Part shown: positions 1 through 64,000 of the stretch, piece by piece
How the letters are laid out: the number at the start of each line of letters is the position of its first letter
Position numbering within the stretch: the first letter of the stretch is position 1
Source: Nocardioides sp. SR21
GTDB taxonomy: Bacteria > Actinomycetota > Actinomycetes > Propionibacteriales > Nocardioidaceae
Assembly (NCBI RefSeq): GCF_022761125.1
Contig: NZ_JAKWJR010000003.1
Location: 248,001-312,000 of the forward strand
DNA length: 64,000 nt
Direction: 5' to 3'
Program-made: the position numbers and the translations under genes
The notes under the pieces: model-generated
Seen by the model: only the letters and a program-made list of their open reading frames with translations
What the model was told of the DNA's origin: nothing
The model's database searches: none

Positions 1-224
1 CGGGCCTCGCGCAGGGTCTGCGCCAAGCGTTCGTTCTGCGACGTCAGGCCGGCCAGCGAGCGCTGGGCGTCGGCCAGTCGGAGCTCGAGGCCGCGTGAAC
101 CTGGAGGCCCGTCACTCAACCGGCGGCGGAGGTCCGAGACCTCTGCCTCCAGGAGTCGGACCTGGCTCACGAGCTCCTCGGGGCTGCGACCTCCCGAGCC
201 GGACAGACCTTCAGATGTCGACAT
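1..224 (-). CDS. arc: Proteasome-associated ATPase ARC/Mpa, N-terminal fragment
   Basis: Only the first 74 codons lie in the window; the gene runs off the left edge. The translation starts MSTSEGLSGSGGRSPEELVS and continues as a charged, leucine-heptad segment (VRLLEAEVSDLRRRLSD, then LRLADAQRSLAGLTSQNERL). This is the N-terminal coiled coil typical of the ARC/Mpa AAA ATPase that binds Pup-tagged proteins and feeds them to the actinobacterial 20S proteasome. The ATG at 222-224 has a strong upstream ribosome site (AGGAGGTG on the minus strand, 231-238). The family call rests on the coiled coil plus the adjacent trmI, the usual actinobacterial neighbour; the AAA domain itself is not visible. 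Confidence 0.8.
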   Translation of the reverse strand, partial: MSTSEGLSGSGGRSPEELVSQVRLLEAEVSDLRRRLSDGPPGSRGLELRLADAQRSLAGLTSQNERLAQTLREA

Positions 225-329
225 CAGCGCCACCTCCTGTCCGATTGACCCTACCCGCGAGACCCCGGGACGGAAGGGCACATTTCGCGGTGTTGGTCAC
301 GATTTGGACATCGGGTGTCGCGAAGCGAC

Positions 330-1316
330 CTACTCGGTGGACTCCCCGGTGGACTCCCCGGTGGGCTCCTCGACCGGAATGCCGGCCGGTCGCGGGCCGG
401 TGTAGTCGGGCCCGTAGGCACCCGGGGCGGGGCGCCGCTTCTTCAGCGGTGGCTTCTGTCCGGGGGCCATCCGGCGCGCGGTGACGAGGAAGGCGGTGTG
501 GCCGATCATCTTGTGGCCGGGGCGTACGGCGAGTCCCTCGACGTGCCAGTCGCGCACCAGCGACTCCCAGGCCTGCGGCTCGGTGAAGCCGCCGTGGACC
601 CGGACGGTCTCCACGAACTTCGACAGCTGCGTGGTCGTCGCGACGTACGCGCAGACGATGCCGCCGGGGCGCAGCGCGTCGGCGGTGGCCTCGAGGCAGT
701 CCCACGGCGCGAGCATGTCGAGGATGACGCGGTCGGCGCGCTCGCCGGACGCGGGCAGCGCCTCGGCGAGGTCGCCGAGCGTGAGGTTCCACGCCGGGTG
801 GGACTGGCCTTCCGGGGCGCCGAAGAACTGGTTGACGTTCTTGCGGGCGACGTCGGCGAACTCCTCGCGGCGCTCGTACGACGACACGCGGCCGTACGGT
901 CCGACCGCGCGGAGCAGCGAGCAGGTCAAGGCGCCGGAGCCGACGCCCGCCTCGACGACGTGGGCGCCGGGGAAGATGTCGGCGAGCGCGACGATCTGGG
1001 CGGCGTCCTTGGGGTACACGACCGCCGCGCCGCGCGGCATCGAGACCACGAACTCCGACAGCAGTGGACGGAAGCAGAGGTACTCGCCGCCGGCCGACGA
1101 GGTGACCGTGAAGCCCTCCTCGCGCCCGATCAGCTCGTCGTGCTCGATGTGGCCGCGGTTGGAGAAGAACCGCTTGCCCTCGACGAGCTCGAAGTTGTGG
1201 CGACGACCCTTCTGGTCGACCAGCCGGATCCACTCACCGACGCGGAGCGGTCCGCGGTGGACGCCGGACCATGCCTCGGCGGGGACATCGGGGGCGACCT
1301 CAGGGCTCTCGGACAC
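330..1316 (-). CDS. trmI: tRNA (adenine-58-N1)-methyltransferase TrmI
   Basis: 328 aa. It transfers a methyl group from S-adenosylmethionine to N1 of A58 in the tRNA T-loop. An N-terminal beta domain (about 20-95) precedes a Rossmann methyltransferase domain with motif I VEAGVGSGALT (121-131) and catalytic-region motif DMLAPW (200-205). It resembles M. tuberculosis Rv2118c. The GTG start is supported by a -10-like TAGAGT (1323-1328) ending 6 nt upstream, which predicts a leaderless mRNA; there is no ribosome site. The C-terminus ends in a repeated GEST motif encoded by a 12-bp tandem repeat, absent from the conserved core and probably dispensable. Confidence 0.93.
   Translation of the reverse strand: MSESPEVAPDVPAEAWSGVHRGPLRVGEWIRLVDQKGRRHNFELVEGKRFFSNRGHIEHDELIGREEGFTVTSSAGGEYLCFRPLLSEFVVSMPRGAAVVYPKDAAQIVALADIFPGAHVVEAGVGSGALTCSLLRAVGPYGRVSSYERREEFADVARKNVNQFFGAPEGQSHPAWNLTLGDLAEALPASGERADRVILDMLAPWDCLEATADALRPGGIVCAYVATTTQLSKFVETVRVHGGFTEPQAWESLVRDWHVEGLAVRPGHKMIGHTAFLVTARRMAPGQKPPLKKRRPAPGAYGPDYTGPRPAGIPVEEPTGESTGESTE
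335..370. repeat. 12-bp tandem repeat (three units) in trmI 3' end
   Basis: Units at 335-346 and 347-358 are identical (CGGTGGACTCCC); 359-370 differs at two positions. On the minus strand each encodes four codons (GEST/GEPT-like), giving TrmI a short repeated acidic tail. The length could change in frame by slippage. Confidence 0.85.
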
Positions 1317-1325
1317 CCCGGAACT

Positions 1326-2462
1326 CTAGGGGGATGTGCCGCGGAACGCCCTATCGACGTCGGCGGTCGACAGCACGCCCAGGACGGTGCCGTCGGCCTC
1401 GACGAGGAGGTACTCGGTGGCTGGCGTGCGACTGATCGCGATCACCAGCTCGTCGCCGTGGATGTCGGCCGGCAGCCGCAGACCGCTCTCGAGCGTCCGC
1501 GCGACCGACGACACCTGCACCCACGGCCTGCGGTCCTCGGGCGTGGCCGCCAGCGCGGCCTCGTTCACGATGCCGACGGGCTCGCCCGCCGCCGTGGAGG
1601 TGACGATGCTGCCGGCGCCGGCGTCCTGCGCCCGGCGTACCGCCTCGGCCAGCGGCAGATCACCGGGTACGGCGAGCGCGGGCCGGACGAGCCGGCGCGC
1701 GACGAGGTCGGGCAGCCGGCGGCGCATCCGGGCCGACGCCATCGCCGCCGTGGAGCCCGACCACAGGAACGCCGCCACGATGAAGGCGAGCGCGAAGTCG
1801 AGGATGTCCGGCTCGTCGTCGATGACGCGACTCTGCAGCAGCGGCCAGGCCATCGCCGCCACCGCGGTGATCCGGCCGCCCCAGCCGGCGACGATCGTCC
1901 CGAGGTGGACGTCGCCGCCGAGGCGCCAGACGAGCGACTTGAGCACGCGGCCGCCGTCGAGCGGCAGGCCGGGGACGAGGTTGAGGATGCCGACCAGGAG
2001 GTTCGCGCCGGCCAGCCCGCCGACGGCCATCTGCAGCAGACCGTCGGGGGTGAACGGATGCAGGAGGAGGGCGACCAGTCCGACCCCGATCGAGGTGAGC
2101 GGCCCGACGACCGCGATGAAGAACTCCTGGCGCGCGGTCCGCGCCTCGCCCTCGATCGCGGTCATGCCGCCCAAGAAGTGGAGCGTGATCGAGGAGACCG
2201 GGAAGCCGTAGCGCCGCGCCATGATCGCGTGCGAGGCCTCGTGCAGCAGTACCGAGAGGTACAGGATCACCGCGAACGCGAAGCCGGCGAGGTACTTCCA
2301 CGCGCCGAGCCCCGGCTGCTCGACCTCCACCGCCGGCGCGATGATGATCGCGATCAGGCCGGCGACGAGGAACCACGACGACGACACGAGGACGTCGCTG
2401 CCCGCGATCGTGCCGATCTTGAACGTGCCCGCGGGGCGGGGCCGGGTGGGTTGGTCGGGCAC
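1326..2462 (-). CDS. Site-2 protease family (M50) metalloprotease with CBS region
   Basis: 378 aa integral membrane zinc protease. The zinc motif HEASH is at 74-78 inside a membrane segment, and the second motif NLVPGLPLDGGR is at 161-172, with D169 the expected third ligand. About six membrane segments lie within 25-245. The C-terminal 250-378 resembles a CBS pair (ending VLGVLSTADVDRAF). The layout matches the Rip3-like subgroup (Rv2625c type), which cuts membrane anchors of regulators; the substrate is unknown. The GTG start has TAGCCT (2469-2474) 6 nt upstream, again leaderless. Its TAG stop (1326-1328) forms the first half of the TAGAGT hexamer before trmI. Confidence 0.88.
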   Translation of the reverse strand: MPDQPTRPRPAGTFKIGTIAGSDVLVSSSWFLVAGLIAIIIAPAVEVEQPGLGAWKYLAGFAFAVILYLSVLLHEASHAIMARRYGFPVSSITLHFLGGMTAIEGEARTARQEFFIAVVGPLTSIGVGLVALLLHPFTPDGLLQMAVGGLAGANLLVGILNLVPGLPLDGGRVLKSLVWRLGGDVHLGTIVAGWGGRITAVAAMAWPLLQSRVIDDEPDILDFALAFIVAAFLWSGSTAAMASARMRRRLPDLVARRLVRPALAVPGDLPLAEAVRRAQDAGAGSIVTSTAAGEPVGIVNEAALAATPEDRRPWVQVSSVARTLESGLRLPADIHGDELVIAISRTPATEYLLVEADGTVLGVLSTADVDRAFRGTSP

Positions 2463-2523
2463 GGTTCGAGGCTAGCCGAAGGAGTGTCCGTGCCCTGTCC
2501 ACGGGCTCGCCTAGGGTGAGCGC
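2463..2523. promoter_or_regulatory. Divergent promoter region, both genes predicted leaderless
   Basis: 61 bp separate the two start codons. On the minus strand TAGCCT (2474-2469) is followed by 6 nt and then the protease GTG. On the plus strand TAGGGT (2512-2517) is followed by 6 nt and then the nuclease GTG. No Shine-Dalgarno sequence precedes either start. Transcription start sites are predicted at the first base of each start codon. Confidence 0.6.
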
Positions 2524-3354
2524 GTGAGCGTGCAGCAGGACTCCCCGGCCGAGCGCCTCGGCACCCCGGTCGACGGCGTCGAGGTCCTGGGCGCGCTCTC
2601 GCCGAGCCGGGCCGGCGACTTCATCAGCTGCCCGCTGCTGTTCCGCTACCGCACCATCGACAAGCTGCCCGAGCCGCCGTCGCCCGACGCCGTGCGCGGG
2701 ACGGTCGTCCACAAGGTGCTGGAGGACCTCTTCGACCTCCCGGCGGCGGAGCGTACGCCGGAGCGGGCCGGCGGCATGCTCGCTCCTGCCTGGGACGCGC
2801 TGGTCGAGCTGGAGCCGGCGCTCGCCGACATGCCTGCGTCGCCGGAGTGGCTGGCGTCGTGCCGTGAGGTCCTCGACCGCTACTTCACGCTCGAGGACCC
2901 GCGTCGCCTCGAGCCCGCCGAGCGGGAGCTGTACGTCGAGGCGCTCCTCGACTCGAAGCTGCTGCTGCGCGGCTTCGTCGACCGGATCGACGTCGCGCCC
3001 GACGGGGCCATCCGCGTGGTCGACTACAAGACCGGCCGGTCCCCCGGTGAGATGTTCGAGGCCAAGGCGCTGTTCCAGATGAAGTTCTACGCCCTGGTCA
3101 TCTGGCGCACCCGCGGGATCGTGCCCGCGATGCTGCAGCTGGTGTACCTCGGCAACGGCGAGATCCTGCGCTACGTCCCCGACGAGCGGGACCTGCTGGC
3201 CACCGAGCGCAAGGTCGAGGCGATCTGGCGCGCCATCCGGCTGGCCGACGAGGAGAGCGACTGGCGTCCGAACCCGGGCCGGCAGTGCGACTGGTGCGCC
3301 CACCAGGCGATCTGTCCGGCCTGGGGCGGCACTCCCCCGCCGCTGCCGGAGTAG
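2524..3354 (+). CDS. RecB-family PD-(D/E)XK nuclease with Fe-S cysteines
   Basis: 276 aa stand-alone nuclease domain of the RecB/Cas4-like superfamily. Visible motifs are H62 in GTVVHKVLE, RGFVDRIDV (148-156) with D152, and VVDYKTG (164-170) with D166 and K168 as the metal/catalytic pair. One cysteine near the N-terminus (C36) and three at the C-terminus (C254, C257, C263 in QCDWCAHQAICPAW) make the four-cysteine set that holds an iron-sulfur cluster in AddB/Cas4-type enzymes. It resembles Rv2119. The role is DNA processing; the exact pathway is unknown. Start GTG is preceded by TAGGGT at 6 nt. Confidence 0.85.
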   Translation: MSVQQDSPAERLGTPVDGVEVLGALSPSRAGDFISCPLLFRYRTIDKLPEPPSPDAVRGTVVHKVLEDLFDLPAAERTPERAGGMLAPAWDALVELEPALADMPASPEWLASCREVLDRYFTLEDPRRLEPAERELYVEALLDSKLLLRGFVDRIDVAPDGAIRVVDYKTGRSPGEMFEAKALFQMKFYALVIWRTRGIVPAMLQLVYLGNGEILRYVPDERDLLATERKVEAIWRAIRLADEESDWRPNPGRQCDWCAHQAICPAWGGTPPPLPE

Positions 3355-3370
3355 TCGCCGTTCATCGTGC

Positions 3371-3427
3371 GGAATGGTCACCAACCGCACGCGGGAACGC
3401 TCCCAACGTGCGGTTGGTGACCATTCC
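3371..3427. repeat. 57-bp dispersed palindromic element, copy 1
   Basis: Left arm GGAATGGTCACCAACCGCA begins at 3371 and its exact inverted copy ends at 3427. Pairing extends outward by GC and inward by one base, giving 22-nt arms (3369-3390 and 3408-3429). The loop contains a second small dyad (GGGA..TCCC, 3393-3404). It sits almost centred between the convergent nuclease stop (16 nt away) and response-regulator stop (17 nt). Loop class B, inverted relative to copy 3. Confidence 0.95.
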
Positions 3428-3444
3428 GCGACAGATCCGGCGCG

Positions 3445-4071
3445 TCAGAGACCGTTCCGCTCGGCCCAGAGCGCGGCCTGGGTGCGGTCGGAGACGCCGA
3501 TCCGGGCGAACGCCGATGTCAGGTGCGCCTTGACGGTCCGCTCGCTGATGTCGAGGCGACGGGCGATCTGCTTGTTCGCCAGACCGGCGCGCACCAGGGT
3601 GAGGACCTCGGTCTCGCGACTGGTCAGCTGGACCTGGCTGGAGCCGGCGCGGACGCCGAGCAGCGCGCGGGCGGCCTTCGGGTGGATCGGGGACTCGCCA
3701 CGGCTGACCGCGCGGATGCCCTGCAGCACGTCCTCGGGGTCGGCGTCCTTGAGCAGGTAGCCGACGGCGCCCGCGTCGAGAGCGGCGATGATCCGCTCGC
3801 TGTCGGAGAACGACGTCAGCACGAGCACGTCGACTCCGAGGTCCTCGCTCATGATCGAGCGGGTCGCGGCGACGCCGTCGACCTCGGGCATCTGCAGGTC
3901 CATGAGGACGACGTCCGGGCGGATCCGGCGTACGACGTCCAGCGCCTCGGCGCCGTTCGCGGCGGTGCCGACGACCTCGATGTCGTCGGTGCCACCGAGC
4001 AGCTGCTCGAGGCCGGCCCGGATGACCGCGTGGTCGTCGACCAGGACGACTCGGATGGGTGTCGTGGTCAC
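3445..4071 (-). CDS. NarL/LuxR-family response regulator
   Basis: 208 aa. The receiver domain (5-125) has acidic residues D12/D13, phospho-acceptor D58 (VVLMDLQMP) and the conserved lysine in YLLKDAD. A LuxR-type helix-turn-helix (about 148-208) contains LTSRETEVLTLVRAGLANKQ and ERTVKAHLTS. It should be phosphorylated by the kinase encoded just upstream: the GTG start overlaps the kinase stop as GTGA (4068-4071), so the pair is translationally coupled. Targets are not visible; autoregulation and control of the neighbouring secreted protein are possibilities. Confidence 0.92.
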   Translation of the reverse strand: MTTTPIRVVLVDDHAVIRAGLEQLLGGTDDIEVVGTAANGAEALDVVRRIRPDVVLMDLQMPEVDGVAATRSIMSEDLGVDVLVLTSFSDSERIIAALDAGAVGYLLKDADPEDVLQGIRAVSRGESPIHPKAARALLGVRAGSSQVQLTSRETEVLTLVRAGLANKQIARRLDISERTVKAHLTSAFARIGVSDRTQAALWAERNGL

Positions 4072-5432
4072 TGGGCATCCACCTCCATGATCACGGTCGT
4101 CCCCTCTCCGGGCGCAGAGCGCACCTCCAGGGTGCCGCCGTTGTCAACGACCAGGCTGCGCAGGCCGCGCAACCCGTAGCTGTGCGGGTCCTGGACGACG
4201 GCCGGGTTGAACCCGACCCCGTCGTCGACGACCTCGAGGATCAGCCGCCTGCCGTCCGCGTTGACGGTGACGGCCAGGGTCGAGGCCTGGCTGTGCCGGA
4301 TCGCGTTGCGGACCGCCTCCTGGGCGACCCGCCACACCAGCGCCGCCTTGTCGTCCGACACCGTCTCGGCGCCCTCGACGCTCACCGACGCCTGGACGCC
4401 GGCGGTGCTGGCGGACGCGATCAGATCGGACAGTGCCGCGGGAAGCCCGGCGGCGTGCAGGTCCGGCGGGTGGATCTCGGCGAGCAGCGAGCGCAACGAC
4501 TTGAGGCTGGTGCGCAGGGACGTGCCCGCGGCCTCCAGGGTGTCGCGGGAGTCGTCGGCCGTCTCGGGGTTGCGGGCGACCGCGCTGACCGCGAACGCCG
4601 AGCCGGCGAGGTCCTGGACGACGCTGTCGTGCAGGTCGCGGGCGATGCGGCGACGCTCGGCGTCGGAAGCGTCCATCGCGGAGCGCATCAGGCGCTCCTC
4701 CTCCTGGGCGCCGCGGCGGACCTGACGGGTCAGGCCGGCGAGGATCGCGGTGGCGACCAGGATCATCAGGACCAGCGGGCCGAGGGTGATCCAGCGGAAC
4801 GCCGAGAAGATCTCGTTGCTCCGGGCCTCGATCTCGTCCAGCGTGTAGTACGCCTCGAGGAGAAGCGGCTCGCCCTCGGGAGACATGATCTGGGTGTAGG
4901 TCTGGACGAGTCCCCCGTCAGGGATCACGGCCTCGTCCGTCTCACTGACGCCCTGGCTCTCCGCGAGCTCGGCACGGAATCGCGCGAGCTCGACGTTCTC
5001 CGGCCGGTCCGGGTCGGCGACGCCGCCGCCCCGACCGCCGTTCTCCAGCACGGTGAGCTGGTCGTCGTCCAGGCCGAACCGCTGACCGACCAGCGGCATG
5101 GCATCGCTGGAGTAGACGATGCGACCGTCGCGGGTCCAGATGTTGACCCGGTCGACGGTCTCGACCTTGAGGAGTCTCGGCGTGACCGTGCGGTCCATCT
5201 GGTCCGCCTTGGCGATCTTGCGACGAGTGACGTTGCTCAGGCCCTTGGGTACGTCCGGCCCGATGACCGAGTCGGCGAGCACCTGGGTGGTGCCTTGCGC
5301 CTCGGCGATGGCCTCCTGGCGGGCGGCGCGGTCGGCGAGCTTGTTGGTGCCGAGGAAGATCGCGACGACGGTGAAGGTCCCGATCAGCAGGAAGAGCGCG
5401 ACCGGACTGCGAAGGACGCGCAAGCGGGTCAC
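4068..5432 (-). CDS. Sensor histidine kinase (HisKA_3 / NarX-type)
   Basis: About 454 aa from the GTG at 5432; an in-frame ATG at 5558 would add 42 residues but would overlap the upstream gene. Numbered from that longer frame, membrane segment 1 is at 53-70, an extracellular sensor region at 75-255, and membrane segment 2 at 258-276. The dimerisation helix has phospho-acceptor H310 in RRIARDLHDSVVQDL, and the C-terminal HATPase_c domain contains EAVRNAIRHS, DDGVGF and GLRGLRS. It is a two-component sensor partnered with the overlapping response regulator. The signal is unknown; a TATCCT at 5452-5457 could be its own -10. Confidence 0.88.
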   Translation of the reverse strand: MTRLRVLRSPVALFLLIGTFTVVAIFLGTNKLADRAARQEAIAEAQGTTQVLADSVIGPDVPKGLSNVTRRKIAKADQMDRTVTPRLLKVETVDRVNIWTRDGRIVYSSDAMPLVGQRFGLDDDQLTVLENGGRGGGVADPDRPENVELARFRAELAESQGVSETDEAVIPDGGLVQTYTQIMSPEGEPLLLEAYYTLDEIEARSNEIFSAFRWITLGPLVLMILVATAILAGLTRQVRRGAQEEERLMRSAMDASDAERRRIARDLHDSVVQDLAGSAFAVSAVARNPETADDSRDTLEAAGTSLRTSLKSLRSLLAEIHPPDLHAAGLPAALSDLIASASTAGVQASVSVEGAETVSDDKAALVWRVAQEAVRNAIRHSQASTLAVTVNADGRRLILEVVDDGVGFNPAVVQDPHSYGLRGLRSLVVDNGGTLEVRSAPGEGTTVIMEVDAQ

Positions 5433-5475
5433 CTTTCGACGGGGCCCGCTCAGGATAGGTCCTTCACCTGAGGAC

Positions 5476-5898
5476 TCAGTAAGGGACGTACGCCCGGCAG
5501 ACCTCGCCGGTACGAGCGTTCTCGGCCCGGAAGACGATGTCGTCGGTGCCGTAGGCATTCAGCATGACGCTGTTGACGCGGAAGCTGATGCCCGAGTCCT
5601 CGCTGCCGCGAGAGCGGCCGGAGTCGGAGACCTCGCCGTTGTGCTTCAGCTTCCAGTCCCACGAGTCGGTGTCGTTGCTCCAGACGGTGCCGATCACGAC
5701 CAGCCGGAAGCTGTTGTTCTCTGCCGTCCCGACCTTGAGCTTGGCTCGCGTCGACGTACCGGCGCCACACGGGTCGCGGTCGACCTGAGGGTCCTGCGCG
5801 TTCCCGCCATCACTCCAAGCCACGCTAGGCGTGACAAGGAGGGCCGCTGCACCCAGCGCAAGGCTGAGCACGATGGCGGGACCGCGTCGGACCAACAT
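5476..5898 (-). CDS. Secreted protein of unknown function
   Basis: 140 aa. I chose the ATG at 5896-5898 because AGGAAG (minus strand, 5911-5916) lies 12 nt upstream and the protein then begins with a clean signal peptide (MLVRRGPAIVLSLALGAAAL, cleavage near SVAWS). The mature part has two cysteines and a beta-rich look (FRLVVIGTVWSNDTDSWDWK, then IVFRAENARTGEVCRAYVPY). I do not recognise a family. It lies on the same strand 43 nt upstream of the sensor kinase, so it could be a ligand, a regulator or simply a co-transcribed neighbour; this is inference. Confidence 0.6.
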   Translation of the reverse strand: MLVRRGPAIVLSLALGAAALLVTPSVAWSDGGNAQDPQVDRDPCGAGTSTRAKLKVGTAENNSFRLVVIGTVWSNDTDSWDWKLKHNGEVSDSGRSRGSEDSGISFRVNSVMLNAYGTDDIVFRAENARTGEVCRAYVPY

Positions 5899-6033
5899 GA
5901 GTGAAAACCGCTTCCTGAGAACATCCAGGCGGAACTTGCTCCCCCTTGATGACTCAATCTTCGGCCACGCGTGGGGCACCGCACCATTGTCCTGTGGTCC
6001 TAGTACCTCCGGTCCAGACGTCCTAGACCGTTC

Positions 6034-6718
6034 CTAGGCACGGCCGTAGTCCTGGTCGTGATCTCTGCCCTGCTCGGCCCACACGGAGGCCAGGTCGATC
6101 CCCTCGAGGGTGTCGGCGAAGACCCGCCGCTCGGTCGGGATGACCGGGACGTGGTTCTCCACGACCAGCACGAGACAACCGGCCGCCTCGGCCGACTTGG
6201 CGCCGGTGTTCGAGTCCTCGATCGCCAGGCACTCCGCCGCGTCGAGGCCGAGCGCCGCCGCGGCCGTGAGGTACGGCTCCGGGTGCGGCTTGCCCTGCGC
6301 CACGCGGTCGCCGGTCACCACGACCCGGAACGTCTCGGGTGGCAGGTGCGCCAGGATCGGCGCGACGAAACGGTCGTACGACATGGTCACCAGCGCGCAC
6401 GGGACGCCGGCCGCGCGAGTGCGCTCGACGAGGTCGACCGCGCCCGGACGCCACGGCACGTTCTCCTGCACCTTGCGCACGACCCCGTCGAGAAGCGCCT
6501 CGACGATGTCATCGACCGCGAGGTCGATGCCCATGTGCTCCTGGATGTACGCCGCCGACACGGTCAGCTCGTTGCCGACCAGGTTCAGCGCGTGCGCCTC
6601 GCTCCAGGTGCCGCCGTAGCGCTCCGCGAGCTCGAACTCCGTCGCGATCCAGTACGGCTCGGTGTCCACGAGCGTGCCGTCCATGTCCCACAGGACGGCC
6701 TTGGGCAGGGCGGACGGC

Positions 6719-6726
<8 letters not shown>
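6034..6726 (-). CDS. HAD-superfamily phosphatase (phosphoglycolate-phosphatase-like)
   Basis: 230 aa. Motif I is [11 protein letters not shown] with nucleophile D14 and D16; motif II is the T/S in [10 protein letters not shown]; motif III is K in QGKPHPEPY; motif IV is AIEDSNTG. The helical cap inserted after motif I (about 25-90) is the subfamily I cap of beta-phosphoglucomutase and phosphoglycolate phosphatase relatives. It hydrolyses a small phosphomonoester, identity unknown. The ATG overlaps the end of metH by 8 nt, so it is translated downstream of metH in the same transcript. Confidence 0.88.
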
Positions 6727-10450
<3,724 letters not shown>

Positions 10451-10587
10451 GCGACTCCTCTCGAGGTCACCCCGGGTGGGCGACATGTCCAGCGTAGGAA
10501 CCGCGTCCAATTGGTGGACGGGTTTCCCAGATCGTGACACCGAGCGTCTCAAGGGGAGAAATCCCAGCGCGCGACTAGGCTGCAGGA
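10451..10587. promoter_or_regulatory. Divergent metH / PAC2 promoter region
   Basis: On the plus strand TAGGCT (10576-10581) ends 6 nt before the PAC2 GTG, a leaderless-type promoter. On the metH side there is a genuine leader with a ribosome site. A short dyad CGTCC-AATTGGT-GGACG occurs at about 10505-10521. I looked for cobalamin or SAM riboswitch consensus on the metH strand and did not find one I could defend. Confidence 0.45.
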
Positions 10588-11436
10588 GTGATCGCGCTGG
10601 AGGACGTCCCGGACCTGGTGGAACCCGTCGTCATCGCGGCTTTCGAGGGCTGGAACGACGCCGCCGACGCCGCCAGCTCGGTCGTCGACCACCTGATCCG
10701 GGTGTGGAACGCGCGCACCGTCGGCGCGGTCGACCCCGAGGACTTCTACGACTTCCAGGTGAACCGCCCGATGGTCGGCACGGACGAGAACGGGCACCGC
10801 AAGATCACCTGGCCCAGCACCCAGATCGCGATCGCCTCTCCCCCGGACCTCGACCGCGACGTGATCCTCGTGCGCGGCATCGAGCCCAACATGCGCTGGC
10901 GCCAGTTCTGCGCCGAGCTGCTCGCGGCGTGTGACGACCTCGGTGGCGAGCTGGTGATCACGCTCGGCGCGCTGCTCGCCGACACCCCGCACACCCGGCC
11001 GATCCCGGTGACCGGCACCGCCACCGAGCCCGAGCTCGTCGACCGGTTGAAGCTGGAGCACTCGACGTACGAAGGCCCGACCGGCATCGTCGGCGTCTTC
11101 CAGGACGCGTGCTCGCTGCTGGACATCCCCGCGGTGTCGTACTGGGCGGCGGTCCCGCACTACGTCGCGCAGCCGCCGTGCCCGAAGGCGACGCTCGCGC
11201 TGATCGGCCAGCTCGAGGACCTCCTGCAGACCAGCATCCCGCTCGGCGACCTGCCCGAGGACGCCCGCGCCTGGGAGCGTGGCGTCGACGAGCTCGCCGA
11301 GGAGGACGAGGACGTCGCCGACTACGTCCGGGCGCTCGAGGAGACCCGCGACACCACCGACCTGCCGGAGGCGTCCGGCGAGGCGATCGCGCGCGAGTTC
11401 GAGCGGTACCTCAAGCGGCGGCAGGACGACGGCTGA
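10588..11436 (+). CDS. PAC2-family protein (proteasome assembly chaperone fold)
   Basis: 282 aa. Opens with [18 protein letters not shown], the hallmark start of actinobacterial PAC2 proteins, followed by [17 protein letters not shown] and the central [18 protein letters not shown] and [19 protein letters not shown]. The fold is that of eukaryotic proteasome-assembly chaperone 2; the bacterial function is undefined. The ortholog sits near metH in mycobacteria (Rv2125). The C-terminal 60 residues are acidic and probably disordered. GTG start, predicted leaderless. Transcribed divergently from metH and convergently with a membrane protein, with palindromic copy 2 between. Confidence 0.88.
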
Positions 11437-11465
11437 GGCGGTCGTCCGCTGCGGGCTGAGGTCGC

Positions 11466-11522
11466 GGAATGGTCACCAACCGCAGATTTCGGGCCCCAGA
11501 ACGTGCGGTTGGTGACCATTCC
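11466..11522. repeat. 57-bp dispersed palindromic element, copy 2
   Basis: Arms 11466-11484 and 11504-11522 are perfect 19-nt inverted copies of GGAATGGTCACCAACCGCA. The loop begins GATTTCGGGCCCC (class A, forward orientation). It is exactly centred: 29 nt from the PAC2 stop and 29 nt from the end of the convergent membrane-protein gene. Confidence 0.95.
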
Positions 11523-11551
11523 ACGCACCGACCGCAACCACCCGGTTGACG

Positions 11552-12079
11552 TCAGTGGGCGATCCAGACCTTCAGCACGACGATCGCGGCCCCGATCGCG
11601 GCGACGCCGATGCCCCACCAGTGGGCACGCGCGGACGGCAGCTCGCCGTTGAGGTGAGCGACCAGCGCGCCCATGCTCGCGAGCCGGACCAGCACGACGC
11701 CGGCGGCGAGCAGCGTCCAGAGCGCGGTGCCGTGGGTGTCGAAGATCGGCGGGACGAGGAAGACCAGCGTCGGCACCGACCCCGAGGAGATGATCGGGAG
11801 CGCGTCGCGCAGCTCGTCCCGGTCTGACTCGTGCTCGAGGGCGCCGTGCCCGACCTGCTCGGCGACGAAGTGGGCGAAGACGTGCGCGATGTACGTCGTG
11901 ACCGTGGTCGCGGCGACGGCGAGCGCGGCGAAGCCGGTCTCGATCATGTGCGGCGTGCACGTCGCGATCGCGGTCAGGACCAGGATGTTGCCGTAGACGT
12001 ACGCCGAGATCCGCGTGCGGATCCGGATCGTCGACAACCCGACCGCTGCCTCGTCGACCCTCCGCGGGTGCCCGCGCAC
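11552..12079 (-). CDS. Conserved-looking integral membrane protein, unknown function
   Basis: 175 aa with about four or five membrane segments (near 27-45, 50-70, 100-115, 122-140, 150-170). Between the second and third lies an acidic and histidine-containing loop (HFVAEQVGHGALEHESDRDE). No family recognised. The GTG start at 12079 lies 13 nt after the mshC stop, suggesting co-transcription with mshC; no clear ribosome site is present, so the true start could be a few codons later. Confidence 0.6.
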   Translation of the reverse strand: MRGHPRRVDEAAVGLSTIRIRTRISAYVYGNILVLTAIATCTPHMIETGFAALAVAATTVTTYIAHVFAHFVAEQVGHGALEHESDRDELRDALPIISSGSVPTLVFLVPPIFDTHGTALWTLLAAGVVLVRLASMGALVAHLNGELPSARAHWWGIGVAAIGAAIVVLKVWIAH

Positions 12080-12092
12080 GCTGGATGTCCCG

Positions 12093-13331
12093 CTAGAGCG
12101 CGAGCCCGAGGGCGGCGTCGAGGACGGCGAGCATGGCCACCGCGGCCTCCGGGTCGCTGGTGTCGGCCAGACCGTTCGTGCCGAGCGTCGCGTCGACCCA
12201 CGCGTCGACCGCGGCTACGGCGGTCGGGGCGTCCAGGTCGTTCGCCAGCGCAGCGAGGACCGCGTCGCGGACCGGCGCGGCCGGCGCCCCCGCGCCGAGC
12301 GCCACGGCCCGGCGCCAGCGGTCGAGGTCGTCCACGGCGTCGAAGAGCTCGGCGTCGGCGTACTCCCAGTCGGCGCGGTAGTGGTGGCGCAGGAGCGCGA
12401 GCCGGATCGCCATCGGGTCGACGTCGCTGTTGCGCAGCGCGGACACGAAGACCAGGTTGCCGCGCGACTTCGACATCTTCTCGCCGTCGTACCCGACCAT
12501 CCCGCCGTGGCTGTAGACCTTCGCGAACGGCGTGCCGGGCTCGGCCACCTGTGCGTGGCCGGCGCACATCTCGTGGTGCGGGAACACCAGGTCGCTGCCG
12601 CCGCCCTGGACGTCGAACGCCCCGCCGAGGTGCTCCATCGCGATCGCGGCACACTCGATGTGCCAACCGGGGCGGCCGTTGCCCCACGGGCTCTCCCAGT
12701 ACGGCTCGCCCTCGACGTGGCCGCGCCACACGATGCAGTCCAACGGGTCCTTCTTGCCCTCGCGGTCGGGGTCGCCGCCGCGCTCGGGGTAGATGTCGAG
12801 CATGTGCTCGCGCGTCCAGCCGGACTCGGCGCCGAACGCCGGGTCGGCGGTCACCGAGAAGTAGAGGTCGTTCTCGACCCGGTAGACCGATCCCGCGGCC
12901 TCGAGGCGCTGGATGAGTGCGATCACGAGCGGGATCGACTCGACCGCGCCGACGTAGTGCGCCGGCGGCAGCACCCGGAGCGCGGCCATGTCCTGACGGA
13001 ACAGCTCGGTCTCGCGCTCGGCGAGCTCCACCCAGTCGACGTGGACCTTCTCGGCGCGCTCGAGCAGCGGGTCGTCGACGTCGGTGACGTTCTGCACGTA
13101 GGTGACGTCGTGGCCGGCGTTGCGCCAGGCACGGTTCAGGAGGTCGAAGGCGACGTACGTCGCGGCGTGCCCGAGGTGGGTCGCGTCGTACGGCGTGATC
13201 CCGCAGACGTACATCCGCGCCGGGCCGTCCGGGGACGTGGTGACCGGCCCACCGGAGGGGGTGTCGTGGAGCACCACGGCCGGCCCGGTCACGGGAAGGG
13301 TCGGGATCTCCGGGGAGGGCCAGGCTCGCAT
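12093..13331 (-). CDS. mshC: Mycothiol ligase MshC (cysteine:GlcN-Ins ligase)
   Basis: 412 aa. It joins cysteine to 1-D-myo-inosityl 2-amino-2-deoxy-alpha-D-glucopyranoside in mycothiol synthesis, by an ATP-dependent cysteinyl-adenylate reaction. It is a paralogue of cysteinyl-tRNA synthetase with zinc-site C43 (YVCGITPYD), a HIGH-like THLGHA (51-56) and KMSKS (285-289). The features that separate MshC from CysS are present: the [16 protein letters not shown] segment, a short C-terminus without anticodon-binding domain, and genomic linkage to the SCO1664 / DUF3090 / MSMEG_4193 trio. ATG start with TAGGCT (13339-13344) 7 nt upstream, so predicted leaderless. Confidence 0.96.
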
Positions 13332-13365
13332 GGTCGAGAGCCTAGTAGGACGGTGTCGACGCGTC

Positions 13366-14139
13366 TCAGAACGGGGGCCACGGGATCGCCGGCCACTCGC
13401 CGCGCGGCGCGGGCATCTCGGCCCGCTCGGCCAGCCGGGAGCAGCGTCGGGCCAGCGCCTCGATCTCGGCGTCCGTGAGGTGCTGGGCCAGGGCGGCGCC
13501 GAGCTCGCCTCGCACCTCGGCGCCGATCGCGCGGACGACGGCCACCTCCTCGGTGCTCAGCGACTCCCCCAGCCAGCCCCACAGCACCGTGCGCAGCTTG
13601 TGGTCGGTGTGGAACGTGACGCCGTGGTCGACGCCGTAGCGGTGCCCGCCGGTCATCGCCAGCACGTGCCCGCCCTTGCGGTCGGCGTTGTTGATGACGA
13701 TGTCGAGCACCGCCATCCGGCGCAGCGGTGCCGAGTCCTCGTGGATCAGCGACACCGGCCGGTCCTCGGCGTCGTACCCGTCGAACACGTGGCGCCAGCC
13801 GCCCGGCACCGCGCCCTCGGCGACCAGGGTGACCGCGACGTCCTCCTCGTCCGGCTCCTGCCAGCGCTGCACCATCCCCGGCCCGTGCGGCCCCGTGCGC
13901 AGCCAGGTCTCGGGCACGACGTCCCAGCCCGACGCCTCGGAGACGAGGTACGCCGCGCGCTCGCGGTCGGCCAGGGTGCCGTCGGGGAAGTCCCACAGCG
14001 GCCGCTCCCCCGCGACCGGCTTGTAGACGACCTGGAGGCCGTCGATCTCACCGATGAACGTCGCGTTGGAGGCCGGCATGATCCGGCCGTGGAGGACCAG
14101 CTCGCCCTCCACCAGGTCGACGGACGGGTCGGCGGTCAC
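13366..14139 (-). CDS. SCO1664-family protein (PI3/PI4-kinase-like fold)
   Basis: 257 aa. Contains [18 protein letters not shown], the segment [17 protein letters not shown], and [24 protein letters not shown], which are the conserved catalytic-loop and metal-loop-like motifs of the SCO1664 family, a bacterial relative of phosphatidylinositol kinases. The activity is unproven. The GTG start at 14139 overlaps the DUF3090 stop as GTGA, so the two are translationally coupled. It is part of the widely conserved actinobacterial block mshC, SCO1664, DUF3090, MSMEG_4193. I do not know a demonstrated link to mycothiol. Confidence 0.88.
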
Positions 14140-14723
14140 GGATCGCGGCGCCGGAAGCCGTTGGCCCGGACGCAGAGGTGGCCGTCGGGGTCGATGGGCC
14201 CGCCGCAGAACGGGCAGCTCGGCCGGCCGGCCTCGAGGACCTGCTCGGCCCGCTTGACGAAGGCCCGCGCAGGGCCGGCGGGCAGCCGGACCAGGAAGAC
14301 CTCGTCGGGCTCCGGCTCCTGGAACTCCTCCTCGTCGAGCTGGTCCAGCTGCTCGGGGCTGATGACCGCCGCCTCGGTGTACGGGAACACCTCGATGACG
14401 ACGCGCTCGTCGTCCGGGTCCCACGACAGGGTCATGGTGCCGGCGCGGAACTCCTCCTCGATGGGCTGCTCGAGCGGGTCGGCGTCGTCGAGCCCGAGCG
14501 GCGCGACCGCCGGGATCATCGCCTCGTTGCGCCCGCTGCTCATCACCTCGTCGAGCAGCTCGTCGATGCGCCCCGCGAGCGCCTGGACCTGCTCCTTCTC
14601 CAGCGCGACGCTGACCACCCGGGCGCCGGAGCGCGCCTGGAGGAAGAACGTGCGCTGTCCCGGTGGGCCGACCGTGCCCGTGACGAACCGCTCCGGGGGG
14701 TCGAATCCGTGGACGATGGGCAT
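14136..14723 (-). CDS. DUF3090 family protein
   Basis: 195 aa from the ATG at 14723 (MPIVHGFDPPERFVTGTVGP). The C-terminus carries a zinc-ribbon-like PSCPFCGGPIDPDGHLCVRA. The middle is acidic (EEEFQEPEPDE). Function unknown; the family always accompanies the SCO1664 protein. The start was chosen because TAGGGT (14731-14736) ends 7 nt upstream, giving a leaderless message. The first three bases of that hexamer are the TAG stop of the preceding gene, so this gene probably has its own promoter despite looking like an internal operon member. Confidence 0.88.
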   Translation of the reverse strand: MPIVHGFDPPERFVTGTVGPPGQRTFFLQARSGARVVSVALEKEQVQALAGRIDELLDEVMSSGRNEAMIPAVAPLGLDDADPLEQPIEEEFRAGTMTLSWDPDDERVVIEVFPYTEAAVISPEQLDQLDEEEFQEPEPDEVFLVRLPAGPARAFVKRAEQVLEAGRPSCPFCGGPIDPDGHLCVRANGFRRRDP

Positions 14724-14733
14724 GTCCCTCACC

Positions 14734-15459
14734 CTAGGCCGTCACCGAAGGGCCGGCGCCACCGCCGACCACGGCGTCGGTCGAGGCGTCGGTCGAGGCG
14801 CGGCCGCGCTTCTTGGCGGGCGGAGGCGCCAGCCAGGACAGGTCGCCGGCGTGGGTGTTCGTGGCCAGGACGTAGGGACGGCTGGCCGTGTAGCGCACGA
14901 TCGAGATCGAGGCCGGGTCGACGTTGAGCCGCTGGAACAGGTCGAGATGCATGCCGAGCGCGTCCGCGAGCAGCGACTTGATGATGTCGCCGTGGCTCAC
15001 CGCGACCCAGACCGCTCCGGGACCGTGCTCGGCCTCGACGGCCGCGTCGCGGCGGCGTACGGCGGCGACCGCGCGGGCCTGCATCGCGGTCATCGACTCG
15101 CCGCCGGGGAACGTCGCGGCCGAGGGCTGAGCCTGCACCGTCGACCAGAGCTTCTCCTTGCCGAGCTCCTTGAGCGGCCGGCCCTGCCAGTCGCCGTAGT
15201 CGCACTCGGTGATCCCGCGGTCCGTGTCGATCGCGATCCGCTCGCCGCGCACCCGGGTGATCTCACGGGCGGTCTGCTTGCACCGCTCGAGGGGGCTGCT
15301 CACGACCGCCACGAGCGGCACGGGTGCGAGCCGCTCGCCCGCGCGGACCGCCTGGGCGAGGCCGGTGTCGTCGAGCTTCACGCCGGGGAGCCGGCCGGCG
15401 AGGGTGCCGGCGGCGTTGGCCGTGGTCCGGCCGTGTCGGACCAGGATCACGGTTGCCAT
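14734..15459 (-). CDS. Histidine phosphatase, MSMEG_4193 family
   Basis: 241 aa. Phosphoglycerate-mutase-like fold: VILVRHGRTTAN with nucleophile H9, SSPLERCKQTA, ITECDYGDWQG, and the second catalytic histidine in VWVAVSHGDIIKSLL. It hydrolyses an unidentified phosphomonoester. The C-terminal tail beyond SWLAPPPAKKR is low-complexity and includes a short TDAS duplication. ATG start with TACCCT (15467-15472) 7 nt upstream, so predicted leaderless. Divergent from corA. Confidence 0.9.
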   Translation of the reverse strand: MATVILVRHGRTTANAAGTLAGRLPGVKLDDTGLAQAVRAGERLAPVPLVAVVSSPLERCKQTAREITRVRGERIAIDTDRGITECDYGDWQGRPLKELGKEKLWSTVQAQPSAATFPGGESMTAMQARAVAAVRRRDAAVEAEHGPGAVWVAVSHGDIIKSLLADALGMHLDLFQRLNVDPASISIVRYTASRPYVLATNTHAGDLSWLAPPPAKKRGRASTDASTDAVVGGGAGPSVTA

Positions 15460-15504
15460 GTCGTGGAGGGTACTGGCGTCCGTGGCAACCACTACCGTGA
15501 GCAC
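15460..15504. promoter_or_regulatory. 45-bp divergent promoter, two leaderless -10 elements
   Basis: Minus strand: TACCCT (15472-15467), 7 nt, then ATG of the phosphatase. Plus strand: TACCGT (15493-15498), 6 nt, then GTG of corA. The two -35 regions must overlap the opposite -10, so the promoters probably compete for polymerase. Confidence 0.6.
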
Positions 15505-16476
15505 GTGATCGTCGACAGCGCCATCTACCGGGACGGCTCGCGGGTGGAGGCGGACGGCGACTGCCGTGAGCTCCGGATCCGAGCCTGCGAGCCGGGCGAC
15601 TTCGTCTGGGTCGGGCTCTCGGACCCGACGCAGGAGGAGATCGCCGAGGTCGCAGACGTCTTCGACCTGCACCCGCTCGCCGTCGAGGACGCGGTCAAGG
15701 CCCACCAGCGGCCCAAGCTCGAGCGGTACGAGCACATGTTCTTCCTGGTCCTCAAGACGCTCTGGTACGTCGACGAGCAGGACGCCGTCGAGACCGGTGA
15801 GATCTCGATCTTCGCCGGCCACGACTTCGTCGTCACCGTCCGCCACGGCCAGGGCAACGAGCTGCACAGCGCCCGCACCCAGCTGGAGTCGTCGCCGAAG
15901 GTGCTGCGGCACGGACCGGGCGGCGTCCTCTACTCCGTGCTGGACCGCGTCGTCGACGGCTACCTCGCGGTCGCCGACGAGCTCGTGATCGACGTCGACG
16001 AGATCGAGTCCTCGGTGTTCTCGACCGACCGGACCAACGACTCCGAGCGCATCTACACGCTCAAGCGTGAGATCGCCGAGGTACGCCGGGCGGTCCTCCC
16101 GCTGCGTGAGCCGCTGCAGCGGTTCGTCTCCGGGACCGTCGCCGGGGTGCACCAGGAAGCCGCGCCGTTCTTTCGCGACGTGGCGGACCACCTCGCCCGG
16201 GTCGCCGAGACGGTCGACTCGCTCGACGCCCTGCTGTCGACGGCGTTCGACGCCCATGTCGCGCAGATCTCGGTGCAGCAGAACAACGACATGCGCAAGA
16301 TCTCCGCCGGCGCCGCGATCATCGTGGTGCCGACGCTGATCGCCGGGATCTACGGCATGAACTTCGACCACATGCCGGAGCTCGGCTGGACCTACGGCTA
16401 CCCGTTCGCGCTGATCCTGATGGGCATCGTCGCGGGCGGCCTCTGGGCGTTCTTCAAGAAGTCGGGCTGGCTCTAG
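15505..16476 (+). CDS. corA: CorA-family magnesium/cobalt transporter
   Basis: 323 aa. A soluble cytoplasmic N-domain (1-260) with alpha/beta and long-helix segments is followed by two C-terminal membrane helices. The signature G284-M285-N286 (IYGMNFDHMPEL) closes the first helix at the pore mouth, and the second helix ends in a basic tail (FFKKSGWL). It works as a pentameric divalent-cation channel. The GTG start at 15505 is fixed by TACCGT 6 nt upstream. Convergent with uppP with only 11 bp between stops. Confidence 0.95.
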   Translation: MIVDSAIYRDGSRVEADGDCRELRIRACEPGDFVWVGLSDPTQEEIAEVADVFDLHPLAVEDAVKAHQRPKLERYEHMFFLVLKTLWYVDEQDAVETGEISIFAGHDFVVTVRHGQGNELHSARTQLESSPKVLRHGPGGVLYSVLDRVVDGYLAVADELVIDVDEIESSVFSTDRTNDSERIYTLKREIAEVRRAVLPLREPLQRFVSGTVAGVHQEAAPFFRDVADHLARVAETVDSLDALLSTAFDAHVAQISVQQNNDMRKISAGAAIIVVPTLIAGIYGMNFDHMPELGWTYGYPFALILMGIVAGGLWAFFKKSGWL

Positions 16477-16487
16477 CCCCGAGGCTG

Positions 16488-17312
16488 CTACGCCGCGATG
16501 GCGCCGGTGGCGACGAGGACCAGGGTCCCGGCGCCGAGCGCGATCCGGTAGATCACGAACGGCGTGAACGAGTGCGTCGAGACGAAGCGCAGCAGCCACG
16601 CGATCGCGGCGTACCCGATGACGAAGGAGACGGCCGTGGCCACGATCGTCGGCCCCCAGCCGTAGAGGTTGTCGCCGTTCGGCACCTCCTTGAGCTCGAA
16701 GAGGCCGGCGCCGATGACGGCCGGGATCGCGAGCAGGAACGCGTAGCGAGTGGCGGTCTCGCGCTCGTAGCCGAGGAAGCGGCCCATCGAGAGGGTCGCG
16801 CCGGACCGGGAGACGCCCGGGATCAGCGCGCACGCCTGGGCGAGGCCCATCAGGACCGCGTCGCGCAGGGTGAGCTGCTTGAGGGTCTTCTCGGTGCGGC
16901 CGACCCGGTCGGCGATGCCGAGGACGATGCCGCCGACGATCAGCGTGACGCCGATGATCCAGAGGCTGCGGAAGTCCTCCTCGATGAAGTCCTTGAGCAG
17001 GATGCCGAGCACGACGATCGGCAGCGAGCCGACGATGATGAACCAGCCCATCCGGGCGTCGAGGTGGCCGCGGTACTCCGCGTGCCGCAGGGACTTCAGC
17101 CACATCGAGGCGATCCGCCAGATGTCCTTGCGGAAGTAGAGCAGCACCGCGAGCTCCGTGCCGATCTGGATGACCGCGGTGAACGCGGCGCCGGGGTCTC
17201 CCCAGCCGAACGTCTCGGGCAGGATCCGCAGGTGGGCGCTGCTGGAGATCGGTAGGAACTCGGTCAGGCCCTGGATGAGCCCGAGCACGACGGCCTGCAG
17301 GTAGTCCACCAC
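16488..17312 (-). CDS. uppP: Undecaprenyl-diphosphatase UppP/BacA
   Basis: 274 aa, about eight membrane segments. Removes a phosphate from undecaprenyl diphosphate to recycle the lipid carrier of cell-wall synthesis. Diagnostic motifs: GLTEFLPISSSAHL (15-28) with E18, and PGVSRSGAT (165-173) with R169. A GTG start (17312) with TAGAGT (17321-17326) 8 nt upstream; a second GTG directly follows, so the start is uncertain by one codon. Its position next to the mshC block matches mycobacteria. Confidence 0.96.
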   Translation of the reverse strand: MVDYLQAVVLGLIQGLTEFLPISSSAHLRILPETFGWGDPGAAFTAVIQIGTELAVLLYFRKDIWRIASMWLKSLRHAEYRGHLDARMGWFIIVGSLPIVVLGILLKDFIEEDFRSLWIIGVTLIVGGIVLGIADRVGRTEKTLKQLTLRDAVLMGLAQACALIPGVSRSGATLSMGRFLGYERETATRYAFLLAIPAVIGAGLFELKEVPNGDNLYGWGPTIVATAVSFVIGYAAIAWLLRFVSTHSFTPFVIYRIALGAGTLVLVATGAIAA

Positions 17313-17386
17313 GGTCGGTCACTCTACGGTCGGCCTCCCCGCGTGCCGCGAAGACCCGGCGTGGTGTCGCCGACTACCTTGTCGCC

Positions 17387-18334
17387 ATGCAACAGCGGCG
17401 TGTCGGCAACACCGGCCTCACGGTGTCCCGCCTCGGTCTCGGCACGATGACGTGGGGGCGCGACACCGACGAGCACGAGGCACGAGACCAGCTGATCTCC
17501 TTCACGGAGGCCGGCGGCACGCTCCTCGACACCGCGGCCGGCTACGGCAACGGCGCGTCCGAGGAGCTGATCGGCACCCTGATCGGCGACGTCGTCGGTC
17601 GCGACGACATCGTGCTCGCGACCAAGGCCGGCATCAGCGCCGTACGCGGTGGTCGCTCGTACAACACCTCGCGCGGACACCTGCTCAGCACCCTGGACGC
17701 CTCGCTGCGCCGGCTCGGCGTCGACCACGTCGACCTGTGGCAGGTGCACATCTGGACCGACGAGACGCCGATCGAGGAGACGCTCGCGGCGCTCGACACC
17801 GCCGTGCAGAGCGGCCGGGTGTCGTACGTCGGGATCTCGAACTACACCGGCTGGCAGACCGCCCAGGCCGCCACGTGGCAGCGCGCCGTCCCCGGCCGGA
17901 CGCCGCTGGCGTGCACGCAGGTGGAGTACTCGCTGCTGAACCGCGCCGTCGAGCACGAGGTGCTGCCCGCCGCGGACGCGCTCGGGCTCGGCGTGCTGCC
18001 GTGGTCGCCGCTCGGCCGGGGCGTGCTCACCGGGAAGTACCGCACCGGTACGCCGTCGGACTCGCGCGCTGCGTCCTCGCACTTCGCGAACTTCGTCAGC
18101 CCGTACCTCGACGACCGCGCCTCGGGCATCGTCGAGGCGGTCGCCCGGGCCGCGGACGGCCTCGGCTGGACCGCCCTCGAGGTCGCGCTGACGTGGGTGC
18201 GCGACCGCCCCGGCGTCACCGCGCCGATCCTCGGCGCCCGCACCGCCTCCCAGCTCAAGGCCGCGCTCGGGGTCGAGGAGCTGAGCCTGCCCGACGAGAT
18301 CAACGCCGCCCTGGACGACGTCTCGGCCGACTGA
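17387..18334 (+). CDS. Aldo/keto reductase
   Basis: 315 aa TIM-barrel NADPH-dependent oxidoreductase. Catalytic tetrad D48, Y53, K80 and H121 is intact (LLDTAAGYGNG, LATKAG, LWQVHIW). The cofactor region GAPILGARTASQL-like APILGARTASQLKAAL is near 280. It resembles the YghZ/Tas subgroup; the substrate is unknown. ATG start with TACCTT (17375-17380) 6 nt upstream. The next gene begins 15 nt after the stop and is probably co-transcribed. Confidence 0.92.
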   Translation: MQQRRVGNTGLTVSRLGLGTMTWGRDTDEHEARDQLISFTEAGGTLLDTAAGYGNGASEELIGTLIGDVVGRDDIVLATKAGISAVRGGRSYNTSRGHLLSTLDASLRRLGVDHVDLWQVHIWTDETPIEETLAALDTAVQSGRVSYVGISNYTGWQTAQAATWQRAVPGRTPLACTQVEYSLLNRAVEHEVLPAADALGLGVLPWSPLGRGVLTGKYRTGTPSDSRAASSHFANFVSPYLDDRASGIVEAVARAADGLGWTALEVALTWVRDRPGVTAPILGARTASQLKAALGVEELSLPDEINAALDDVSAD

Positions 18335-18348
18335 AGGGAACCCTCGCG

Positions 18349-18579
18349 ATGAGCCGTGCCACCCGCCGCCCTCCCGCCCCCGGCGTGGAGTGGGAGTTCG
18401 AGAAGGTGTCGTTCTCGCGCGAGTACCCGCGCAGCGTGGTCACGAAGCTGCTCGTCGAGCGCGCCGAGCACGGCGGCTGGGAGCTCGACCGGGTCCGGAT
18501 CGGTCCCGACGGCACCCGGCGCGTGATCCTGCGGCGCAAGATCATCCGTCAGGCGCGGCCGAGCTTCTACTACGTCTAG
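18349..18579 (+). CDS. Small DUF5703-type protein
   Basis: 76 aa, basic. MSRATRRPPAPGVEWEFEKV followed by YPRSVVTKLLVERAEHGGWE, a basic middle (VILRRKIIRQ) and ending ARPSFYYV. I associate this with the actinobacterial DUF5703 family usually found after an aldo/keto reductase; the function is unknown. AAGGGA lies about 9 nt before the ATG, so unlike many neighbours this one is translated from an internal ribosome site on the reductase transcript. Confidence 0.75.
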   Translation: MSRATRRPPAPGVEWEFEKVSFSREYPRSVVTKLLVERAEHGGWELDRVRIGPDGTRRVILRRKIIRQARPSFYYV

Positions 18580-18599
18580 CTGGCGGTCCCCGATGGTGC

Positions 18600-18656
18600 G
18601 GAATGGTCACCAACCGCAGATGGGGAGCGCGCACACCTGCGGTTTCTGACCATTCG
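18600..18656. repeat. 57-bp dispersed palindromic element, copy 3 (degenerate right arm)
   Basis: Left arm is canonical. The right arm reads TGCGGTTTCTGACCATTCG, with three mismatches to the consensus, but the overall length is still 57 bp. Loop class B (GATGGGGAGCGC). Located 20 nt after the DUF5703 stop. Confidence 0.9.
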
Positions 18657-18743
18657 TGGCCCCATGGTGGCCAGCGGTCGGAAGTCCGCCCGTTCTGGAT
18701 GTCGGGCGGTGGGCCAGGCAGCGCCGTCCCGCCGAAGGGTCGC

Positions 18744-18800
18744 GGAATGGTCACCAACCGCACGCCGGAGGGCCCGAAATCTGCGGTTGGTGACCATTCC
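18744..18800. repeat. 57-bp dispersed palindromic element, copy 4
   Basis: Perfect 19-nt arms with flanking CGC/GCG pairing (18741-18803). Loop class A in inverted orientation: its reverse complement begins GATTTCGGGCCC, as in copies 2 and 5. It lies 87 nt after copy 3 and 30 nt from the end of the convergent peptidase gene. Confidence 0.95.
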
Positions 18801-18830
18801 GCGCAACCAGCAACGCGCAACCAGCAGCCG

Positions 18831-20141
18831 TCAGACGTCGTCGAGGAACTTGTCGAACACCCTGGCGCCGAACTCCAGCGCGTCGACCGGGACCCGCTCG
18901 TCGACACCGTGGAACAGCGCCGTGAAGTCGAGGTCCGCGGGCAGGCGCAGCGGCGCGAAGCCGTAGGAGCGCATGCCGAGCTTGCGGAAGTGCTTGGCGT
19001 CGGTGCCGCCGCTCATCAGGTACGGCGCGACGATGCCGTCGGGGTCCTCGGCGAGGATCGCGCGGGTCATCGAGTCGACGAGCTCGCCGTCGTACGGCGT
19101 CTCCCAGGGCGGCTGCTTGGAGACGTACTCCATCTCGATGTCGTCCCCGACCAGCGTGGCGAGGGTCGCGAAGAACTCGTCCTCGTAGCCGGGCAGGAAG
19201 CGGCCGTCGACGTGGGCGGTCGCCTCCGTGGGGATCACGTTCACCTTGTAGCCGGCGCCGAGCATCGTCGGGTTGCAGGTGTTGCGGATGACAGCGCCCA
19301 TCATCCGCGCGGCGCTGCCGAACTCGGTCACGAGCGCCTCGGCGTTCTCCGGCGTCGCCTCCTCGCCGGCCAGCTCGCCGACGGACGCCAGCAGGGTGCG
19401 CATCGTCGGCGTCAGCCGCACCGGCCAGTCGTACGCCCCGATCCGGGCGACCGCGGCGGCCAGGGTCGACACGGCGTTGTCGTCGTTGATCATCGAGCCG
19501 TGCCCGGCCCGGCCGCGTGCGGTCAGGCGGACCCAGGCCATGCCCTTCTCGGCGGCCTCGATGAGGTACATCCGGCGCCCGCGCACGGTCGCGCTGAAGC
19601 CGCCGACTTCCCCGACCGCCTCGGTGCAGCCCTCGATCTCCTCGGCGTGCTGCTCGACGATGACCTGGGCGCCCTTGTGCCCACCGGCCTCCTCGTCGGC
19701 GGTGAAGCACAGCGTGATCGGGCGCTCCGGCACCCGGCCCGTGCGCTGTCGGTCGCGTACGACGGACAGCAGCATCGCGTCGAAGTCCTTCATGTCGACC
19801 GCGCCGCGGCCCCAGACGTAGCCGTCCTGGACCTCACCGGAGAACGGATCGACCTGCCAGTCCTCGGCGGCGGCCGGTACGACGTCGAGGTGGCCGTGCA
19901 GCAACAGTCCGTCGCCCTCGCGTCCACCCCACTGCGCGACGACCGACGTCCGGCCCGGCTCGGACTCGTACAGCCGGGACTCGATGCCGACCTCGTCGAG
20001 CAAGGTGGCGACGTACTCGGCCGCCTTGCGCTCGCCGGGACCGTCCTGGTCGCCGTAGTTCGAGGTGTCGATGCGGATCAGCTCGCGACACAGCTCGACG
20101 ACCTCGGCATCGGGGCGAGGATCCGGGCGGGGTTCCGTCAT
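18831..20141 (-). CDS. M20/ArgE-family metallopeptidase
   Basis: 436 aa from the ATG at 20141 (MTEPRPDPRPDAEVVELCRE). Binuclear-zinc motifs: HGHLDVV (H82, D86 region), WGRGAVDMKD, the catalytic-glutamate motif TADEEAGG, and the late histidine in TALFHGVDER. Domain order is catalytic / dimerisation (about 190-310) / catalytic. It cleaves an acyl-amino acid, dipeptide or related amide; the usual annotation is M20/M25/M40 peptidase. A CATGCT sits 6 nt before the ATG as a weak leaderless-type -10. Confidence 0.9.
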   Translation of the reverse strand: MTEPRPDPRPDAEVVELCRELIRIDTSNYGDQDGPGERKAAEYVATLLDEVGIESRLYESEPGRTSVVAQWGGREGDGLLLHGHLDVVPAAAEDWQVDPFSGEVQDGYVWGRGAVDMKDFDAMLLSVVRDRQRTGRVPERPITLCFTADEEAGGHKGAQVIVEQHAEEIEGCTEAVGEVGGFSATVRGRRMYLIEAAEKGMAWVRLTARGRAGHGSMINDDNAVSTLAAAVARIGAYDWPVRLTPTMRTLLASVGELAGEEATPENAEALVTEFGSAARMMGAVIRNTCNPTMLGAGYKVNVIPTEATAHVDGRFLPGYEDEFFATLATLVGDDIEMEYVSKQPPWETPYDGELVDSMTRAILAEDPDGIVAPYLMSGGTDAKHFRKLGMRSYGFAPLRLPADLDFTALFHGVDERVPVDALEFGARVFDKFLDDV

Positions 20142-20223
20142 GTGCCCAGCATGGCACCGGATGCCAGGACCCCCTCCCGATGCGGAGGTTCGGCCCACCG
20201 TTTGCTAGTGTTCCACCGCACTC

Positions 20224-20309
20224 GTCCGGGTGGCGGAATTGGCAGACGCGCTAGCTTGAGGTGCTAGTGCCCGTATTAGGGCGTGGGGGTTCAAGTCCCC
20301 CCTCGGACA
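20224..20309 (+). tRNA. tRNA-Leu (anticodon GAG)
   Basis: 86-nt class II tRNA. Acceptor stem GTCCGGG/CTCGGAC, anticodon stem-loop CTAGC-TTGAGGT-GCTAG with GAG at 20258-20260, a long variable arm (TGCCCGTATTAGGGCG) and a T-arm with GGTTCAAGTCC. It reads CUC/CUU leucine codons. The 3' CCA is not encoded. Confidence 0.96.
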
Positions 20310-20323
20310 CCGGAAACACGAAG

Positions 20324-20349
20324 AAGGCCCCCTCTCGAGGGGGCCTTTT
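20324..20349 (+). terminator. Intrinsic terminator after tRNA-Leu
   Basis: Perfect 11-bp stem AAGGCCCCCTC / GAGGGGGCCTT with a 2-nt loop, followed by a TTTT run (20346-20349). It is the only classical U-tract terminator in the window. Confidence 0.92.
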
Positions 20350-20369
20350 CTCGTTGCCCGGCAGCTTGC

Positions 20370-20546
20370 TCAGTTCAGCGCGGTGAACAGGTCGTAGACC
20401 ATGATCGCCGGCCAGACGAAGCCCTCGACGATCCCGAGCGCGTGCTCCCAGAACCCGTCGGCCTCCTGCCAGAAGTAGACCCAGGCGCCGAACAGGCCGA
20501 ACCCGTAGATCGCCCCGCCGGCTGCCGCCCCGCTGTTCTCGGCCAT
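20370..20546 (-). CDS. Small membrane protein, unknown function
   Basis: 58 aa from the ATG at 20546, supported by a purine-rich GAGAGGGAGAG site a few bases upstream. Hydrophobic, with aromatic-rich stretches IYGFGLFGAWVYFWQEADGF and IVEGFVWPAIMVYDLFTALN. Likely one or two membrane passes. It resembles short conserved actinobacterial hypothetical proteins; no function can be assigned. Convergent with tRNA-Leu and separated from it by the terminator. Confidence 0.65.
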   Translation of the reverse strand: MAENSGAAAGGAIYGFGLFGAWVYFWQEADGFWEHALGIVEGFVWPAIMVYDLFTALN

Positions 20547-20729
20547 GTCGCTCTCCCTCTCGAAAATCGATCGCCTCTCAGGCTCATGGTGGCGAGCGGG
20601 ACGACCGATGATGACGACGACACGGGAAATGACACCGGTGTAATTAGTTGGCGACACGCCGAGGGAAATGTTTGACAATTTCTGTAACAACTATCCCACG
20701 AACGAACAATTGTCCCTAGACTCCCACCC
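20547..20729. promoter_or_regulatory. AT-richer divergent promoter region upstream of the CHAP gene
   Basis: The stretch 20630-20720 is clearly more AT-rich than its surroundings. It contains TTGACA (20672-20677), TGTAACAAC (20683-20691), an ACAATTGT palindrome (20706-20713) and TAGACT (20717-20722), which ends 7 nt before the CHAP GTG. The TGTAAC word resembles half of the GTAAC-type sites used by MtrA at cell-wall hydrolase genes; one half-site only, so this is weak. Confidence 0.45.
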
Positions 20730-22403
20730 GTGCCGCTGCGGAACCGACTTCTCGCGTCCCTCACCAGCGCCCTCTCGGGGCTCCTGGTCGTGGGGCTGCT
20801 GGCCATGACCCCGGCACCCGCGCAGGCGGCCGTCGCGGACGAGAAGCCGCGTCCCGGGAAGACCTACATCAAGCGCGAGCCGTCCGCGGTCTTCAAGCGC
20901 AGCTCCTACCTCTGCATGGGCTACTCCGCGTGCAAGGACGCGGGCTACGGCAACGCCGGCTACGCGCAGGTCAACGACAAGATGTACTGGCGGATGTACT
21001 CCGGCCACAACTGCACCAACTACGCGGCGTACCGCATGGTGCGCAGCGGGATGCCCAACGAGCGCCCGTGGTCCGGTGGCGGCAACGCGACGTACTGGGG
21101 CACCTCGATGGCGAGCATCACCGACGGCACCCCGCGCATCGGTGCGGTCGCCTGGTGGAAGGCCAACGTCGGCCCGGCCGGCTCCGCGGGCCACGTCGCG
21201 TACGTCGAGCAGGTCGTCTCCCCCGACGAGATCATCATCAGCCAGGACAGCTGGGGCGGCGACTTCTCCTGGGCGGTCGTCACCCGCAGCAGCGGCAACT
21301 GGCCGAGCGGGTTCGTCCACTTCAACGACAAGCCGCTCACCAACACCGAGGCCCCCGTGATCTCCGGCATCGCCAAGGTCGGCGCGGCGCTCACCGCGAC
21401 GCCCGGGGCCTGGAAGCCGTCGACGGTCGCGATCTCCTACCAGTGGTACGCCGACGGTGCGGCCCTCAAGAAGGCCACCGGCGCGACCCTGAAGCTCAAC
21501 CGTGCCCGCCTCGGCCAGAAGCTCACGGTGAAGACGACCGCGGCGCAGCTCGGGTACCCCACCCGCTCCGCGGTCTCCACGCCGACCGAGGCGGTCCTGC
21601 CCGGCCAGCTGCGCAACACCGTCGCCCCCACCATCTCCGGCAACCCGAAGGTCGACTCCACGCTGCAGCTCGACACCGGCACCTGGGTCCCGGACCCCAC
21701 CCTCGACATCCAGTGGTACGCCGACGGCCAGGCGATCGACGGCGCCACCGGTTCCACGCTCGCGCTCGGTCCCGACCTCGTCTCCCGGGTGATCACCGCG
21801 GACGTGACCGCGCGCCGTCCGGGCTACGACGCCGTCACCGCCACCTCGGCCCCGACGGCCCCGGTCGCCCCGGGCACGTTCACGATCGTCACCGCGCCGC
21901 ACCTGCTCGGCACCGCCGAGCTCAACGGTGTCCTGACCGTCGACCCCGGCGTCTACGCCCCGTCCGACGCGGACGTCGCCGTGGAGTGGCTGCGCAACGG
22001 CATCCCGGTCGCGACCGGCGCCGACTACCGGATCACGAACGTCGACCTCGGCTCCAAGATCTCCGCGCGGCTCACGCTGACCCGCCCGGGCTACACGGAC
22101 TCGACGGTCACGACCCCGACCACCGCGCGGATCAAGACCGACCCCACGATCGACGTCCAGACCGTGGCCAAGCGCCACCGCCTGCGCGTGGTCGTGAAGG
22201 TCACCGCCCTCGGCCTCGACGAGGTCACCGGGCCGGTCGTGATCCGCTACGGCGGCAACGTCCAGACCGTGGAGCTCACCAAGGGTCGGGCCCGGGTCAC
22301 GCTGGTCGGGCTGACCGAGGGCGTCCGCACGCTGACGGTCCGGTACGACGGCACTGACGCGGTCAACCGCGGGGTCTACACCCGCCAGGTGCGGATCGGC
22401 TGA
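20730..22403 (+). CDS. Secreted CHAP-domain protein with Ig-like repeats
   Basis: 557 aa. Signal peptide (1-33, ending AQAAVA). A CHAP/NlpC-type amidase domain (about 55-200) has catalytic C95 in GHNCTNYAAYRM and H155 in SAGHVAYVE. Then come three repeats of about 85-95 residues with the pattern APVISG.AKVG..L....G.W and QWYADG (about 208-470), and an Ig-like C-terminal domain (475-557). A secreted cell-wall hydrolase or surface protein; the repeats probably bind wall polymer. The GTG start is leaderless-type. The Ig-like arrays differ in sequence, so they are old duplications. Confidence 0.88.
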   Translation: MPLRNRLLASLTSALSGLLVVGLLAMTPAPAQAAVADEKPRPGKTYIKREPSAVFKRSSYLCMGYSACKDAGYGNAGYAQVNDKMYWRMYSGHNCTNYAAYRMVRSGMPNERPWSGGGNATYWGTSMASITDGTPRIGAVAWWKANVGPAGSAGHVAYVEQVVSPDEIIISQDSWGGDFSWAVVTRSSGNWPSGFVHFNDKPLTNTEAPVISGIAKVGAALTATPGAWKPSTVAISYQWYADGAALKKATGATLKLNRARLGQKLTVKTTAAQLGYPTRSAVSTPTEAVLPGQLRNTVAPTISGNPKVDSTLQLDTGTWVPDPTLDIQWYADGQAIDGATGSTLALGPDLVSRVITADVTARRPGYDAVTATSAPTAPVAPGTFTIVTAPHLLGTAELNGVLTVDPGVYAPSDADVAVEWLRNGIPVATGADYRITNVDLGSKISARLTLTRPGYTDSTVTTPTTARIKTDPTIDVQTVAKRHRLRVVVKVTALGLDEVTGPVVIRYGGNVQTVELTKGRARVTLVGLTEGVRTLTVRYDGTDAVNRGVYTRQVRIG

Positions 22404-22419
22404 GGCCACACCGGCCGCA

Positions 22420-22440
22420 GCCCGGGGTGGCCCCGCGGGC
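22420..22440. terminator. GC hairpin between convergent CHAP and LCP genes
   Basis: GCCC (22420-22423) pairs with GGGC (22437-22440) and GGGG (22424-22427) with CCCC (22431-22434) around a 3-nt loop, with a 2-nt bulge. There is no U-tract. Placed between two stop codons, it could act in both directions. Confidence 0.45.
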
Positions 22441-22448
22441 AGCCCCCG

Positions 22449-23903
22449 TCACGCCTCCGGGTGGTACCCGCAGGCGTCCTCGGCCTTCACCGCCGTACCC
22501 GGGTCGTCCTTGGGGCCGCCCTGCTTCGGGCCGAGCGCCTTGGCGACCACCGACTGCATCCAGGTGAAGTCCGGGTCGCCGGAGTAGAACTTGTCGGAGC
22601 TGACGAAGGCGATCGACTTCATCTTCTTCTCCTTCACCTTCAGCGCGAGGTCGACGAAGGCGGGCATCAGCTTGCGCGGGATGTCGGTGCGGAGGATCTC
22701 CTCGCCCGCCTTCGCGAGGTCCTCGTAGCGGCGCAGCACGTTCAGCGGGTCGGCCTCGTCGACGATCGCGTTGACCATGCAGCGCTGCCGCAGCATCCGC
22801 TCGTAGTCGTCGGAGCCCCAGCGCCCGCGGGAGTACCAGAGCGCGTGGAAGCCGTCGAGGTGCTGGTCGGGGCCGGGCTCGAGGTAGCCGGTCGGCGGGA
22901 TGTTGAGGTCGGTGTTGCCGTTGATCGCGACCGGCTCGTTGATGTTGACCGTGACCCCGCCGATCGCGTCGACGAGCTGCTGGAAGCCCATCAGGTTGAT
23001 CAGCAGGTAGTAGTCGACGTTCGTCCCGAGGCTGCCGGCAACCGCCTGCTTGATCGCATCGGCGCCCTCGTTCTCGGACTTGCCGAGGATGCTCGGGTAC
23101 AGCTCCGGCACGGTCTTGTAGACGGCGTTCAGCATCCAGGTGCCCGGGTCGCCCTCGCCGCTGAAGCCGTAGGGGAAGACGTCGTGCAGCGGGCTGTCCT
23201 CGGGGAACTGCGCGTTCATCATGTTGCGCGGCAGGCTGAACATCACCGACTTGCCGGTCTGGGTGTCCATGCTGAGCAGGATCATGCTGTCGGTGCGGAT
23301 GCCGCTGCGCCCGACTCCCCCGTCACCACCGAGCAGGAGCACGTTCACCCGGTCGCGCCCGGCCCAGGGATCCTCCTCGGTGACTCCGTCCGGGGTGGTC
23401 TGGGTCTGCTCGTCGTCGAAGACGGTGGCGACGAAGTCGGCCTGAGTGGTCGAGATCCGCACGCTCTTCACGGCCGGGACGGCGACGAGGATGCAGAGCA
23501 GCGTCACCACGAGCACGCCGAGGGACTTCTCGAGCCGGTTCATGCCGGGCGGCCGGGCCATGGCGTACGTCGTGACGACCGTGAACGCCCAGACGACGTA
23601 GGCGACGCCGAGGACGACCGCGGTCACGCGCAGCCACGCCGGGTCGAACGCGAGCTGGGCGGCGTGGTGCACGTCGGTGAAGTAGTACGCCGCGAGCCCG
23701 ACCGAGGCGACGAACGGCAGCAGCACCAGCCAGCCGAGCCGGCGCCGGGTCCAGAGGTAGCCCGCTCCGGGCAGGACCGCGCCGAGCACGGTCACCCAGA
23801 GGGCGCCGGCCAGGGTCTTCGCGCGACGGAACGCGCGCGGAGGCTTGATCGCGCGGTGCTTCGGGCGCGCCGAAGGCGCGTCTGTCCGCACCGATGTCGA
23901 CAT
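22449..23903 (-). CDS. LytR-CpsA-Psr family cell-wall ligase
   Basis: 484 aa. Basic N-terminus, then about four membrane segments (35-52, 57-75, 93-113, 125-147), more than the single anchor of most LCP proteins. The extracellular LCP domain (about 185-440) has VNVLLLGGDGG, the arginine/aspartate motif GIRTDSMILLS, FSLPRNM and the late YSRGRWGSDDYERMLRQR. It attaches undecaprenyl-linked polymers to peptidoglycan. The ATG is preceded by GGGGAGGG, a leadered start. Confidence 0.92.
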   Translation of the reverse strand: MSTSVRTDAPSARPKHRAIKPPRAFRRAKTLAGALWVTVLGAVLPGAGYLWTRRRLGWLVLLPFVASVGLAAYYFTDVHHAAQLAFDPAWLRVTAVVLGVAYVVWAFTVVTTYAMARPPGMNRLEKSLGVLVVTLLCILVAVPAVKSVRISTTQADFVATVFDDEQTQTTPDGVTEEDPWAGRDRVNVLLLGGDGGVGRSGIRTDSMILLSMDTQTGKSVMFSLPRNMMNAQFPEDSPLHDVFPYGFSGEGDPGTWMLNAVYKTVPELYPSILGKSENEGADAIKQAVAGSLGTNVDYYLLINLMGFQQLVDAIGGVTVNINEPVAINGNTDLNIPPTGYLEPGPDQHLDGFHALWYSRGRWGSDDYERMLRQRCMVNAIVDEADPLNVLRRYEDLAKAGEEILRTDIPRKLMPAFVDLALKVKEKKMKSIAFVSSDKFYSGDPDFTWMQSVVAKALGPKQGGPKDDPGTAVKAEDACGYHPEA

Positions 23904-23946
23904 TGCGCACCCTCCCCGCCGATATCGCGGGTGAGGCTACCCGGAC

Positions 23947-25536
23947 TCAGGCGGGAACGGTGACTTCCGGCGCGTACGCCGTCCCGCGTGCCGCGCGGGT
24001 CCAGAGGGTCCCGTCGCCGGCGGTCGGGCCCTCCGCCGCCAGCTCCCGCTTGAGCACCTTGTTGGTCGCGGTGCTGGGCAGGTCCGGTGCGAGCCGGACG
24101 AAGCGCGGCCACGCCTTGGCCGACAGGTCGGGCTGGGCGGCGAGGAACTCCTCGAGCTCGGCCGGGGTCAGCGTGGCGTCGTCCTGGAGCACGATCGCGG
24201 CCATCACCTGGTCGCCGACGTTCTCGTCCGGCACGGCGTAGACCGCGACCCGGTTGACGGCGGGCAGCCGCTGGAGGACCCGCTCGATCGGCGCGGCGGC
24301 GAGGTTCTCGCCGTCCACCCGCATCCAGTCGGCGGTCCGGCCCGCGAGGTAGATCCAGCCGTCGGCGTCGCGGTAGGCGAGGTCGCCCGACCAGTACATG
24401 CCGTGGCGCATCCGCTCGTCGTTCGCGTCCTGGTCGTTGTAGTAGCCGTTGAAGTACCCGGCGCCCTGGGTGTTGACCAGCTCCCCCACCGCCTGGTCGG
24501 CGTTCGCGAGCGCGCCGTTCTCGTCGAACTCCGCGACCGCGCACTCGGTGACGGTCTCGGAGTCGTAGATCGCGACGCCGTCGAAGCCCTTGCCGATCGA
24601 GCCCTTCGGCGTGCCCGGCTCGCGGGTGATGATCACCGCGAGCTCGGTCGAGCCGAAGCCGTCCCACACGTCGCAGGCGAAGCGCCGGCTGAACTCGTCG
24701 ATGTCGCGGTCGCTCGCCTCGTTGCCGAAGGCGACGCGGAGCGTGTTGTCGGCGTCGTCGGGCTGCTCGGGCGTTGCCAGCACGTAGGCCAGCGGCTTGC
24801 CGACGTAGTTCATGTACGTGACGCCGTACCTCCGCACGTCGGCGAGGAAGCCGGACGCGCTGAACTTCGCCGGCACGATCGTCGAGCCGCCGCAGACCGC
24901 CGGGCTCCAGCCGGCGACCACGGCGTTCGAGTGGAACAGCGGCATCGCGACGTAGCAGACGTCGTCGGCGCCGAGCCCGAACCGCCCCTGGAGGTTGAGG
25001 CCCGAGAACAGCACCATCAGGTGGTTCACCTGGACCGCCTTCGGGTCCCCGCTCGTGCCCGAGGTGAAGATCATCATGAAGGTGTCCATCGCCTCGACCT
25101 CGCGGTACGGCGTCAGCTCGCCCGCACCGGCCACCAGGTCGGCCCACTCCTCGGTCGAGGTGTCGAGGATCCGCACGCCGTCCAGGTCGAGGCCGTCGAG
25201 CAGCGGCCGGTGCTCGGCGTCGGTCACCAGGAGCTGGCACTCCGCCCGCCGGATGTCCTTGAGCAGCCCCTCGCCGCGTCGGGTGTTGTTGATCCCGCAC
25301 AGGGTGTAGCCACCGAGGGCCGCCGCGGCCATGGCGCGCAGCATGTCCGGCGTGTTCCCGAGCAGGGTGCCGACGTGCATCGGCCGGTCGGCCTCGGCCA
25401 GGCCGATCAGCGCCGCCGCGACCGCCGAGGACTCGGCGACGTGCTCGCGCCAGGTCCAGCTGCGATCGCCGTACCGGACTCCGGTGTTGTCGTCCTCCGC
25501 GCGCTCGCGCAGCAGCTGCTGGACGGTCTCGGCCAC
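23947..25536 (-). CDS. AMP-dependent acyl-CoA synthetase (FadD17-like)
   Basis: 529 aa. ANL-superfamily enzyme that activates a carboxylic acid as an acyl-AMP and then acyl-CoA. P-loop motif TSGTSGDPK (158-166), DGFGSTELA (A5 region), YWSGDLAYRDADGWIYLAGR (A7/A8) and the C-terminal catalytic lysine in NKVLKREL. Sequence style and the KstR-like operator upstream suggest the FadD17 group used in steroid side-chain breakdown in mycobacteria; that assignment is inference. GTG start with a GGAGGG ribosome site. Divergent from the molybdopterin oxidase. Confidence 0.85.
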   Translation of the reverse strand: MAETVQQLLRERAEDDNTGVRYGDRSWTWREHVAESSAVAAALIGLAEADRPMHVGTLLGNTPDMLRAMAAAALGGYTLCGINNTRRGEGLLKDIRRAECQLLVTDAEHRPLLDGLDLDGVRILDTSTEEWADLVAGAGELTPYREVEAMDTFMMIFTSGTSGDPKAVQVNHLMVLFSGLNLQGRFGLGADDVCYVAMPLFHSNAVVAGWSPAVCGGSTIVPAKFSASGFLADVRRYGVTYMNYVGKPLAYVLATPEQPDDADNTLRVAFGNEASDRDIDEFSRRFACDVWDGFGSTELAVIITREPGTPKGSIGKGFDGVAIYDSETVTECAVAEFDENGALANADQAVGELVNTQGAGYFNGYYNDQDANDERMRHGMYWSGDLAYRDADGWIYLAGRTADWMRVDGENLAAAPIERVLQRLPAVNRVAVYAVPDENVGDQVMAAIVLQDDATLTPAELEEFLAAQPDLSAKAWPRFVRLAPDLPSTATNKVLKRELAAEGPTAGDGTLWTRAARGTAYAPEVTVPA

Positions 25537-25552
25537 GTCACCCTCCCTCGTA

Positions 25553-25568
25553 GTTGACGCGTGTCAAC
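25553..25568. promoter_or_regulatory. Palindrome GTTGAC-gcgt-GTCAAC
   Basis: Perfect 6-bp inverted repeat with a 4-bp centre, 17 nt upstream of the acyl-CoA synthetase start and around the predicted transcription start. It is operator-like, but no regulator is assigned. Confidence 0.6.
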
Positions 25569-25580
25569 CTACGACATTTC

Positions 25581-25594
25581 TAGAACGTGTTCCA
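25581..25594. promoter_or_regulatory. KstR-type operator TAGAACGTGTTCCA
   Basis: Exact match to the 14-bp KstR consensus TnnAACnnGTTnnA known from mycobacteria. It overlaps the expected -35 of the plus-strand gene (its CATACT -10 is at 25609-25614) and sits upstream of the minus-strand TAGGTT (25571-25566), so one bound repressor could silence both directions. KstR is a TetR-family repressor of steroid catabolism released by steroid-CoA thioesters. Confidence 0.7.
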
Positions 25595-25620
25595 GTAGGA
25601 CGCTCGGTCATACTGGTCGC

Positions 25621-26232
25621 GTGCCAGTGACTCGCGGCTTCCTGGGCCGGCGCCGAACCGCCCGCCCCGACCGGCTGCCGCCCGGTCAGTACGACGCCGG
25701 CAGCGCGTGGCCGACGCTCACCGCGGAGGCGACGCCCCGCCTGGACCTCGACGCGTGGCGGATGACCGTCGACGGCGCGGTCGAGAGCCGGCAGGAGTGG
25801 ACGTGGTCCGACGTCCAGGCCATGCCGGGCTCGTCGTACGTCGGCGACATCCACTGCGTGACCACGTGGTCGAAGTTCGACATGACGTTCACCGGGGTCA
25901 GCGTGGACACGCTGCTCGAGGCCGCCCGGCCGACCGCGGCGGCGCGGTTCGTGATGGCGCACTCGACCACCGGCTACACGACGAACCTCCCGCTCGAGGA
26001 CGTCACCGGCGGCAAGGCGTGGGTCGTCTGGTCGGTCGACGGCAAGCCGCTCCCGACCGGGCACGGTGGCCCGGTCCGGCTGCTGGTGCCCCACCTCTAC
26101 TTCTGGAAGTCGGCCAAGTGGATCACCCGGCTCGAGCTGATGGCGCGGGACCGGCCGGGCTTCTGGGAGCAGAACGGCTACCACGACCGCGGCGACCCCT
26201 GGCTCGAGCAGCGCTATCAGGGAGATCCGTAA
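25621..26232 (+). CDS. Molybdopterin-dependent oxidoreductase (sulfite-oxidase fold)
   Basis: 203 aa, a minimal Oxidored_molyb domain. C79 in YVGDIHCVTTWSKFD is the expected molybdenum ligand, followed by HSTTGYTTNLPLED and LVPHLYFWKSAKWITRLELM, all typical of the YedY/sulfite-oxidase family. No Tat signal or haem domain is present, so it is a cytoplasmic-looking variant. The GTG start is set by CATACT ending 6 nt upstream. The next gene, a flavin reductase, begins immediately after the TAA, so the two likely form an electron-transfer pair. Confidence 0.88.
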   Translation: MPVTRGFLGRRRTARPDRLPPGQYDAGSAWPTLTAEATPRLDLDAWRMTVDGAVESRQEWTWSDVQAMPGSSYVGDIHCVTTWSKFDMTFTGVSVDTLLEAARPTAAARFVMAHSTTGYTTNLPLEDVTGGKAWVVWSVDGKPLPTGHGGPVRLLVPHLYFWKSAKWITRLELMARDRPGFWEQNGYHDRGDPWLEQRYQGDP

Positions 26233-26943
26233 GTGGCGGCGCCCGCCGGTGACTGGACGACCGGCACGATCATCGAGCTCGACCACCCCACCGACCGCCT
26301 GGTCCGCCTGCGTCTTCACGTCGACGACCGTGTCGACCACCTTCCGGGCCAGCACTACGTGGTCCGGCTGCGTGCGCCCGACGGCTACACCGCCCAGCGG
26401 TCGTACTCCATCGCCTCCGACCCCGACGACCCGCTGCTCGAGCTGATGGTCGAGTGCCTGCCCGGCGGCGAGGTCTCGGGATTCCTGCACGACGTCGCCG
26501 AGGTCGGTGACGTGCTGGAGCTGCGTGGCCCGATCGGCGGCTGGTTCGTGTGGGAGGGCGACCTGCCCGCGGTGGCCGTCGCCGGTGGCTCCGGCGTCGT
26601 CCCGCTGGTGGCGATGGCTCGCTACGCCCGGCGGCTCGGCCTGCAGGACAAGCTGCGCATCGTCGTGGTGGCGCGGACGTGGGACGACCTCCCCTACGCC
26701 GCCGAGCTGCAGCGGTACGGCGCGTTCATCGCGCTCACCCGCGAGAACGTCGCCCTCGAGAACGGGCAGAGCCGGGTCGCGGCGCCGCCGTACCCCGACG
26801 AGATGAAGGCGTACGTCGCCGGCGCGGAGCGCGCCTACGTGTGCGGTTCGGTCGGCTTCGCGTCGTTCGCGACGCGGCTGCTCGAGGACGCCGGCGTCGA
26901 CACGGACGCCATCAGGGTGGAGCAGTTCGGCGAGACGGGCTGA
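26233..26943 (+). CDS. FAD/NAD(P)-binding ferredoxin-reductase-type protein
   Basis: 236 aa. FAD-binding beta-barrel with R56-S-Y-S (AQRSYSIASDP), then a nucleotide-binding domain with VAVAGGSGVVPLVAM and the C-terminal AYVCGSVGFASFATRLLE. No [2Fe-2S] domain. It is likely to pass electrons from NAD(P)H to the molybdopterin enzyme encoded directly before it. The GTG start abuts the previous TAA with no spacer; no internal ribosome site is obvious, which suggests translational coupling. Confidence 0.88.
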   Translation: MAAPAGDWTTGTIIELDHPTDRLVRLRLHVDDRVDHLPGQHYVVRLRAPDGYTAQRSYSIASDPDDPLLELMVECLPGGEVSGFLHDVAEVGDVLELRGPIGGWFVWEGDLPAVAVAGGSGVVPLVAMARYARRLGLQDKLRIVVVARTWDDLPYAAELQRYGAFIALTRENVALENGQSRVAAPPYPDEMKAYVAGAERAYVCGSVGFASFATRLLEDAGVDTDAIRVEQFGETG

Positions 26944-26963
26944 CCTACCCCTAGGATCGCGAC

Positions 26964-27227
26964 ATGCTCATCCTGGGAATCATCCTGTTCGGCATGGTCA
27001 TCGGTGCCGGCGCTCAGCTCATCCTCGGCAAGGGCGGCCAGGGCATCGACTGGACGCTCGCGATCGTGGCGGGCCTGGTCGGGTCGTTCGTCGGCGGTCT
27101 GCTCATCAGCCTGCTGAGCGGCGACGGCCTGGACCTCCGCGCGAGCGGGATCATCGGCTCCCTCGTCGGCGCCATCGTCGTCACGCTCGGCTGGCGCTGG
27201 TACGCCGGCCGCTCGAAGGCAGTGTGA
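26964..27227 (+). CDS. GlsB/YeaQ/YmgE-family membrane protein
   Basis: 87 aa with three hydrophobic segments and glycine-rich turns (IILFGMVIGAGAQLILGKGG, GLVGSFVGGLLI, GIIGSLVGAIVVTLGWRW). This is the transglycosylase-associated/GlsB-like fold; the role is in envelope stress, poorly defined. ATG start with TAGGAT (26952-26957) 6 nt upstream. Its stop overlaps the next start as GTGA. Confidence 0.85.
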   Translation: MLILGIILFGMVIGAGAQLILGKGGQGIDWTLAIVAGLVGSFVGGLLISLLSGDGLDLRASGIIGSLVGAIVVTLGWRWYAGRSKAV

Positions 27228-27817
27228 GCTCGGACTACGGTCACTTCGACGTCGGGTTCGTCACCGGGGCGACCCCGGACAAGTGGGCGCGCATCTGGCG
27301 TGAGCGCTTCGCGCGCGACCCGCTCGAGCTGGTCCCCCTCACCGAGGCGGAGCAGGAGGACGGCATCCGCGACGGCCGCCTGGACATGGCGCTGGTGCGA
27401 CTCCCGATCGACCGGGACGGACTGCACTGCATCCCGCTGTACGACGAGCTCCCCGTCGCGGTGATGGGCGTCGAGCACCTGCTCACGCTCACGGAGGAGG
27501 TCACGCTCGCGGACCTCGCGGACGAGCAGCTCGTGCTCCCGCACCGGTCGGGCTGGACCCCGGAGGCCGAGCAGCTCGCGTGGCCGGAGATGTCGGTCCC
27601 GGACGCGGTCGAGGTGGTCGCCTCCGGCACCGGGGTCGTGATCGTGCCCATGTCCGTCGCCCGGCTCCACCACCGCAAGGACGTGACCCACCGCGTCGTC
27701 ACCGACCTCGAGCCGACGAAGATCGGCCTGGCCTGGCGCATCGACAACGAGGATCCCTGGGTGCAGCGGTTCATCGGGATCGTGCGCGGCCGCTCGGAGC
27801 GCAGCTCGCGCGGGTGA
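27224..27817 (+). CDS. Orphan LysR-type substrate-binding domain, no HTH
   Basis: 197 aa. The whole protein matches only the effector-binding half of LysR regulators: FDVGFVTGATPDKWARIWRE, GRLDMALVRLPIDRDGLHCI, a hinge (PVAVMGVEHLL..ADLADEQLVLP) and VEVVASGTGVVIVPMSVARL. The N-terminal winged helix is missing and the start overlaps the GlsB gene by 4 nt, so truncation within this gene is unlikely to be recent. It may act as a ligand-binding partner or a modulator; no function is established. Confidence 0.8.
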   Translation: MSSDYGHFDVGFVTGATPDKWARIWRERFARDPLELVPLTEAEQEDGIRDGRLDMALVRLPIDRDGLHCIPLYDELPVAVMGVEHLLTLTEEVTLADLADEQLVLPHRSGWTPEAEQLAWPEMSVPDAVEVVASGTGVVIVPMSVARLHHRKDVTHRVVTDLEPTKIGLAWRIDNEDPWVQRFIGIVRGRSERSSRG

Positions 27818-27863
27818 GGCTGCTCACGGGGTAGCCGACCGCGAGGGCGGGTAGGCGGTCCGG

Positions 27864-29612
27864 GTGACCAGCCTGCACCGCCCACCGACGTCCGACCCCA
27901 TCCCCCACCCCGCTCTCGACGTCCCTGTCGAGGAGGCCAGCCCGGAGCGTCCCGGGCTGGACACGCTCGTCTTCGGGGTGACCGCGGCGATCGCGGTCGC
28001 GTTCCTCGCCTGGGGATTCATCAGCACCGCGAGCCTCGCGGACGCGTCGAGCACTGCGCTGACCTGGGTGATGGAGGACATGGGGTGGCTGTTCGTCACG
28101 ACCGCCAGCGCGTTCGTGGTGTTCGTGATCTGGCTGGCCGCCAGCAGGTTCGGCAACATCCCGTTGGGGCGCGACGACGAGGACCCGGAGTTCCGCACCG
28201 TGTCCTGGGTCGCGATGATGTTCAGCGCGGGGATGGGCATCGGCCTGATGTTCTACGGCGTCAGCGAGCCGATCAGTCACTTCGTCACCCCGCCCCCGGG
28301 CACGGGTGAGGAGGGCGACCCGGCGGCCGTCCAGAACGCGATGGCCACCACGCTCTTCCACTGGACCCTGCACCCGTGGGCGATCTACGCCGTCGTCGGC
28401 CTGGCGATCGCGTACGGCGTCTACCGGAAGGGCCGGCTGCAGCTGATCTCGGCCGCGTTCGAGCCGCTGATCGGCGAGCACGCCAAGGGCGGCTGGGGCA
28501 AGGTCATCGACATGCTGGCGATCTTCGCCACGCTGTTCGGCTCCGCCGCCTCGTTGGGCCTGGGGGCGCTGCAGATCAGCAGCGGTCTCGAGATCGTCGG
28601 TGGGGTCGGCGACGTCGGCAACGGCGTGCTCGTCGGCATCATCGCCGTCCTGACCGTGGCGTTCATCCTGTCCGCCGTCACCGGGGTCGCGAAGGGCATC
28701 CAGTACCTGTCGAACATCAACATGGTCCTGGCGGTCGCCCTGGCCGTCTTCCTCTTCGTGGTCGGGCCGACCGTGTTCATGCTCAACCTCGTCCCGACGT
28801 CCATCGGCAGCTACGTCGACGACCTGCCGATGATGGCCGCGCGCACGGGCGCCGAGGGTCAGGAGACCAGCGACTGGCTCCAGACGTGGACCGTCTTCTA
28901 CTGGGCGTGGTGGATCTCCTGGACGCCGTTCGTCGGCATGTTCATCGCCCGCATCTCGCGCGGTCGGACGATCCGCCAGTTCGTGACCGGCGTCCTGCTG
29001 GTTCCCAGCCTGGTGAGCCTGGTCTGGTTCTGCATCTTCGGTGGCGCCGCCATCAACCTCCAGCAGACGGGCCGCGACATCGCGGGCGCCGGCGACGGTG
29101 CGGTCGAGTCGCAGCTGTTCACCACGCTCGAGGCCTACCCGTGGGCGACGCTCACGAGCGTGCTCGTGATGGTCCTGGTCGGCATCTTCTTCGTCTCCGG
29201 CGCCGATGCCGCGTCGATCGTGATGGGCACGCTCTCGGAGCGAGGCACCCAGCACCCGTCCCGCCCGACTGTCATCTTCTGGGGCGTCGCGACCGGTGCC
29301 GTGGCAGCGGTCATGCTGCTGGTCGGAGGGGACGATGCACTCACCGGCCTCCAGAACATCACGATCGTCGCGGCCCTGCCGTTCGTGCTGGTGATGATCG
29401 GGCTCGCGGTCGCGCTCGTGAAGGACCTGCGGACCGACCCGCTCATGGTCCGGCGGAAGTACGCCGAGGAGGCGGTCGTGCAGGCGGTCGTCACGGGCGT
29501 CACGGCCCATGGCGACGACTTCGTCATCGCCGTCGACCACGACCCGGAGAACTCCGCCGACTGGTCAGTGACCTCGTCGAGCGACCGCGGGGCGGGTGAG
29601 TCCCCCAGCTGA
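27864..29612 (+). CDS. BCCT-family betaine/choline/carnitine transporter
   Basis: 582 aa, 12 predicted membrane segments. Diagnostic MGIGLMFYGVSEPISHF and the tryptophan-rich helix TVFYWAWWISWTPFVGMFIARISRGRTIRQF (in two parts) identify the BCCT family. It imports quaternary ammonium compounds by ion coupling, for osmoprotection or as carbon and nitrogen. A C-terminal cytoplasmic tail of about 60 residues may be regulatory. GTG start; TAGGCG 6 nt upstream is a near-match to the leaderless pattern. Confidence 0.95.
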   Translation: MTSLHRPPTSDPIPHPALDVPVEEASPERPGLDTLVFGVTAAIAVAFLAWGFISTASLADASSTALTWVMEDMGWLFVTTASAFVVFVIWLAASRFGNIPLGRDDEDPEFRTVSWVAMMFSAGMGIGLMFYGVSEPISHFVTPPPGTGEEGDPAAVQNAMATTLFHWTLHPWAIYAVVGLAIAYGVYRKGRLQLISAAFEPLIGEHAKGGWGKVIDMLAIFATLFGSAASLGLGALQISSGLEIVGGVGDVGNGVLVGIIAVLTVAFILSAVTGVAKGIQYLSNINMVLAVALAVFLFVVGPTVFMLNLVPTSIGSYVDDLPMMAARTGAEGQETSDWLQTWTVFYWAWWISWTPFVGMFIARISRGRTIRQFVTGVLLVPSLVSLVWFCIFGGAAINLQQTGRDIAGAGDGAVESQLFTTLEAYPWATLTSVLVMVLVGIFFVSGADAASIVMGTLSERGTQHPSRPTVIFWGVATGAVAAVMLLVGGDDALTGLQNITIVAALPFVLVMIGLAVALVKDLRTDPLMVRRKYAEEAVVQAVVTGVTAHGDDFVIAVDHDPENSADWSVTSSSDRGAGESPS

Positions 29613-29633
29613 CCGGGTCTCGACACGCCGGTC
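29611..29633. terminator. Hairpin between convergent BCCT and guaB1
   Basis: GACCGG (29611-29616) pairs with CCGGTC (29628-29633) around an 11-nt loop. The left arm begins inside the BCCT stop codon. No U-tract; position suggests a bidirectional 3' end. Confidence 0.45.
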
Positions 29634-29642
29634 GCGTCCCCG

Positions 29643-32284
<2,642 letters not shown>

Positions 32285-32357
32285 CTCCGCGGTGCCCTGA
32301 TCGCTGCCGCGTGCTTGAATCGACGACAGGACCGCACGAGCCAACGAAGGGATCCCC

Positions 32358-32822
32358 GTGACCGAGAAGAGCCCGTTGCAGAAGATCCAGGACACCGTCA
32401 TCGACACGGTGAAGGGCGTGGTCAAGGACCCGGCCGGCGCTGCGGGCAAGGCTGCCGAGCAGGCCAAGGGGGCGCTCGCTCTCGGGAAGATGGTCGCCGG
32501 GTCGGTGGCGAAGACGGCGACGGACAGGGTCTCGGGTGCGTCGAGCCGGAAGCCTGCGCCGGTGGTCACTCCCCCTCGTGAGGTGCCGGCCGCGGAGCCC
32601 GAGAAGACCGCCGACGTGACGCCGATCGACGTGGCCCGCGTGGTCGCGAAGAAGGCACCCGCCAAGAAGGCGCCGGCGAAGAAGGCTCCGGCCAGGAAGG
32701 CGCCCGCGAAGAAGGCCACCACTCCGAGCGCCAAGCTCCCGGCCAAGAAGGCGCCCGCGAAGAAGGCTCCGGCCAAGAAGACGCCCGCCAAGAAGGCGAC
32801 GCCCAAGCCCGAGCAGGGCTGA
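32358..32822 (+). CDS. Histone-H1-like Lys/Ala-rich protein
   Basis: 154 aa. An amphipathic N-terminal half ([37 protein letters not shown]) is followed after a short acidic linker by a tail of about ten AKKAP-type repeats from about 97 to the end. This resembles the basic tails of actinobacterial HupB/HBHA and histone-H1-like proteins; it probably binds DNA or another polyanion. No HU domain is present. AAGGGA precedes the GTG. The repeat codons are shuffled (aag/aag, gcg/gct/gcc), so length is likely to vary between strains. Confidence 0.75.
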
Positions 32823-32832
32823 GCGTCCACGC

Positions 32833-32884
32833 CGGGTCGTCCGCCTGAGGCGGGCCGGGAGCAGGCCGAGAGGCGGACGACCCG
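32833..32884. terminator. 14-bp perfect inverted repeat between convergent genes
   Basis: CGGGTCGTCCGCCT (32833-32846) and AGGCGGACGACCCG (32871-32884) pair perfectly around a 24-nt GC-rich loop. It lies 10 nt after the H1-like stop and ends 1 nt before the acyl-CoA dehydrogenase stop. No U-tract. Confidence 0.7.
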
Positions 32885-32885
32885 C

Positions 32886-34103
32886 TCAGCGGAGCTCGGC
32901 GCTGCTCAGCCCGAGCACCCGGCGTGCGACGATCAGCTGCTGCACCTGCTGGGTCCCCTCGAAGATGTCGAGGATCTTGGAGTCACGGGCCCACTTCTCG
33001 AGCAGCTCGCCCTCGGCGTACCCGAGCGTCCCGGCCAGCTCCACGCACGACAGCGTGATGTCGGAGCCGACCCGGCCGGCCTTCGCCTTGGCCATCGAGG
33101 CCTCGAGCGAGTTGGGCTTGCGGTTGTCGGCCAGCCACGCGGCCTGCAGCATCAGCAGGTGCGCGGCCTCCCAATCCGCCTCCATCTGCAGGAACTTCGC
33201 GGCCGCCGCGGACTGCGTCAGCGCGGGCCGGTCGTAGTCGACCTCGACCCCCGCCTGCTCCAGCAGCTCCCGGGTCAGGTCGAGCGCGGCGCGGGCGCAG
33301 CCGACCGCCATCGCGGCGACCAGCGGCCGGGTGTTGTCGAACGTCGCCATCGCACCGGCGAAGCCCTGCTTGGTGTCGACCTCCGGCGACCCGAGGAGGT
33401 TCTCGGCCGGCACCCGGCAGTTGTCGAAGATGATCGTGGCGGTGTCGGACGCCTTGATGCCGAGCTTGTGCTCGAGACGCTCGACGGTCATCCCGGGCGT
33501 GCCCTTCGGCACCACGAACGACTTGATCGCGGCGCGGCCGAGCGACCGGTCGAGCGTCGCCCACACCACGACGGCGTCGGCGCGCTCACCGGAGGTCACG
33601 AAGATCTTCTCGCCGTTGATGACGTACTCGTCGCTGTCGAGCACCGCGGTGGTCTTGATGTTGGCGGAGTCCGAACCGGTCCCGGGCTCGGTGATCGCCA
33701 TCGCTGCCCAGGAGCCGGCGAACCGCTCCTGCTGCTCGGCGTCGGCCACCGACGCGATCGCGGAGTTGCCGAGGCCCTGGCGCGGCATCGAGAGCAGCAG
33801 CCCCACGTCGCCCCAGCACATCTCGGCGATCGACATCACCGACGCGAGGTTGGTGCCGTTCTTCACCGAGCCGTCGTCGTCCGCGCCCTCGTCGCGCTTC
33901 ACGCCGGCCGCACCCGCGCCCTGGCTCGCGCCGGACTCGGACACGCCGTCGATCATCGCGGCGAGCATGTCGAGCTCCTTGGGATAGGCGTGCTCGGCCT
34001 TGTCGTAGGTGCGTGAGATCGGGCGCAGCGCGTTCATCGCGAGCTGGTGCGCCTGGCCCACGAGGGCCTTGAACTTCTTCGGGTCGTCCAGATAGATAGC
34101 CAT
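32886..34103 (-). CDS. Acyl-CoA dehydrogenase (FadE23-like)
   Basis: 405 aa from the ATG at 34103. Standard three-domain fold: [20 protein letters not shown] (FAD/substrate loop), [20 protein letters not shown] (beta domain), and a C-terminal helical domain ending [20 protein letters not shown], where the glutamate in the IFEGT region marks the catalytic-base area. It dehydrogenates an acyl-CoA with FAD. Its start overlaps the stop of the upstream dehydrogenase (TGATG), so the two are translated as a pair, probably forming a heteromeric enzyme as in the mycobacterial FadE23/FadE24 pair. Confidence 0.9.
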
Positions 34104-35440
34104 CAGACCAGCACTGCTCCTTCCATGAGACCGATCGCCCGGAGGTCGCGGTACCACCGCTCCACCGGATGCTCCTTGACGAACCCGTGACCGCCGAGCA
34201 GCTGCACGCCGTCGAGGCCGATCCGCATGCCCTTCTCGGCGCAGACGTTGCGCGCCAGCGCGACCTCGCGGGCGAAGTCCTTGCCGGCAGCCGCGCGCGA
34301 GGCGGCCTTCCAGGTCAGCAGCCGCATCGCCTGCAGCTCGATCGCCATGTCGGCGACCATGAAGGCGACCGACTGCCGGTGCGCGATCGGCTCGCCGAAC
34401 GCCTCGCGCTCCTTGACGTACGGCGTCACGTAGTCGAGCACCGCCTGCCCGGTGCCGACCGCCAGCGCGCACCACGCCAGCCGGGCCAGCCGGACGCACT
34501 CCGTGTACGTCGTACCGTCCGTGCTGCCGAGCACCGCGTCGGCCGGGACGGTGACGTCGGTCAGCTCGAGCCGGGCCAGGCCTGCGGCCCGGACACCCAT
34601 GGACGGGTCCGCCACCACCGACAGACCGGCGGCGCCGGACTCGACGAGGAACAGCACCGGCCGGCCCTCGAGCTGCGCGCCGACCACGAAGAGCTCGGCC
34701 GCGTCGCCGCGGGGCACGCCGGACTTCACACCGTTCAGGCGGAAGCCGTCAGCGGTCCGCTCCGCGGTCGTCGCCGGCGAGAGCACGTCGAAGAGCACCC
34801 TGGGCTCCGCGAGCGCGACAGCGGCGGCCGCGACGTCGTCGCCGGTGAACGCCGGGAGGTAGGTCTGCTGCTGCGCGTCGGTGCCCCAGAGGCCCAGCGC
34901 GGTCGCGACCGACCCGGGCGCGAGCAGCCCGACGGCCAGCCCCATGTCGCCGCGAGCCAGCGCCTCGGCGACCAGGGTCCCGGCCATCGCCGAGCGCTCC
35001 TCCGCGATCCCGCCGAGGGACTCGGGCACCCCGAGGATCGGCAGCCCGACCTCGAGCGCGGCCTTCTGCACGGCCTCCGGGACCGCACAGGTCTCGTCGG
35101 CCTCGGCCGCCGCCGGTCGCAGCACCTCGTCGGCCAGCTCCGTCACCACGTCGACGAGCATCTGCTCGTCCTCGGTCGGGGTGAGGTCGAAGACGCCCGA
35201 GGTACGGGCCGGCGACGGACGCGTGCCCGGCTCCGCGGCCCTCCCCGCCCGGCTGAACGTCCGGCCGCCGGCGGTGATCGCCCTGAACCCGCTGCGGGTC
35301 GCCGTGTAGACGGCCTGCTCGGTCTGCTTGCGCACGCCGAGCCGGTCGAGCAGGTCGCTCTGCGCGAGCCGGTTGAGCGCGGTGACGGCGTACCCGATGG
35401 GATCGCGGCGTTCCGTCGATGCCAACCCGTGTCGTGTCAT
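34103..35440 (-). CDS. Acyl-CoA dehydrogenase with N-terminal extension (FadE24-like)
   Basis: 445 aa. Residues 1-82 form a basic extension rich in Arg and Ala, then the dehydrogenase fold starts at FDLTPTEDEQMLVDVVTELA. The usual catalytic-loop residues are less conserved than in the partner: it has VALAEPRVLFDVLSP where active enzymes show the TEPxxGSD pattern, and the C-terminus keeps GGHGFVKEHPVERWYRDLRA. It may be the structural subunit of an alpha2beta2 complex. ATG start is leaderless-type with TACAGT (35447-35452) 6 nt upstream, overlapped by a palindromic operator. Confidence 0.88.
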   Translation of the reverse strand: MTRHGLASTERRDPIGYAVTALNRLAQSDLLDRLGVRKQTEQAVYTATRSGFRAITAGGRTFSRAGRAAEPGTRPSPARTSGVFDLTPTEDEQMLVDVVTELADEVLRPAAAEADETCAVPEAVQKAALEVGLPILGVPESLGGIAEERSAMAGTLVAEALARGDMGLAVGLLAPGSVATALGLWGTDAQQQTYLPAFTGDDVAAAAVALAEPRVLFDVLSPATTAERTADGFRLNGVKSGVPRGDAAELFVVGAQLEGRPVLFLVESGAAGLSVVADPSMGVRAAGLARLELTDVTVPADAVLGSTDGTTYTECVRLARLAWCALAVGTGQAVLDYVTPYVKEREAFGEPIAHRQSVAFMVADMAIELQAMRLLTWKAASRAAAGKDFAREVALARNVCAEKGMRIGLDGVQLLGGHGFVKEHPVERWYRDLRAIGLMEGAVLV

Positions 35441-35448
35441 GCCTGAAC

Positions 35449-35465
35449 TGTAACTCCGAGTTACA
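35449..35465. promoter_or_regulatory. Operator palindrome TGTAACTCCGAGTTACA
   Basis: Perfect 17-bp palindrome (8-bp arms, single central base). It overlaps the -10 TACAGT of the acyl-CoA dehydrogenase operon and would block it when bound. The form is typical of TetR-family regulators of fatty-acid breakdown; the regulator gene is not in the window. Confidence 0.75.
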
Positions 35466-35516
35466 ACATCTGCGCCGTGTGCCCGGTCACAGTTGCCCCT
35501 CTTCTAGGATCGCGCC

Positions 35517-36101
35517 ATGCCTGATCAGCCCGACCACGCCCCGCACGGCCCGCTCCCCACGGGCGGGACGGTCCGCCCGATGACCCGCTGGGGCACCCCG
35601 GTGATGCACCGGCCGCAGCAGCAGGTGACGACGTACGACGACGCGCTGCGCGCGCTCGCCGCGGACATGGTCGCGACGATGTACGCCGCCGACGGCGTCG
35701 GGCTGGCCGCGTGCCAGGTCGGCGAGGACGTCGCGATGTTCGTCTTCGACTGCCCCGACGAGTCCGGCGAGCGCACCGTCGGCGTGGTCTGCAACCCGGT
35801 GCTCACGTTGCCCGAGGGCAAGGACCGGCAGCTCGACGACGGCGACGAGGGCTGCCTGTCGTTCCCGGGCGCCTTCATCGAGTGCGCCCGGCCCGACTAC
35901 GCGAGCGTGACCGGCACCGGGCTGGACGGTGAGCCGGTGTCGTTCGCCGGCGACGGGCTGCTGGCCCGCTGCCTGCAGCACGAGACCGACCACACGCTCG
36001 GCACCGTGTTCGGCGACCGGCTGCCGACCAAGCAGCGCAAGAAGCTCCAGAAGGCGCAGGAGAAGACCGCCGACCAGTACCCGCCCGAGTGGCCGGCGTG
36101 A
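35517..36101 (+). CDS. def: Peptide deformylase
   Basis: 194 aa. Removes the formyl group from initiator methionine. All three motifs are intact: G60-V-G-L-A-A-C-Q67, E111-G-C113-L-S, and Q154-H155-E156-T-D-H159, supplying Cys and two His metal ligands and the catalytic Glu. The C-terminus is basic (KQRKKLQKAQEK). ATG start with TAGGAT (35505-35510) 6 nt upstream. Followed by an overlapping acetyltransferase gene. Confidence 0.96.
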   Translation: MPDQPDHAPHGPLPTGGTVRPMTRWGTPVMHRPQQQVTTYDDALRALAADMVATMYAADGVGLAACQVGEDVAMFVFDCPDESGERTVGVVCNPVLTLPEGKDRQLDDGDEGCLSFPGAFIECARPDYASVTGTGLDGEPVSFAGDGLLARCLQHETDHTLGTVFGDRLPTKQRKKLQKAQEKTADQYPPEWPA

Positions 36102-36601
36102 CGGTCAGCATCGTCCGTCTCTCGACGGAGGCGTTGACCGCTCTGGCCGCCGGCGATCTCGCAGCCGCCACCGCGCTGTCACCGGTGCCGCTCTCCCCGT
36201 GGCACGTCTCGGAGGACTGCTCCTGGGTGTGGCAGTACCGCGCGAAGCAGGCCGTCGAGACCCCCGGGGACCTGCCGTGGATCACCGGCATCCTCTGGGA
36301 CGAGTCGGCCGGGGTCGCCGTCGGCCAGTCCGGCTTCCACGGCGCTCCGGATGCCGACGGCATGGTCGAGGTCGGGTACGCCGTGGACCCGGCGTACCGC
36401 CGGCGCGGCTACGCCCGGGCGGCGCTGGAGCTGGCGATCGAGCGTGCCCGGCTGGAGCCGTCGGTGCGCACGCTGCGGGCCACGATCTCGCCCGAGAACG
36501 AGGCGTCGCTGGCGCTGCTCGCGCAGTACCCGTTCGTCCGCAACGGCGAGCAGTGGGACGAGGAGGACGGGCTCGAGCTGATCTTCGAGCTGTCCGTCTG
36601 A
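36098..36601 (+). CDS. GNAT-family N-acetyltransferase
   Basis: 167 aa from the GTG at 36098, which overlaps the def stop as GTGA; a GTG three codons earlier is possible. The acetyl-CoA motif A is present as VEVGYAVDPAYRRRGYARAALELAIE, with RRRGYA the pyrophosphate loop, and the motif-B-like ENEASLALLAQYPFVRNGEQ follows. The pattern resembles the RimJ/RimL branch. Substrate unknown. Coupling to def suggests an N-terminal protein acetylase, but that is inference from position. Confidence 0.85.
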   Translation: MTVSIVRLSTEALTALAAGDLAAATALSPVPLSPWHVSEDCSWVWQYRAKQAVETPGDLPWITGILWDESAGVAVGQSGFHGAPDADGMVEVGYAVDPAYRRRGYARAALELAIERARLEPSVRTLRATISPENEASLALLAQYPFVRNGEQWDEEDGLELIFELSV

Positions 36602-36617
36602 GCTCCGCTCAGTGCAC

Positions 36618-36674
36618 GGAATGGTCACCAACCGCAGATTTCGGGCCCGCGAACGTGCGGTTGGTGACCATTCC
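36618..36674. repeat. 57-bp dispersed palindromic element, copy 5
   Basis: Perfect 19-nt arms; loop class A, forward, beginning GATTTCGGGCCCG. It differs from copy 2 by only a few loop bases although the two are 25 kb apart. It lies 16 nt after the acetyltransferase stop and 8 nt from the end of the convergent methyltransferase gene. Confidence 0.95.
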
Positions 36675-36682
36675 GCGCATCT

Positions 36683-37480
36683 CTACCGGCGCGCGGTGAT
36701 GTAGCAGGCGACCGCGGAGGCGGCGGCAACGTTCAGCGAGTCGATGCCCTCGCGCATCGGGATGATCGCGCGCCGGTCGGCGGTCTGCTCCCAGCGCTTC
36801 GACAGCCCGTGGCCCTCGGAGCCCAGGACCAGCGCGACCCGGTCGAGCCCGGCGACGGCCTCCTCGATCGCCGTGGCGTCGTCGGCGAGCGTGAGCGCGA
36901 CCGTCGTGAAGCCGAGGGCCGACAGGGACGGCAGGGCGTCGGCCCAGTCCGGCAGCCGCGTCCACGGCATCGTGAACGCCGCGCCCATCGCGACCTTGAT
37001 CGAGCGGCGGTAGAGAGGGTCGGCGCAGCGCGGGGCGAGCAGGACGGCGTCGAAGCCGAGCGCGGCACCCGAGCGGAACACCGCCCCGACGTTGGTGTGG
37101 TCGACGAGGTCCTCGAGGACGAGCACGGAGCGGGCCCTGGCCAGCACGGAGGGCACCGTCGGCAGCGGCTTGCGCGCGAACGACGCGAGCGCGCCGCGGT
37201 GGACATGGAAGCCGGTGACGTCCTCGGCGAGCTCCTCCGGCAGCACGTAGCAGGGCGCGTCGCTCGCCGAGAGGACGTCGGCCAGGCCGTCGACCCAGCG
37301 CGGCGCCATCAGGAACGACCGCGGCTCGAAGCCGGCCTCCGCCGCGCGGCGGATCACCTTCTCCCCCTCGGCCAGGAACAGCCCGTGCTCGGCCTCGAGG
37401 CTCTTGCGCAGCTGGACGTCGCGCAGGTCCCGGTAGTCCGCGAGCCGCGGATCGCTCGGCTGGACCGGGACGAGGTTCAT
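36683..37480 (-). CDS. TrmH/SpoU-family RNA 2'-O-methyltransferase
   Basis: 265 aa. An N-terminal substrate-binding domain (LFLAEGEKVIRRAAEAG) is followed by the knotted SPOUT domain with LVLEDLVDHTNVGAVFRSGA (motif 1), VALVLGSEGHGLSKR (motif 2) and IIPMREGIDSLNVAAASAVA (motif 3). It methylates a ribose in rRNA or tRNA; the site is unknown. Its ATG overlaps the stop of the siroheme gene (TGATG). Confidence 0.93.
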   Translation of the reverse strand: MNLVPVQPSDPRLADYRDLRDVQLRKSLEAEHGLFLAEGEKVIRRAAEAGFEPRSFLMAPRWVDGLADVLSASDAPCYVLPEELAEDVTGFHVHRGALASFARKPLPTVPSVLARARSVLVLEDLVDHTNVGAVFRSGAALGFDAVLLAPRCADPLYRRSIKVAMGAAFTMPWTRLPDWADALPSLSALGFTTVALTLADDATAIEEAVAGLDRVALVLGSEGHGLSKRWEQTADRRAIIPMREGIDSLNVAAASAVACYITARR

Positions 37481-38745
37481 CAGAGTCTCGATGCGCCGGT
37501 TCGTCCCTCACCGGCTGCTCGTCCACCGAAGACGGCGGGGTGGGCGACCGCGACGACCTCGCCGATCACGATGATCGCGGGCGGGCGTACGCCGTTCTCC
37601 GCGAGAGCGGTCGCCAGGCCGCCGAGCGTGGCGAGCACGGTCCGCTCCCCCGGCATCGTCCCGTCGCACACGACCGCGACCGGGGTCGACGCCGACCGGC
37701 CGCCCTCGATCAGCGCGGTGGCGATGGCCGGCGCGTTCTCGACCGCCATCATCAGCACGACGGTGCCGGTCTGGGCGCCGACCGCCGACCAGTTCGTCAG
37801 CGACTCCGGGTGCCCCGGGGGCAGGTGCCCGGAGATGACGGTGAACTCGTGCGCGACACCGCGGTGGGTCACCGGGATGCCCGCGACGGCAGGTACGGCG
37901 ATCGGGCTGGTCAGCCCCGGGATCACCGTGACGGGCACGCCGGCCTCGCGGCAGGCGAGCACCTCCTCGTACCCCCGGCCGAACACGAAGTTGTCGCCGC
38001 CCTTGAAGCGCACCACGACCTTGCCGGCCAGCGCCCGGTCGACGATGACGCGGTTGATCTCCTCCTGCTGTGCGGAGCGGCCGCGCGGCAGCTTGGCGAC
38101 GTCGATCAGCTCGACGTCCGCGGGCAGGTCGCCGAGCAGCTCGCGGGGCGCGAGCCGGTCCGCCACGACGACGTCGGCCTCCATCAGCGCCTTGCGCCCG
38201 GCGACCGAGATCAGCTCGGGATCGCCCGGGCCGCCGCCGACCAGCACCACGCCCGGCGTCCGGTCCTTCTCGTGGCGGGCCGCCAGCGTTCCCTCGCGCA
38301 GACCTTCCAGGATCTCGTCCCGTACGGCGGCCGAGCGGCGCGGATCCCGCTGGCTGAGCACCCCGACGGTGACGCCGGCGTGCCGGCCCACGGCGGGCGT
38401 CCACGCCGTGGCCTGCGTGGCGTCGTCGGAGCGCACGCAGAAGATCCGCCGTGTCTCGGCCGCGGCCGACACCTGCTCGTTCACGGCGGTGTCGGCGGTC
38501 GCGGCGATGACGTACCAGGCGCCGTCCAGGTCGGCGTCCTCGAAGCCGCGCTCCTGCCAGGTGACCTCGCCTGCGCCGATCATGCCCTCGATGGCGGGCG
38601 TCACCTCGGGCGAGACGAGGTGCACGTCCGCGCCGACCGCGATCAGGTGGGGGACGCGGCGCTGGGCGACGTGGCCGCCACCGACCACGACGACACGCCG
38701 CCCGGTCAGTCGCAGGCCGGAGGGGTACGTCGGGAACTCGTCCAT
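37480..38745 (-). CDS. cobA: Siroheme synthase-like fusion: precorrin-2 dehydrogenase domain plus uroporphyrinogen-III methyltransferase
   Basis: 421 aa. The N-terminal Rossmann domain (1-150) has VVVVGGGHVAQRRV and an AATADTAVNE segment as in CysG/Met8. The C-terminal SUMT domain (about 165-405) has VVLVGGGPGDPELISVAG, VVVRFKGGDNFVFGRG and VIPGLTSPIAVPAVAGIPVTHRG. It methylates uroporphyrinogen III twice to precorrin-2, with the N-domain oxidising and possibly chelating toward siroheme. Order is CysG-like, but it is shorter than E. coli CysG. The start is ATG 38745; a GTG two codons upstream is possible. Confidence 0.92.
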   Translation of the reverse strand: MDEFPTYPSGLRLTGRRVVVVGGGHVAQRRVPHLIAVGADVHLVSPEVTPAIEGMIGAGEVTWQERGFEDADLDGAWYVIAATADTAVNEQVSAAAETRRIFCVRSDDATQATAWTPAVGRHAGVTVGVLSQRDPRRSAAVRDEILEGLREGTLAARHEKDRTPGVVLVGGGPGDPELISVAGRKALMEADVVVADRLAPRELLGDLPADVELIDVAKLPRGRSAQQEEINRVIVDRALAGKVVVRFKGGDNFVFGRGYEEVLACREAGVPVTVIPGLTSPIAVPAVAGIPVTHRGVAHEFTVISGHLPPGHPESLTNWSAVGAQTGTVVLMMAVENAPAIATALIEGGRSASTPVAVVCDGTMPGERTVLATLGGLATALAENGVRPPAIIVIGEVVAVAHPAVFGGRAAGEGRTGASRL

Positions 38746-38815
38746 CCGCACATCATCCCGGCCCGGCGTTTCGGGTCGGTGACGTGGGCTCACCCACCGG
38801 ACTACGTTGGGATCC

Positions 38816-39343
38816 ATGACACTCGACCGTCCGGTGACCCCAGACCCGTACGACCTGCTCCCCGCCGTCCCCTCGTTCACGGTGACCAGTGCCGACGTCA
38901 CCGACGGCCAGCCGCTCAAGGACGACCAGGTGGCCGCCGCCGGGAACGCCTCGCCGCAGCTGTCGTGGTCCGGCGCCCCCGAGGACACCAAGAGCTTCAC
39001 CGTCACCTGCTTCGACCCCGACGCCCCGACGCCGAGCGGCTTCTGGCACTGGGTGCTGGTCGACCTGCCGGCCGACGTCACGTCGCTCGACACCAGCGCG
39101 GGAGCCGAGGGCGCGGACCTCCCGGGCAACGCCTTCATGTGTCGCAACGACGGCGGGCCGAAGGCGTTCATGGGCGCCGCTCCTCCGGAGGGCGACCAGG
39201 TGCACCGCTACTTCTTCGTCGTTCACGCGGTGAAGGAGGAGTCGCTCGGCGTCGACTCCGACGCCTCGGCCGCCGTGGTGTCGTTCAACCTCGCGTTCAA
39301 GACGGCCGGCCGCGCCATCCTGCACGGGACGTACCAGCACTAG
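38816..39343 (+). CDS. YbhB/YbcL-family Raf-kinase-inhibitor-like protein (PEBP)
   Basis: 175 aa. PEBP fold with [20 protein letters not shown], the ligand-site [19 protein letters not shown] and [13 protein letters not shown]. Bacterial members are of uncertain function. ATG 38816 was chosen over an ATG three codons earlier because TACGTT (38803-38808) ends 7 nt before it. The last base of its TAG stop is the first base of the next GTG start. Confidence 0.92.
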
Positions 39344-40632
39344 TGGCCGAGACCGTGCTGGTCGGCGGCTCCATCGTCGACATGTCCGGCGTGGCGCGCG
39401 GCAAGTACGTCCCCGCCGCCCGGCTCGATGCGTTCCACAAGGTCGGGATGGGCGCCTCGCCGTCCTGGAGCGTGTTCTGCGTCGACGGCTCGATCGCGTT
39501 CACGCCGGAGCTCGGCGTCGTCGGCGACAACCGGATCCGGATCGACCCCGCGAACCTGCACACCGTCGAGGACGGCGTCGGCTGGGCTCCTGGCGACCTC
39601 CACCTCCAGGACGGCGGTCGCTCGCCGATGTGCGGCCGCGGGGTGCTGACCCGCGTCGTGGAGGATGCGCGCAGCGCCGGGTTGACCGCGCGGGTCGGCG
39701 CCGAGCTCGAGTGCACGCTGCTCTCCGCCGACGGTGGGCACGCGTCGACCGGCCCGTGGGCGCCGTACGGCGTCCGCACGTCGCTGGAGCGCTCCGCGCT
39801 GCTCGTCGACCTGACGGTCGCCGCCGAGCGGGCCGGACTCGGTCTCGAGCAGCTGCACACGGAGTACGGCCACGACCAGCTCGAGGTCTCGCTGTCGCCC
39901 ACCGACCCGGTGAGTGCCGCCGATGACGTGGTGCTCGCCCGCATCGTGCTCGGGCGGGTCGCTGCGCGGCACGGGCTCGCGGTGTCGTTCTCGCCGCTGC
40001 CGTTCGCCGGTGAGGCCGGGAACGGCGCGCACCTGCACCTGTCGCTCGCGGATGCCGACGGTCGCCCGGTCCTCGACGGCGGGACCGGGCCGCACGGCCT
40101 GACGCCGGCCGGGGAGGCCGCGATCGCCGGGATCCTCGACGCCCTTCCGGGGCTGCTCGGCGTGTACGCCGGCTCCGCGCTCTCCCTGCGCCGGTTGGTG
40201 CCCGGCAACTGGGCCGGCGCGGCGGTCTGCTGGGGCCTGGAGAACCGCGAGGCCGCGGTGCGGCTCGTCGGCGGCGGACCGGCCAGCGCGCACGGCGCGA
40301 ACATCGAGCTCAAGGTCGTCGACCCGAGCGCGAACCCGTACCTCGCCGTCGCGGCCCTGCTCGGCAGTGCGGTCGCCGGTGTGCGGGCGGGTCTCTCCCC
40401 TGCCGACGAGGTCGCGGTCCACCCGGGCGAGTCGGGCCGCGAGCTGCCGCAGCTGCCGGCCAGCCAGAGCGAGGCGATCGACGCCCTGGAGGCGTCGGCG
40501 GTCGCGCGCGACGTGCTGGGCGCGCCGGTCGTGGCCGGGGTGGCCGCGGTCCGGCGGCGCGAGGTCGAGGTGTTCGGCAGCCAGCCGCTCGCCGACACCG
40601 CCGAGGCGCTGCGCCTGGCCTGGAGCTGCTGA
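39343..40632 (+). CDS. Glutamine synthetase family protein
   Basis: 429 aa, shorter than GlnA (about 450-470). A beta-grasp N-domain with VARGKYVPAARLDAF is followed by the catalytic barrel with VGAELECTLL, HTEYGHDQLEVSLSP, the GAGNGAHLHLS-like EAGNGAHLHLSLAD histidine motif, and IELKVVDPSANPYLAVAALL. It probably ligates glutamate to an amine other than ammonia, as in the GlnA3/GlnA4, PuuA or FluG branches. GTG start overlapping the previous stop. The amidohydrolase directly downstream recalls the two halves of FluG. Confidence 0.88.
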   Translation: MAETVLVGGSIVDMSGVARGKYVPAARLDAFHKVGMGASPSWSVFCVDGSIAFTPELGVVGDNRIRIDPANLHTVEDGVGWAPGDLHLQDGGRSPMCGRGVLTRVVEDARSAGLTARVGAELECTLLSADGGHASTGPWAPYGVRTSLERSALLVDLTVAAERAGLGLEQLHTEYGHDQLEVSLSPTDPVSAADDVVLARIVLGRVAARHGLAVSFSPLPFAGEAGNGAHLHLSLADADGRPVLDGGTGPHGLTPAGEAAIAGILDALPGLLGVYAGSALSLRRLVPGNWAGAAVCWGLENREAAVRLVGGGPASAHGANIELKVVDPSANPYLAVAALLGSAVAGVRAGLSPADEVAVHPGESGRELPQLPASQSEAIDALEASAVARDVLGAPVVAGVAAVRRREVEVFGSQPLADTAEALRLAWSC

Positions 40633-40633
40633 G

Positions 40634-41680
40634 GTGACCCTCGACGAGCACCTGCGCGCCGTGCGGCTCGTCGACCACCACGTGCACGGGTGGTTCACCG
40701 AGCCGGGAGACCGGGCGTCGTTCGAGGAGGCGCTCAACGAGGGCTCGACCGGTCCGGTGAGCTCGGGATTCGACCTCCCCGTCGGCGTCGCCGTACGTCG
40801 CTGGTGCGCTCCCCTGCTCGGCCTGCCGACGCACGCCTCCGCGGACGAGTACTGGGCGGCCCGGTCGGCGACGCCGTACGACGACCTCGTCGCGACGTTC
40901 CTCGGTGCCGCCGGCGTCGAGCACTGGATCGTCGACACCGGCCTCACGCCGGACCTCGTCACCGACCCCTCCCCGCGCTCGGAGGTGCTGCGCCTCGAGC
41001 TGCTGATGGAGCAGGTGCTCGGCGAGCCCGACGTGCCCGGTGCGTTCCGCGAGCGCCTCGCGGCCGCCGACGTCGTGGCGACCAAGACGATCGCGGCGTA
41101 CCGCTGCGGCCTCGACATCGACTGGTCCAGGCCCGACGACGCTGCGGTCGCCGCTGCGGCGAGTGCGTCAGGAGCCCGGGTCACCGATCCGGTGCTCGTC
41201 GCCTTCGGGGTGCACGAGGCCGCGGAGCGCGGGCTGCCGGTCCAGGTCCACACCGGCCTCGGCGACCGCGATCTCGACCTGCACCGCGCCGACCCGCTGC
41301 ACCTGCTGCCGCTGATCCGCGCGGTCGAGGTGCCGATCCTGCTCCTGCACTGCTACCCGTTCCACCGGAGCGCCGGCTACCTGGCCCAGGCCTTCGACCA
41401 CGTCTCGTTCGACGTCGGGCTCGCGGTCAACCACCTCGGCGCGAGATCGGTGGAGCTGGTCGGCGAGGCGATGGAGCTGGCGCCGTTCGCCAAGCAGCTC
41501 TACTCCTCCGACGCCTACGGGCTCCCCGAGCTGCACTACCTCGGGGCTCAGCTGTGGCGCCGCGCGATGGGCGCCGTCCTCGGCGAGTGGGTGCGCCGCG
41601 GCGACTGGTCGGAGGACGACGCGATCCGCGTCGTCGACCTGGTCGCGGCCGGGAACGCGAGACGCATCTACGGGCTGTGA
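40634..41680 (+). CDS. Amidohydrolase family protein (FluG N-domain-like)
   Basis: 348 aa. Metal-binding H16-x-H18 in LVDHHVHGWF, conserved lysine in VVATKTIAAY, GLPVQVHTGLGD, LLLHCYPFHRSAGYLA, and the late aspartate in LYSSDAYGLPELH give the TIM-barrel metal site of amidohydrolase-2 proteins. GTG start one base after the glutamine-synthetase stop. In fungal FluG the two domains are fused in the order amidohydrolase then synthetase; here they are separate and reversed. Possibly hydrolyses a gamma-glutamyl product or amine precursor; unproven. Confidence 0.86.
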   Translation: MTLDEHLRAVRLVDHHVHGWFTEPGDRASFEEALNEGSTGPVSSGFDLPVGVAVRRWCAPLLGLPTHASADEYWAARSATPYDDLVATFLGAAGVEHWIVDTGLTPDLVTDPSPRSEVLRLELLMEQVLGEPDVPGAFRERLAAADVVATKTIAAYRCGLDIDWSRPDDAAVAAAASASGARVTDPVLVAFGVHEAAERGLPVQVHTGLGDRDLDLHRADPLHLLPLIRAVEVPILLLHCYPFHRSAGYLAQAFDHVSFDVGLAVNHLGARSVELVGEAMELAPFAKQLYSSDAYGLPELHYLGAQLWRRAMGAVLGEWVRRGDWSEDDAIRVVDLVAAGNARRIYGL

Positions 41681-42027
41681 GGGTTGCCGGCACGTTCGAA
41701 GCGCAACCATCTGCCGCTGGTCGCCCGCTTTGACAGGTGTGACACTCCGCCGCCCTCCGGCGCGAGTCACGAGCGAGCAATGAGCGCGCCTCTCCCGCCG
41801 GGAGTCATCGCGAGGACGCCCTCGCCTGGTCCCCAACATTGGCGAAAAGGAGAGGGCCCGACTCCCTCGGCCAGCGCGGCTGCACAGGATGACTCACAGT
41901 CCACACGCGTGGGTTGCGGCCCGTTGGGAACGCCTGAGGTCCGCGGGATACGACGTCTCGCCAGACAGGGCTTCCGACGCGAAGGGCCGGGAGAAGCGCT
42001 CTACTTCACCACCCAAGGCTGGTTGTC
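41681..42027. other. 347-bp gene-free stretch with three adjacent hairpins
   Basis: No coding frame here looks real: the short frames lack actinobacterial third-position GC bias and a family match. Three small stems follow each other: CTCCC-gcc-GGGAG (41792-41804), GCGAGG-acgc-CCTCGC (41810-41825) and GAGGG-cccgact-CCCTC (41852-41868). A TTGACA occurs near 41731. It may be a structured leader for the TauE/SafE gene, or unremarkable. Confidence 0.4.
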
Positions 42028-42975
42028 ATGTGGATTCTTGCGGTTTTCGCTCTGGCGGGCGGACTTGCTCAGCTCGTCGACGGCACTCTGGGAATGGGCT
42101 TCGGGGTCACGTCGGCCACCGTGCTGCTCTTCATGGGTGTAGCGCCGGTCACGGCGAGCGCCGCCACGCACGCCGCGAAGTTGCCGACGACGCTGGTCAG
42201 CGGCCTGTCGCACTGGCGTGAGGGCAACGTCGACCCGGCGGTCCTGCTCCGGGTCGCGCTGCCCGGCATGGCGGGGGGATTCTTGGGCGCGGTCGTCCTC
42301 ACCAACATCAGCCTCACCTCGGCGAAGGCCTGGATGTCGGGTCTGCTGATCTTCTTCGGACTGGTCATCTTCGCCCGGTTCGGCCTCGGGGTCCGGCTGA
42401 TCCCGACGCCCGAGAGGGGCCACACCGCACGCTGGCTCTCGCCCATCGGACTGCTCGGCGGCTTCGTCGACGCCACGGGCGGCGGAGGCTGGGGTCCGGT
42501 CGTCACGCCCAGCCTGATGACGGTCACGCGCCACGAGCCGCGCAAGGTGATCGGCACCGTGAATGCCGCGGAGTTCCTGGTCGCCGTCTCCGTGTCGTTC
42601 GGCTTCCTCACCGGCGCTGCGCAGCACGGAATCCCCTGGCTGCCCGTGGCCGGCCTCGCCCTCGGCGGCGTCATCATGGCCCCCATCGCGGCGCGCCTGG
42701 CCGGCAGACTTCCGCACGCAGCGATGGGCACGATGGTCGGCGGTCTGGTGATCCTGGTCAACGCCATCACGATCGTCGCCGCCCTGGGCGGACTGCCGGG
42801 CTGGGTCGACGCAGTCCTGATCCTGTTCACGGTCGCCGTTGTCGGCACCGTCGCCCGCCGAGCCTGGCGGCGCGAGCGGGATGAGCGCGCGGTCGCCGCC
42901 CCCGTCACGCCTGGTCAGCCTCAGCCCTGCCCGGAGGCGGTCTTGCAGGAGAGGGCGACTCGCGAGCCGATCTGA
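42028..42975 (+). CDS. TauE/SafE-family sulfite/organosulfur exporter
   Basis: 315 aa, about eight membrane segments. GGLAQLVDGTLGMGFGVTSA and the second half-repeat GLLGGFVDATGGGGWGPVVT are the paired signature of the TauE/SafE (DUF81) family, which exports sulfite, sulfoacetate or related anions. The ATG follows a long gene-free leader and has no strong ribosome site. A C-terminal 40-residue hydrophilic tail is unconserved-looking. No sulfur-metabolism gene is adjacent, apart from the siroheme enzyme 3 kb away. Confidence 0.88.
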   Translation: MWILAVFALAGGLAQLVDGTLGMGFGVTSATVLLFMGVAPVTASAATHAAKLPTTLVSGLSHWREGNVDPAVLLRVALPGMAGGFLGAVVLTNISLTSAKAWMSGLLIFFGLVIFARFGLGVRLIPTPERGHTARWLSPIGLLGGFVDATGGGGWGPVVTPSLMTVTRHEPRKVIGTVNAAEFLVAVSVSFGFLTGAAQHGIPWLPVAGLALGGVIMAPIAARLAGRLPHAAMGTMVGGLVILVNAITIVAALGGLPGWVDAVLILFTVAVVGTVARRAWRRERDERAVAAPVTPGQPQPCPEAVLQERATREPI

Positions 42976-43031
42976 CGGAGGCGGGTGCCTCACTCCTCGA
43001 CCTGCCCAGCCGGGGAGGATGCCGTGGCAGC

Positions 43032-43622
43032 ATGCCAGGGGTGAGCGATGACCCGGCACGGCGCACCGTTCGACCGGAGTCCGGTCTGAGCGGCGACGAC
43101 TACTCGCCGACCTGGACCGACGACGACCGTCCACGCATCCCGCGGGTGGCGGGCGAACGTGAGGCTCTCATCGCCTACCTGGACTACTACCGGGCGACGG
43201 TCGAGATGAAGTGCCGAGGTCTGACGTCCGCACAGGCACGGGCGCGGGCCATGCCGCCGTCGACCATGTCTCTTCACGGCGTGGTGCGACACCTCGCCGG
43301 CGTCGAGCGTTGGTGGTTCCAGCAGAACTTCGAGCGTCGAGATGTGCCGCACCTGTACTTCGAGGCAGACCACCCTGACATGGACTTCGATCCGCCTCCC
43401 GACGCGGACTTCGCCGCCGACCTCGCCGTGTGGCGGGCGGAGTGTGCGACCTCCCGGGAGATCGTCGCCGGCCACGACCTCGACGACACCGCGCGGCCAC
43501 TGGACTGGGACGAGGACGTCGACCTGCGCTGGCTGATGCTCCGGATGATCGGCGAGTACGCCCAGCACTGTGGGCACATCGACCTACTTCGCGAGGGGGT
43601 TGACGGGCGCACGGGTGCCTAG
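43032..43622 (+). CDS. DinB-superfamily protein (DUF664-like, possible thiol transferase)
   Basis: 196 aa, or 193 from the GTG at 43041. Four-helix bundle pattern: AYLDYYRATVEMKCRGLTSA, the histidine helix SLHGVVRHLAGVERWWFQ (H82, H87) and the late EYAQHCGHIDLLRE (H179, H182), which together supply the metal-binding histidines of DinB/mycothiol-dependent enzymes. An N-terminal 40-residue polar stretch precedes the fold. The organism makes mycothiol (mshC present), so a mycothiol-transferase role is reasonable but inferred. Confidence 0.83.
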   Translation: MPGVSDDPARRTVRPESGLSGDDYSPTWTDDDRPRIPRVAGEREALIAYLDYYRATVEMKCRGLTSAQARARAMPPSTMSLHGVVRHLAGVERWWFQQNFERRDVPHLYFEADHPDMDFDPPPDADFAADLAVWRAECATSREIVAGHDLDDTARPLDWDEDVDLRWLMLRMIGEYAQHCGHIDLLREGVDGRTGA

Positions 43623-43681
43623 CCGCCGGTCGAACACCGACGGGCACGTCAGGTGCGATGCCAACCACCACGCACGGGCAG

Positions 43682-44572
43682 CTACGACCAGTAGACGACC
43701 ACGGTGTCGCCCACCTGCACCTGGGAGTAGAGGTGCGCCAGGCCGTCGTAGTCGCGCACGTTCACGCAGCCGTGCGACGCCCCGGAGTACCCCACGGACG
43801 CGAAGTCCGAGGAGTAGTGCACGGCCTGGCCCCCGGAGAAGAACATCGAGTACGGCATGGACGAGCCGTAGAGCCTCGACACGTGCTCGGCGTCCTTGAG
43901 GTAGACGTGGAACACGCCCTCGCGGGTCGGCGTCGTCGAGGCGCCGAAGCGGACGTCGAGGGTCTGCAGCACCTTCCCGTCCACCACCCAGCGCAGCGTC
44001 GAGGACGACTTGTCGACGCACAGGACCCGGCCGGTGCGGCAGCGCGGGTCGAGCGCGCCCGGCGTGTTGCCGCGGTTGTGCAGCTCGGCGTCGGTGGGCA
44101 CCGAGGTCATCGCGTACAACCGGTCCAGCGTGCGCTGGTCGACCTCGCCGGTCACCGGGATCTCGCGCTTGGCCTGGAAGCCTCGGACGGCGGTCGTGGT
44201 GACGTCGCCGTACACCCCGGTGACGTCGGTGTTGAACCAGAAGATCTGCCGGAGGCGGGCCTGGAGGTCGCGGACGTCGTCGCCGTGATCGCCGGGACCG
44301 AGCAGCCGCGGACCAGGCTCGAGCCGCGGCTCACGGGTGGGCTTGGGGGTGGGCTCGGGGGTGGGCTCAGCCGTCGGTTCCCTGGTGGGCTCCGTCGCGG
44401 GCGTGGTCGGGGTGCTCGCCGGTGTCGGTGTCGGGTCCGTGGTGGGCACGCCACCGGTGCCCGAGGCCGTCGGCCGGGACGACGACTCGTCCTGGGAGGC
44501 GTACCCGGCCACGAAGGCGGCCGAGCACAACAGGGCCGCGATCGTGGCCACGAGAAGGATGCGACGCAACAT
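43682..44572 (-). CDS. L,D-transpeptidase with peptidoglycan-binding domain
   Basis: 296 aa from the ATG at 44572, with CGGAGAG upstream. Signal/anchor segment LRRILLVATIAALLCSAAFV; a Pro/Thr/Glu-rich linker of about 45 residues; a PG_binding_1 domain (GDHGDDVRDLQARLRQIFWF, VYGDVTTTAVRGFQ); and a C-terminal YkuD domain with YSGASHGCVNVRDYD carrying catalytic His and Cys. It forms 3-3 crosslinks in peptidoglycan or anchors proteins, outside the membrane. Convergent with the DinB-like gene. Confidence 0.93.
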   Translation of the reverse strand: MLRRILLVATIAALLCSAAFVAGYASQDESSSRPTASGTGGVPTTDPTPTPASTPTTPATEPTREPTAEPTPEPTPKPTREPRLEPGPRLLGPGDHGDDVRDLQARLRQIFWFNTDVTGVYGDVTTTAVRGFQAKREIPVTGEVDQRTLDRLYAMTSVPTDAELHNRGNTPGALDPRCRTGRVLCVDKSSSTLRWVVDGKVLQTLDVRFGASTTPTREGVFHVYLKDAEHVSRLYGSSMPYSMFFSGGQAVHYSSDFASVGYSGASHGCVNVRDYDGLAHLYSQVQVGDTVVVYWS

Positions 44573-44683
44573 GGGAGCTCTCCGGGGAAGAAGTGAGGAG
44601 CCGGACACCAGGGTGACGCCTGGGCGGACCACTCGGTTGCATCTGCGCGGCGAGTTCCCGTCGCCGTGACCATCCTGTGACAC

Positions 44684-44721
44684 GAGGGCGCCCCGTCGAC
44701 GGTCGTCGACGGGGCGCCCTC
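44684..44721. terminator. 17-bp perfect GC hairpin
   Basis: GAGGGCGCCCCGTCGAC (44684-44700), loop GGTC, then its exact inverse (44705-44721). It lies 3' of the FMN-reductase gene on the minus strand and would terminate that operon before the L,D-transpeptidase promoter. No U-tract follows. Confidence 0.75.
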
Positions 44722-44728
44722 GGGCCTC

Positions 44729-44778
44729 GGATCAGGCGCCGCGGATCAGGCGCCGCGGATCAGGCGCCGCGGAGCAGG
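44729..44778. repeat. 14-bp tandem repeat at the 3' end of the FMN-reductase gene
   Basis: Three identical units GGATCAGGCGCCGC at 44729-44742, 44743-44756 and 44757-44770, plus a partial fourth (44771-44778). On the minus strand each unit contains the codons for the protein's last residues and its TGA stop, so the gene end has been duplicated twice beyond the real stop. Confidence 0.9.
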
Positions 44779-45356
44779 TCCTCGAACGGCGTCGGGTCGG
44801 CGAACTCGTCCTCGACGGTGCGAACCCGCTGGCGCGGGGCACCGGTCAGCAGCGCGCCGAGCTCACCGGCGGCGCGCTCGATCCGGGACTGGAGCCCGGC
44901 CTCGCCGAAGTCCTCGCTCGCGGCAAAGACACCGGTCGGCACCACGGTCGCGTGCAGGTAGGTGAACAGCGGCCGCAGCGCGTGCTCCAGCACCAGCGAG
45001 TGCCGCGCGGTGCCGGCGGTCGCGCCGATCAGCACCGGGACGCCCGCGAGGGTGTCCGGCTCCAGGACGTCGAAGAACGTCTTGAACAGACCGGAGTACG
45101 ACGCGGAGAACACCGGCGTCACGACGATCAGGGCGTCGGCGCGGCGTACCGTCTCGATCGCCTCGGCGAGCTCGCCGGAAGGGAAGCCGGTGAGCAGGTG
45201 GTCGGCGAGCGGGTGCGCCAGCGGGCGCAGCTCGACCACGTCGACCTCGACCGGCTCGTGGAGCGCGGCGACGGTGGCGTCGGCCAGCCGGTCGGCGAGC
45301 AGCCGGGTCGAGGACGGCACGCTGAGGCCGGCACTGATCACGGCGATGCGGGTCAT
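44760..45356 (-). CDS. NADPH-dependent FMN reductase, CE1759 family
   Basis: 198 aa flavodoxin-like reductase: IAVISAGLSVPSSTRLLADR (phosphate loop), VVTPVFSASYSGLFKTFFDV (flavin-binding) and GATAGTARHSLVLEHALRPL. It supplies reduced FMN to the luciferase-like monooxygenase encoded just upstream, with which its start overlaps (ATGA, 45353-45356). The pair corresponds to the CE1758/CE1759 families of Corynebacterium. A 14-bp tandem repeat covers its stop codon. Confidence 0.9.
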   Translation of the reverse strand: MTRIAVISAGLSVPSSTRLLADRLADATVAALHEPVEVDVVELRPLAHPLADHLLTGFPSGELAEAIETVRRADALIVVTPVFSASYSGLFKTFFDVLEPDTLAGVPVLIGATAGTARHSLVLEHALRPLFTYLHATVVPTGVFAASEDFGEAGLQSRIERAAGELGALLTGAPRQRVRTVEDEFADPTPFEDLLRGA

Positions 45357-46477
45357 ACGGAGACTCCTGTCACGTCGTCGACGGCGTGGATGGTGGTGTC
45401 CTTGGCACCGCCGGCGGCGGCGACCAGGGACGCGTGGGTGGGGGCGTCCGGGATGTGCGCGGGCCGGCCCTCGGCGAAGCCCTTGCGCATCTCCGGGAGG
45501 ATCTCGCCGAGCAGGTCGAGCTGCTCGAGGACGGTCTTCAGCGGGAGCCCGGCGTGGTCGACCAGGAACAGCTGGCGCTGGTAGTGGCCGGCGTACTCAC
45601 GGAAGGACAGCGTCCGCTCCAGCACCTGCTGGGGCGAGCCGACGGTCAGCGGGGTCGCCTCGGTGAAGTCCTCGAGCGACGGGCCGTGGCCGTAGACCGG
45701 CGCGTTGTCGAAGTACGGGCGGAACTCGTCGACCGCGTCCTGGCTGTTCTTCCGCATGAAGAACTGTCCGCCGAGGCCGACGATCGCCGTGTCCGCCGGG
45801 CCGTGGCCGTAGTGCTCGAAGCGGCGGCGGTAGAGGTCGACCATCTGCTTGGTGTGCCCGGCCGGCCAGAAGATGTGGTTGTGGAAGAACCCGTCGCCGT
45901 AGTAGGCCGCCTGCTCGGCGATCTCGGGGCTGCGGATCGAGCCGTGCCACACGAACGGCGCCACGCCGTCCAGCGGCCGCGGGGTCGAGGTGTAGCCCTG
46001 CAGCGGCGTGCGGAACTTGCCCTCCCAGTTCACGACGTCCTCGGTCCAGAGCCTGCGCAGCAGCGCGTAGTTCTCGATCGCGAGATTGATGCCCTCACGG
46101 ATGTCCTTGCCGAACCAGGGGTAGACCGGGCCGGTGTTGCCGCGGCCCATCATCAGGTCGACGCGGCCGTCGGTGAGGTGCTGGATCTTCGCGTAGTCCT
46201 CGGCGATCAGCACCGGGTCGGTGGTGGTGATCAGCGTGGTCGCGGTCGACAGGATGATGTTCTCGGTCTGGGCGCCGATGTAGGCCAGCGTGGCGGTCGG
46301 GTTGGACGCGATGAACGGCGGGTTGTGGTGCTCACCGGTCGCGAACACGTCCAGGCCCACCTCCTCGGCCTTCTTGGCGATCTCGACCGTCGCCTTGATC
46401 CGCTCGTGCTCCGTGGGAGTACGCCCGGTGGTCGGGTCCGGCGTCACATCTCCGACGGTGAAGATGCCGATCTGCAT
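45353..46477 (-). CDS. Luciferase-like FMN-dependent monooxygenase, CE1758 family
   Basis: 374 aa TIM-barrel LLM enzyme: LDVFATGEHHNPPFIASNP, ILSTATTLITTTDPVLIAED, LMMGRGNTGPVYPWFGKD and PFVWHGSIRSPEIAEQAAYY. It uses FMNH2 from the overlapping reductase and O2 to oxidise an unknown substrate. No ribosome site stands out before the ATG (GAAGGACAGTGAGCGGAC precedes it, with AAGG about 13 nt upstream). Confidence 0.92.
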   Translation of the reverse strand: MQIGIFTVGDVTPDPTTGRTPTEHERIKATVEIAKKAEEVGLDVFATGEHHNPPFIASNPTATLAYIGAQTENIILSTATTLITTTDPVLIAEDYAKIQHLTDGRVDLMMGRGNTGPVYPWFGKDIREGINLAIENYALLRRLWTEDVVNWEGKFRTPLQGYTSTPRPLDGVAPFVWHGSIRSPEIAEQAAYYGDGFFHNHIFWPAGHTKQMVDLYRRRFEHYGHGPADTAIVGLGGQFFMRKNSQDAVDEFRPYFDNAPVYGHGPSLEDFTEATPLTVGSPQQVLERTLSFREYAGHYQRQLFLVDHAGLPLKTVLEQLDLLGEILPEMRKGFAEGRPAHIPDAPTHASLVAAAGGAKDTTIHAVDDVTGVSV

Positions 46478-46576
46478 GTCCGCTCACTGTCCTTCAGTCG
46501 ATTGTCGCGTTAGTTGAATTCCGTACGACCGGGTCAACCGCGCGCACGTCACTGCTATTCCTGCCACCATCCTCGC

Positions 46577-47176
46577 GTGAAGCGAGTCCCGTGGTGGGTC
46601 CCCGTCCTCGTGATCCTGCTGACGGTCGGCCAGCTGGCCGTGGCCGAGTGGGTCCCCGGAATCGAGAGGTTCGCCGACAAGGCGTTCGGCGCGCGGCTGC
46701 TCGCCTATCCCCTCATGATGCTGGTCGCGCCGGCCATCTGGTGGTCGGCGGCCCGGCGGCGTACGCCGCGACCGGCCAGGATCTGGAGCACAGCACCGTA
46801 CGGCGCGTTCACGCTGATCATGCTGCCGTTCCTCATCGACGTGACCGGCAACAGCCTCGACCTCTACGACTCCCTGGTGTGGTGGGACGACTTCAACCAC
46901 TTCTTCAACTGGTTCCTGCTGCTCACCGGCGTCGGGCTGCTGATCTGCGGCTCGGTGCGCCCGCGGTGGGCGGTCGTGCTGCTGATCTGCGGACTGGGCG
47001 CGATCCTCGCGATCGGCTGGGAGCTCGGGGAGTGGTGGACGTTCATCCGGCACGGCACCGAGATCGAGACCGCCTACGAGGACACGCTCGGCGACGAGAC
47101 GCTCGGCACCCTCGGAGCGCTGTGCGCGGGCCTCCTGGTGGCCTTCCGGGTCCCGCGTGAGGACACGGTTCGGTAA
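46577..47176 (+). CDS. YjdF/DUF2238-like membrane protein
   Basis: 199 aa from the GTG at 46577 (VKRVPWWVPVLVILLTVGQL). About six membrane segments. The central motif SLVWWDDFNHFFNWFLLL carries two aspartates and a histidine, and the end of the fifth segment has IGWELGEWW, both typical of the YjdF-type (DUF2238) family of unknown function. An earlier ATG at 46514 would add a cysteine/histidine-containing stretch that does not look like this family. CACCAT 6 nt upstream is a weak -10. Confidence 0.72.
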   Translation: MKRVPWWVPVLVILLTVGQLAVAEWVPGIERFADKAFGARLLAYPLMMLVAPAIWWSAARRRTPRPARIWSTAPYGAFTLIMLPFLIDVTGNSLDLYDSLVWWDDFNHFFNWFLLLTGVGLLICGSVRPRWAVVLLICGLGAILAIGWELGEWWTFIRHGTEIETAYEDTLGDETLGTLGALCAGLLVAFRVPREDTVR

Positions 47177-47200
47177 CGGGCGTCGGTCCGCGACCGGTGA

Positions 47201-47249
47201 CTTGCAGCCCGACCGTCAACTTCTTGCAGGAGATCGCAAGGCACTTGCA
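47201..47249. promoter_or_regulatory. Phased CTTGCA operator sites upstream of lacI-type gene
   Basis: CTTGCAG at 47201-47207 and 47223-47229 and CTTGCA at 47244-47249 are spaced 22 and 21 bp start-to-start, two helical turns. The middle site also pairs with GCAAG (47236-47240). The last site overlaps the expected -35 of the regulator gene (-10 TAGATT 47262-47267). The same half-site builds the perfect palindrome before the glucosidase gene, so autoregulation is likely. Confidence 0.7.
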
Positions 47250-47274
47250 CTGATCGCGAGCTAGATTGCCGCCC

Positions 47275-48297
47275 ATGACGCGACGACTGGCCGAGGTGGC
47301 CGCCCGCGCGGGCGTGAGCGAGGCGACGGTCAGCCGGGTGCTGAACAGCAAGCCCGGGGTGTCCGAGGCGACGCGCGAGACCGTGCTGACCGCGCTCGAC
47401 GTCCTCGGCTACGAGCGGCCGACCAAGCTGCGCGGTGAGCGGGCCCGCCTGGTCGGGCTGGTGCTCCCCGAGCTGTCGAACCCGATCTTCCCCGCGCTGG
47501 CGGAGGTGGTCGGCGCGCTGCTGTCGCAGAACGGCCTCACGCCCGTGCTGTGCACCCAGATCAACGAGGCGGGCGCCGAGGCGGGGTACGTCGACATGCT
47601 CCTCGAGCAGCAGCAGGTCGCCGGGATCATCTTCGCCGGTGGGCAGTACAGCCAGACCGAGGCCGACCATGCCCACTACGACCGCCTCGCCCGGCGCAAG
47701 CTGCCGGTCGTCCTCCTCAACGCCGGCATCGACCGGCTGCCGTTCCCGAGCGTGGTCTGCGACGACGCCAGCGCTGTCGAGCAGGCGCTGGAGCACCTGC
47801 AGGCGTTGGGGCACGAGCGCATCGGCCTGGTCCTCGGACCGCGCGACCACGAGCCGTCGATGCGCAAGCTCGCGGCCGCCCGCGCCATGCTCGACCTCCC
47901 CGACGACCTGGTCGGGCACAGCCAGTTCTCCCTGCAGAGCGGCCAGGCGACGGCGTCCACGCTGATCGGCCGGGGCGCGACCGCGCTGGTGTGCGCGAGC
48001 GACCCGCTCGCGCTGGGCGCGATCCGGGCGGTGCGCCGCGCTGGCCTGCGGGTGCCCGAGGACGTGTCCGTGGTCGGGTACGACGACTCCGCGTTCATGT
48101 CGTCGGTGGAGCCTCCGCTGACCACGGTCCGCCAGCCGATCGAGGCGATGGGCCGGGCCGCCGTGGCCGCCCTGCTCGCCCAGATCCGCGGCGAGGAGGC
48201 CCCCGCGGATGAGCTCCTCTTCGAGCCCGAGCTCGTGGTCCGCCGGTCCACCCGGCCTGCAAACGCGCCGTCTTCCGCTGCAAGATCTGAAAGTTAA
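47275..48297 (+). CDS. LacI-family transcriptional regulator of the alpha-glucoside operon
   Basis: 340 aa from the ATG at 47275. DNA-binding head LAEVAARAGVSEATVSRVLN with the LacI hinge helix region, then the periplasmic-binding-protein-like effector domain (LVGLVLPELSNPIFPALAEV, IIFAGGQYSQTEADHAHY, VVGYDDSAFMSSVEPPLTTV). It should repress the downstream operon through CTTGCAG..CTGCAAG and respond to a maltose- or trehalose-type sugar, as MalR/AglR do in Streptomyces. TAGATT (47262-47267) ends 7 nt before the start. Confidence 0.92.
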   Translation: MTRRLAEVAARAGVSEATVSRVLNSKPGVSEATRETVLTALDVLGYERPTKLRGERARLVGLVLPELSNPIFPALAEVVGALLSQNGLTPVLCTQINEAGAEAGYVDMLLEQQQVAGIIFAGGQYSQTEADHAHYDRLARRKLPVVLLNAGIDRLPFPSVVCDDASAVEQALEHLQALGHERIGLVLGPRDHEPSMRKLAAARAMLDLPDDLVGHSQFSLQSGQATASTLIGRGATALVCASDPLALGAIRAVRRAGLRVPEDVSVVGYDDSAFMSSVEPPLTTVRQPIEAMGRAAVAALLAQIRGEEAPADELLFEPELVVRRSTRPANAPSSAARSES

Positions 48298-48314
48298 TTA
48301 CTCACTGTCAGGTT

Positions 48315-48332
48315 CTTGCAGCGCCCTGCAAG
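48315..48332. promoter_or_regulatory. LacI-type operator CTTGCAG-CGCC-CTGCAAG
   Basis: Perfect 7-bp inverted repeat with a 4-bp centre, placed just upstream of TAGCGT (48339-48344), the likely -10 of the glucosidase operon. A further CTGCAAG half-site lies in the end of the regulator gene (48278-48284), 48 bp from the operator's right half. Confidence 0.82.
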
Positions 48333-48401
48333 CCCTTTTAGCGTTCCCGGCGCCGTCACCCACCGTGACGGCCACCACAACGGGAACGAGGCCTGCACAG
48401 C

Positions 48402-50036
48402 GTGAGCACCGACCAGCACGACCCCGCGCCGAGCGCCGACTGGTGGCGCAGCGCGGCGATCTACCAGGTGTACCCGCGCAGCTTCGCGGACGGGAACGCC
48501 GACGGGACCGGCGACCTCGCCGGCGTGCACTCCCGGCTCCCCTACCTGGCCGAGCTCGGCATCGACGCGCTCTGGTTCACGCCGTGGTACCCGTCCCCGA
48601 TGGCCGACGGCGGCTACGACGTGGCCGACTACCGCGACATCGAGCCCGCGTTCGGCGACCTCGACCAGGCCGAGGTGCTGATCGCCGACGCGCTCGCGCT
48701 CGGCATCCGCACGATCATCGACGTCGTCCCCAACCACGTCTCCGACCGGCACCTGTGGTTCCAGGCGGCGCTGGCCGCCGGCCCCGGGTCACCCGAGCGT
48801 GAACGGTTCTGGTTCCGCGACGGCGGTGGCACCGACGGCGAGCTCGCCCCGAACGGCTGGATCTCGGAGTTCGGCGGCCCGGCCTGGTCCCGCGTGGTCG
48901 GTTCGGACGGCCCCGAGCAGTGGTACCTCCACCTGTTCTCGCCCGGGCAGCCCGACCTGAACTGGGGCCACCCCGAGGTCGTCGCCGAGCACGAGGACAT
49001 CCTGCGGTTCTGGTTCGACCGCGGGGTCGCGGGCATCCGGATCGACTCCGCCGCGCTGCTCGCCAAGGACTCCGAGCTGCCCGAGGTCGACCCGTCCCAC
49101 GATCCCGGTGAGCACCCGTACGTCGACCGGGAGGACCTCCAGGGCATCTACCGCGGCTGGCGCCGGATCGCCGAGTCGTACGGCGCCGACCGGGTGCTGA
49201 TCGGCGAGATCTGGCTGCCGGACGCGGAGCGGTTCGCACGCTACCTGCGCCCGGGCGTCCTGCACTCGGCGTTCAACTTCGACTTCATGTCGTCCCCGTG
49301 GGACGCCAAGGCGCTGGACCAGTCGATCCGGCAGACGCTGGAGGTGCACGACCGGGTCGGCGCGCCGGCGACGTGGGTGCTGTCGAACCACGACGTGACC
49401 CGCCCCGCCACCCGGTACGGCCGCGAGGACACGGCGTTCGCCTTCGAGACCAAGCGGTTCGGCACGCCGACCGACCTCCCGCTCGGCACCCGGCGGGCGC
49501 GGGCAGCGGCTCTGCTCGCCATGGCGCTCCCGGGCGCCTACTACCTGTTCCAGGGCGAGGAGCTCGGGCTCCCGGAGGCGGACATCCCCGTCGAGCGCAT
49601 CGACGACCCGATGCACGCCCGGTCCGGTGGTGTCGACCCCGGCCGCGACGGCTGTCGCGTGCCCTTCCCGTGGTCGGGGACGACACCGCCGTACGGCTTC
49701 AGCGACGTACCCGTCGAGACCTGGCTCCCCCAGCCCGGCGACTGGGCGGGCCTCACCGCCGCAGCCCAGTCCGATGACCCCGACTCGATGCTGGCGCTCT
49801 ACCGCGCCGCGCTCCGGCTGCGCCACGAGCGCCCGGAGCTCGGCGACGGCGCCCTCGAGTGGCTCGACCTCGGCCCGGAGGTCATCGCCTTCCGCCGCGG
49901 CGGCTTCGTGCACGTCACCAACTTCTCGGACGGTCCGATCGACCTGCCGACTCCCGCGCAGACCTGGCTCGCCAGCGTGCCGGTGGAAGGAGGACGCCTG
50001 CCCGCCGATGCCAGCGCCTGGCTGCAGACCGACTGA
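48402..50036 (+). CDS. Glycoside hydrolase family 13 alpha-glucosidase
   Basis: 544 aa (beta/alpha)8 barrel. Conserved regions: DVVPNHVS (107-114), GIRIDSAALL with nucleophile D215, GEIW with acid/base E269, and SNHD with D331. The start WWRSAAIYQVYPRSFADGNA and the ELGIDALWFTPWYPSPMADG segment are typical of oligo-1,6-glucosidase/alpha-glucosidase enzymes. Cytoplasmic (no signal), so it cleaves imported oligosaccharides, fitting the transporter genes downstream. GTG start; leader of about 58 nt from the predicted -10. Confidence 0.94.
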   Translation: MSTDQHDPAPSADWWRSAAIYQVYPRSFADGNADGTGDLAGVHSRLPYLAELGIDALWFTPWYPSPMADGGYDVADYRDIEPAFGDLDQAEVLIADALALGIRTIIDVVPNHVSDRHLWFQAALAAGPGSPERERFWFRDGGGTDGELAPNGWISEFGGPAWSRVVGSDGPEQWYLHLFSPGQPDLNWGHPEVVAEHEDILRFWFDRGVAGIRIDSAALLAKDSELPEVDPSHDPGEHPYVDREDLQGIYRGWRRIAESYGADRVLIGEIWLPDAERFARYLRPGVLHSAFNFDFMSSPWDAKALDQSIRQTLEVHDRVGAPATWVLSNHDVTRPATRYGREDTAFAFETKRFGTPTDLPLGTRRARAAALLAMALPGAYYLFQGEELGLPEADIPVERIDDPMHARSGGVDPGRDGCRVPFPWSGTTPPYGFSDVPVETWLPQPGDWAGLTAAAQSDDPDSMLALYRAALRLRHERPELGDGALEWLDLGPEVIAFRRGGFVHVTNFSDGPIDLPTPAQTWLASVPVEGGRLPADASAWLQTD

Positions 50037-50077
50037 CCTCCAGGCACCCAGAACCGCAACACCACCAAGGAGCAACC

Positions 50078-51454
50078 ATGAGGAACCACCGGCGGCGCGG
50101 ACTCACCGCGCTGGCGACCATCGCATCCCTCGCCTCCGTCTCGGTGCTCGCGGCCGCGTGCGGCAGCGACGGCGACGACAGCGAGAGCGACGGCAAGGTG
50201 AAGATCACCGTCGAGGGCTGGAGGCCCGGCGACGAGCAGGGCACCATCGACGCTGTCAACAAGCTCGCCGACGAGTTCATGAAGGACAACCCGGACATCG
50301 TCGTGGAGCCGGTCGAGTGGGAGTGGAGCGCCGAGACGTTCTCCACCCAGCTCGCGGGCGACACGCTGCCGACGACGTTCCGCGTGCCGTTCACCGACAC
50401 CAAGGGCCTCGCCGAGCGCCAGCAGATCGCCGACGTGACCGAGTACGTCAACGAGCTGCCGTACGCCGAGGAGTTCAACCCGAGCGTGCTCGCCGCCGCG
50501 ACCGGCACCGACGGCAAGATCTACGGCCTGCCGACCGACGTGTACGGCGTCGGCCTGCACTACAACCGCGACCTGTTCGAGGAGGCCGGGCTGGACCCGG
50601 ACGCGCCGCCGACCACGTGGGACGAGGTCCGCGAGGACGCCGACGCGATCGCGGAGGCCACCGGCCAGGCCGGCTACGTCCAGATGAGCGCCAACAACAC
50701 CGGCGGCTGGATGCTGACCACGCTGACCTACACGCTCGGTGGCCGACTGCAGTCCGAGGACGGCACGACCGCCAGCGTCGACAACCCCGCCACCGCCGAG
50801 GGTCTCCAGATGCTGCACGACATGCGGTGGGAGGACGACTCGATGGGCAAGAACACGAACTTCGAGTGGGGCACGATCAACGAGGCGTTCGCGGCCGGCA
50901 AGATCGGCATGTACATGTCCGGCTCGGACGTCTACAACGCGCTGGTCACCACCAACCAGGTCGACCCGGACAGCTACGGGCTCGCCGTGCTGCCGCTGTC
51001 GGACAGCCCCGACGCCGGCGTCCTGGGCGGCGGCTCGGTGGCCGCGGTCAGCGCCAAGGCGTCGGACGAGGAGCAGTCCGCCGCCGTGCTCTGGAACGAC
51101 TTCTACCGCGAGAAGAAGAACTACGACCCCGCGGCCGCCGAGGCGGACGCGAAGGTCCTGGCCGAGAGCGACCAGCCGATCGGCACCCCGACGCTGCCGA
51201 TCTTCGACGAGCCGACCTGGCAGGGCGTGCAGGACGCGATCGCGCCGTACGTGAACGTCCCCCAGGACCAGATGTCGTCGTTCCGTGAGGGCATCTTCGA
51301 CCAGAGCCTGGTCCCCGAGCCCGCCAGCCACACCCAGGAGCTGTACGCGATCCTCGACGCCGTCGTGCAGAAGGTGCTCACGGACGAGAACGCGGACATC
51401 GCCGCGCTGCTCGCCGACGCGCAGAGCCAGGCACAGGCGCTGCTCGACTCCTGA
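50078..51454 (+). CDS. ABC sugar transporter, solute-binding lipoprotein
   Basis: 458 aa. Lipoprotein signal with lipobox LAAAC (C28) after SLASVSVLAAACGSDG; then a type-1 solute-binding fold (ITVEGWRPGDEQGTIDAVNK, KIYGLPTDVYGVGLHYNRDL, AFAAGKIGMYMSGSDVYNAL). It captures an oligosaccharide, probably an alpha-glucoside given the neighbouring GH13 enzyme. AAGGAG at 50067-50072 precedes the ATG. A strong hairpin follows the stop. Confidence 0.93.
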   Translation: MRNHRRRGLTALATIASLASVSVLAAACGSDGDDSESDGKVKITVEGWRPGDEQGTIDAVNKLADEFMKDNPDIVVEPVEWEWSAETFSTQLAGDTLPTTFRVPFTDTKGLAERQQIADVTEYVNELPYAEEFNPSVLAAATGTDGKIYGLPTDVYGVGLHYNRDLFEEAGLDPDAPPTTWDEVREDADAIAEATGQAGYVQMSANNTGGWMLTTLTYTLGGRLQSEDGTTASVDNPATAEGLQMLHDMRWEDDSMGKNTNFEWGTINEAFAAGKIGMYMSGSDVYNALVTTNQVDPDSYGLAVLPLSDSPDAGVLGGGSVAAVSAKASDEEQSAAVLWNDFYREKKNYDPAAAEADAKVLAESDQPIGTPTLPIFDEPTWQGVQDAIAPYVNVPQDQMSSFREGIFDQSLVPEPASHTQELYAILDAVVQKVLTDENADIAALLADAQSQAQALLDS

Positions 51455-51464
51455 CCGGTAGGGG

Positions 51465-51499
51465 CCGGCCGGCACTTCATCCTCGACGGTGCCGGCCGG
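51465..51499 (+). other. Intra-operon hairpin between binding-protein and permease genes
   Basis: CCGGCCGGCAC (51465-51475) and GTGCCGGCCGG (51489-51499) form a perfect 11-bp stem with a 13-nt loop. Located 10 nt after the binding-protein stop and before the first permease, the place where such hairpins protect the 5' message or partly terminate, so that binding protein exceeds permease. Confidence 0.7.
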
Positions 51500-51528
51500 T
51501 CCGTACCCCTGTGACCCGAAAGGTCTTC

Positions 51529-52419
51529 ATGTCCTCGCTCCTCACCCGAGCGCGCGGATCGGCGAGCACCCTGGTGTTCCTGCTGCCGATGCTGCTGGTG
51601 TTCGGGCTGTTCTCGTGGTGGCCGATCGTCCGCTCGGTCATCATGAGCGTCCAGCAGACCAACCTGGTGACCGACCCGGAGTTCGTCGGCCTCGACAACT
51701 TCCGCGCGGTCCTCGAGGACCCCCTGCTCGCCACGGCCGTGCAGAACACCCTGTGGTTCGCGCTGCTGGCGCTCGTCTTCGGGTACCCGGTGCCGCTGAT
51801 CCTCGCGGTGATCATGAGCGACGTACGGCGGGCCAAGGGCCTGTACTCGCTGCTCGCCTACCTGCCGGTCGTGATCCCGCCCGCGGTCGCCGTGCTGCTG
51901 TGGCGGTTCTTCTACGACGCCGAGCCGACCGGGGTCTTCAACTCGATCCTCGGGAAGGTCGGACTGGGGCCGGTGCCCTGGCTGGAGGATCCGGCCTGGG
52001 CGATGCCCTCCCTCGTCATCGAGGCGACGTGGGCAGCGGCCGGCGGCACCGTGATCATCTACCTCGCGGCGCTCGTGTCGGTGCCGCCCGAGCAGTACGA
52101 CGCCGCGGAGGTCGACGGGGCCGGCGTACTCGGGAAGGTCTGGCACGTCACGCTCCCGCACCTGCGGGGGATCATGCTGATCACGCTGATCCTGCAGATC
52201 ATCGGGACGGCGCAGGTCTTCCTCGAGCCGTACCTCTTCACCGACGGCGGACCGAACAACTCGACGCTGACCGTGCTCCTGCTGGTCTACCGCTACGCGT
52301 TCCAGAACACGACCGGCGGTGACTACGGCAAGGCGACCGCGCTCAGCCTGATGCTCGCCGTCGCGCTCGCGCTGCTGTCGCTCGTGTACTTCCGGCTGAC
52401 CCGGCGGTGGTCGGAGTGA
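51529..52419 (+). CDS. ABC sugar transporter permease (MalF type)
   Basis: 296 aa from the ATG at 51529, chosen for GAAAGG six bases upstream; a GTG at 51511 would add six residues. Six membrane segments, with the permease EAA loop YDAAEVDGAGVLGKVWHVTLP contacting the ATPase. It works with the next gene as a heterodimer to pass the sugar bound by the upstream lipoprotein. Confidence 0.93.
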   Translation: MSSLLTRARGSASTLVFLLPMLLVFGLFSWWPIVRSVIMSVQQTNLVTDPEFVGLDNFRAVLEDPLLATAVQNTLWFALLALVFGYPVPLILAVIMSDVRRAKGLYSLLAYLPVVIPPAVAVLLWRFFYDAEPTGVFNSILGKVGLGPVPWLEDPAWAMPSLVIEATWAAAGGTVIIYLAALVSVPPEQYDAAEVDGAGVLGKVWHVTLPHLRGIMLITLILQIIGTAQVFLEPYLFTDGGPNNSTLTVLLLVYRYAFQNTTGGDYGKATALSLMLAVALALLSLVYFRLTRRWSE

Positions 52420-53300
52420 GCGCCGACGAGTCGCGCGGGATCACGTCGGAGTACGAGCGCGGCCGGCCGCTGTTCAAGATCGGGCGGACGCTGCTCAACG
52501 GCCTGGTCCTGCTCTTCCTCGTGCTCGTGTGCCTGGGCCCGATCCTCTGGCTGGCGAAGTCGGCGATCACGCCGACCCAGGACACGCTGCGCTACCCGCT
52601 CGAGCTCTGGCCGAACGGCGTCGACTGGGAGAACCTGCGCACCGCCTGGGTCGACATCGACCTCAAGCTCTACTTCTGGAACACGGTGATCATCGCGTTC
52701 GGCTCCTGGGCCGTGCAGATGCTGGTCGCCGTCACCGGCGGCTACGCGCTGTCCGTGCTGCAGCCGCGCTACGGCCGGGTCCTCTACGGGCTGGTGCTCG
52801 CCACGATGTTCGTCCCGGCGGTCGTGCTGCTGGTGCCGCTCTACCTGACCGTCCTCGACATGCCGTTCACGCACTGGAACCTCGTGAACACCTACTGGGG
52901 CGCGTTCCTCCCCGCCGGTGCCAGCGCCTTCAACATCGCGCTGGTGAAGCGGTTCTTCGACAACCTGCCGCGCGAGGTCATCCAGGCCGCGCGGGTCGAC
53001 GGCTGCGGCGACTTCCGGCTGTTCTGGTACGTCGTGCTCCCGATGTCCCGACCGGTCCTCGGCGTGGTCTCGGTGTTCGCCGTGCTCGCCGCCTGGAAGG
53101 ACTTCATCTGGCCGCTCGTCGTGCTCCCCGACCCCGCGAAGCAGCCGCTCTCGGTGCGACTCCCCCGGCTCGCCGGCGTCACCGAGCTCGACGTGATGAT
53201 GGCCGCGCTGCTGATCTCCTGCGCGCTGCCGATCGCGTTCTTCCTGGTGTTCCAGCGGCTCTTCCTGCGCGGCGGGCTGGACGGCGCGGTCAAGGGCTGA
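52416..53300 (+). CDS. ABC sugar transporter permease (MalG type)
   Basis: 294 aa from the GTG at 52416, which overlaps the previous stop as GTGA; a GTG at 52407 is an alternative. Six membrane segments and the EAA loop REVIQAARVDGCGDFRLFWYV. Last gene of the operon: no ATP-binding subunit is encoded here, so a shared MsiK-like ATPase elsewhere is expected, as in Streptomyces sugar importers. Palindromic copy 6 begins 8 nt after the stop. Confidence 0.93.
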   Translation: MSADESRGITSEYERGRPLFKIGRTLLNGLVLLFLVLVCLGPILWLAKSAITPTQDTLRYPLELWPNGVDWENLRTAWVDIDLKLYFWNTVIIAFGSWAVQMLVAVTGGYALSVLQPRYGRVLYGLVLATMFVPAVVLLVPLYLTVLDMPFTHWNLVNTYWGAFLPAGASAFNIALVKRFFDNLPREVIQAARVDGCGDFRLFWYVVLPMSRPVLGVVSVFAVLAAWKDFIWPLVVLPDPAKQPLSVRLPRLAGVTELDVMMAALLISCALPIAFFLVFQRLFLRGGLDGAVKG

Positions 53301-53307
53301 CGGGTGC

Positions 53308-53364
53308 GGAATGGTCACCAACCGCAGGTGGGAGCGCTCCAGATCTGCGGTTGGTGACCATTCC
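53308..53364. repeat. 57-bp dispersed palindromic element, copy 6
   Basis: Perfect 19-nt arms. Loop class B, inverted relative to copy 3. Unlike the other five it lies between co-directional genes: 7 nt after the permease stop and 22 nt before the -10 of the chitosanase gene. Confidence 0.95.
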
Positions 53365-53398
53365 CCGCGATCGCCGGGCGCCGGGCTAGCGTGGCGGC

Positions 53399-54724
53399 AT
53401 GCGCCGCGGACTCGGGATCCTGCTGATCGTGGCGACGCTCGCGGCCACCGGGTGCGACGACGACGAGGTCCCGATCACGCCGCAGGCACTGGCGTACGTC
53501 GCGGCCGACCACGCCGGGACACCGGCCTCCGCCAGCGCCGAGAGCCTCGACTGGTTCGACGCCTTCGAGGACCCGGTGATCGCCGACCTGCGCTACGGGC
53601 CCGAGAAGAACGACCCGGGTGACTCGCTGACCATCACCCTGGGCACGCTCGACGCGGAGACGGAGCTCGTCGACTGCGACACCACCGAGGGTTGGTACAC
53701 CCACCACTGCGTGGAGACCGACGACGGCACCCTCCGCTGGAACACCGACGACCCGGAGGAGGATCCAGGTGCCGTCTTCGCGCTCGTCCCGAAGAGTGAC
53801 GGGCAGATCGTGATGGTGGCGTTCGCCGGACCTCGGCTCACCCAGGATCCTCGGGACGTCGACCTGCCGGTGAGCGTGGAGACGCTGTTCGACATCGCCA
53901 ACGACGACCGCATCGACGTCACGACCACCCAGGACGTCGTCGACGCCGGCGCGGAGCTCGACTACTGGACCGACGGCATCGAGCTCCGGTCTGCGCTCCG
54001 GGTCACCGGGCTCGACCGCCCGGCCCGCAAGGAGATCGCGATGCGGCTCGTCTCGAGTGCGGAGAACTCCACACTGAGGTGGCGACGGCAGTACACCTAC
54101 CTCGAGGACATCGGCGACGGCCGCGGTTACACCGGAGGGATCATCGGCTTCTGCTCCGGCACCGGCGACCTGCTCGTCGTCGTACGCCGCTACACCGACG
54201 CACAGCCCGGCAACCCGCTGGCGAGGTTCATCCCCGCGCTCGAGCGCGTGAACGGCACCGACTCCCACGAGGGACTCGGCCGGCCGTTCGTCCGCGCCTG
54301 GCACCGTGCCGCCCACGACCCGGCATTCCGACGGGTGCAGGATGCCGAGCGGGACCGGGTCTACTTCGACCCCGCCGTACGCCGGGCGAAGCAGGACGGA
54401 CTGCGCGCGCTCGGACAGTTCGTCTACTACGACGCGGTGGTCATGCACGGACCCGGCGGTGACGCGTCGAGCTTCGGCGGGATCCGCCGCGCCGCGTTGC
54501 GGCACGCCCGCACGCCGGCCGAGGGTGGCTCGGAGGGTGCCTACCTCGACGCGTTCCTCGACGCTCGCACTCGCGTGATGAAGCAGGAGTCCGCGCACGA
54601 GGACACCTCACGGATCGACACGGCGCAGCGCCGGTTCCTCCGTGAGCGGAACTTCGGTCTCCGGCCACCGCTCACCTGGCACGTGTACGGCGATCGGTTC
54701 CACATCAGTCGGGAACCGCGGTGA
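53399..54724 (+). CDS. Lipoprotein GH46 chitosanase with a novel N-terminal domain
   Basis: 441 aa. Signal with lipobox LAATGC (C19), so membrane-anchored. Residues 25-205 form a domain I do not recognise (acidic, one Cys pair C93/C104). From about 205 (GLDRPARKEIAMRLVSSAEN) the protein matches the GH46 chitosanase of Streptomyces N174 almost motif for motif: catalytic acid E222 in SSAENS, base D240 in EDIGDGRGYTGG, then GFCSGTGDLLVVV, ERDRVYFDPAV and GQFVYYDAVVMHGPGG. The 18-residue spacing E222-D240 equals E22-D40 of that enzyme. It cleaves chitosan by inversion. ATG start with TAGCGT (53387-53392) 6 nt upstream. Confidence 0.93.
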   Translation: MRRGLGILLIVATLAATGCDDDEVPITPQALAYVAADHAGTPASASAESLDWFDAFEDPVIADLRYGPEKNDPGDSLTITLGTLDAETELVDCDTTEGWYTHHCVETDDGTLRWNTDDPEEDPGAVFALVPKSDGQIVMVAFAGPRLTQDPRDVDLPVSVETLFDIANDDRIDVTTTQDVVDAGAELDYWTDGIELRSALRVTGLDRPARKEIAMRLVSSAENSTLRWRRQYTYLEDIGDGRGYTGGIIGFCSGTGDLLVVVRRYTDAQPGNPLARFIPALERVNGTDSHEGLGRPFVRAWHRAAHDPAFRRVQDAERDRVYFDPAVRRAKQDGLRALGQFVYYDAVVMHGPGGDASSFGGIRRAALRHARTPAEGGSEGAYLDAFLDARTRVMKQESAHEDTSRIDTAQRRFLRERNFGLRPPLTWHVYGDRFHISREPR

Positions 54725-55313
54725 CCACCACGTTGCTGAGGTAGCGGGTGCCGTCCCAGTCCTCGCAGGTGATCAGCACCAACCGCCCCGGCGAGTCCTG
54801 GCTGAACAGCCGTGTGGCGTCGTCGGCGATCCGGCCCTTCGAGTAGACCCGCACCCGGTCGACCGTGTACCGCACGGTTCCCCGATCGGTGCGCACCACG
54901 ACCTCGTCGCCGGCCTCCAGCTCCTCGAGGTCGTCCAGCGCACCACCACCGGTGTGCACCGTGTGGCCGGCGATCAGCGCGCTGCCCTCGCGGGCTCCTG
55001 GCTTGGCGCCGTCGGCCCACCAACCAAGCCGGTCGGGGTCCGCCGGCGGGACGAGCGTCCGGTCCGGTGCCGTGACGGGCATGACGGGTGCGCTCACGCC
55101 GAGCGCCGGGATCAGGACCCGGCGCGGGGCGCCGGGCTCCGGCGCGGCACGCACCGGCAGCGCCGTCGTACCGACCGGAGGTGGGGTCGTCGCCCGCGCA
55201 CCGGGGTCGGCGGTGACCGACACGGCGTCGCCGTGCGTCAGCCACACCACCGCTCCCGCGGCCGCCAGCAGTGAGCCGGCGGCCGCGAGCGCGAGCGATC
55301 GTGCGTCAGGCAC
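54705..55313 (-). CDS. Class E/F-type sortase
   Basis: 202 aa. N-terminal membrane anchor (LALAAAGSLLAAAGAVVWL), a Pro/Thr linker, then the sortase barrel with catalytic H117 (LIAGHTVHTGGG), C183 (LVLITCEDWD) and R190 (GTRYLSN). It cleaves sorting signals of surface proteins outside the membrane and attaches them to the wall. Its start overlaps the preceding surface-protein gene by 8 nt, making that protein a likely client. Its 3' end overlaps the convergent chitosanase gene by 20 bp. Confidence 0.93.
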   Translation of the reverse strand: MPDARSLALAAAGSLLAAAGAVVWLTHGDAVSVTADPGARATTPPPVGTTALPVRAAPEPGAPRRVLIPALGVSAPVMPVTAPDRTLVPPADPDRLGWWADGAKPGAREGSALIAGHTVHTGGGALDDLEELEAGDEVVVRTDRGTVRYTVDRVRVYSKGRIADDATRLFSQDSPGRLVLITCEDWDGTRYLSNVVVTAVPD

Positions 55314-56367
55314 CGTTCCGCGCGCGGCGAGCGACGGCCGCGGCCAGGAGGACGAGTCCGCCGGCGATCGCGGCGAGCGGCACCGGCGAGCGCACCCACT
55401 CCGGCAGCACCTCGGAGCCCTCGCCCGCGTCGACCGCGGTCGGGACCGGGGCGTCGCTGTCGGCGCGCTCGTCGGAAGTCGAGGCGGTCGAGTCGTCCAC
55501 CCCGTTCGTCACGGACAGGGTGTGGCTGCTCGCGCCCTGGTCGGTGGTCTGCGCCGGCGGCTCACCCGCGTGCGTGGTGGCACTCGGCGTCTTCACGTCC
55601 GGCGCCTCCTCGACCGGGACGTCGGCGCACGGCTCGACCCAGAAGACCTTGGACTTCGTGTCGTTGCCGAGCGAGCGCGGCGTCGCGACGGTGAGCTTCA
55701 CGTGGAAGCCCTGCTTCGGGTGAGGGTCCCCGGTGAACGTGAGGGTGTAGGCCTGGCGGCCGTCGAGGTCGGTGCCGCCGGACGCCGCATCGCCGCCGAC
55801 GAAGACCGTCGCCGGAGCGGTGCCACCGATGGTCACGTCGGACGTCGGCGCCTGCGGCGCGAAGTCGACCGTCGACACCACGTCGTCGCCCGCGTCGAAG
55901 CCGAACCACTCCACGACCACCGTGCAGCCCGGGTGCGGGTTGTTGCTCGGGTGGCCGACCGCGTCGCCCGGCGCCGCGATCTTCACGGTGCCGTTGTTGC
56001 CCGGCGGGTCGGCGTGGTCGCCCTGGTTGCCGTTGCCGTTGCCGTTGCTGCCGTTCCCGTTGTTCCCGTTGTTCCCGTTGTTCCCGTTGTTGCCGTGGCC
56101 GGCCTGCTGGCCGGGCGCGTGGGCGTGACCGTGGGCGTGGCCGTTCCCCTTGCCCTTGTCGCCCTTCGGACCCTTGTCCTGGCTCTTGTCACCGTGCTTG
56201 TCACCGTGCTGGTCACCGTGCTTGACCTGGCCGCTGTGCTTGCCGTTGTCCCCCTGGTGCGGGACGCTGCCGGGGTCGGCTGCGGCCACGCTCACCAGAG
56301 CTCCGCAGGACAGTGATGCCAGGGTTGCCGCCGAGGCCATCGCCAGGCCGTACCGCGTTCGAGACAT
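55306..56367 (-). CDS. Secreted surface protein, likely sortase client
   Basis: 353 aa from the ATG at 56367 (CGGAG upstream). Signal peptide (to about SVAAADPG); a His/Lys/Gly-rich segment (HGDQHGDKHGDKSQDK), an Asn/Gly repeat region, then a beta-domain (TVKIAAPGDAVGHPSNNPHP to VFWVEPCADV) with CnaB-like character, a Thr/Ser-rich spacer, and a C-terminal membrane helix with basic tail (AAIAGGLVLLAAAVARRARN). Before the helix is LPEWV rather than LPxTG or LAxTG, so the sorting motif is atypical. No family name is recognised. Confidence 0.75.
   Translation of the reverse strand: MSRTRYGLAMASAATLASLSCGALVSVAAADPGSVPHQGDNGKHSGQVKHGDQHGDKHGDKSQDKGPKGDKGKGNGHAHGHAHAPGQQAGHGNNGNNGNNGNNGNGSNGNGNGNQGDHADPPGNNGTVKIAAPGDAVGHPSNNPHPGCTVVVEWFGFDAGDDVVSTVDFAPQAPTSDVTIGGTAPATVFVGGDAASGGTDLDGRQAYTLTFTGDPHPKQGFHVKLTVATPRSLGNDTKSKVFWVEPCADVPVEEAPDVKTPSATTHAGEPPAQTTDQGASSHTLSVTNGVDDSTASTSDERADSDAPVPTAVDAGEGSEVLPEWVRSPVPLAAIAGGLVLLAAAVARRARNGA
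56056..56091. repeat. 9-bp tandem repeat (four units)
   Basis: Four perfect copies of CCCGTTGTT, encoding Asn-Asn-Gly on the minus strand within the surface-protein gene. Slippage here would change the linker by three residues and keep frame. Confidence 0.9.
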
Positions 56368-56510
56368 GCTCAACACACTCCGTTCGTGGTCATGGTTTCC
56401 GAGTGACCGACGTCCGTCCCCACATCCGTCGCGCACCGTGCTGATGGAGGCTCTGTGCCCCGTCAAGACGCGCGCTCACATCGGTCTGGACCAGTGGGAG
56501 GTCACACGTA

Positions 56511-56528
56511 ACCCGGCGACCACCGGGT
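56511..56528 (-). terminator. Small hairpin downstream of the MFS gene
   Basis: ACCCGG (56511-56516) pairs with CCGGGT (56523-56528) around 6 nt, 21 nt after the MFS stop and upstream of the surface-protein gene. No U-tract. The remaining 56368-56549 holds no other feature I can support. Confidence 0.4.
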
Positions 56529-56549
56529 CGTTGGACTTCGTCTCGGTCG

Positions 56550-58604
<2,055 letters not shown>

Positions 58605-59423
58605 CTAGGGGCGCCCCGCATGTGGCGTCGAGGCGCGGAACGTGAGCACCTGTCCGGTGCGCTCACCACCGCCGTGCTGCCAGTCGAGGTGCTCCCAGTC
58701 GGTCGCCACGATGTACAGCGTGCGGCCGTCCGGCCCGCCGAGCATGCAGGCGAAGCAGCCACGGTCGACCTCGACGGTCTCCAGCACCTCGCCGCCCTCG
58801 GCTACCCGGCGGCAGTGCCGGTTCGGGACGTCGGCGTACCAGATCGCGCCGTCCGCATCGAGGCAGATCCCGTCCGGCGCTGCGCCCTCGCCGAGGTCGG
58901 CCCAGACCCGACGGTCGGCCAGGGAGCCGTCAGTACCGATCGTGAACGCGGTCAGCCGCTGCGCGTGCGACTCGGCCACGATCAGCGTCGCCCCGTCGGG
59001 CGTCACCGCCATCCCGTTCGGGAACCACAGGTCGTCGGCCACCTGGCGCGTCTCGCCGTCGGGCGTGACGAGCGCAGCGATCCCGGGCCGTGGCTCCTCG
59101 CCGGGCATCGAGCCGGGCATGTTCACGTAGACCCGACCGGCGGGGTCGACCACGATCTCGTTCCACGGCCGGCCGGTGCCGCCGTACGGCGCGAGGTCCG
59201 ACCCGGCCACCACGCCGGCGTCGGTCGTGTAGACCTCGCGGCCGTCGGGCAGCCAGTCCACCGAGAACGGCAGCCCCTCGAGCCGGCGTACGACGGTGGC
59301 ACGGCCCTTGTCGTCGATCGTGAGGACCTCGCCGGCCAGCCAGTCGCACACCCAGAGCGCGCCGTCGTGCCAGCGCGGCGACTCCCCCATGGCGAGGCCG
59401 TCGTAAAGCACGTGTGTCGTCAT
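58605..59423 (-). CDS. SMP-30/gluconolactonase family protein
   Basis: 272 aa six-bladed propeller. Metal ligand E14 in MGESPRWHDGALWV, then RPWNEIVVDPAGRVYV, DLWFPNGMAVTPDGATLIVA and GAAPDGICLDADGAIWYADV, the repeated Asn/Asp motifs of the family. It hydrolyses a sugar lactone or related ester; the substrate is unknown. Its ATG is only 6 bp from the divergent serine-hydrolase ATG. Confidence 0.9.
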   Translation of the reverse strand: MTTHVLYDGLAMGESPRWHDGALWVCDWLAGEVLTIDDKGRATVVRRLEGLPFSVDWLPDGREVYTTDAGVVAGSDLAPYGGTGRPWNEIVVDPAGRVYVNMPGSMPGEEPRPGIAALVTPDGETRQVADDLWFPNGMAVTPDGATLIVAESHAQRLTAFTIGTDGSLADRRVWADLGEGAAPDGICLDADGAIWYADVPNRHCRRVAEGGEVLETVEVDRGCFACMLGGPDGRTLYIVATDWEHLDWQHGGGERTGQVLTFRASTPHAGRP

Positions 59424-59429
59424 GACGGG

Positions 59430-60554
59430 ATGGACCAGACTGACGACGGCAACTCATCGAAAGGCTTCGCAGTAGAGATCCAGGGGTCCGTCGCCGCTCG
59501 TTTCGCGGCTGTCCGGGACGTGTTCGCGGAGGTGCTCGCCGAGCAGCCCGGCACCGGCGCGTCGTTCGCGGTCTGGCATGACGGCGAGTGGCTCGTCGAC
59601 CTGTGGGGCGGGTACGCCGACGCGGCGCACACGCGGCCGTGGGCGTCGGACACGCTGGTGATGCCGTACTCGGTGACCAAGCCGATCGCCGCGCTGCCCG
59701 TGCTCACGCTCGTCGACCGCGGGCTGGTCGGCCTCGACGACCCGCTGCAGCAGTACTGGTCCGACCTCCTCGCCGAGACGACGGTGCGTGAGGCGCTGTC
59801 GCACCGGTCCGGCCTGGTCGCGCTCGACGAGGAGGCGCCGACCGAGGCGTTCTACGACTGGGACCTGATGTGCTCGCTGCTCGCGGCGCAGCGGCCGTCG
59901 TGGGAGCCGGGGACGGCCCAGGGCGAGTCGGCGCTGTTCTACGGCCACCCCCTCGGCCAGGTCGTGCGCGCGGTCGACGGCCGCACGCTCGGCCAGTTCC
60001 TCCGCGAGGAGGTCTGCGCCCCGCACGGCATCGACTTCCACATCGGGCTCGGTGACGGCGAGCTCGGCCGGGTCGCGGAGCTGACCGGGTTCGGCGACGA
60101 GTTCTGGGCCTCGCAGGAGGGCTATCCCGAGCTCTACTACCCCGCGATCGCCAACCCACCCGGCGCTCGCGACCCGCAGGTCGTGAACGGCGAGCGGTGG
60201 CGCCGCGCCGAGGTCCCGGCCGTCAACGGCCACGGCACCGCCCGCGCGGTCGCCGAGCTCTACGTCGCGCTGTCGCAGGGACGGCTGCTGAGCCCGGCGC
60301 TGATGACGGAGCTGACCCGCAGCTCCGGCGTCGGACCGGACCTGGTGGTCGGCGGTGGTGACCGCGAGTGGGGACTCGGCGTCGCGCTCGACCCCGACGG
60401 CTACGGCATGGGCGGCACCGGCGGCAGCTTCGGGTGGTGGAGCGAGCCCGGCCAGTACGCCGTCGCCTTCCTCACCGGCTACGTCGGCACGTTCGACCGG
60501 GGCGACCGCCTCGAGAACGCCGTGCGCGAGGTGCTCGGCCTGCCGCTGCTCTGA
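59430..60554 (+). CDS. Serine hydrolase, class C beta-lactamase/EstB type
   Basis: 374 aa. Nucleophile motif S81-V-T-K84 (MPYSVTKPIAALP), the tyrosine motif ALFYGHPLGQVV (YGH in place of YxN, as in EstB-like esterases) and the late GYGMGGTGGSFGWWSEPGQY replacing the KTG box. Likely an esterase or peptidase rather than an antibiotic-resistance enzyme. No signal peptide. The ATG at 59430 leaves just 6 bp to the divergent start, so its promoter must lie inside the SMP-30 gene or the true start is further in. Confidence 0.85.
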   Translation: MDQTDDGNSSKGFAVEIQGSVAARFAAVRDVFAEVLAEQPGTGASFAVWHDGEWLVDLWGGYADAAHTRPWASDTLVMPYSVTKPIAALPVLTLVDRGLVGLDDPLQQYWSDLLAETTVREALSHRSGLVALDEEAPTEAFYDWDLMCSLLAAQRPSWEPGTAQGESALFYGHPLGQVVRAVDGRTLGQFLREEVCAPHGIDFHIGLGDGELGRVAELTGFGDEFWASQEGYPELYYPAIANPPGARDPQVVNGERWRRAEVPAVNGHGTARAVAELYVALSQGRLLSPALMTELTRSSGVGPDLVVGGGDREWGLGVALDPDGYGMGGTGGSFGWWSEPGQYAVAFLTGYVGTFDRGDRLENAVREVLGLPLL

Positions 60555-60622
60555 GGGGATACTCCCTGACGTTTCCGGGGTCCCCCAGCCCGATCCAGGC
60601 CCGAAACGTCAGGGACTACCCC
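60555..60622. repeat. 68-bp palindrome, unrelated arm sequence
   Basis: Arms share a perfect 13-bp core: TCCCTGACGTTTC (60563-60575) and GAAACGTCAGGGA (60603-60615). Imperfect pairing extends outward to GGGG/CCCC at both ends. It starts right after the serine-hydrolase stop and covers the TAG stop of the convergent small gene. One copy in this window; layout recalls the 57-bp family. Confidence 0.85.
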
Positions 60623-60915
60623 TGACGGCGCTCGTGGAGGCGCTGCTGGGCCGCGTCCAGGTAGGCCAGGCACGGCGCCTCGGCACCGGGGTGCCGCTCG
60701 GTGAGGTGGAAGGTCCAGCGGTCCATCGCGGCCAGGTAGCCGTTGTCCTCGCCGGCGCGGTACGTCGACCACTTCCGGTGCCCCTTGGCGGTGCACTCGG
60801 TGCAGGTGACCTTGTAGACGAACTGCTGCGCGTCGCCGACGTCGATCTTCACCGTCGCCAGCGCTCCCGCCTCGACGGCGGCCTTCCGCTCCCGAGCTGA
60901 TCTGCTGGCCACCAT
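60616..60915 (-). CDS. Small protein with CxxC motif, unknown function
   Basis: 99 aa. A basic start (MVASRSARERKAAVEAG) is followed by QQFVYKVTCTECTAKGHRKW, with a CTEC pair followed by a histidine, and FHLTERHPGAEAPCLAYLDA near the end adding His and Cys. These could make a small zinc site. I do not recognise a family. TAGGCT (60924-60929) ends 8 nt before the ATG, and its first three bases are the TAG stop of the preceding dehydrogenase gene, so it may be transcribed on its own. Confidence 0.7.
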   Translation of the reverse strand: MVASRSARERKAAVEAGALATVKIDVGDAQQFVYKVTCTECTAKGHRKWSTYRAGEDNGYLAAMDRWTFHLTERHPGAEAPCLAYLDAAQQRLHERRQG

Positions 60916-60926
60916 GACGGACGAGC

Positions 60927-63305
60927 CTAGGGCAGCGGCGCCTTCAGCGACGCGCGGGCGGCGTACCGCTCCCCCGCCACGTCGACCTCGAAGCCGCCGC
61001 CCGCCAGCCACTCGCCGGTGACCGGGCCGTCGTGACGGAGGTAGGCGAGCGCCACGCACGAGCCGACGGTCGCGCCCCAGGCGGCGCTGGTCACCTGGCC
61101 GACGGGCGAGCCGCCGCGCAGCACCAGCTCGCCGCCCCAGAGCATCGGCTCGGGTGACTCGACCACCAGCGAGACCAGCCGCCTTCGAGGCCCGCCGGCC
61201 CGCAGCGCCTCCCGGTGCGCGGCCAACGCCTGCTTGCCGAGGAAGTCCTTGTCGCCGTCGAGGGCGGTCGCGAACACCAGGCCCGCCTCGACCGGCCCGT
61301 AGTCGGGCGTCAGCTCGCGCCCGAACGCCCGGTAGCCCTTCTCGAGGCGCAGCGACTCGATCGCGTAGTAGCCGGCGTCGGTCCCGTCGAGCGCGTCGTA
61401 GACCGTCCCGGCGCCGGCCACCGGGATCATCAGCTCCCAGCCGAGCTCCCCGACGTACGTCATCCGGGTGGCGCGCAGCCGCACGCCCGCGACCGACACC
61501 TCGCGCGACGTCGCGAACGGGAAGTCCTCCCAGTCGTCCGGTGACAACGTCGCCAGCACCGACCTGGAGCTGGGACCCATCACACCGATCACGGCGTGCT
61601 CCTCCGTGACGTCCCGAGCGGGTACGCCGTGGCGGGCCAGCCAGTCGAGGTCGCGGACCGTCGTCGCCGAGCTGGAGACGAGCAGGAACGAGTCGGCGCC
61701 CGTGCGGGTGACCGTCAGGTCGGCCTCGTACGTGCCGCGCGAGTTCAGGAACGGCGTGTAGACGCAGCTGCCGACCTCGACGTCGACGTCGGCCGCGCAC
61801 ACCCACTGCAGGCCCTCGAGGGCCGTCGGGCCTGCGACGACGTACTTCGAGAACGACGTCTGGTCGAAGAGCGCGACGTCCGTGCGGCAGGCGACCTGCT
61901 CGGAGGCCGACCACGGCAGCCACGACGGCTTGCCCCACGAGTACTCGAGCGAGCGGCCGAAGACGTTCGGCCGCTCCCAGCCCATCCGTGCCCCGAAGAT
62001 CGCTCCGTTGGACTCGAGCCGCGTGTGCAGCGGCGAGGTGCGCTGGGGACGGGCCGACTCCATCTCCCGGTTGGGCCACGGCACGGCGTAGTGCAGGCCG
62101 AGCACCTCCGCGACGCGCGACCGCAGCCACCGGTTGTCGCCGTGGAACGGCGCGAACCGGCGTACGTCGACGCCGACCAGGTCGTCCTGTGGCTCGCCCG
62201 CGACGATCCACTCCGCCAACGCGCGCCCGGCACCGCCGGCCGACGCGATGCCGACCGAGTTGAAGCCGGCGCCGACGAAGAAGCCCGCGAGCTCGGGCGC
62301 CTCGCCGAGCAGGAACTGGTTGTCGGGCGTGAACGACTCCGGGCCGTTGTAGAACTTCCGGATCCCGGTCTCCTCCAGGGCCGGGATCCGCAGCAGCGCC
62401 TCGTCCATCAGCACCGAGAAGTGGTCCCAGTCCTCCTCGAGGAGCTGGAACTCGAAGGGGTACGGCAGGTCGTCGGGCGAGCGCCAGGGCTTCGCCTCGG
62501 GCTCGAAGCCGCCGACCACCAGGCCGCCGACCTCCTCCTTGAAGTACGTCCAACCGTCCGGGTCCCGCATGATCGGCAGGTCCGGGTGGGTCCCCGGGAC
62601 CTGCTCGGTCACGACGTAGAAGTGCTCGGCCGAGTGCAGCGGCACGGTCACGCCGACCAGGTCCCCGAGGGCCTTGGCCCACTGGCCGGCGCAGTTCACG
62701 ACGACCTCGGCCTCGACGTGGCCGTGGTCGGTGTCGACACCGGTGACCCGGCCCTCGGCGGTCGTGAACCCGGTGACCCGCACCCGTTCCGCGATCAGCG
62801 CACCGCGCTGCCGCGCGCCCTTGGCCAGCGACTGGGTGAGGTCGGTCGGGTTGACCTTGCCGTCACCCGGCAGCCAGATCGCACCGAGCAGGTCGTCGAC
62901 CCGCATCGGTGGCCAGAGCTCCTGCGCCCGCTCGGGCGAGACCAGCTCGCAGGGCAGGTCGTAGGCGACCGCGTTCGCGGCGGTACGACGCAGCTGCACC
63001 ATCCGCTCCTCGGTGCGGGCGACCACGACGCCGCCGACGTTGCGGTACCCGGTCGACAGACCGGTCTCGGCCTCCAGCGACTCGTACAGCTCGGCGGAGT
63101 ACTGCACCAGGCGGGTGCCGCTCTCCGACGCCCGCAGCGGGCCGACCAGCCCGGCCGCGTGCCAGGTGGTGCCGCACGACAGGGCGCCCTGCTCCAGCAG
63201 CAGCACGTCGGTCCACCCCAGCTTGGTCAGGTGGTAGGCGACCGACGTACCGATGACGCCGCCGCCGACGATCACGACCCGGGCGCGCGAGGGAAGCTCA
63301 ACCAC
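60927..63305 (-). CDS. FAD-dependent dimethylglycine/sarcosine dehydrogenase-like protein
   Basis: 792 aa. N-terminal FAD oxidoreductase domain with VVIVGGGVIGTSVAYHLTKL and H49 in CGTTWHAAGL, the position of covalent FAD attachment in dimethylglycine dehydrogenase. From about 430 a GcvT-like folate-binding domain follows (SPLHTRLESNGAIFGARMGW, YAIESLRLEKGYRAFGRELT, PVGQVTSAAWGATVG). It oxidatively demethylates an N-methyl amino acid and passes the one-carbon unit to tetrahydrofolate. With the BCCT transporter in the window, betaine or choline use is plausible. Confidence 0.92.
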   Translation of the reverse strand: MVELPSRARVVIVGGGVIGTSVAYHLTKLGWTDVLLLEQGALSCGTTWHAAGLVGPLRASESGTRLVQYSAELYESLEAETGLSTGYRNVGGVVVARTEERMVQLRRTAANAVAYDLPCELVSPERAQELWPPMRVDDLLGAIWLPGDGKVNPTDLTQSLAKGARQRGALIAERVRVTGFTTAEGRVTGVDTDHGHVEAEVVVNCAGQWAKALGDLVGVTVPLHSAEHFYVVTEQVPGTHPDLPIMRDPDGWTYFKEEVGGLVVGGFEPEAKPWRSPDDLPYPFEFQLLEEDWDHFSVLMDEALLRIPALEETGIRKFYNGPESFTPDNQFLLGEAPELAGFFVGAGFNSVGIASAGGAGRALAEWIVAGEPQDDLVGVDVRRFAPFHGDNRWLRSRVAEVLGLHYAVPWPNREMESARPQRTSPLHTRLESNGAIFGARMGWERPNVFGRSLEYSWGKPSWLPWSASEQVACRTDVALFDQTSFSKYVVAGPTALEGLQWVCAADVDVEVGSCVYTPFLNSRGTYEADLTVTRTGADSFLLVSSSATTVRDLDWLARHGVPARDVTEEHAVIGVMGPSSRSVLATLSPDDWEDFPFATSREVSVAGVRLRATRMTYVGELGWELMIPVAGAGTVYDALDGTDAGYYAIESLRLEKGYRAFGRELTPDYGPVEAGLVFATALDGDKDFLGKQALAAHREALRAGGPRRRLVSLVVESPEPMLWGGELVLRGGSPVGQVTSAAWGATVGSCVALAYLRHDGPVTGEWLAGGGFEVDVAGERYAARASLKAPLP

Positions 63306-64000
63306 CGTTGCTCACGTCCTCCAGCAGCCGGGTGAACGACGGGCTCCCGAACCGGGCCGCCGCCTTCTCGTAGCGCTCCATGCCCCACTCGGTGAAGTCG
63401 TACTCGATCGGGCTGGCGGCGGCCTGGATGAAGCCCCAGAGCGACCAGCCGTACTCGCTGCACAGCGCCTGCAGCCGGACCCGCGCGAGGTCGGCTCGGC
63501 TCGGCGCGCCGAAGTACGCCTCGACGTAGGCGTCGACCTGCTCCTCGGAGAAGTTGCACTCGGTGGTCGTGTTGCCGAGCTCGAAGCACGGGTCGTTGTT
63601 GCCGGAGTACTCGTAGTCGATCAGCCGCGCCCGCTCGCCGTCGTCGATGAAGTTCGCGGCGAGCAGGTCGTTGTTGCACGGCACCGTCGGGCGCGGTGCC
63701 GCGTGCAACGCGCGGCGTACGTCGGCCCAGGCGTCGGCGTGGTCGTCGTACCCGGGAGGCAGCCAGTAGCCCTGCTCCCGCACGGTGCGGAGGTACGCCG
63801 CCTGCCGCGCGAACATGTCGAAGTCGTTGACGAACCTCGGCCCGACGTGGAGGAGGCGCGTCGCGACGGCGGCACGCTCCAGCACTCCCGCGTCGGCGAA
63901 GTCCGCGTCCTCCAGGGATCGACCCTGGAGGAAGGCGATCACCAGCAACGAGTCCTCGGGCCGGTACTCCAGCACTGCGGCACCGACGCCGGCATCAGCA
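63298..64000 (-). CDS. Choline-kinase/aminoglycoside-phosphotransferase-family protein, N-terminus cut off
   Basis: At least 233 aa visible; the frame stays open to the right edge (ADAGVGAAVLEYRPEDSLLV at the boundary), so the ATP-binding N-lobe is outside. The C-lobe has the catalytic loop VPCNNDLLAANFIDDGERAR, with Asn replacing the usual His before the Asp, and the metal motif LIDYEYSGNNDPCFELGN. These are choline/ethanolamine kinase features. It overlaps the dehydrogenase start by 8 nt, so the two are coupled; an ethanolamine, choline or related substrate is inferred. Confidence 0.85.
   Translation of the reverse strand, partial: ADAGVGAAVLEYRPEDSLLVIAFLQGRSLEDADFADAGVLERAAVATRLLHVGPRFVNDFDMFARQAAYLRTVREQGYWLPPGYDDHADAWADVRRALHAAPRPTVPCNNDLLAANFIDDGERARLIDYEYSGNNDPCFELGNTTTECNFSEEQVDAYVEAYFGAPSRADLARVRLQALCSEYGWSLWGFIQAAASPIEYDFTEWGMERYEKAAARFGSPSFTRLLEDVSNGG

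Follow-up and report, generated by a model that had tools for sequence, protein, structure and literature searches.

Does a KstR operator that stands between an acyl-CoA synthetase gene and a molybdopterin oxidase gene draw a molybdenum enzyme into steroid catabolism? The site in question lies in a stretch of 64,000 nucleotides from Nocardioides sp. SR21, hereafter the window. A preliminary description had read it as an exact KstR operator that overlaps promoter elements in both directions and that places the synthetase, together with a YedY-like oxidase and its flavin reductase, under steroid control. The locus comprises the following features.

22449..23903, minus strand: LCP-family protein, the conserved flank on the fadD side.
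23947..25536, minus strand: fadD, a FadD1-type acyl-CoA synthetase of 529 aa (NCBIfam NF009927).
25554..25567, no strand: palindrome P, TTGACGCGTGTCAA (consensus TTGACRCGYGTCAA), to which an EthR-like repressor is proposed to bind.
25581..25594, no strand: KstR box, TAGAACGTGTTCCA (pattern match and weight matrix).
25609..25614, plus strand: -10-like CATACT, 6 nt 5' of the oxidase start, a predicted leaderless promoter.
25621..26232, plus strand: small sulfite-oxidase-fold molybdopterin oxidoreductase of 203 aa (PF00174, alignment and model).
26233..26943, plus strand: FAD/NAD(P)H reductase, the oxidase partner (PF00970 above cut-off, PF00175 just under).
26964..27227, plus strand: small transglycosylase-associated-like protein (Pfam score under the cut-off), with conserved synteny in part of the clade.
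27224..27817, plus strand: free-standing LysR substrate-binding domain of 197 aa, syntenic behind oxidase and reductase in the clade.

The box fits the 14-bp KstR palindrome TnnAACnnGTTnnA exactly, as first described, and is the sole exact match within the 64-kb window. The fadD start (25536) is 44 bp away from it and the oxidase start (25621) 26 bp. Across the genome (4.82 Mb, 28 contigs), the search for other matching sites returned 51 exact matches to the pattern, compared with 6 for the reversed pattern. Among the 50 matches listed of these 51, 32 are intergenic and 18 fall in predicted ORFs, the surrounding genes having been called with a rough hexamer-based caller of our own; the site family is enriched and mostly intergenic. 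A 20-base weight matrix was trained on 27 of the 31 other intergenic sites, with the 25581–25594 site and L005, L007, L016 and L023 excluded from training. It gave the left-out box 29.8 bits, compared with 25.0–35.5 bits for the training sites, and the second-best score anywhere in the window was 11.5 bits. The pattern TnnAACnnGTTnnA fixes 8 bases only, and its reversed control still matches 6 times in the genome, which leaves room for a chance match to a loose consensus. Given the score of the left-out site and the KstR box found at the promoter of 12 of the 30 best fadD orthologs (18 lack one), we regard such a coincidence as very improbable. The sequence TAGAACGTGTTCCA is a real match to the KstR operator consensus.

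The genome does contain a KstR homolog (L026:426-1031; G000:C22:53933-54532), the absence of which had been named as refuting the preliminary reading. Its best matches among solved structures are those of M. tuberculosis KstR (7e-60 to 1e-59), and it scores 272.9 bits against NCBIfam NF033703, below the cut-off of 280. A near-exact box, AGGAACACGTTCCA, with one mismatch to the TnnAACnnGTTnnA pattern, stands 114 nt upstream as kstR's own site. The genes adjacent to boxes include several that exceed their own cut-offs, namely a 3-oxosteroid 1-dehydrogenase (KstD), a steroid 3-ketoacyl-CoA thiolase, FadD8 and an Rv3520c-type oxidoreductase. Two more box neighbours, a keto-pentenoate hydratase and a further KstD-like protein, remain below theirs, and by Pfam there are also acyl-CoA dehydrogenases, a P450 and a protein with a cholesterol-oxidase domain beside boxes. 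A FolC gene likewise stands beside a box, so the box neighbours are not all steroid genes. We found 54 TetR_N matches in the genome, 30 of which were assigned loci and scanned for boxes. Two ORFs carry two TetR_N matches each (G000:C5:19401-20105 and G000:C23:253352-254113), a layout resembling, as far as the available part of the source goes, that reported for Mce3R.

These properties are those of the KstR regulons of mycobacteria (PMC1995591) and N. simplex (PMC7807495, PMC7593942). In the available portions of these papers, we find the same 14-bp palindrome, a kstR gene with its own operator and similar box-adjacent steroid genes, and fadD genes and divergent pairs are usual there, as here. 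KstR control of some fadD gene is ordinary and not new in kind. The difference at fadD1 is a second conserved palindrome beside the box; fadD1 itself is not among the ten fad genes named in one passage of PMC1995591.

The overlap of the KstR consensus with promoters has been published for mycobacteria (Kendall 2007, PMC1995591, in the portion available). At our locus, a consensus promoter scan of 25480–25680 found no sigma-70-type promoter, and the overlap originally claimed for both directions is therefore one that we infer. On the oxidase side it derives from the CATACT element: because this lies 6 bases ahead of the oxidase GTG, the box falls on the -35 region, at -40 to -27 of the predicted promoter. 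On the fadD side, the location of the promoter is a guess. N-terminal conservation favours the oxidase start at 25621 over the first GTG of the ORF, at 25561. CATACT precedes the oxidase GTG in five of eight close relatives, the window included, and four of these five retain a further gene, which we call X, at this locus. Since the element is also found where X is still in place, the oxidase seems to have a leaderless promoter of its own.

The case for fadD as a KstR target is the stronger side of the divergent pair. The protein scores 997.2 bits against the FadD1 model NF009927 (cut-off 800) and 547.9 bits against the steroid-22-oyl-CoA synthetase model NF052587 (cut-off 900); it is related to FadD17 but stays under the FadD17 cut-off. 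We surveyed 147 Nocardioides genomes, counting fadD at E values up to 1e-150 and KstR at up to 1e-40. KstR was found in 95 genomes and fadD in 55, and all 55 of the latter have KstR (raw counts, uncorrected for relatedness). With this co-occurrence and the boxed orthologs, KstR control of fadD, as proposed in the preliminary description, is plausible.

To follow the history of the locus, we compared 32 Nocardioides oxidase loci (the best 30 plus L140 and L150). Only two of them, those of the window genome and of G008 (L081), have the box immediately ahead of the oxidase, and in both X is missing from the interval in between. X lies between box and oxidase in five of the 32 loci (L083–L086 and the MAG locus L140), and the remaining loci have no fadD or box above 14 bits nearby. 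Within the best 30, fadD and a box are found near the oxidase only in L080 (the window), L081, L083, L084, L085 and L086. The X-bearing relatives share the order LCP, fadD, box, X, oxidase, reductase. The window genome encodes X (~407 aa) elsewhere than at the fadD locus (L012:1026-2255; G000:C2), with its own KstR box 11 nt upstream. It occurs in 65 of the 147 genomes of the genus, and 65 of these 65 have KstR. Co-occurrence and gene order thus identify fadD and X, and not the oxidase, as the KstR-linked pair.

X, for which Rv3531c is at most a tentative counterpart, matched neither Pfam nor NCBIfam families at 1e-5, and its sole PDB match has an E value of 0.92; a single-sequence structure model reached a low pLDDT of 41. 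Among steroid-catabolism proteins yet to be characterised, we consider X a good candidate. In G108 (L116), X adjoins fadD, with no oxidase in the 4.6-kb stretch. In G040, a fragment matching 37 residues of the X end precedes the oxidase, and the 7-kb stretch contains no fadD match. Because of this remnant, we rejected the view that the G040 locus is unaltered and had always been without fadD and X; both fadD and the greater part of X have probably disappeared from it. In the window, the oxidase probably stands beside the box only through loss of the intervening X. Trees of the window genome and G008 give weak support on whether X was lost once or twice.

The oxidase belongs to the sulfite-oxidase fold by its PF00174 domain, its fold and its conserved cysteine. 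All 45 sequences in the alignment, drawn from the window and 44 of 80 wider loci, have Cys79, and the structure model (pLDDT 88.8) has the YedY-type structure 1xdq as its best PDB fold match. It shares the fold of the YedY catalytic domain (1xdq, TM 0.71 by query length), and the aligned YedY-type cysteine, which we take to be the ligand cysteine, falls in a weak segment of the oxidase match. It differs from YedY/MsrP in length (203 aa versus 298 for the 1xdq sequence) and in its FAD/NAD(P)H reductase partner, and its score against the MsrP/YedY model NF003767 is 65.6 bits (cut-off 207). Pfam finds no ferredoxin domain in the reductase. A reductase match follows the oxidase in 74 of the 80 loci, which are mostly from other actinobacteria, and oxidase homologs also occur in Streptomyces, Geodermatophilus, Pseudonocardia and others. 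Further downstream, the LysR substrate-binding-domain gene gave no HTH match. We propose that the oxidase–reductase pair is a general actinobacterial redox module and no dedicated steroid enzyme.

The distribution of KstR agrees with this. Counted at an identity of at least 68%, the oxidase is present in 50 of the 147 genomes; KstR is found in 27 of these 50 and in 68 of the 97 others (odds ratio 0.50, p = 0.07, uncorrected for relatedness), so that 23 of the 50 oxidase genomes are without it. Adding eight more distant oxidase homologs changes the counts to 34 of 58 and 61 of 89 (p = 0.29); in both counts, the ten weakest oxidase matches were scored as oxidase-less. No box above 14 bits lies within 400 bp 5' of the oxidase in any of the 80 wider loci. 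By co-occurrence, the oxidase shows no association with KstR, and on this ground we rejected a steroid link. The idea that the box brings a molybdenum oxidase into steroid catabolism, the least expected element of the preliminary description, is weakly supported.

Two other readings of the oxidase therefore deserve weighing beside ours. Were the oxidase–reductase pair a working member of the KstR regulon, catalysing a molybdenum-dependent reaction in the breakdown of steroids or their side chains, the 26-nt gap between box and oxidase would be in keeping, being in the range of other boxes in the genome. The oxidase also closely follows a KstR-boxed X in G037, G065, G101, G144 and L140, where co-transcription is possible. 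We nevertheless think a catabolic role improbable in view of the KstR counts, of the 80 wider loci without an upstream box, and of the -10-like element that the oxidase also has in the four genomes retaining X. The opposite reading, that the box serves fadD only and that its adjacency to an oxidase outside KstR control is an accident of X loss, is a serious contender, although we would rate it at somewhat below an even chance. Box and P precede fadD in stretches that contain no oxidase (L121, L122, L124 and L126–L128), the oxidase is mostly found without a box, and one-sided control in divergent pairs has been raised for N. simplex (PMC7807495, in part). Against it, the box lies where the -35 region of the oxidase promoter is likely to be, and the two genomes that lack X there have similar gaps between box and oxidase, 26 and 27 nt. 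Because the box covers the predicted -35 region, KstR repression of the oxidase is predicted in this species; such direct repression is possible and, if so, local.

The available portions of the literature on KstR and EthR, including PMC3388012 and PMC5517500, supplements aside, describe neither an oxidase under KstR nor palindrome P. The string 'Molybd' is absent from the available text of PMC7807495 and PMC1995591 and appears in that of PMC7593942 solely as a stain. Molybdenum enzymes of sterol degradation are described as Mo-dependent side-chain hydroxylases (PMC11061730, PMC8449060, in part); these act in an anaerobic, oxygenase-independent pathway, and we set them beside the window oxidase by description only. 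In N. simplex, about one third of the predicted operons responded, with one-sided divergent control as one of three possible reasons, and other repressors may act on KstR operons (available portion of PMC7807495). The same portion mentions predicted KstR sites for 71 operons, among which this fadD or X may already have been listed.

The neighbouring palindrome P and the genes that accompany an EthR-like repressor are the more interesting feature of the locus than the oxidase. P lies 13 bp from the KstR box, on the fadD side, within an inverted repeat at 25553–25568 in which GTTGAC and GTCAAC flank a GCGT centre. The pattern TTGACNNNNGTCAA has four sites in the window's genome, all at most 40 bp from a KstR box, and its reversed control has none; by a simple length estimate, the probability that one random place falls this near to a KstR box is about 0.001. 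One of the four departs from the RCGY form, its centre being ATCC. The sequence TTGACATCCGTCAA, whose centre differs from RCGY, occurs at L010:4961-5014 (G000:C1), 26 bp from a KstR box and before an APH-like kinase gene. Over the 147 genomes, bare TTGACNNNNGTCAA gave 234 matches and its reversed control 116, only a twofold difference, so the bare pattern is unspecific without its centre and context. The palindrome and the GAACNNGTTC core lie at most 30 bp apart in 12 of the 147 genomes (reversed control, 0). Before the best 30 fadD orthologs, TTGACRCGYGTCAA occurs exactly in 16 and with up to two mismatches in 19, six of which belong to the clade where P was first noticed; the reversed control gave 0 of 30. 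All 12 fadD orthologs with a KstR box also carry P, and 11 of the 30 are without P. Several of the orthologs that lack these elements follow closely behind another gene, and their transcription may start at a promoter ahead of that gene.

At loci selected by P, three genes of about 445, 200 and 300 codons repeatedly stand behind it. In the window genome (L045:4233-7912; G000:C27), they encode a flavin monooxygenase (FMO), an EthR-like TetR protein and an alpha/beta hydrolase; an SDR gene diverges from them, and the shared upstream region contains both a KstR box and P. In L299, the second and third genes were confirmed as TetR and hydrolase; the other P-selected loci were assigned by gene size only. 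A fadD match follows the three genes in L299, L300 and L302. The TetR protein (G000:C27:112183-112776) scores 95.6 bits against the EthR_C family PF21313 (cut-off 27) and matches EthR structures in the PDB at 2.8e-24. The EthR-like gene is found in 59 of the 147 genomes, 57 of which have KstR. It co-occurs with fadD in 49 genomes; 10 and 6 carry one of the two alone and 82 neither (uncorrected for relatedness). Within the KstR genomes alone, the corresponding numbers are 49, 8 and 6, and 32.

To test P at loci not selected by it, we took the DNA upstream of the EthR-like gene from 47 of the 59 genomes; the window genome and 11 genomes already selected by P were omitted. An FMO match precedes the EthR-like gene at 45 of the 47 loci. 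Upstream of the FMO start, at 0–200 bp, P is present with at most one mismatch in 44 of these 45, and the 45th has two mismatches. The two EthR-like loci without an FMO have P at best with three mismatches, and with up to two mismatches allowed, the reversed control matched at 0 of the 47 loci. KstR boxes were found at 2 of the first 40 EthR-like loci, besides the window genome's own operon, which indicates that the pairing with KstR is lineage-specific there. In G138 (L364), a genome with no KstR match, an FMO gene, an EthR-like gene (34% identity) and P with one mismatch stand together; the unit thus exists outside KstR genomes too. Beside other P sites we noted an amidohydrolase-family gene followed by a SnoaL-like/limonene-epoxide-hydrolase-like gene (L022:2772-4993; G000:C12), with a KstR box and P one base apart upstream, and gene pairs of similar size in L306, L307 and L310.

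The assignment of P to the EthR-like protein has to be set against what is known of EthR. In M. tuberculosis EthA–EthR, as here, a TetR protein with an EthR_C domain stands beside a flavin monooxygenase. The window genome differs in its same-strand order of FMO, TetR and hydrolase and in its FMO, which is nearest to FMO5-type structures. According to the portion of PMC4482099 available, the EthR motif is larger, multi-copy and not classically palindromic, whereas P is a simple 14-bp palindrome; a palindrome search in that study nevertheless returned a motif for ethR, and the physiological role of EthR is given as unknown. As the motifs differ, we term the regulator here EthR-like and its operator predicted. 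The same mismatch, and the resemblance of TTGAC to a -35 hexamer, would suit a P that is the site of another regulator or a promoter element. We hold this to be unlikely, because P precedes the FMO–EthR-like pair in 44 of 45 cases and is absent at the two EthR-like genes that lack an FMO, and because a 14-base palindrome with a conserved RCGY centre would be unexpected for a -35 element. Literature searches on EthA/EthR with cholesterol and on YuiH in this context found no paper.

Our preferred reading, which we think probable though well short of certain, is that the fadD1 promoter is under dual control by KstR and an EthR-like repressor, that X has gone, and that the oxidase is part of a general redox module. 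What we observed are the sequences and their conservation, the synteny and the co-occurrence of genes; that the repressors bind and repress, which ligands they answer to, where the promoter elements lie and in what order events took place is what we infer. KstR would bind 25581–25594 until released by a steroid metabolite, and the EthR-like TetR repressor, encoded elsewhere in an operon with the FMO and the hydrolase, would bind 25554–25567, so that full expression of fadD1 would require both signals. The box would originally have served fadD and the divergent, KstR-linked X; with X gone from this position, it would have come to lie over the -35 region of the leaderless oxidase promoter and may repress the oxidase. 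fadD1 is probably a target of the EthR-like repressor, with KstR control superimposed in part of the genus.

Together, FMO, hydrolase and ligase suggest a route from ketone through ester and acid to a CoA thioester. A bolder proposal, which we put forward tentatively and consider rather less likely than not to hold in full, is that in Nocardioides the EthR-type repressor and KstR jointly control a module of FMO, hydrolase, FadD1, SDR and amidohydrolase with SnoaL-like protein, in which a steroid-derived ketone would be oxygenated to an ester, hydrolysed and activated with CoA. The locus illustrates how gene removal may bring a redox enzyme next to the predicted site of a steroid repressor. The conserved, predicted second operator by the KstR boxes, and the EthR-like repressor with it, single out a few genes that lend themselves to joint study in a soil genus that is harmless. 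If the proposal is true, EthR-type repressors would naturally serve the catabolism of steroid or lipid ketones, and their ligand would be an intermediate of the route.
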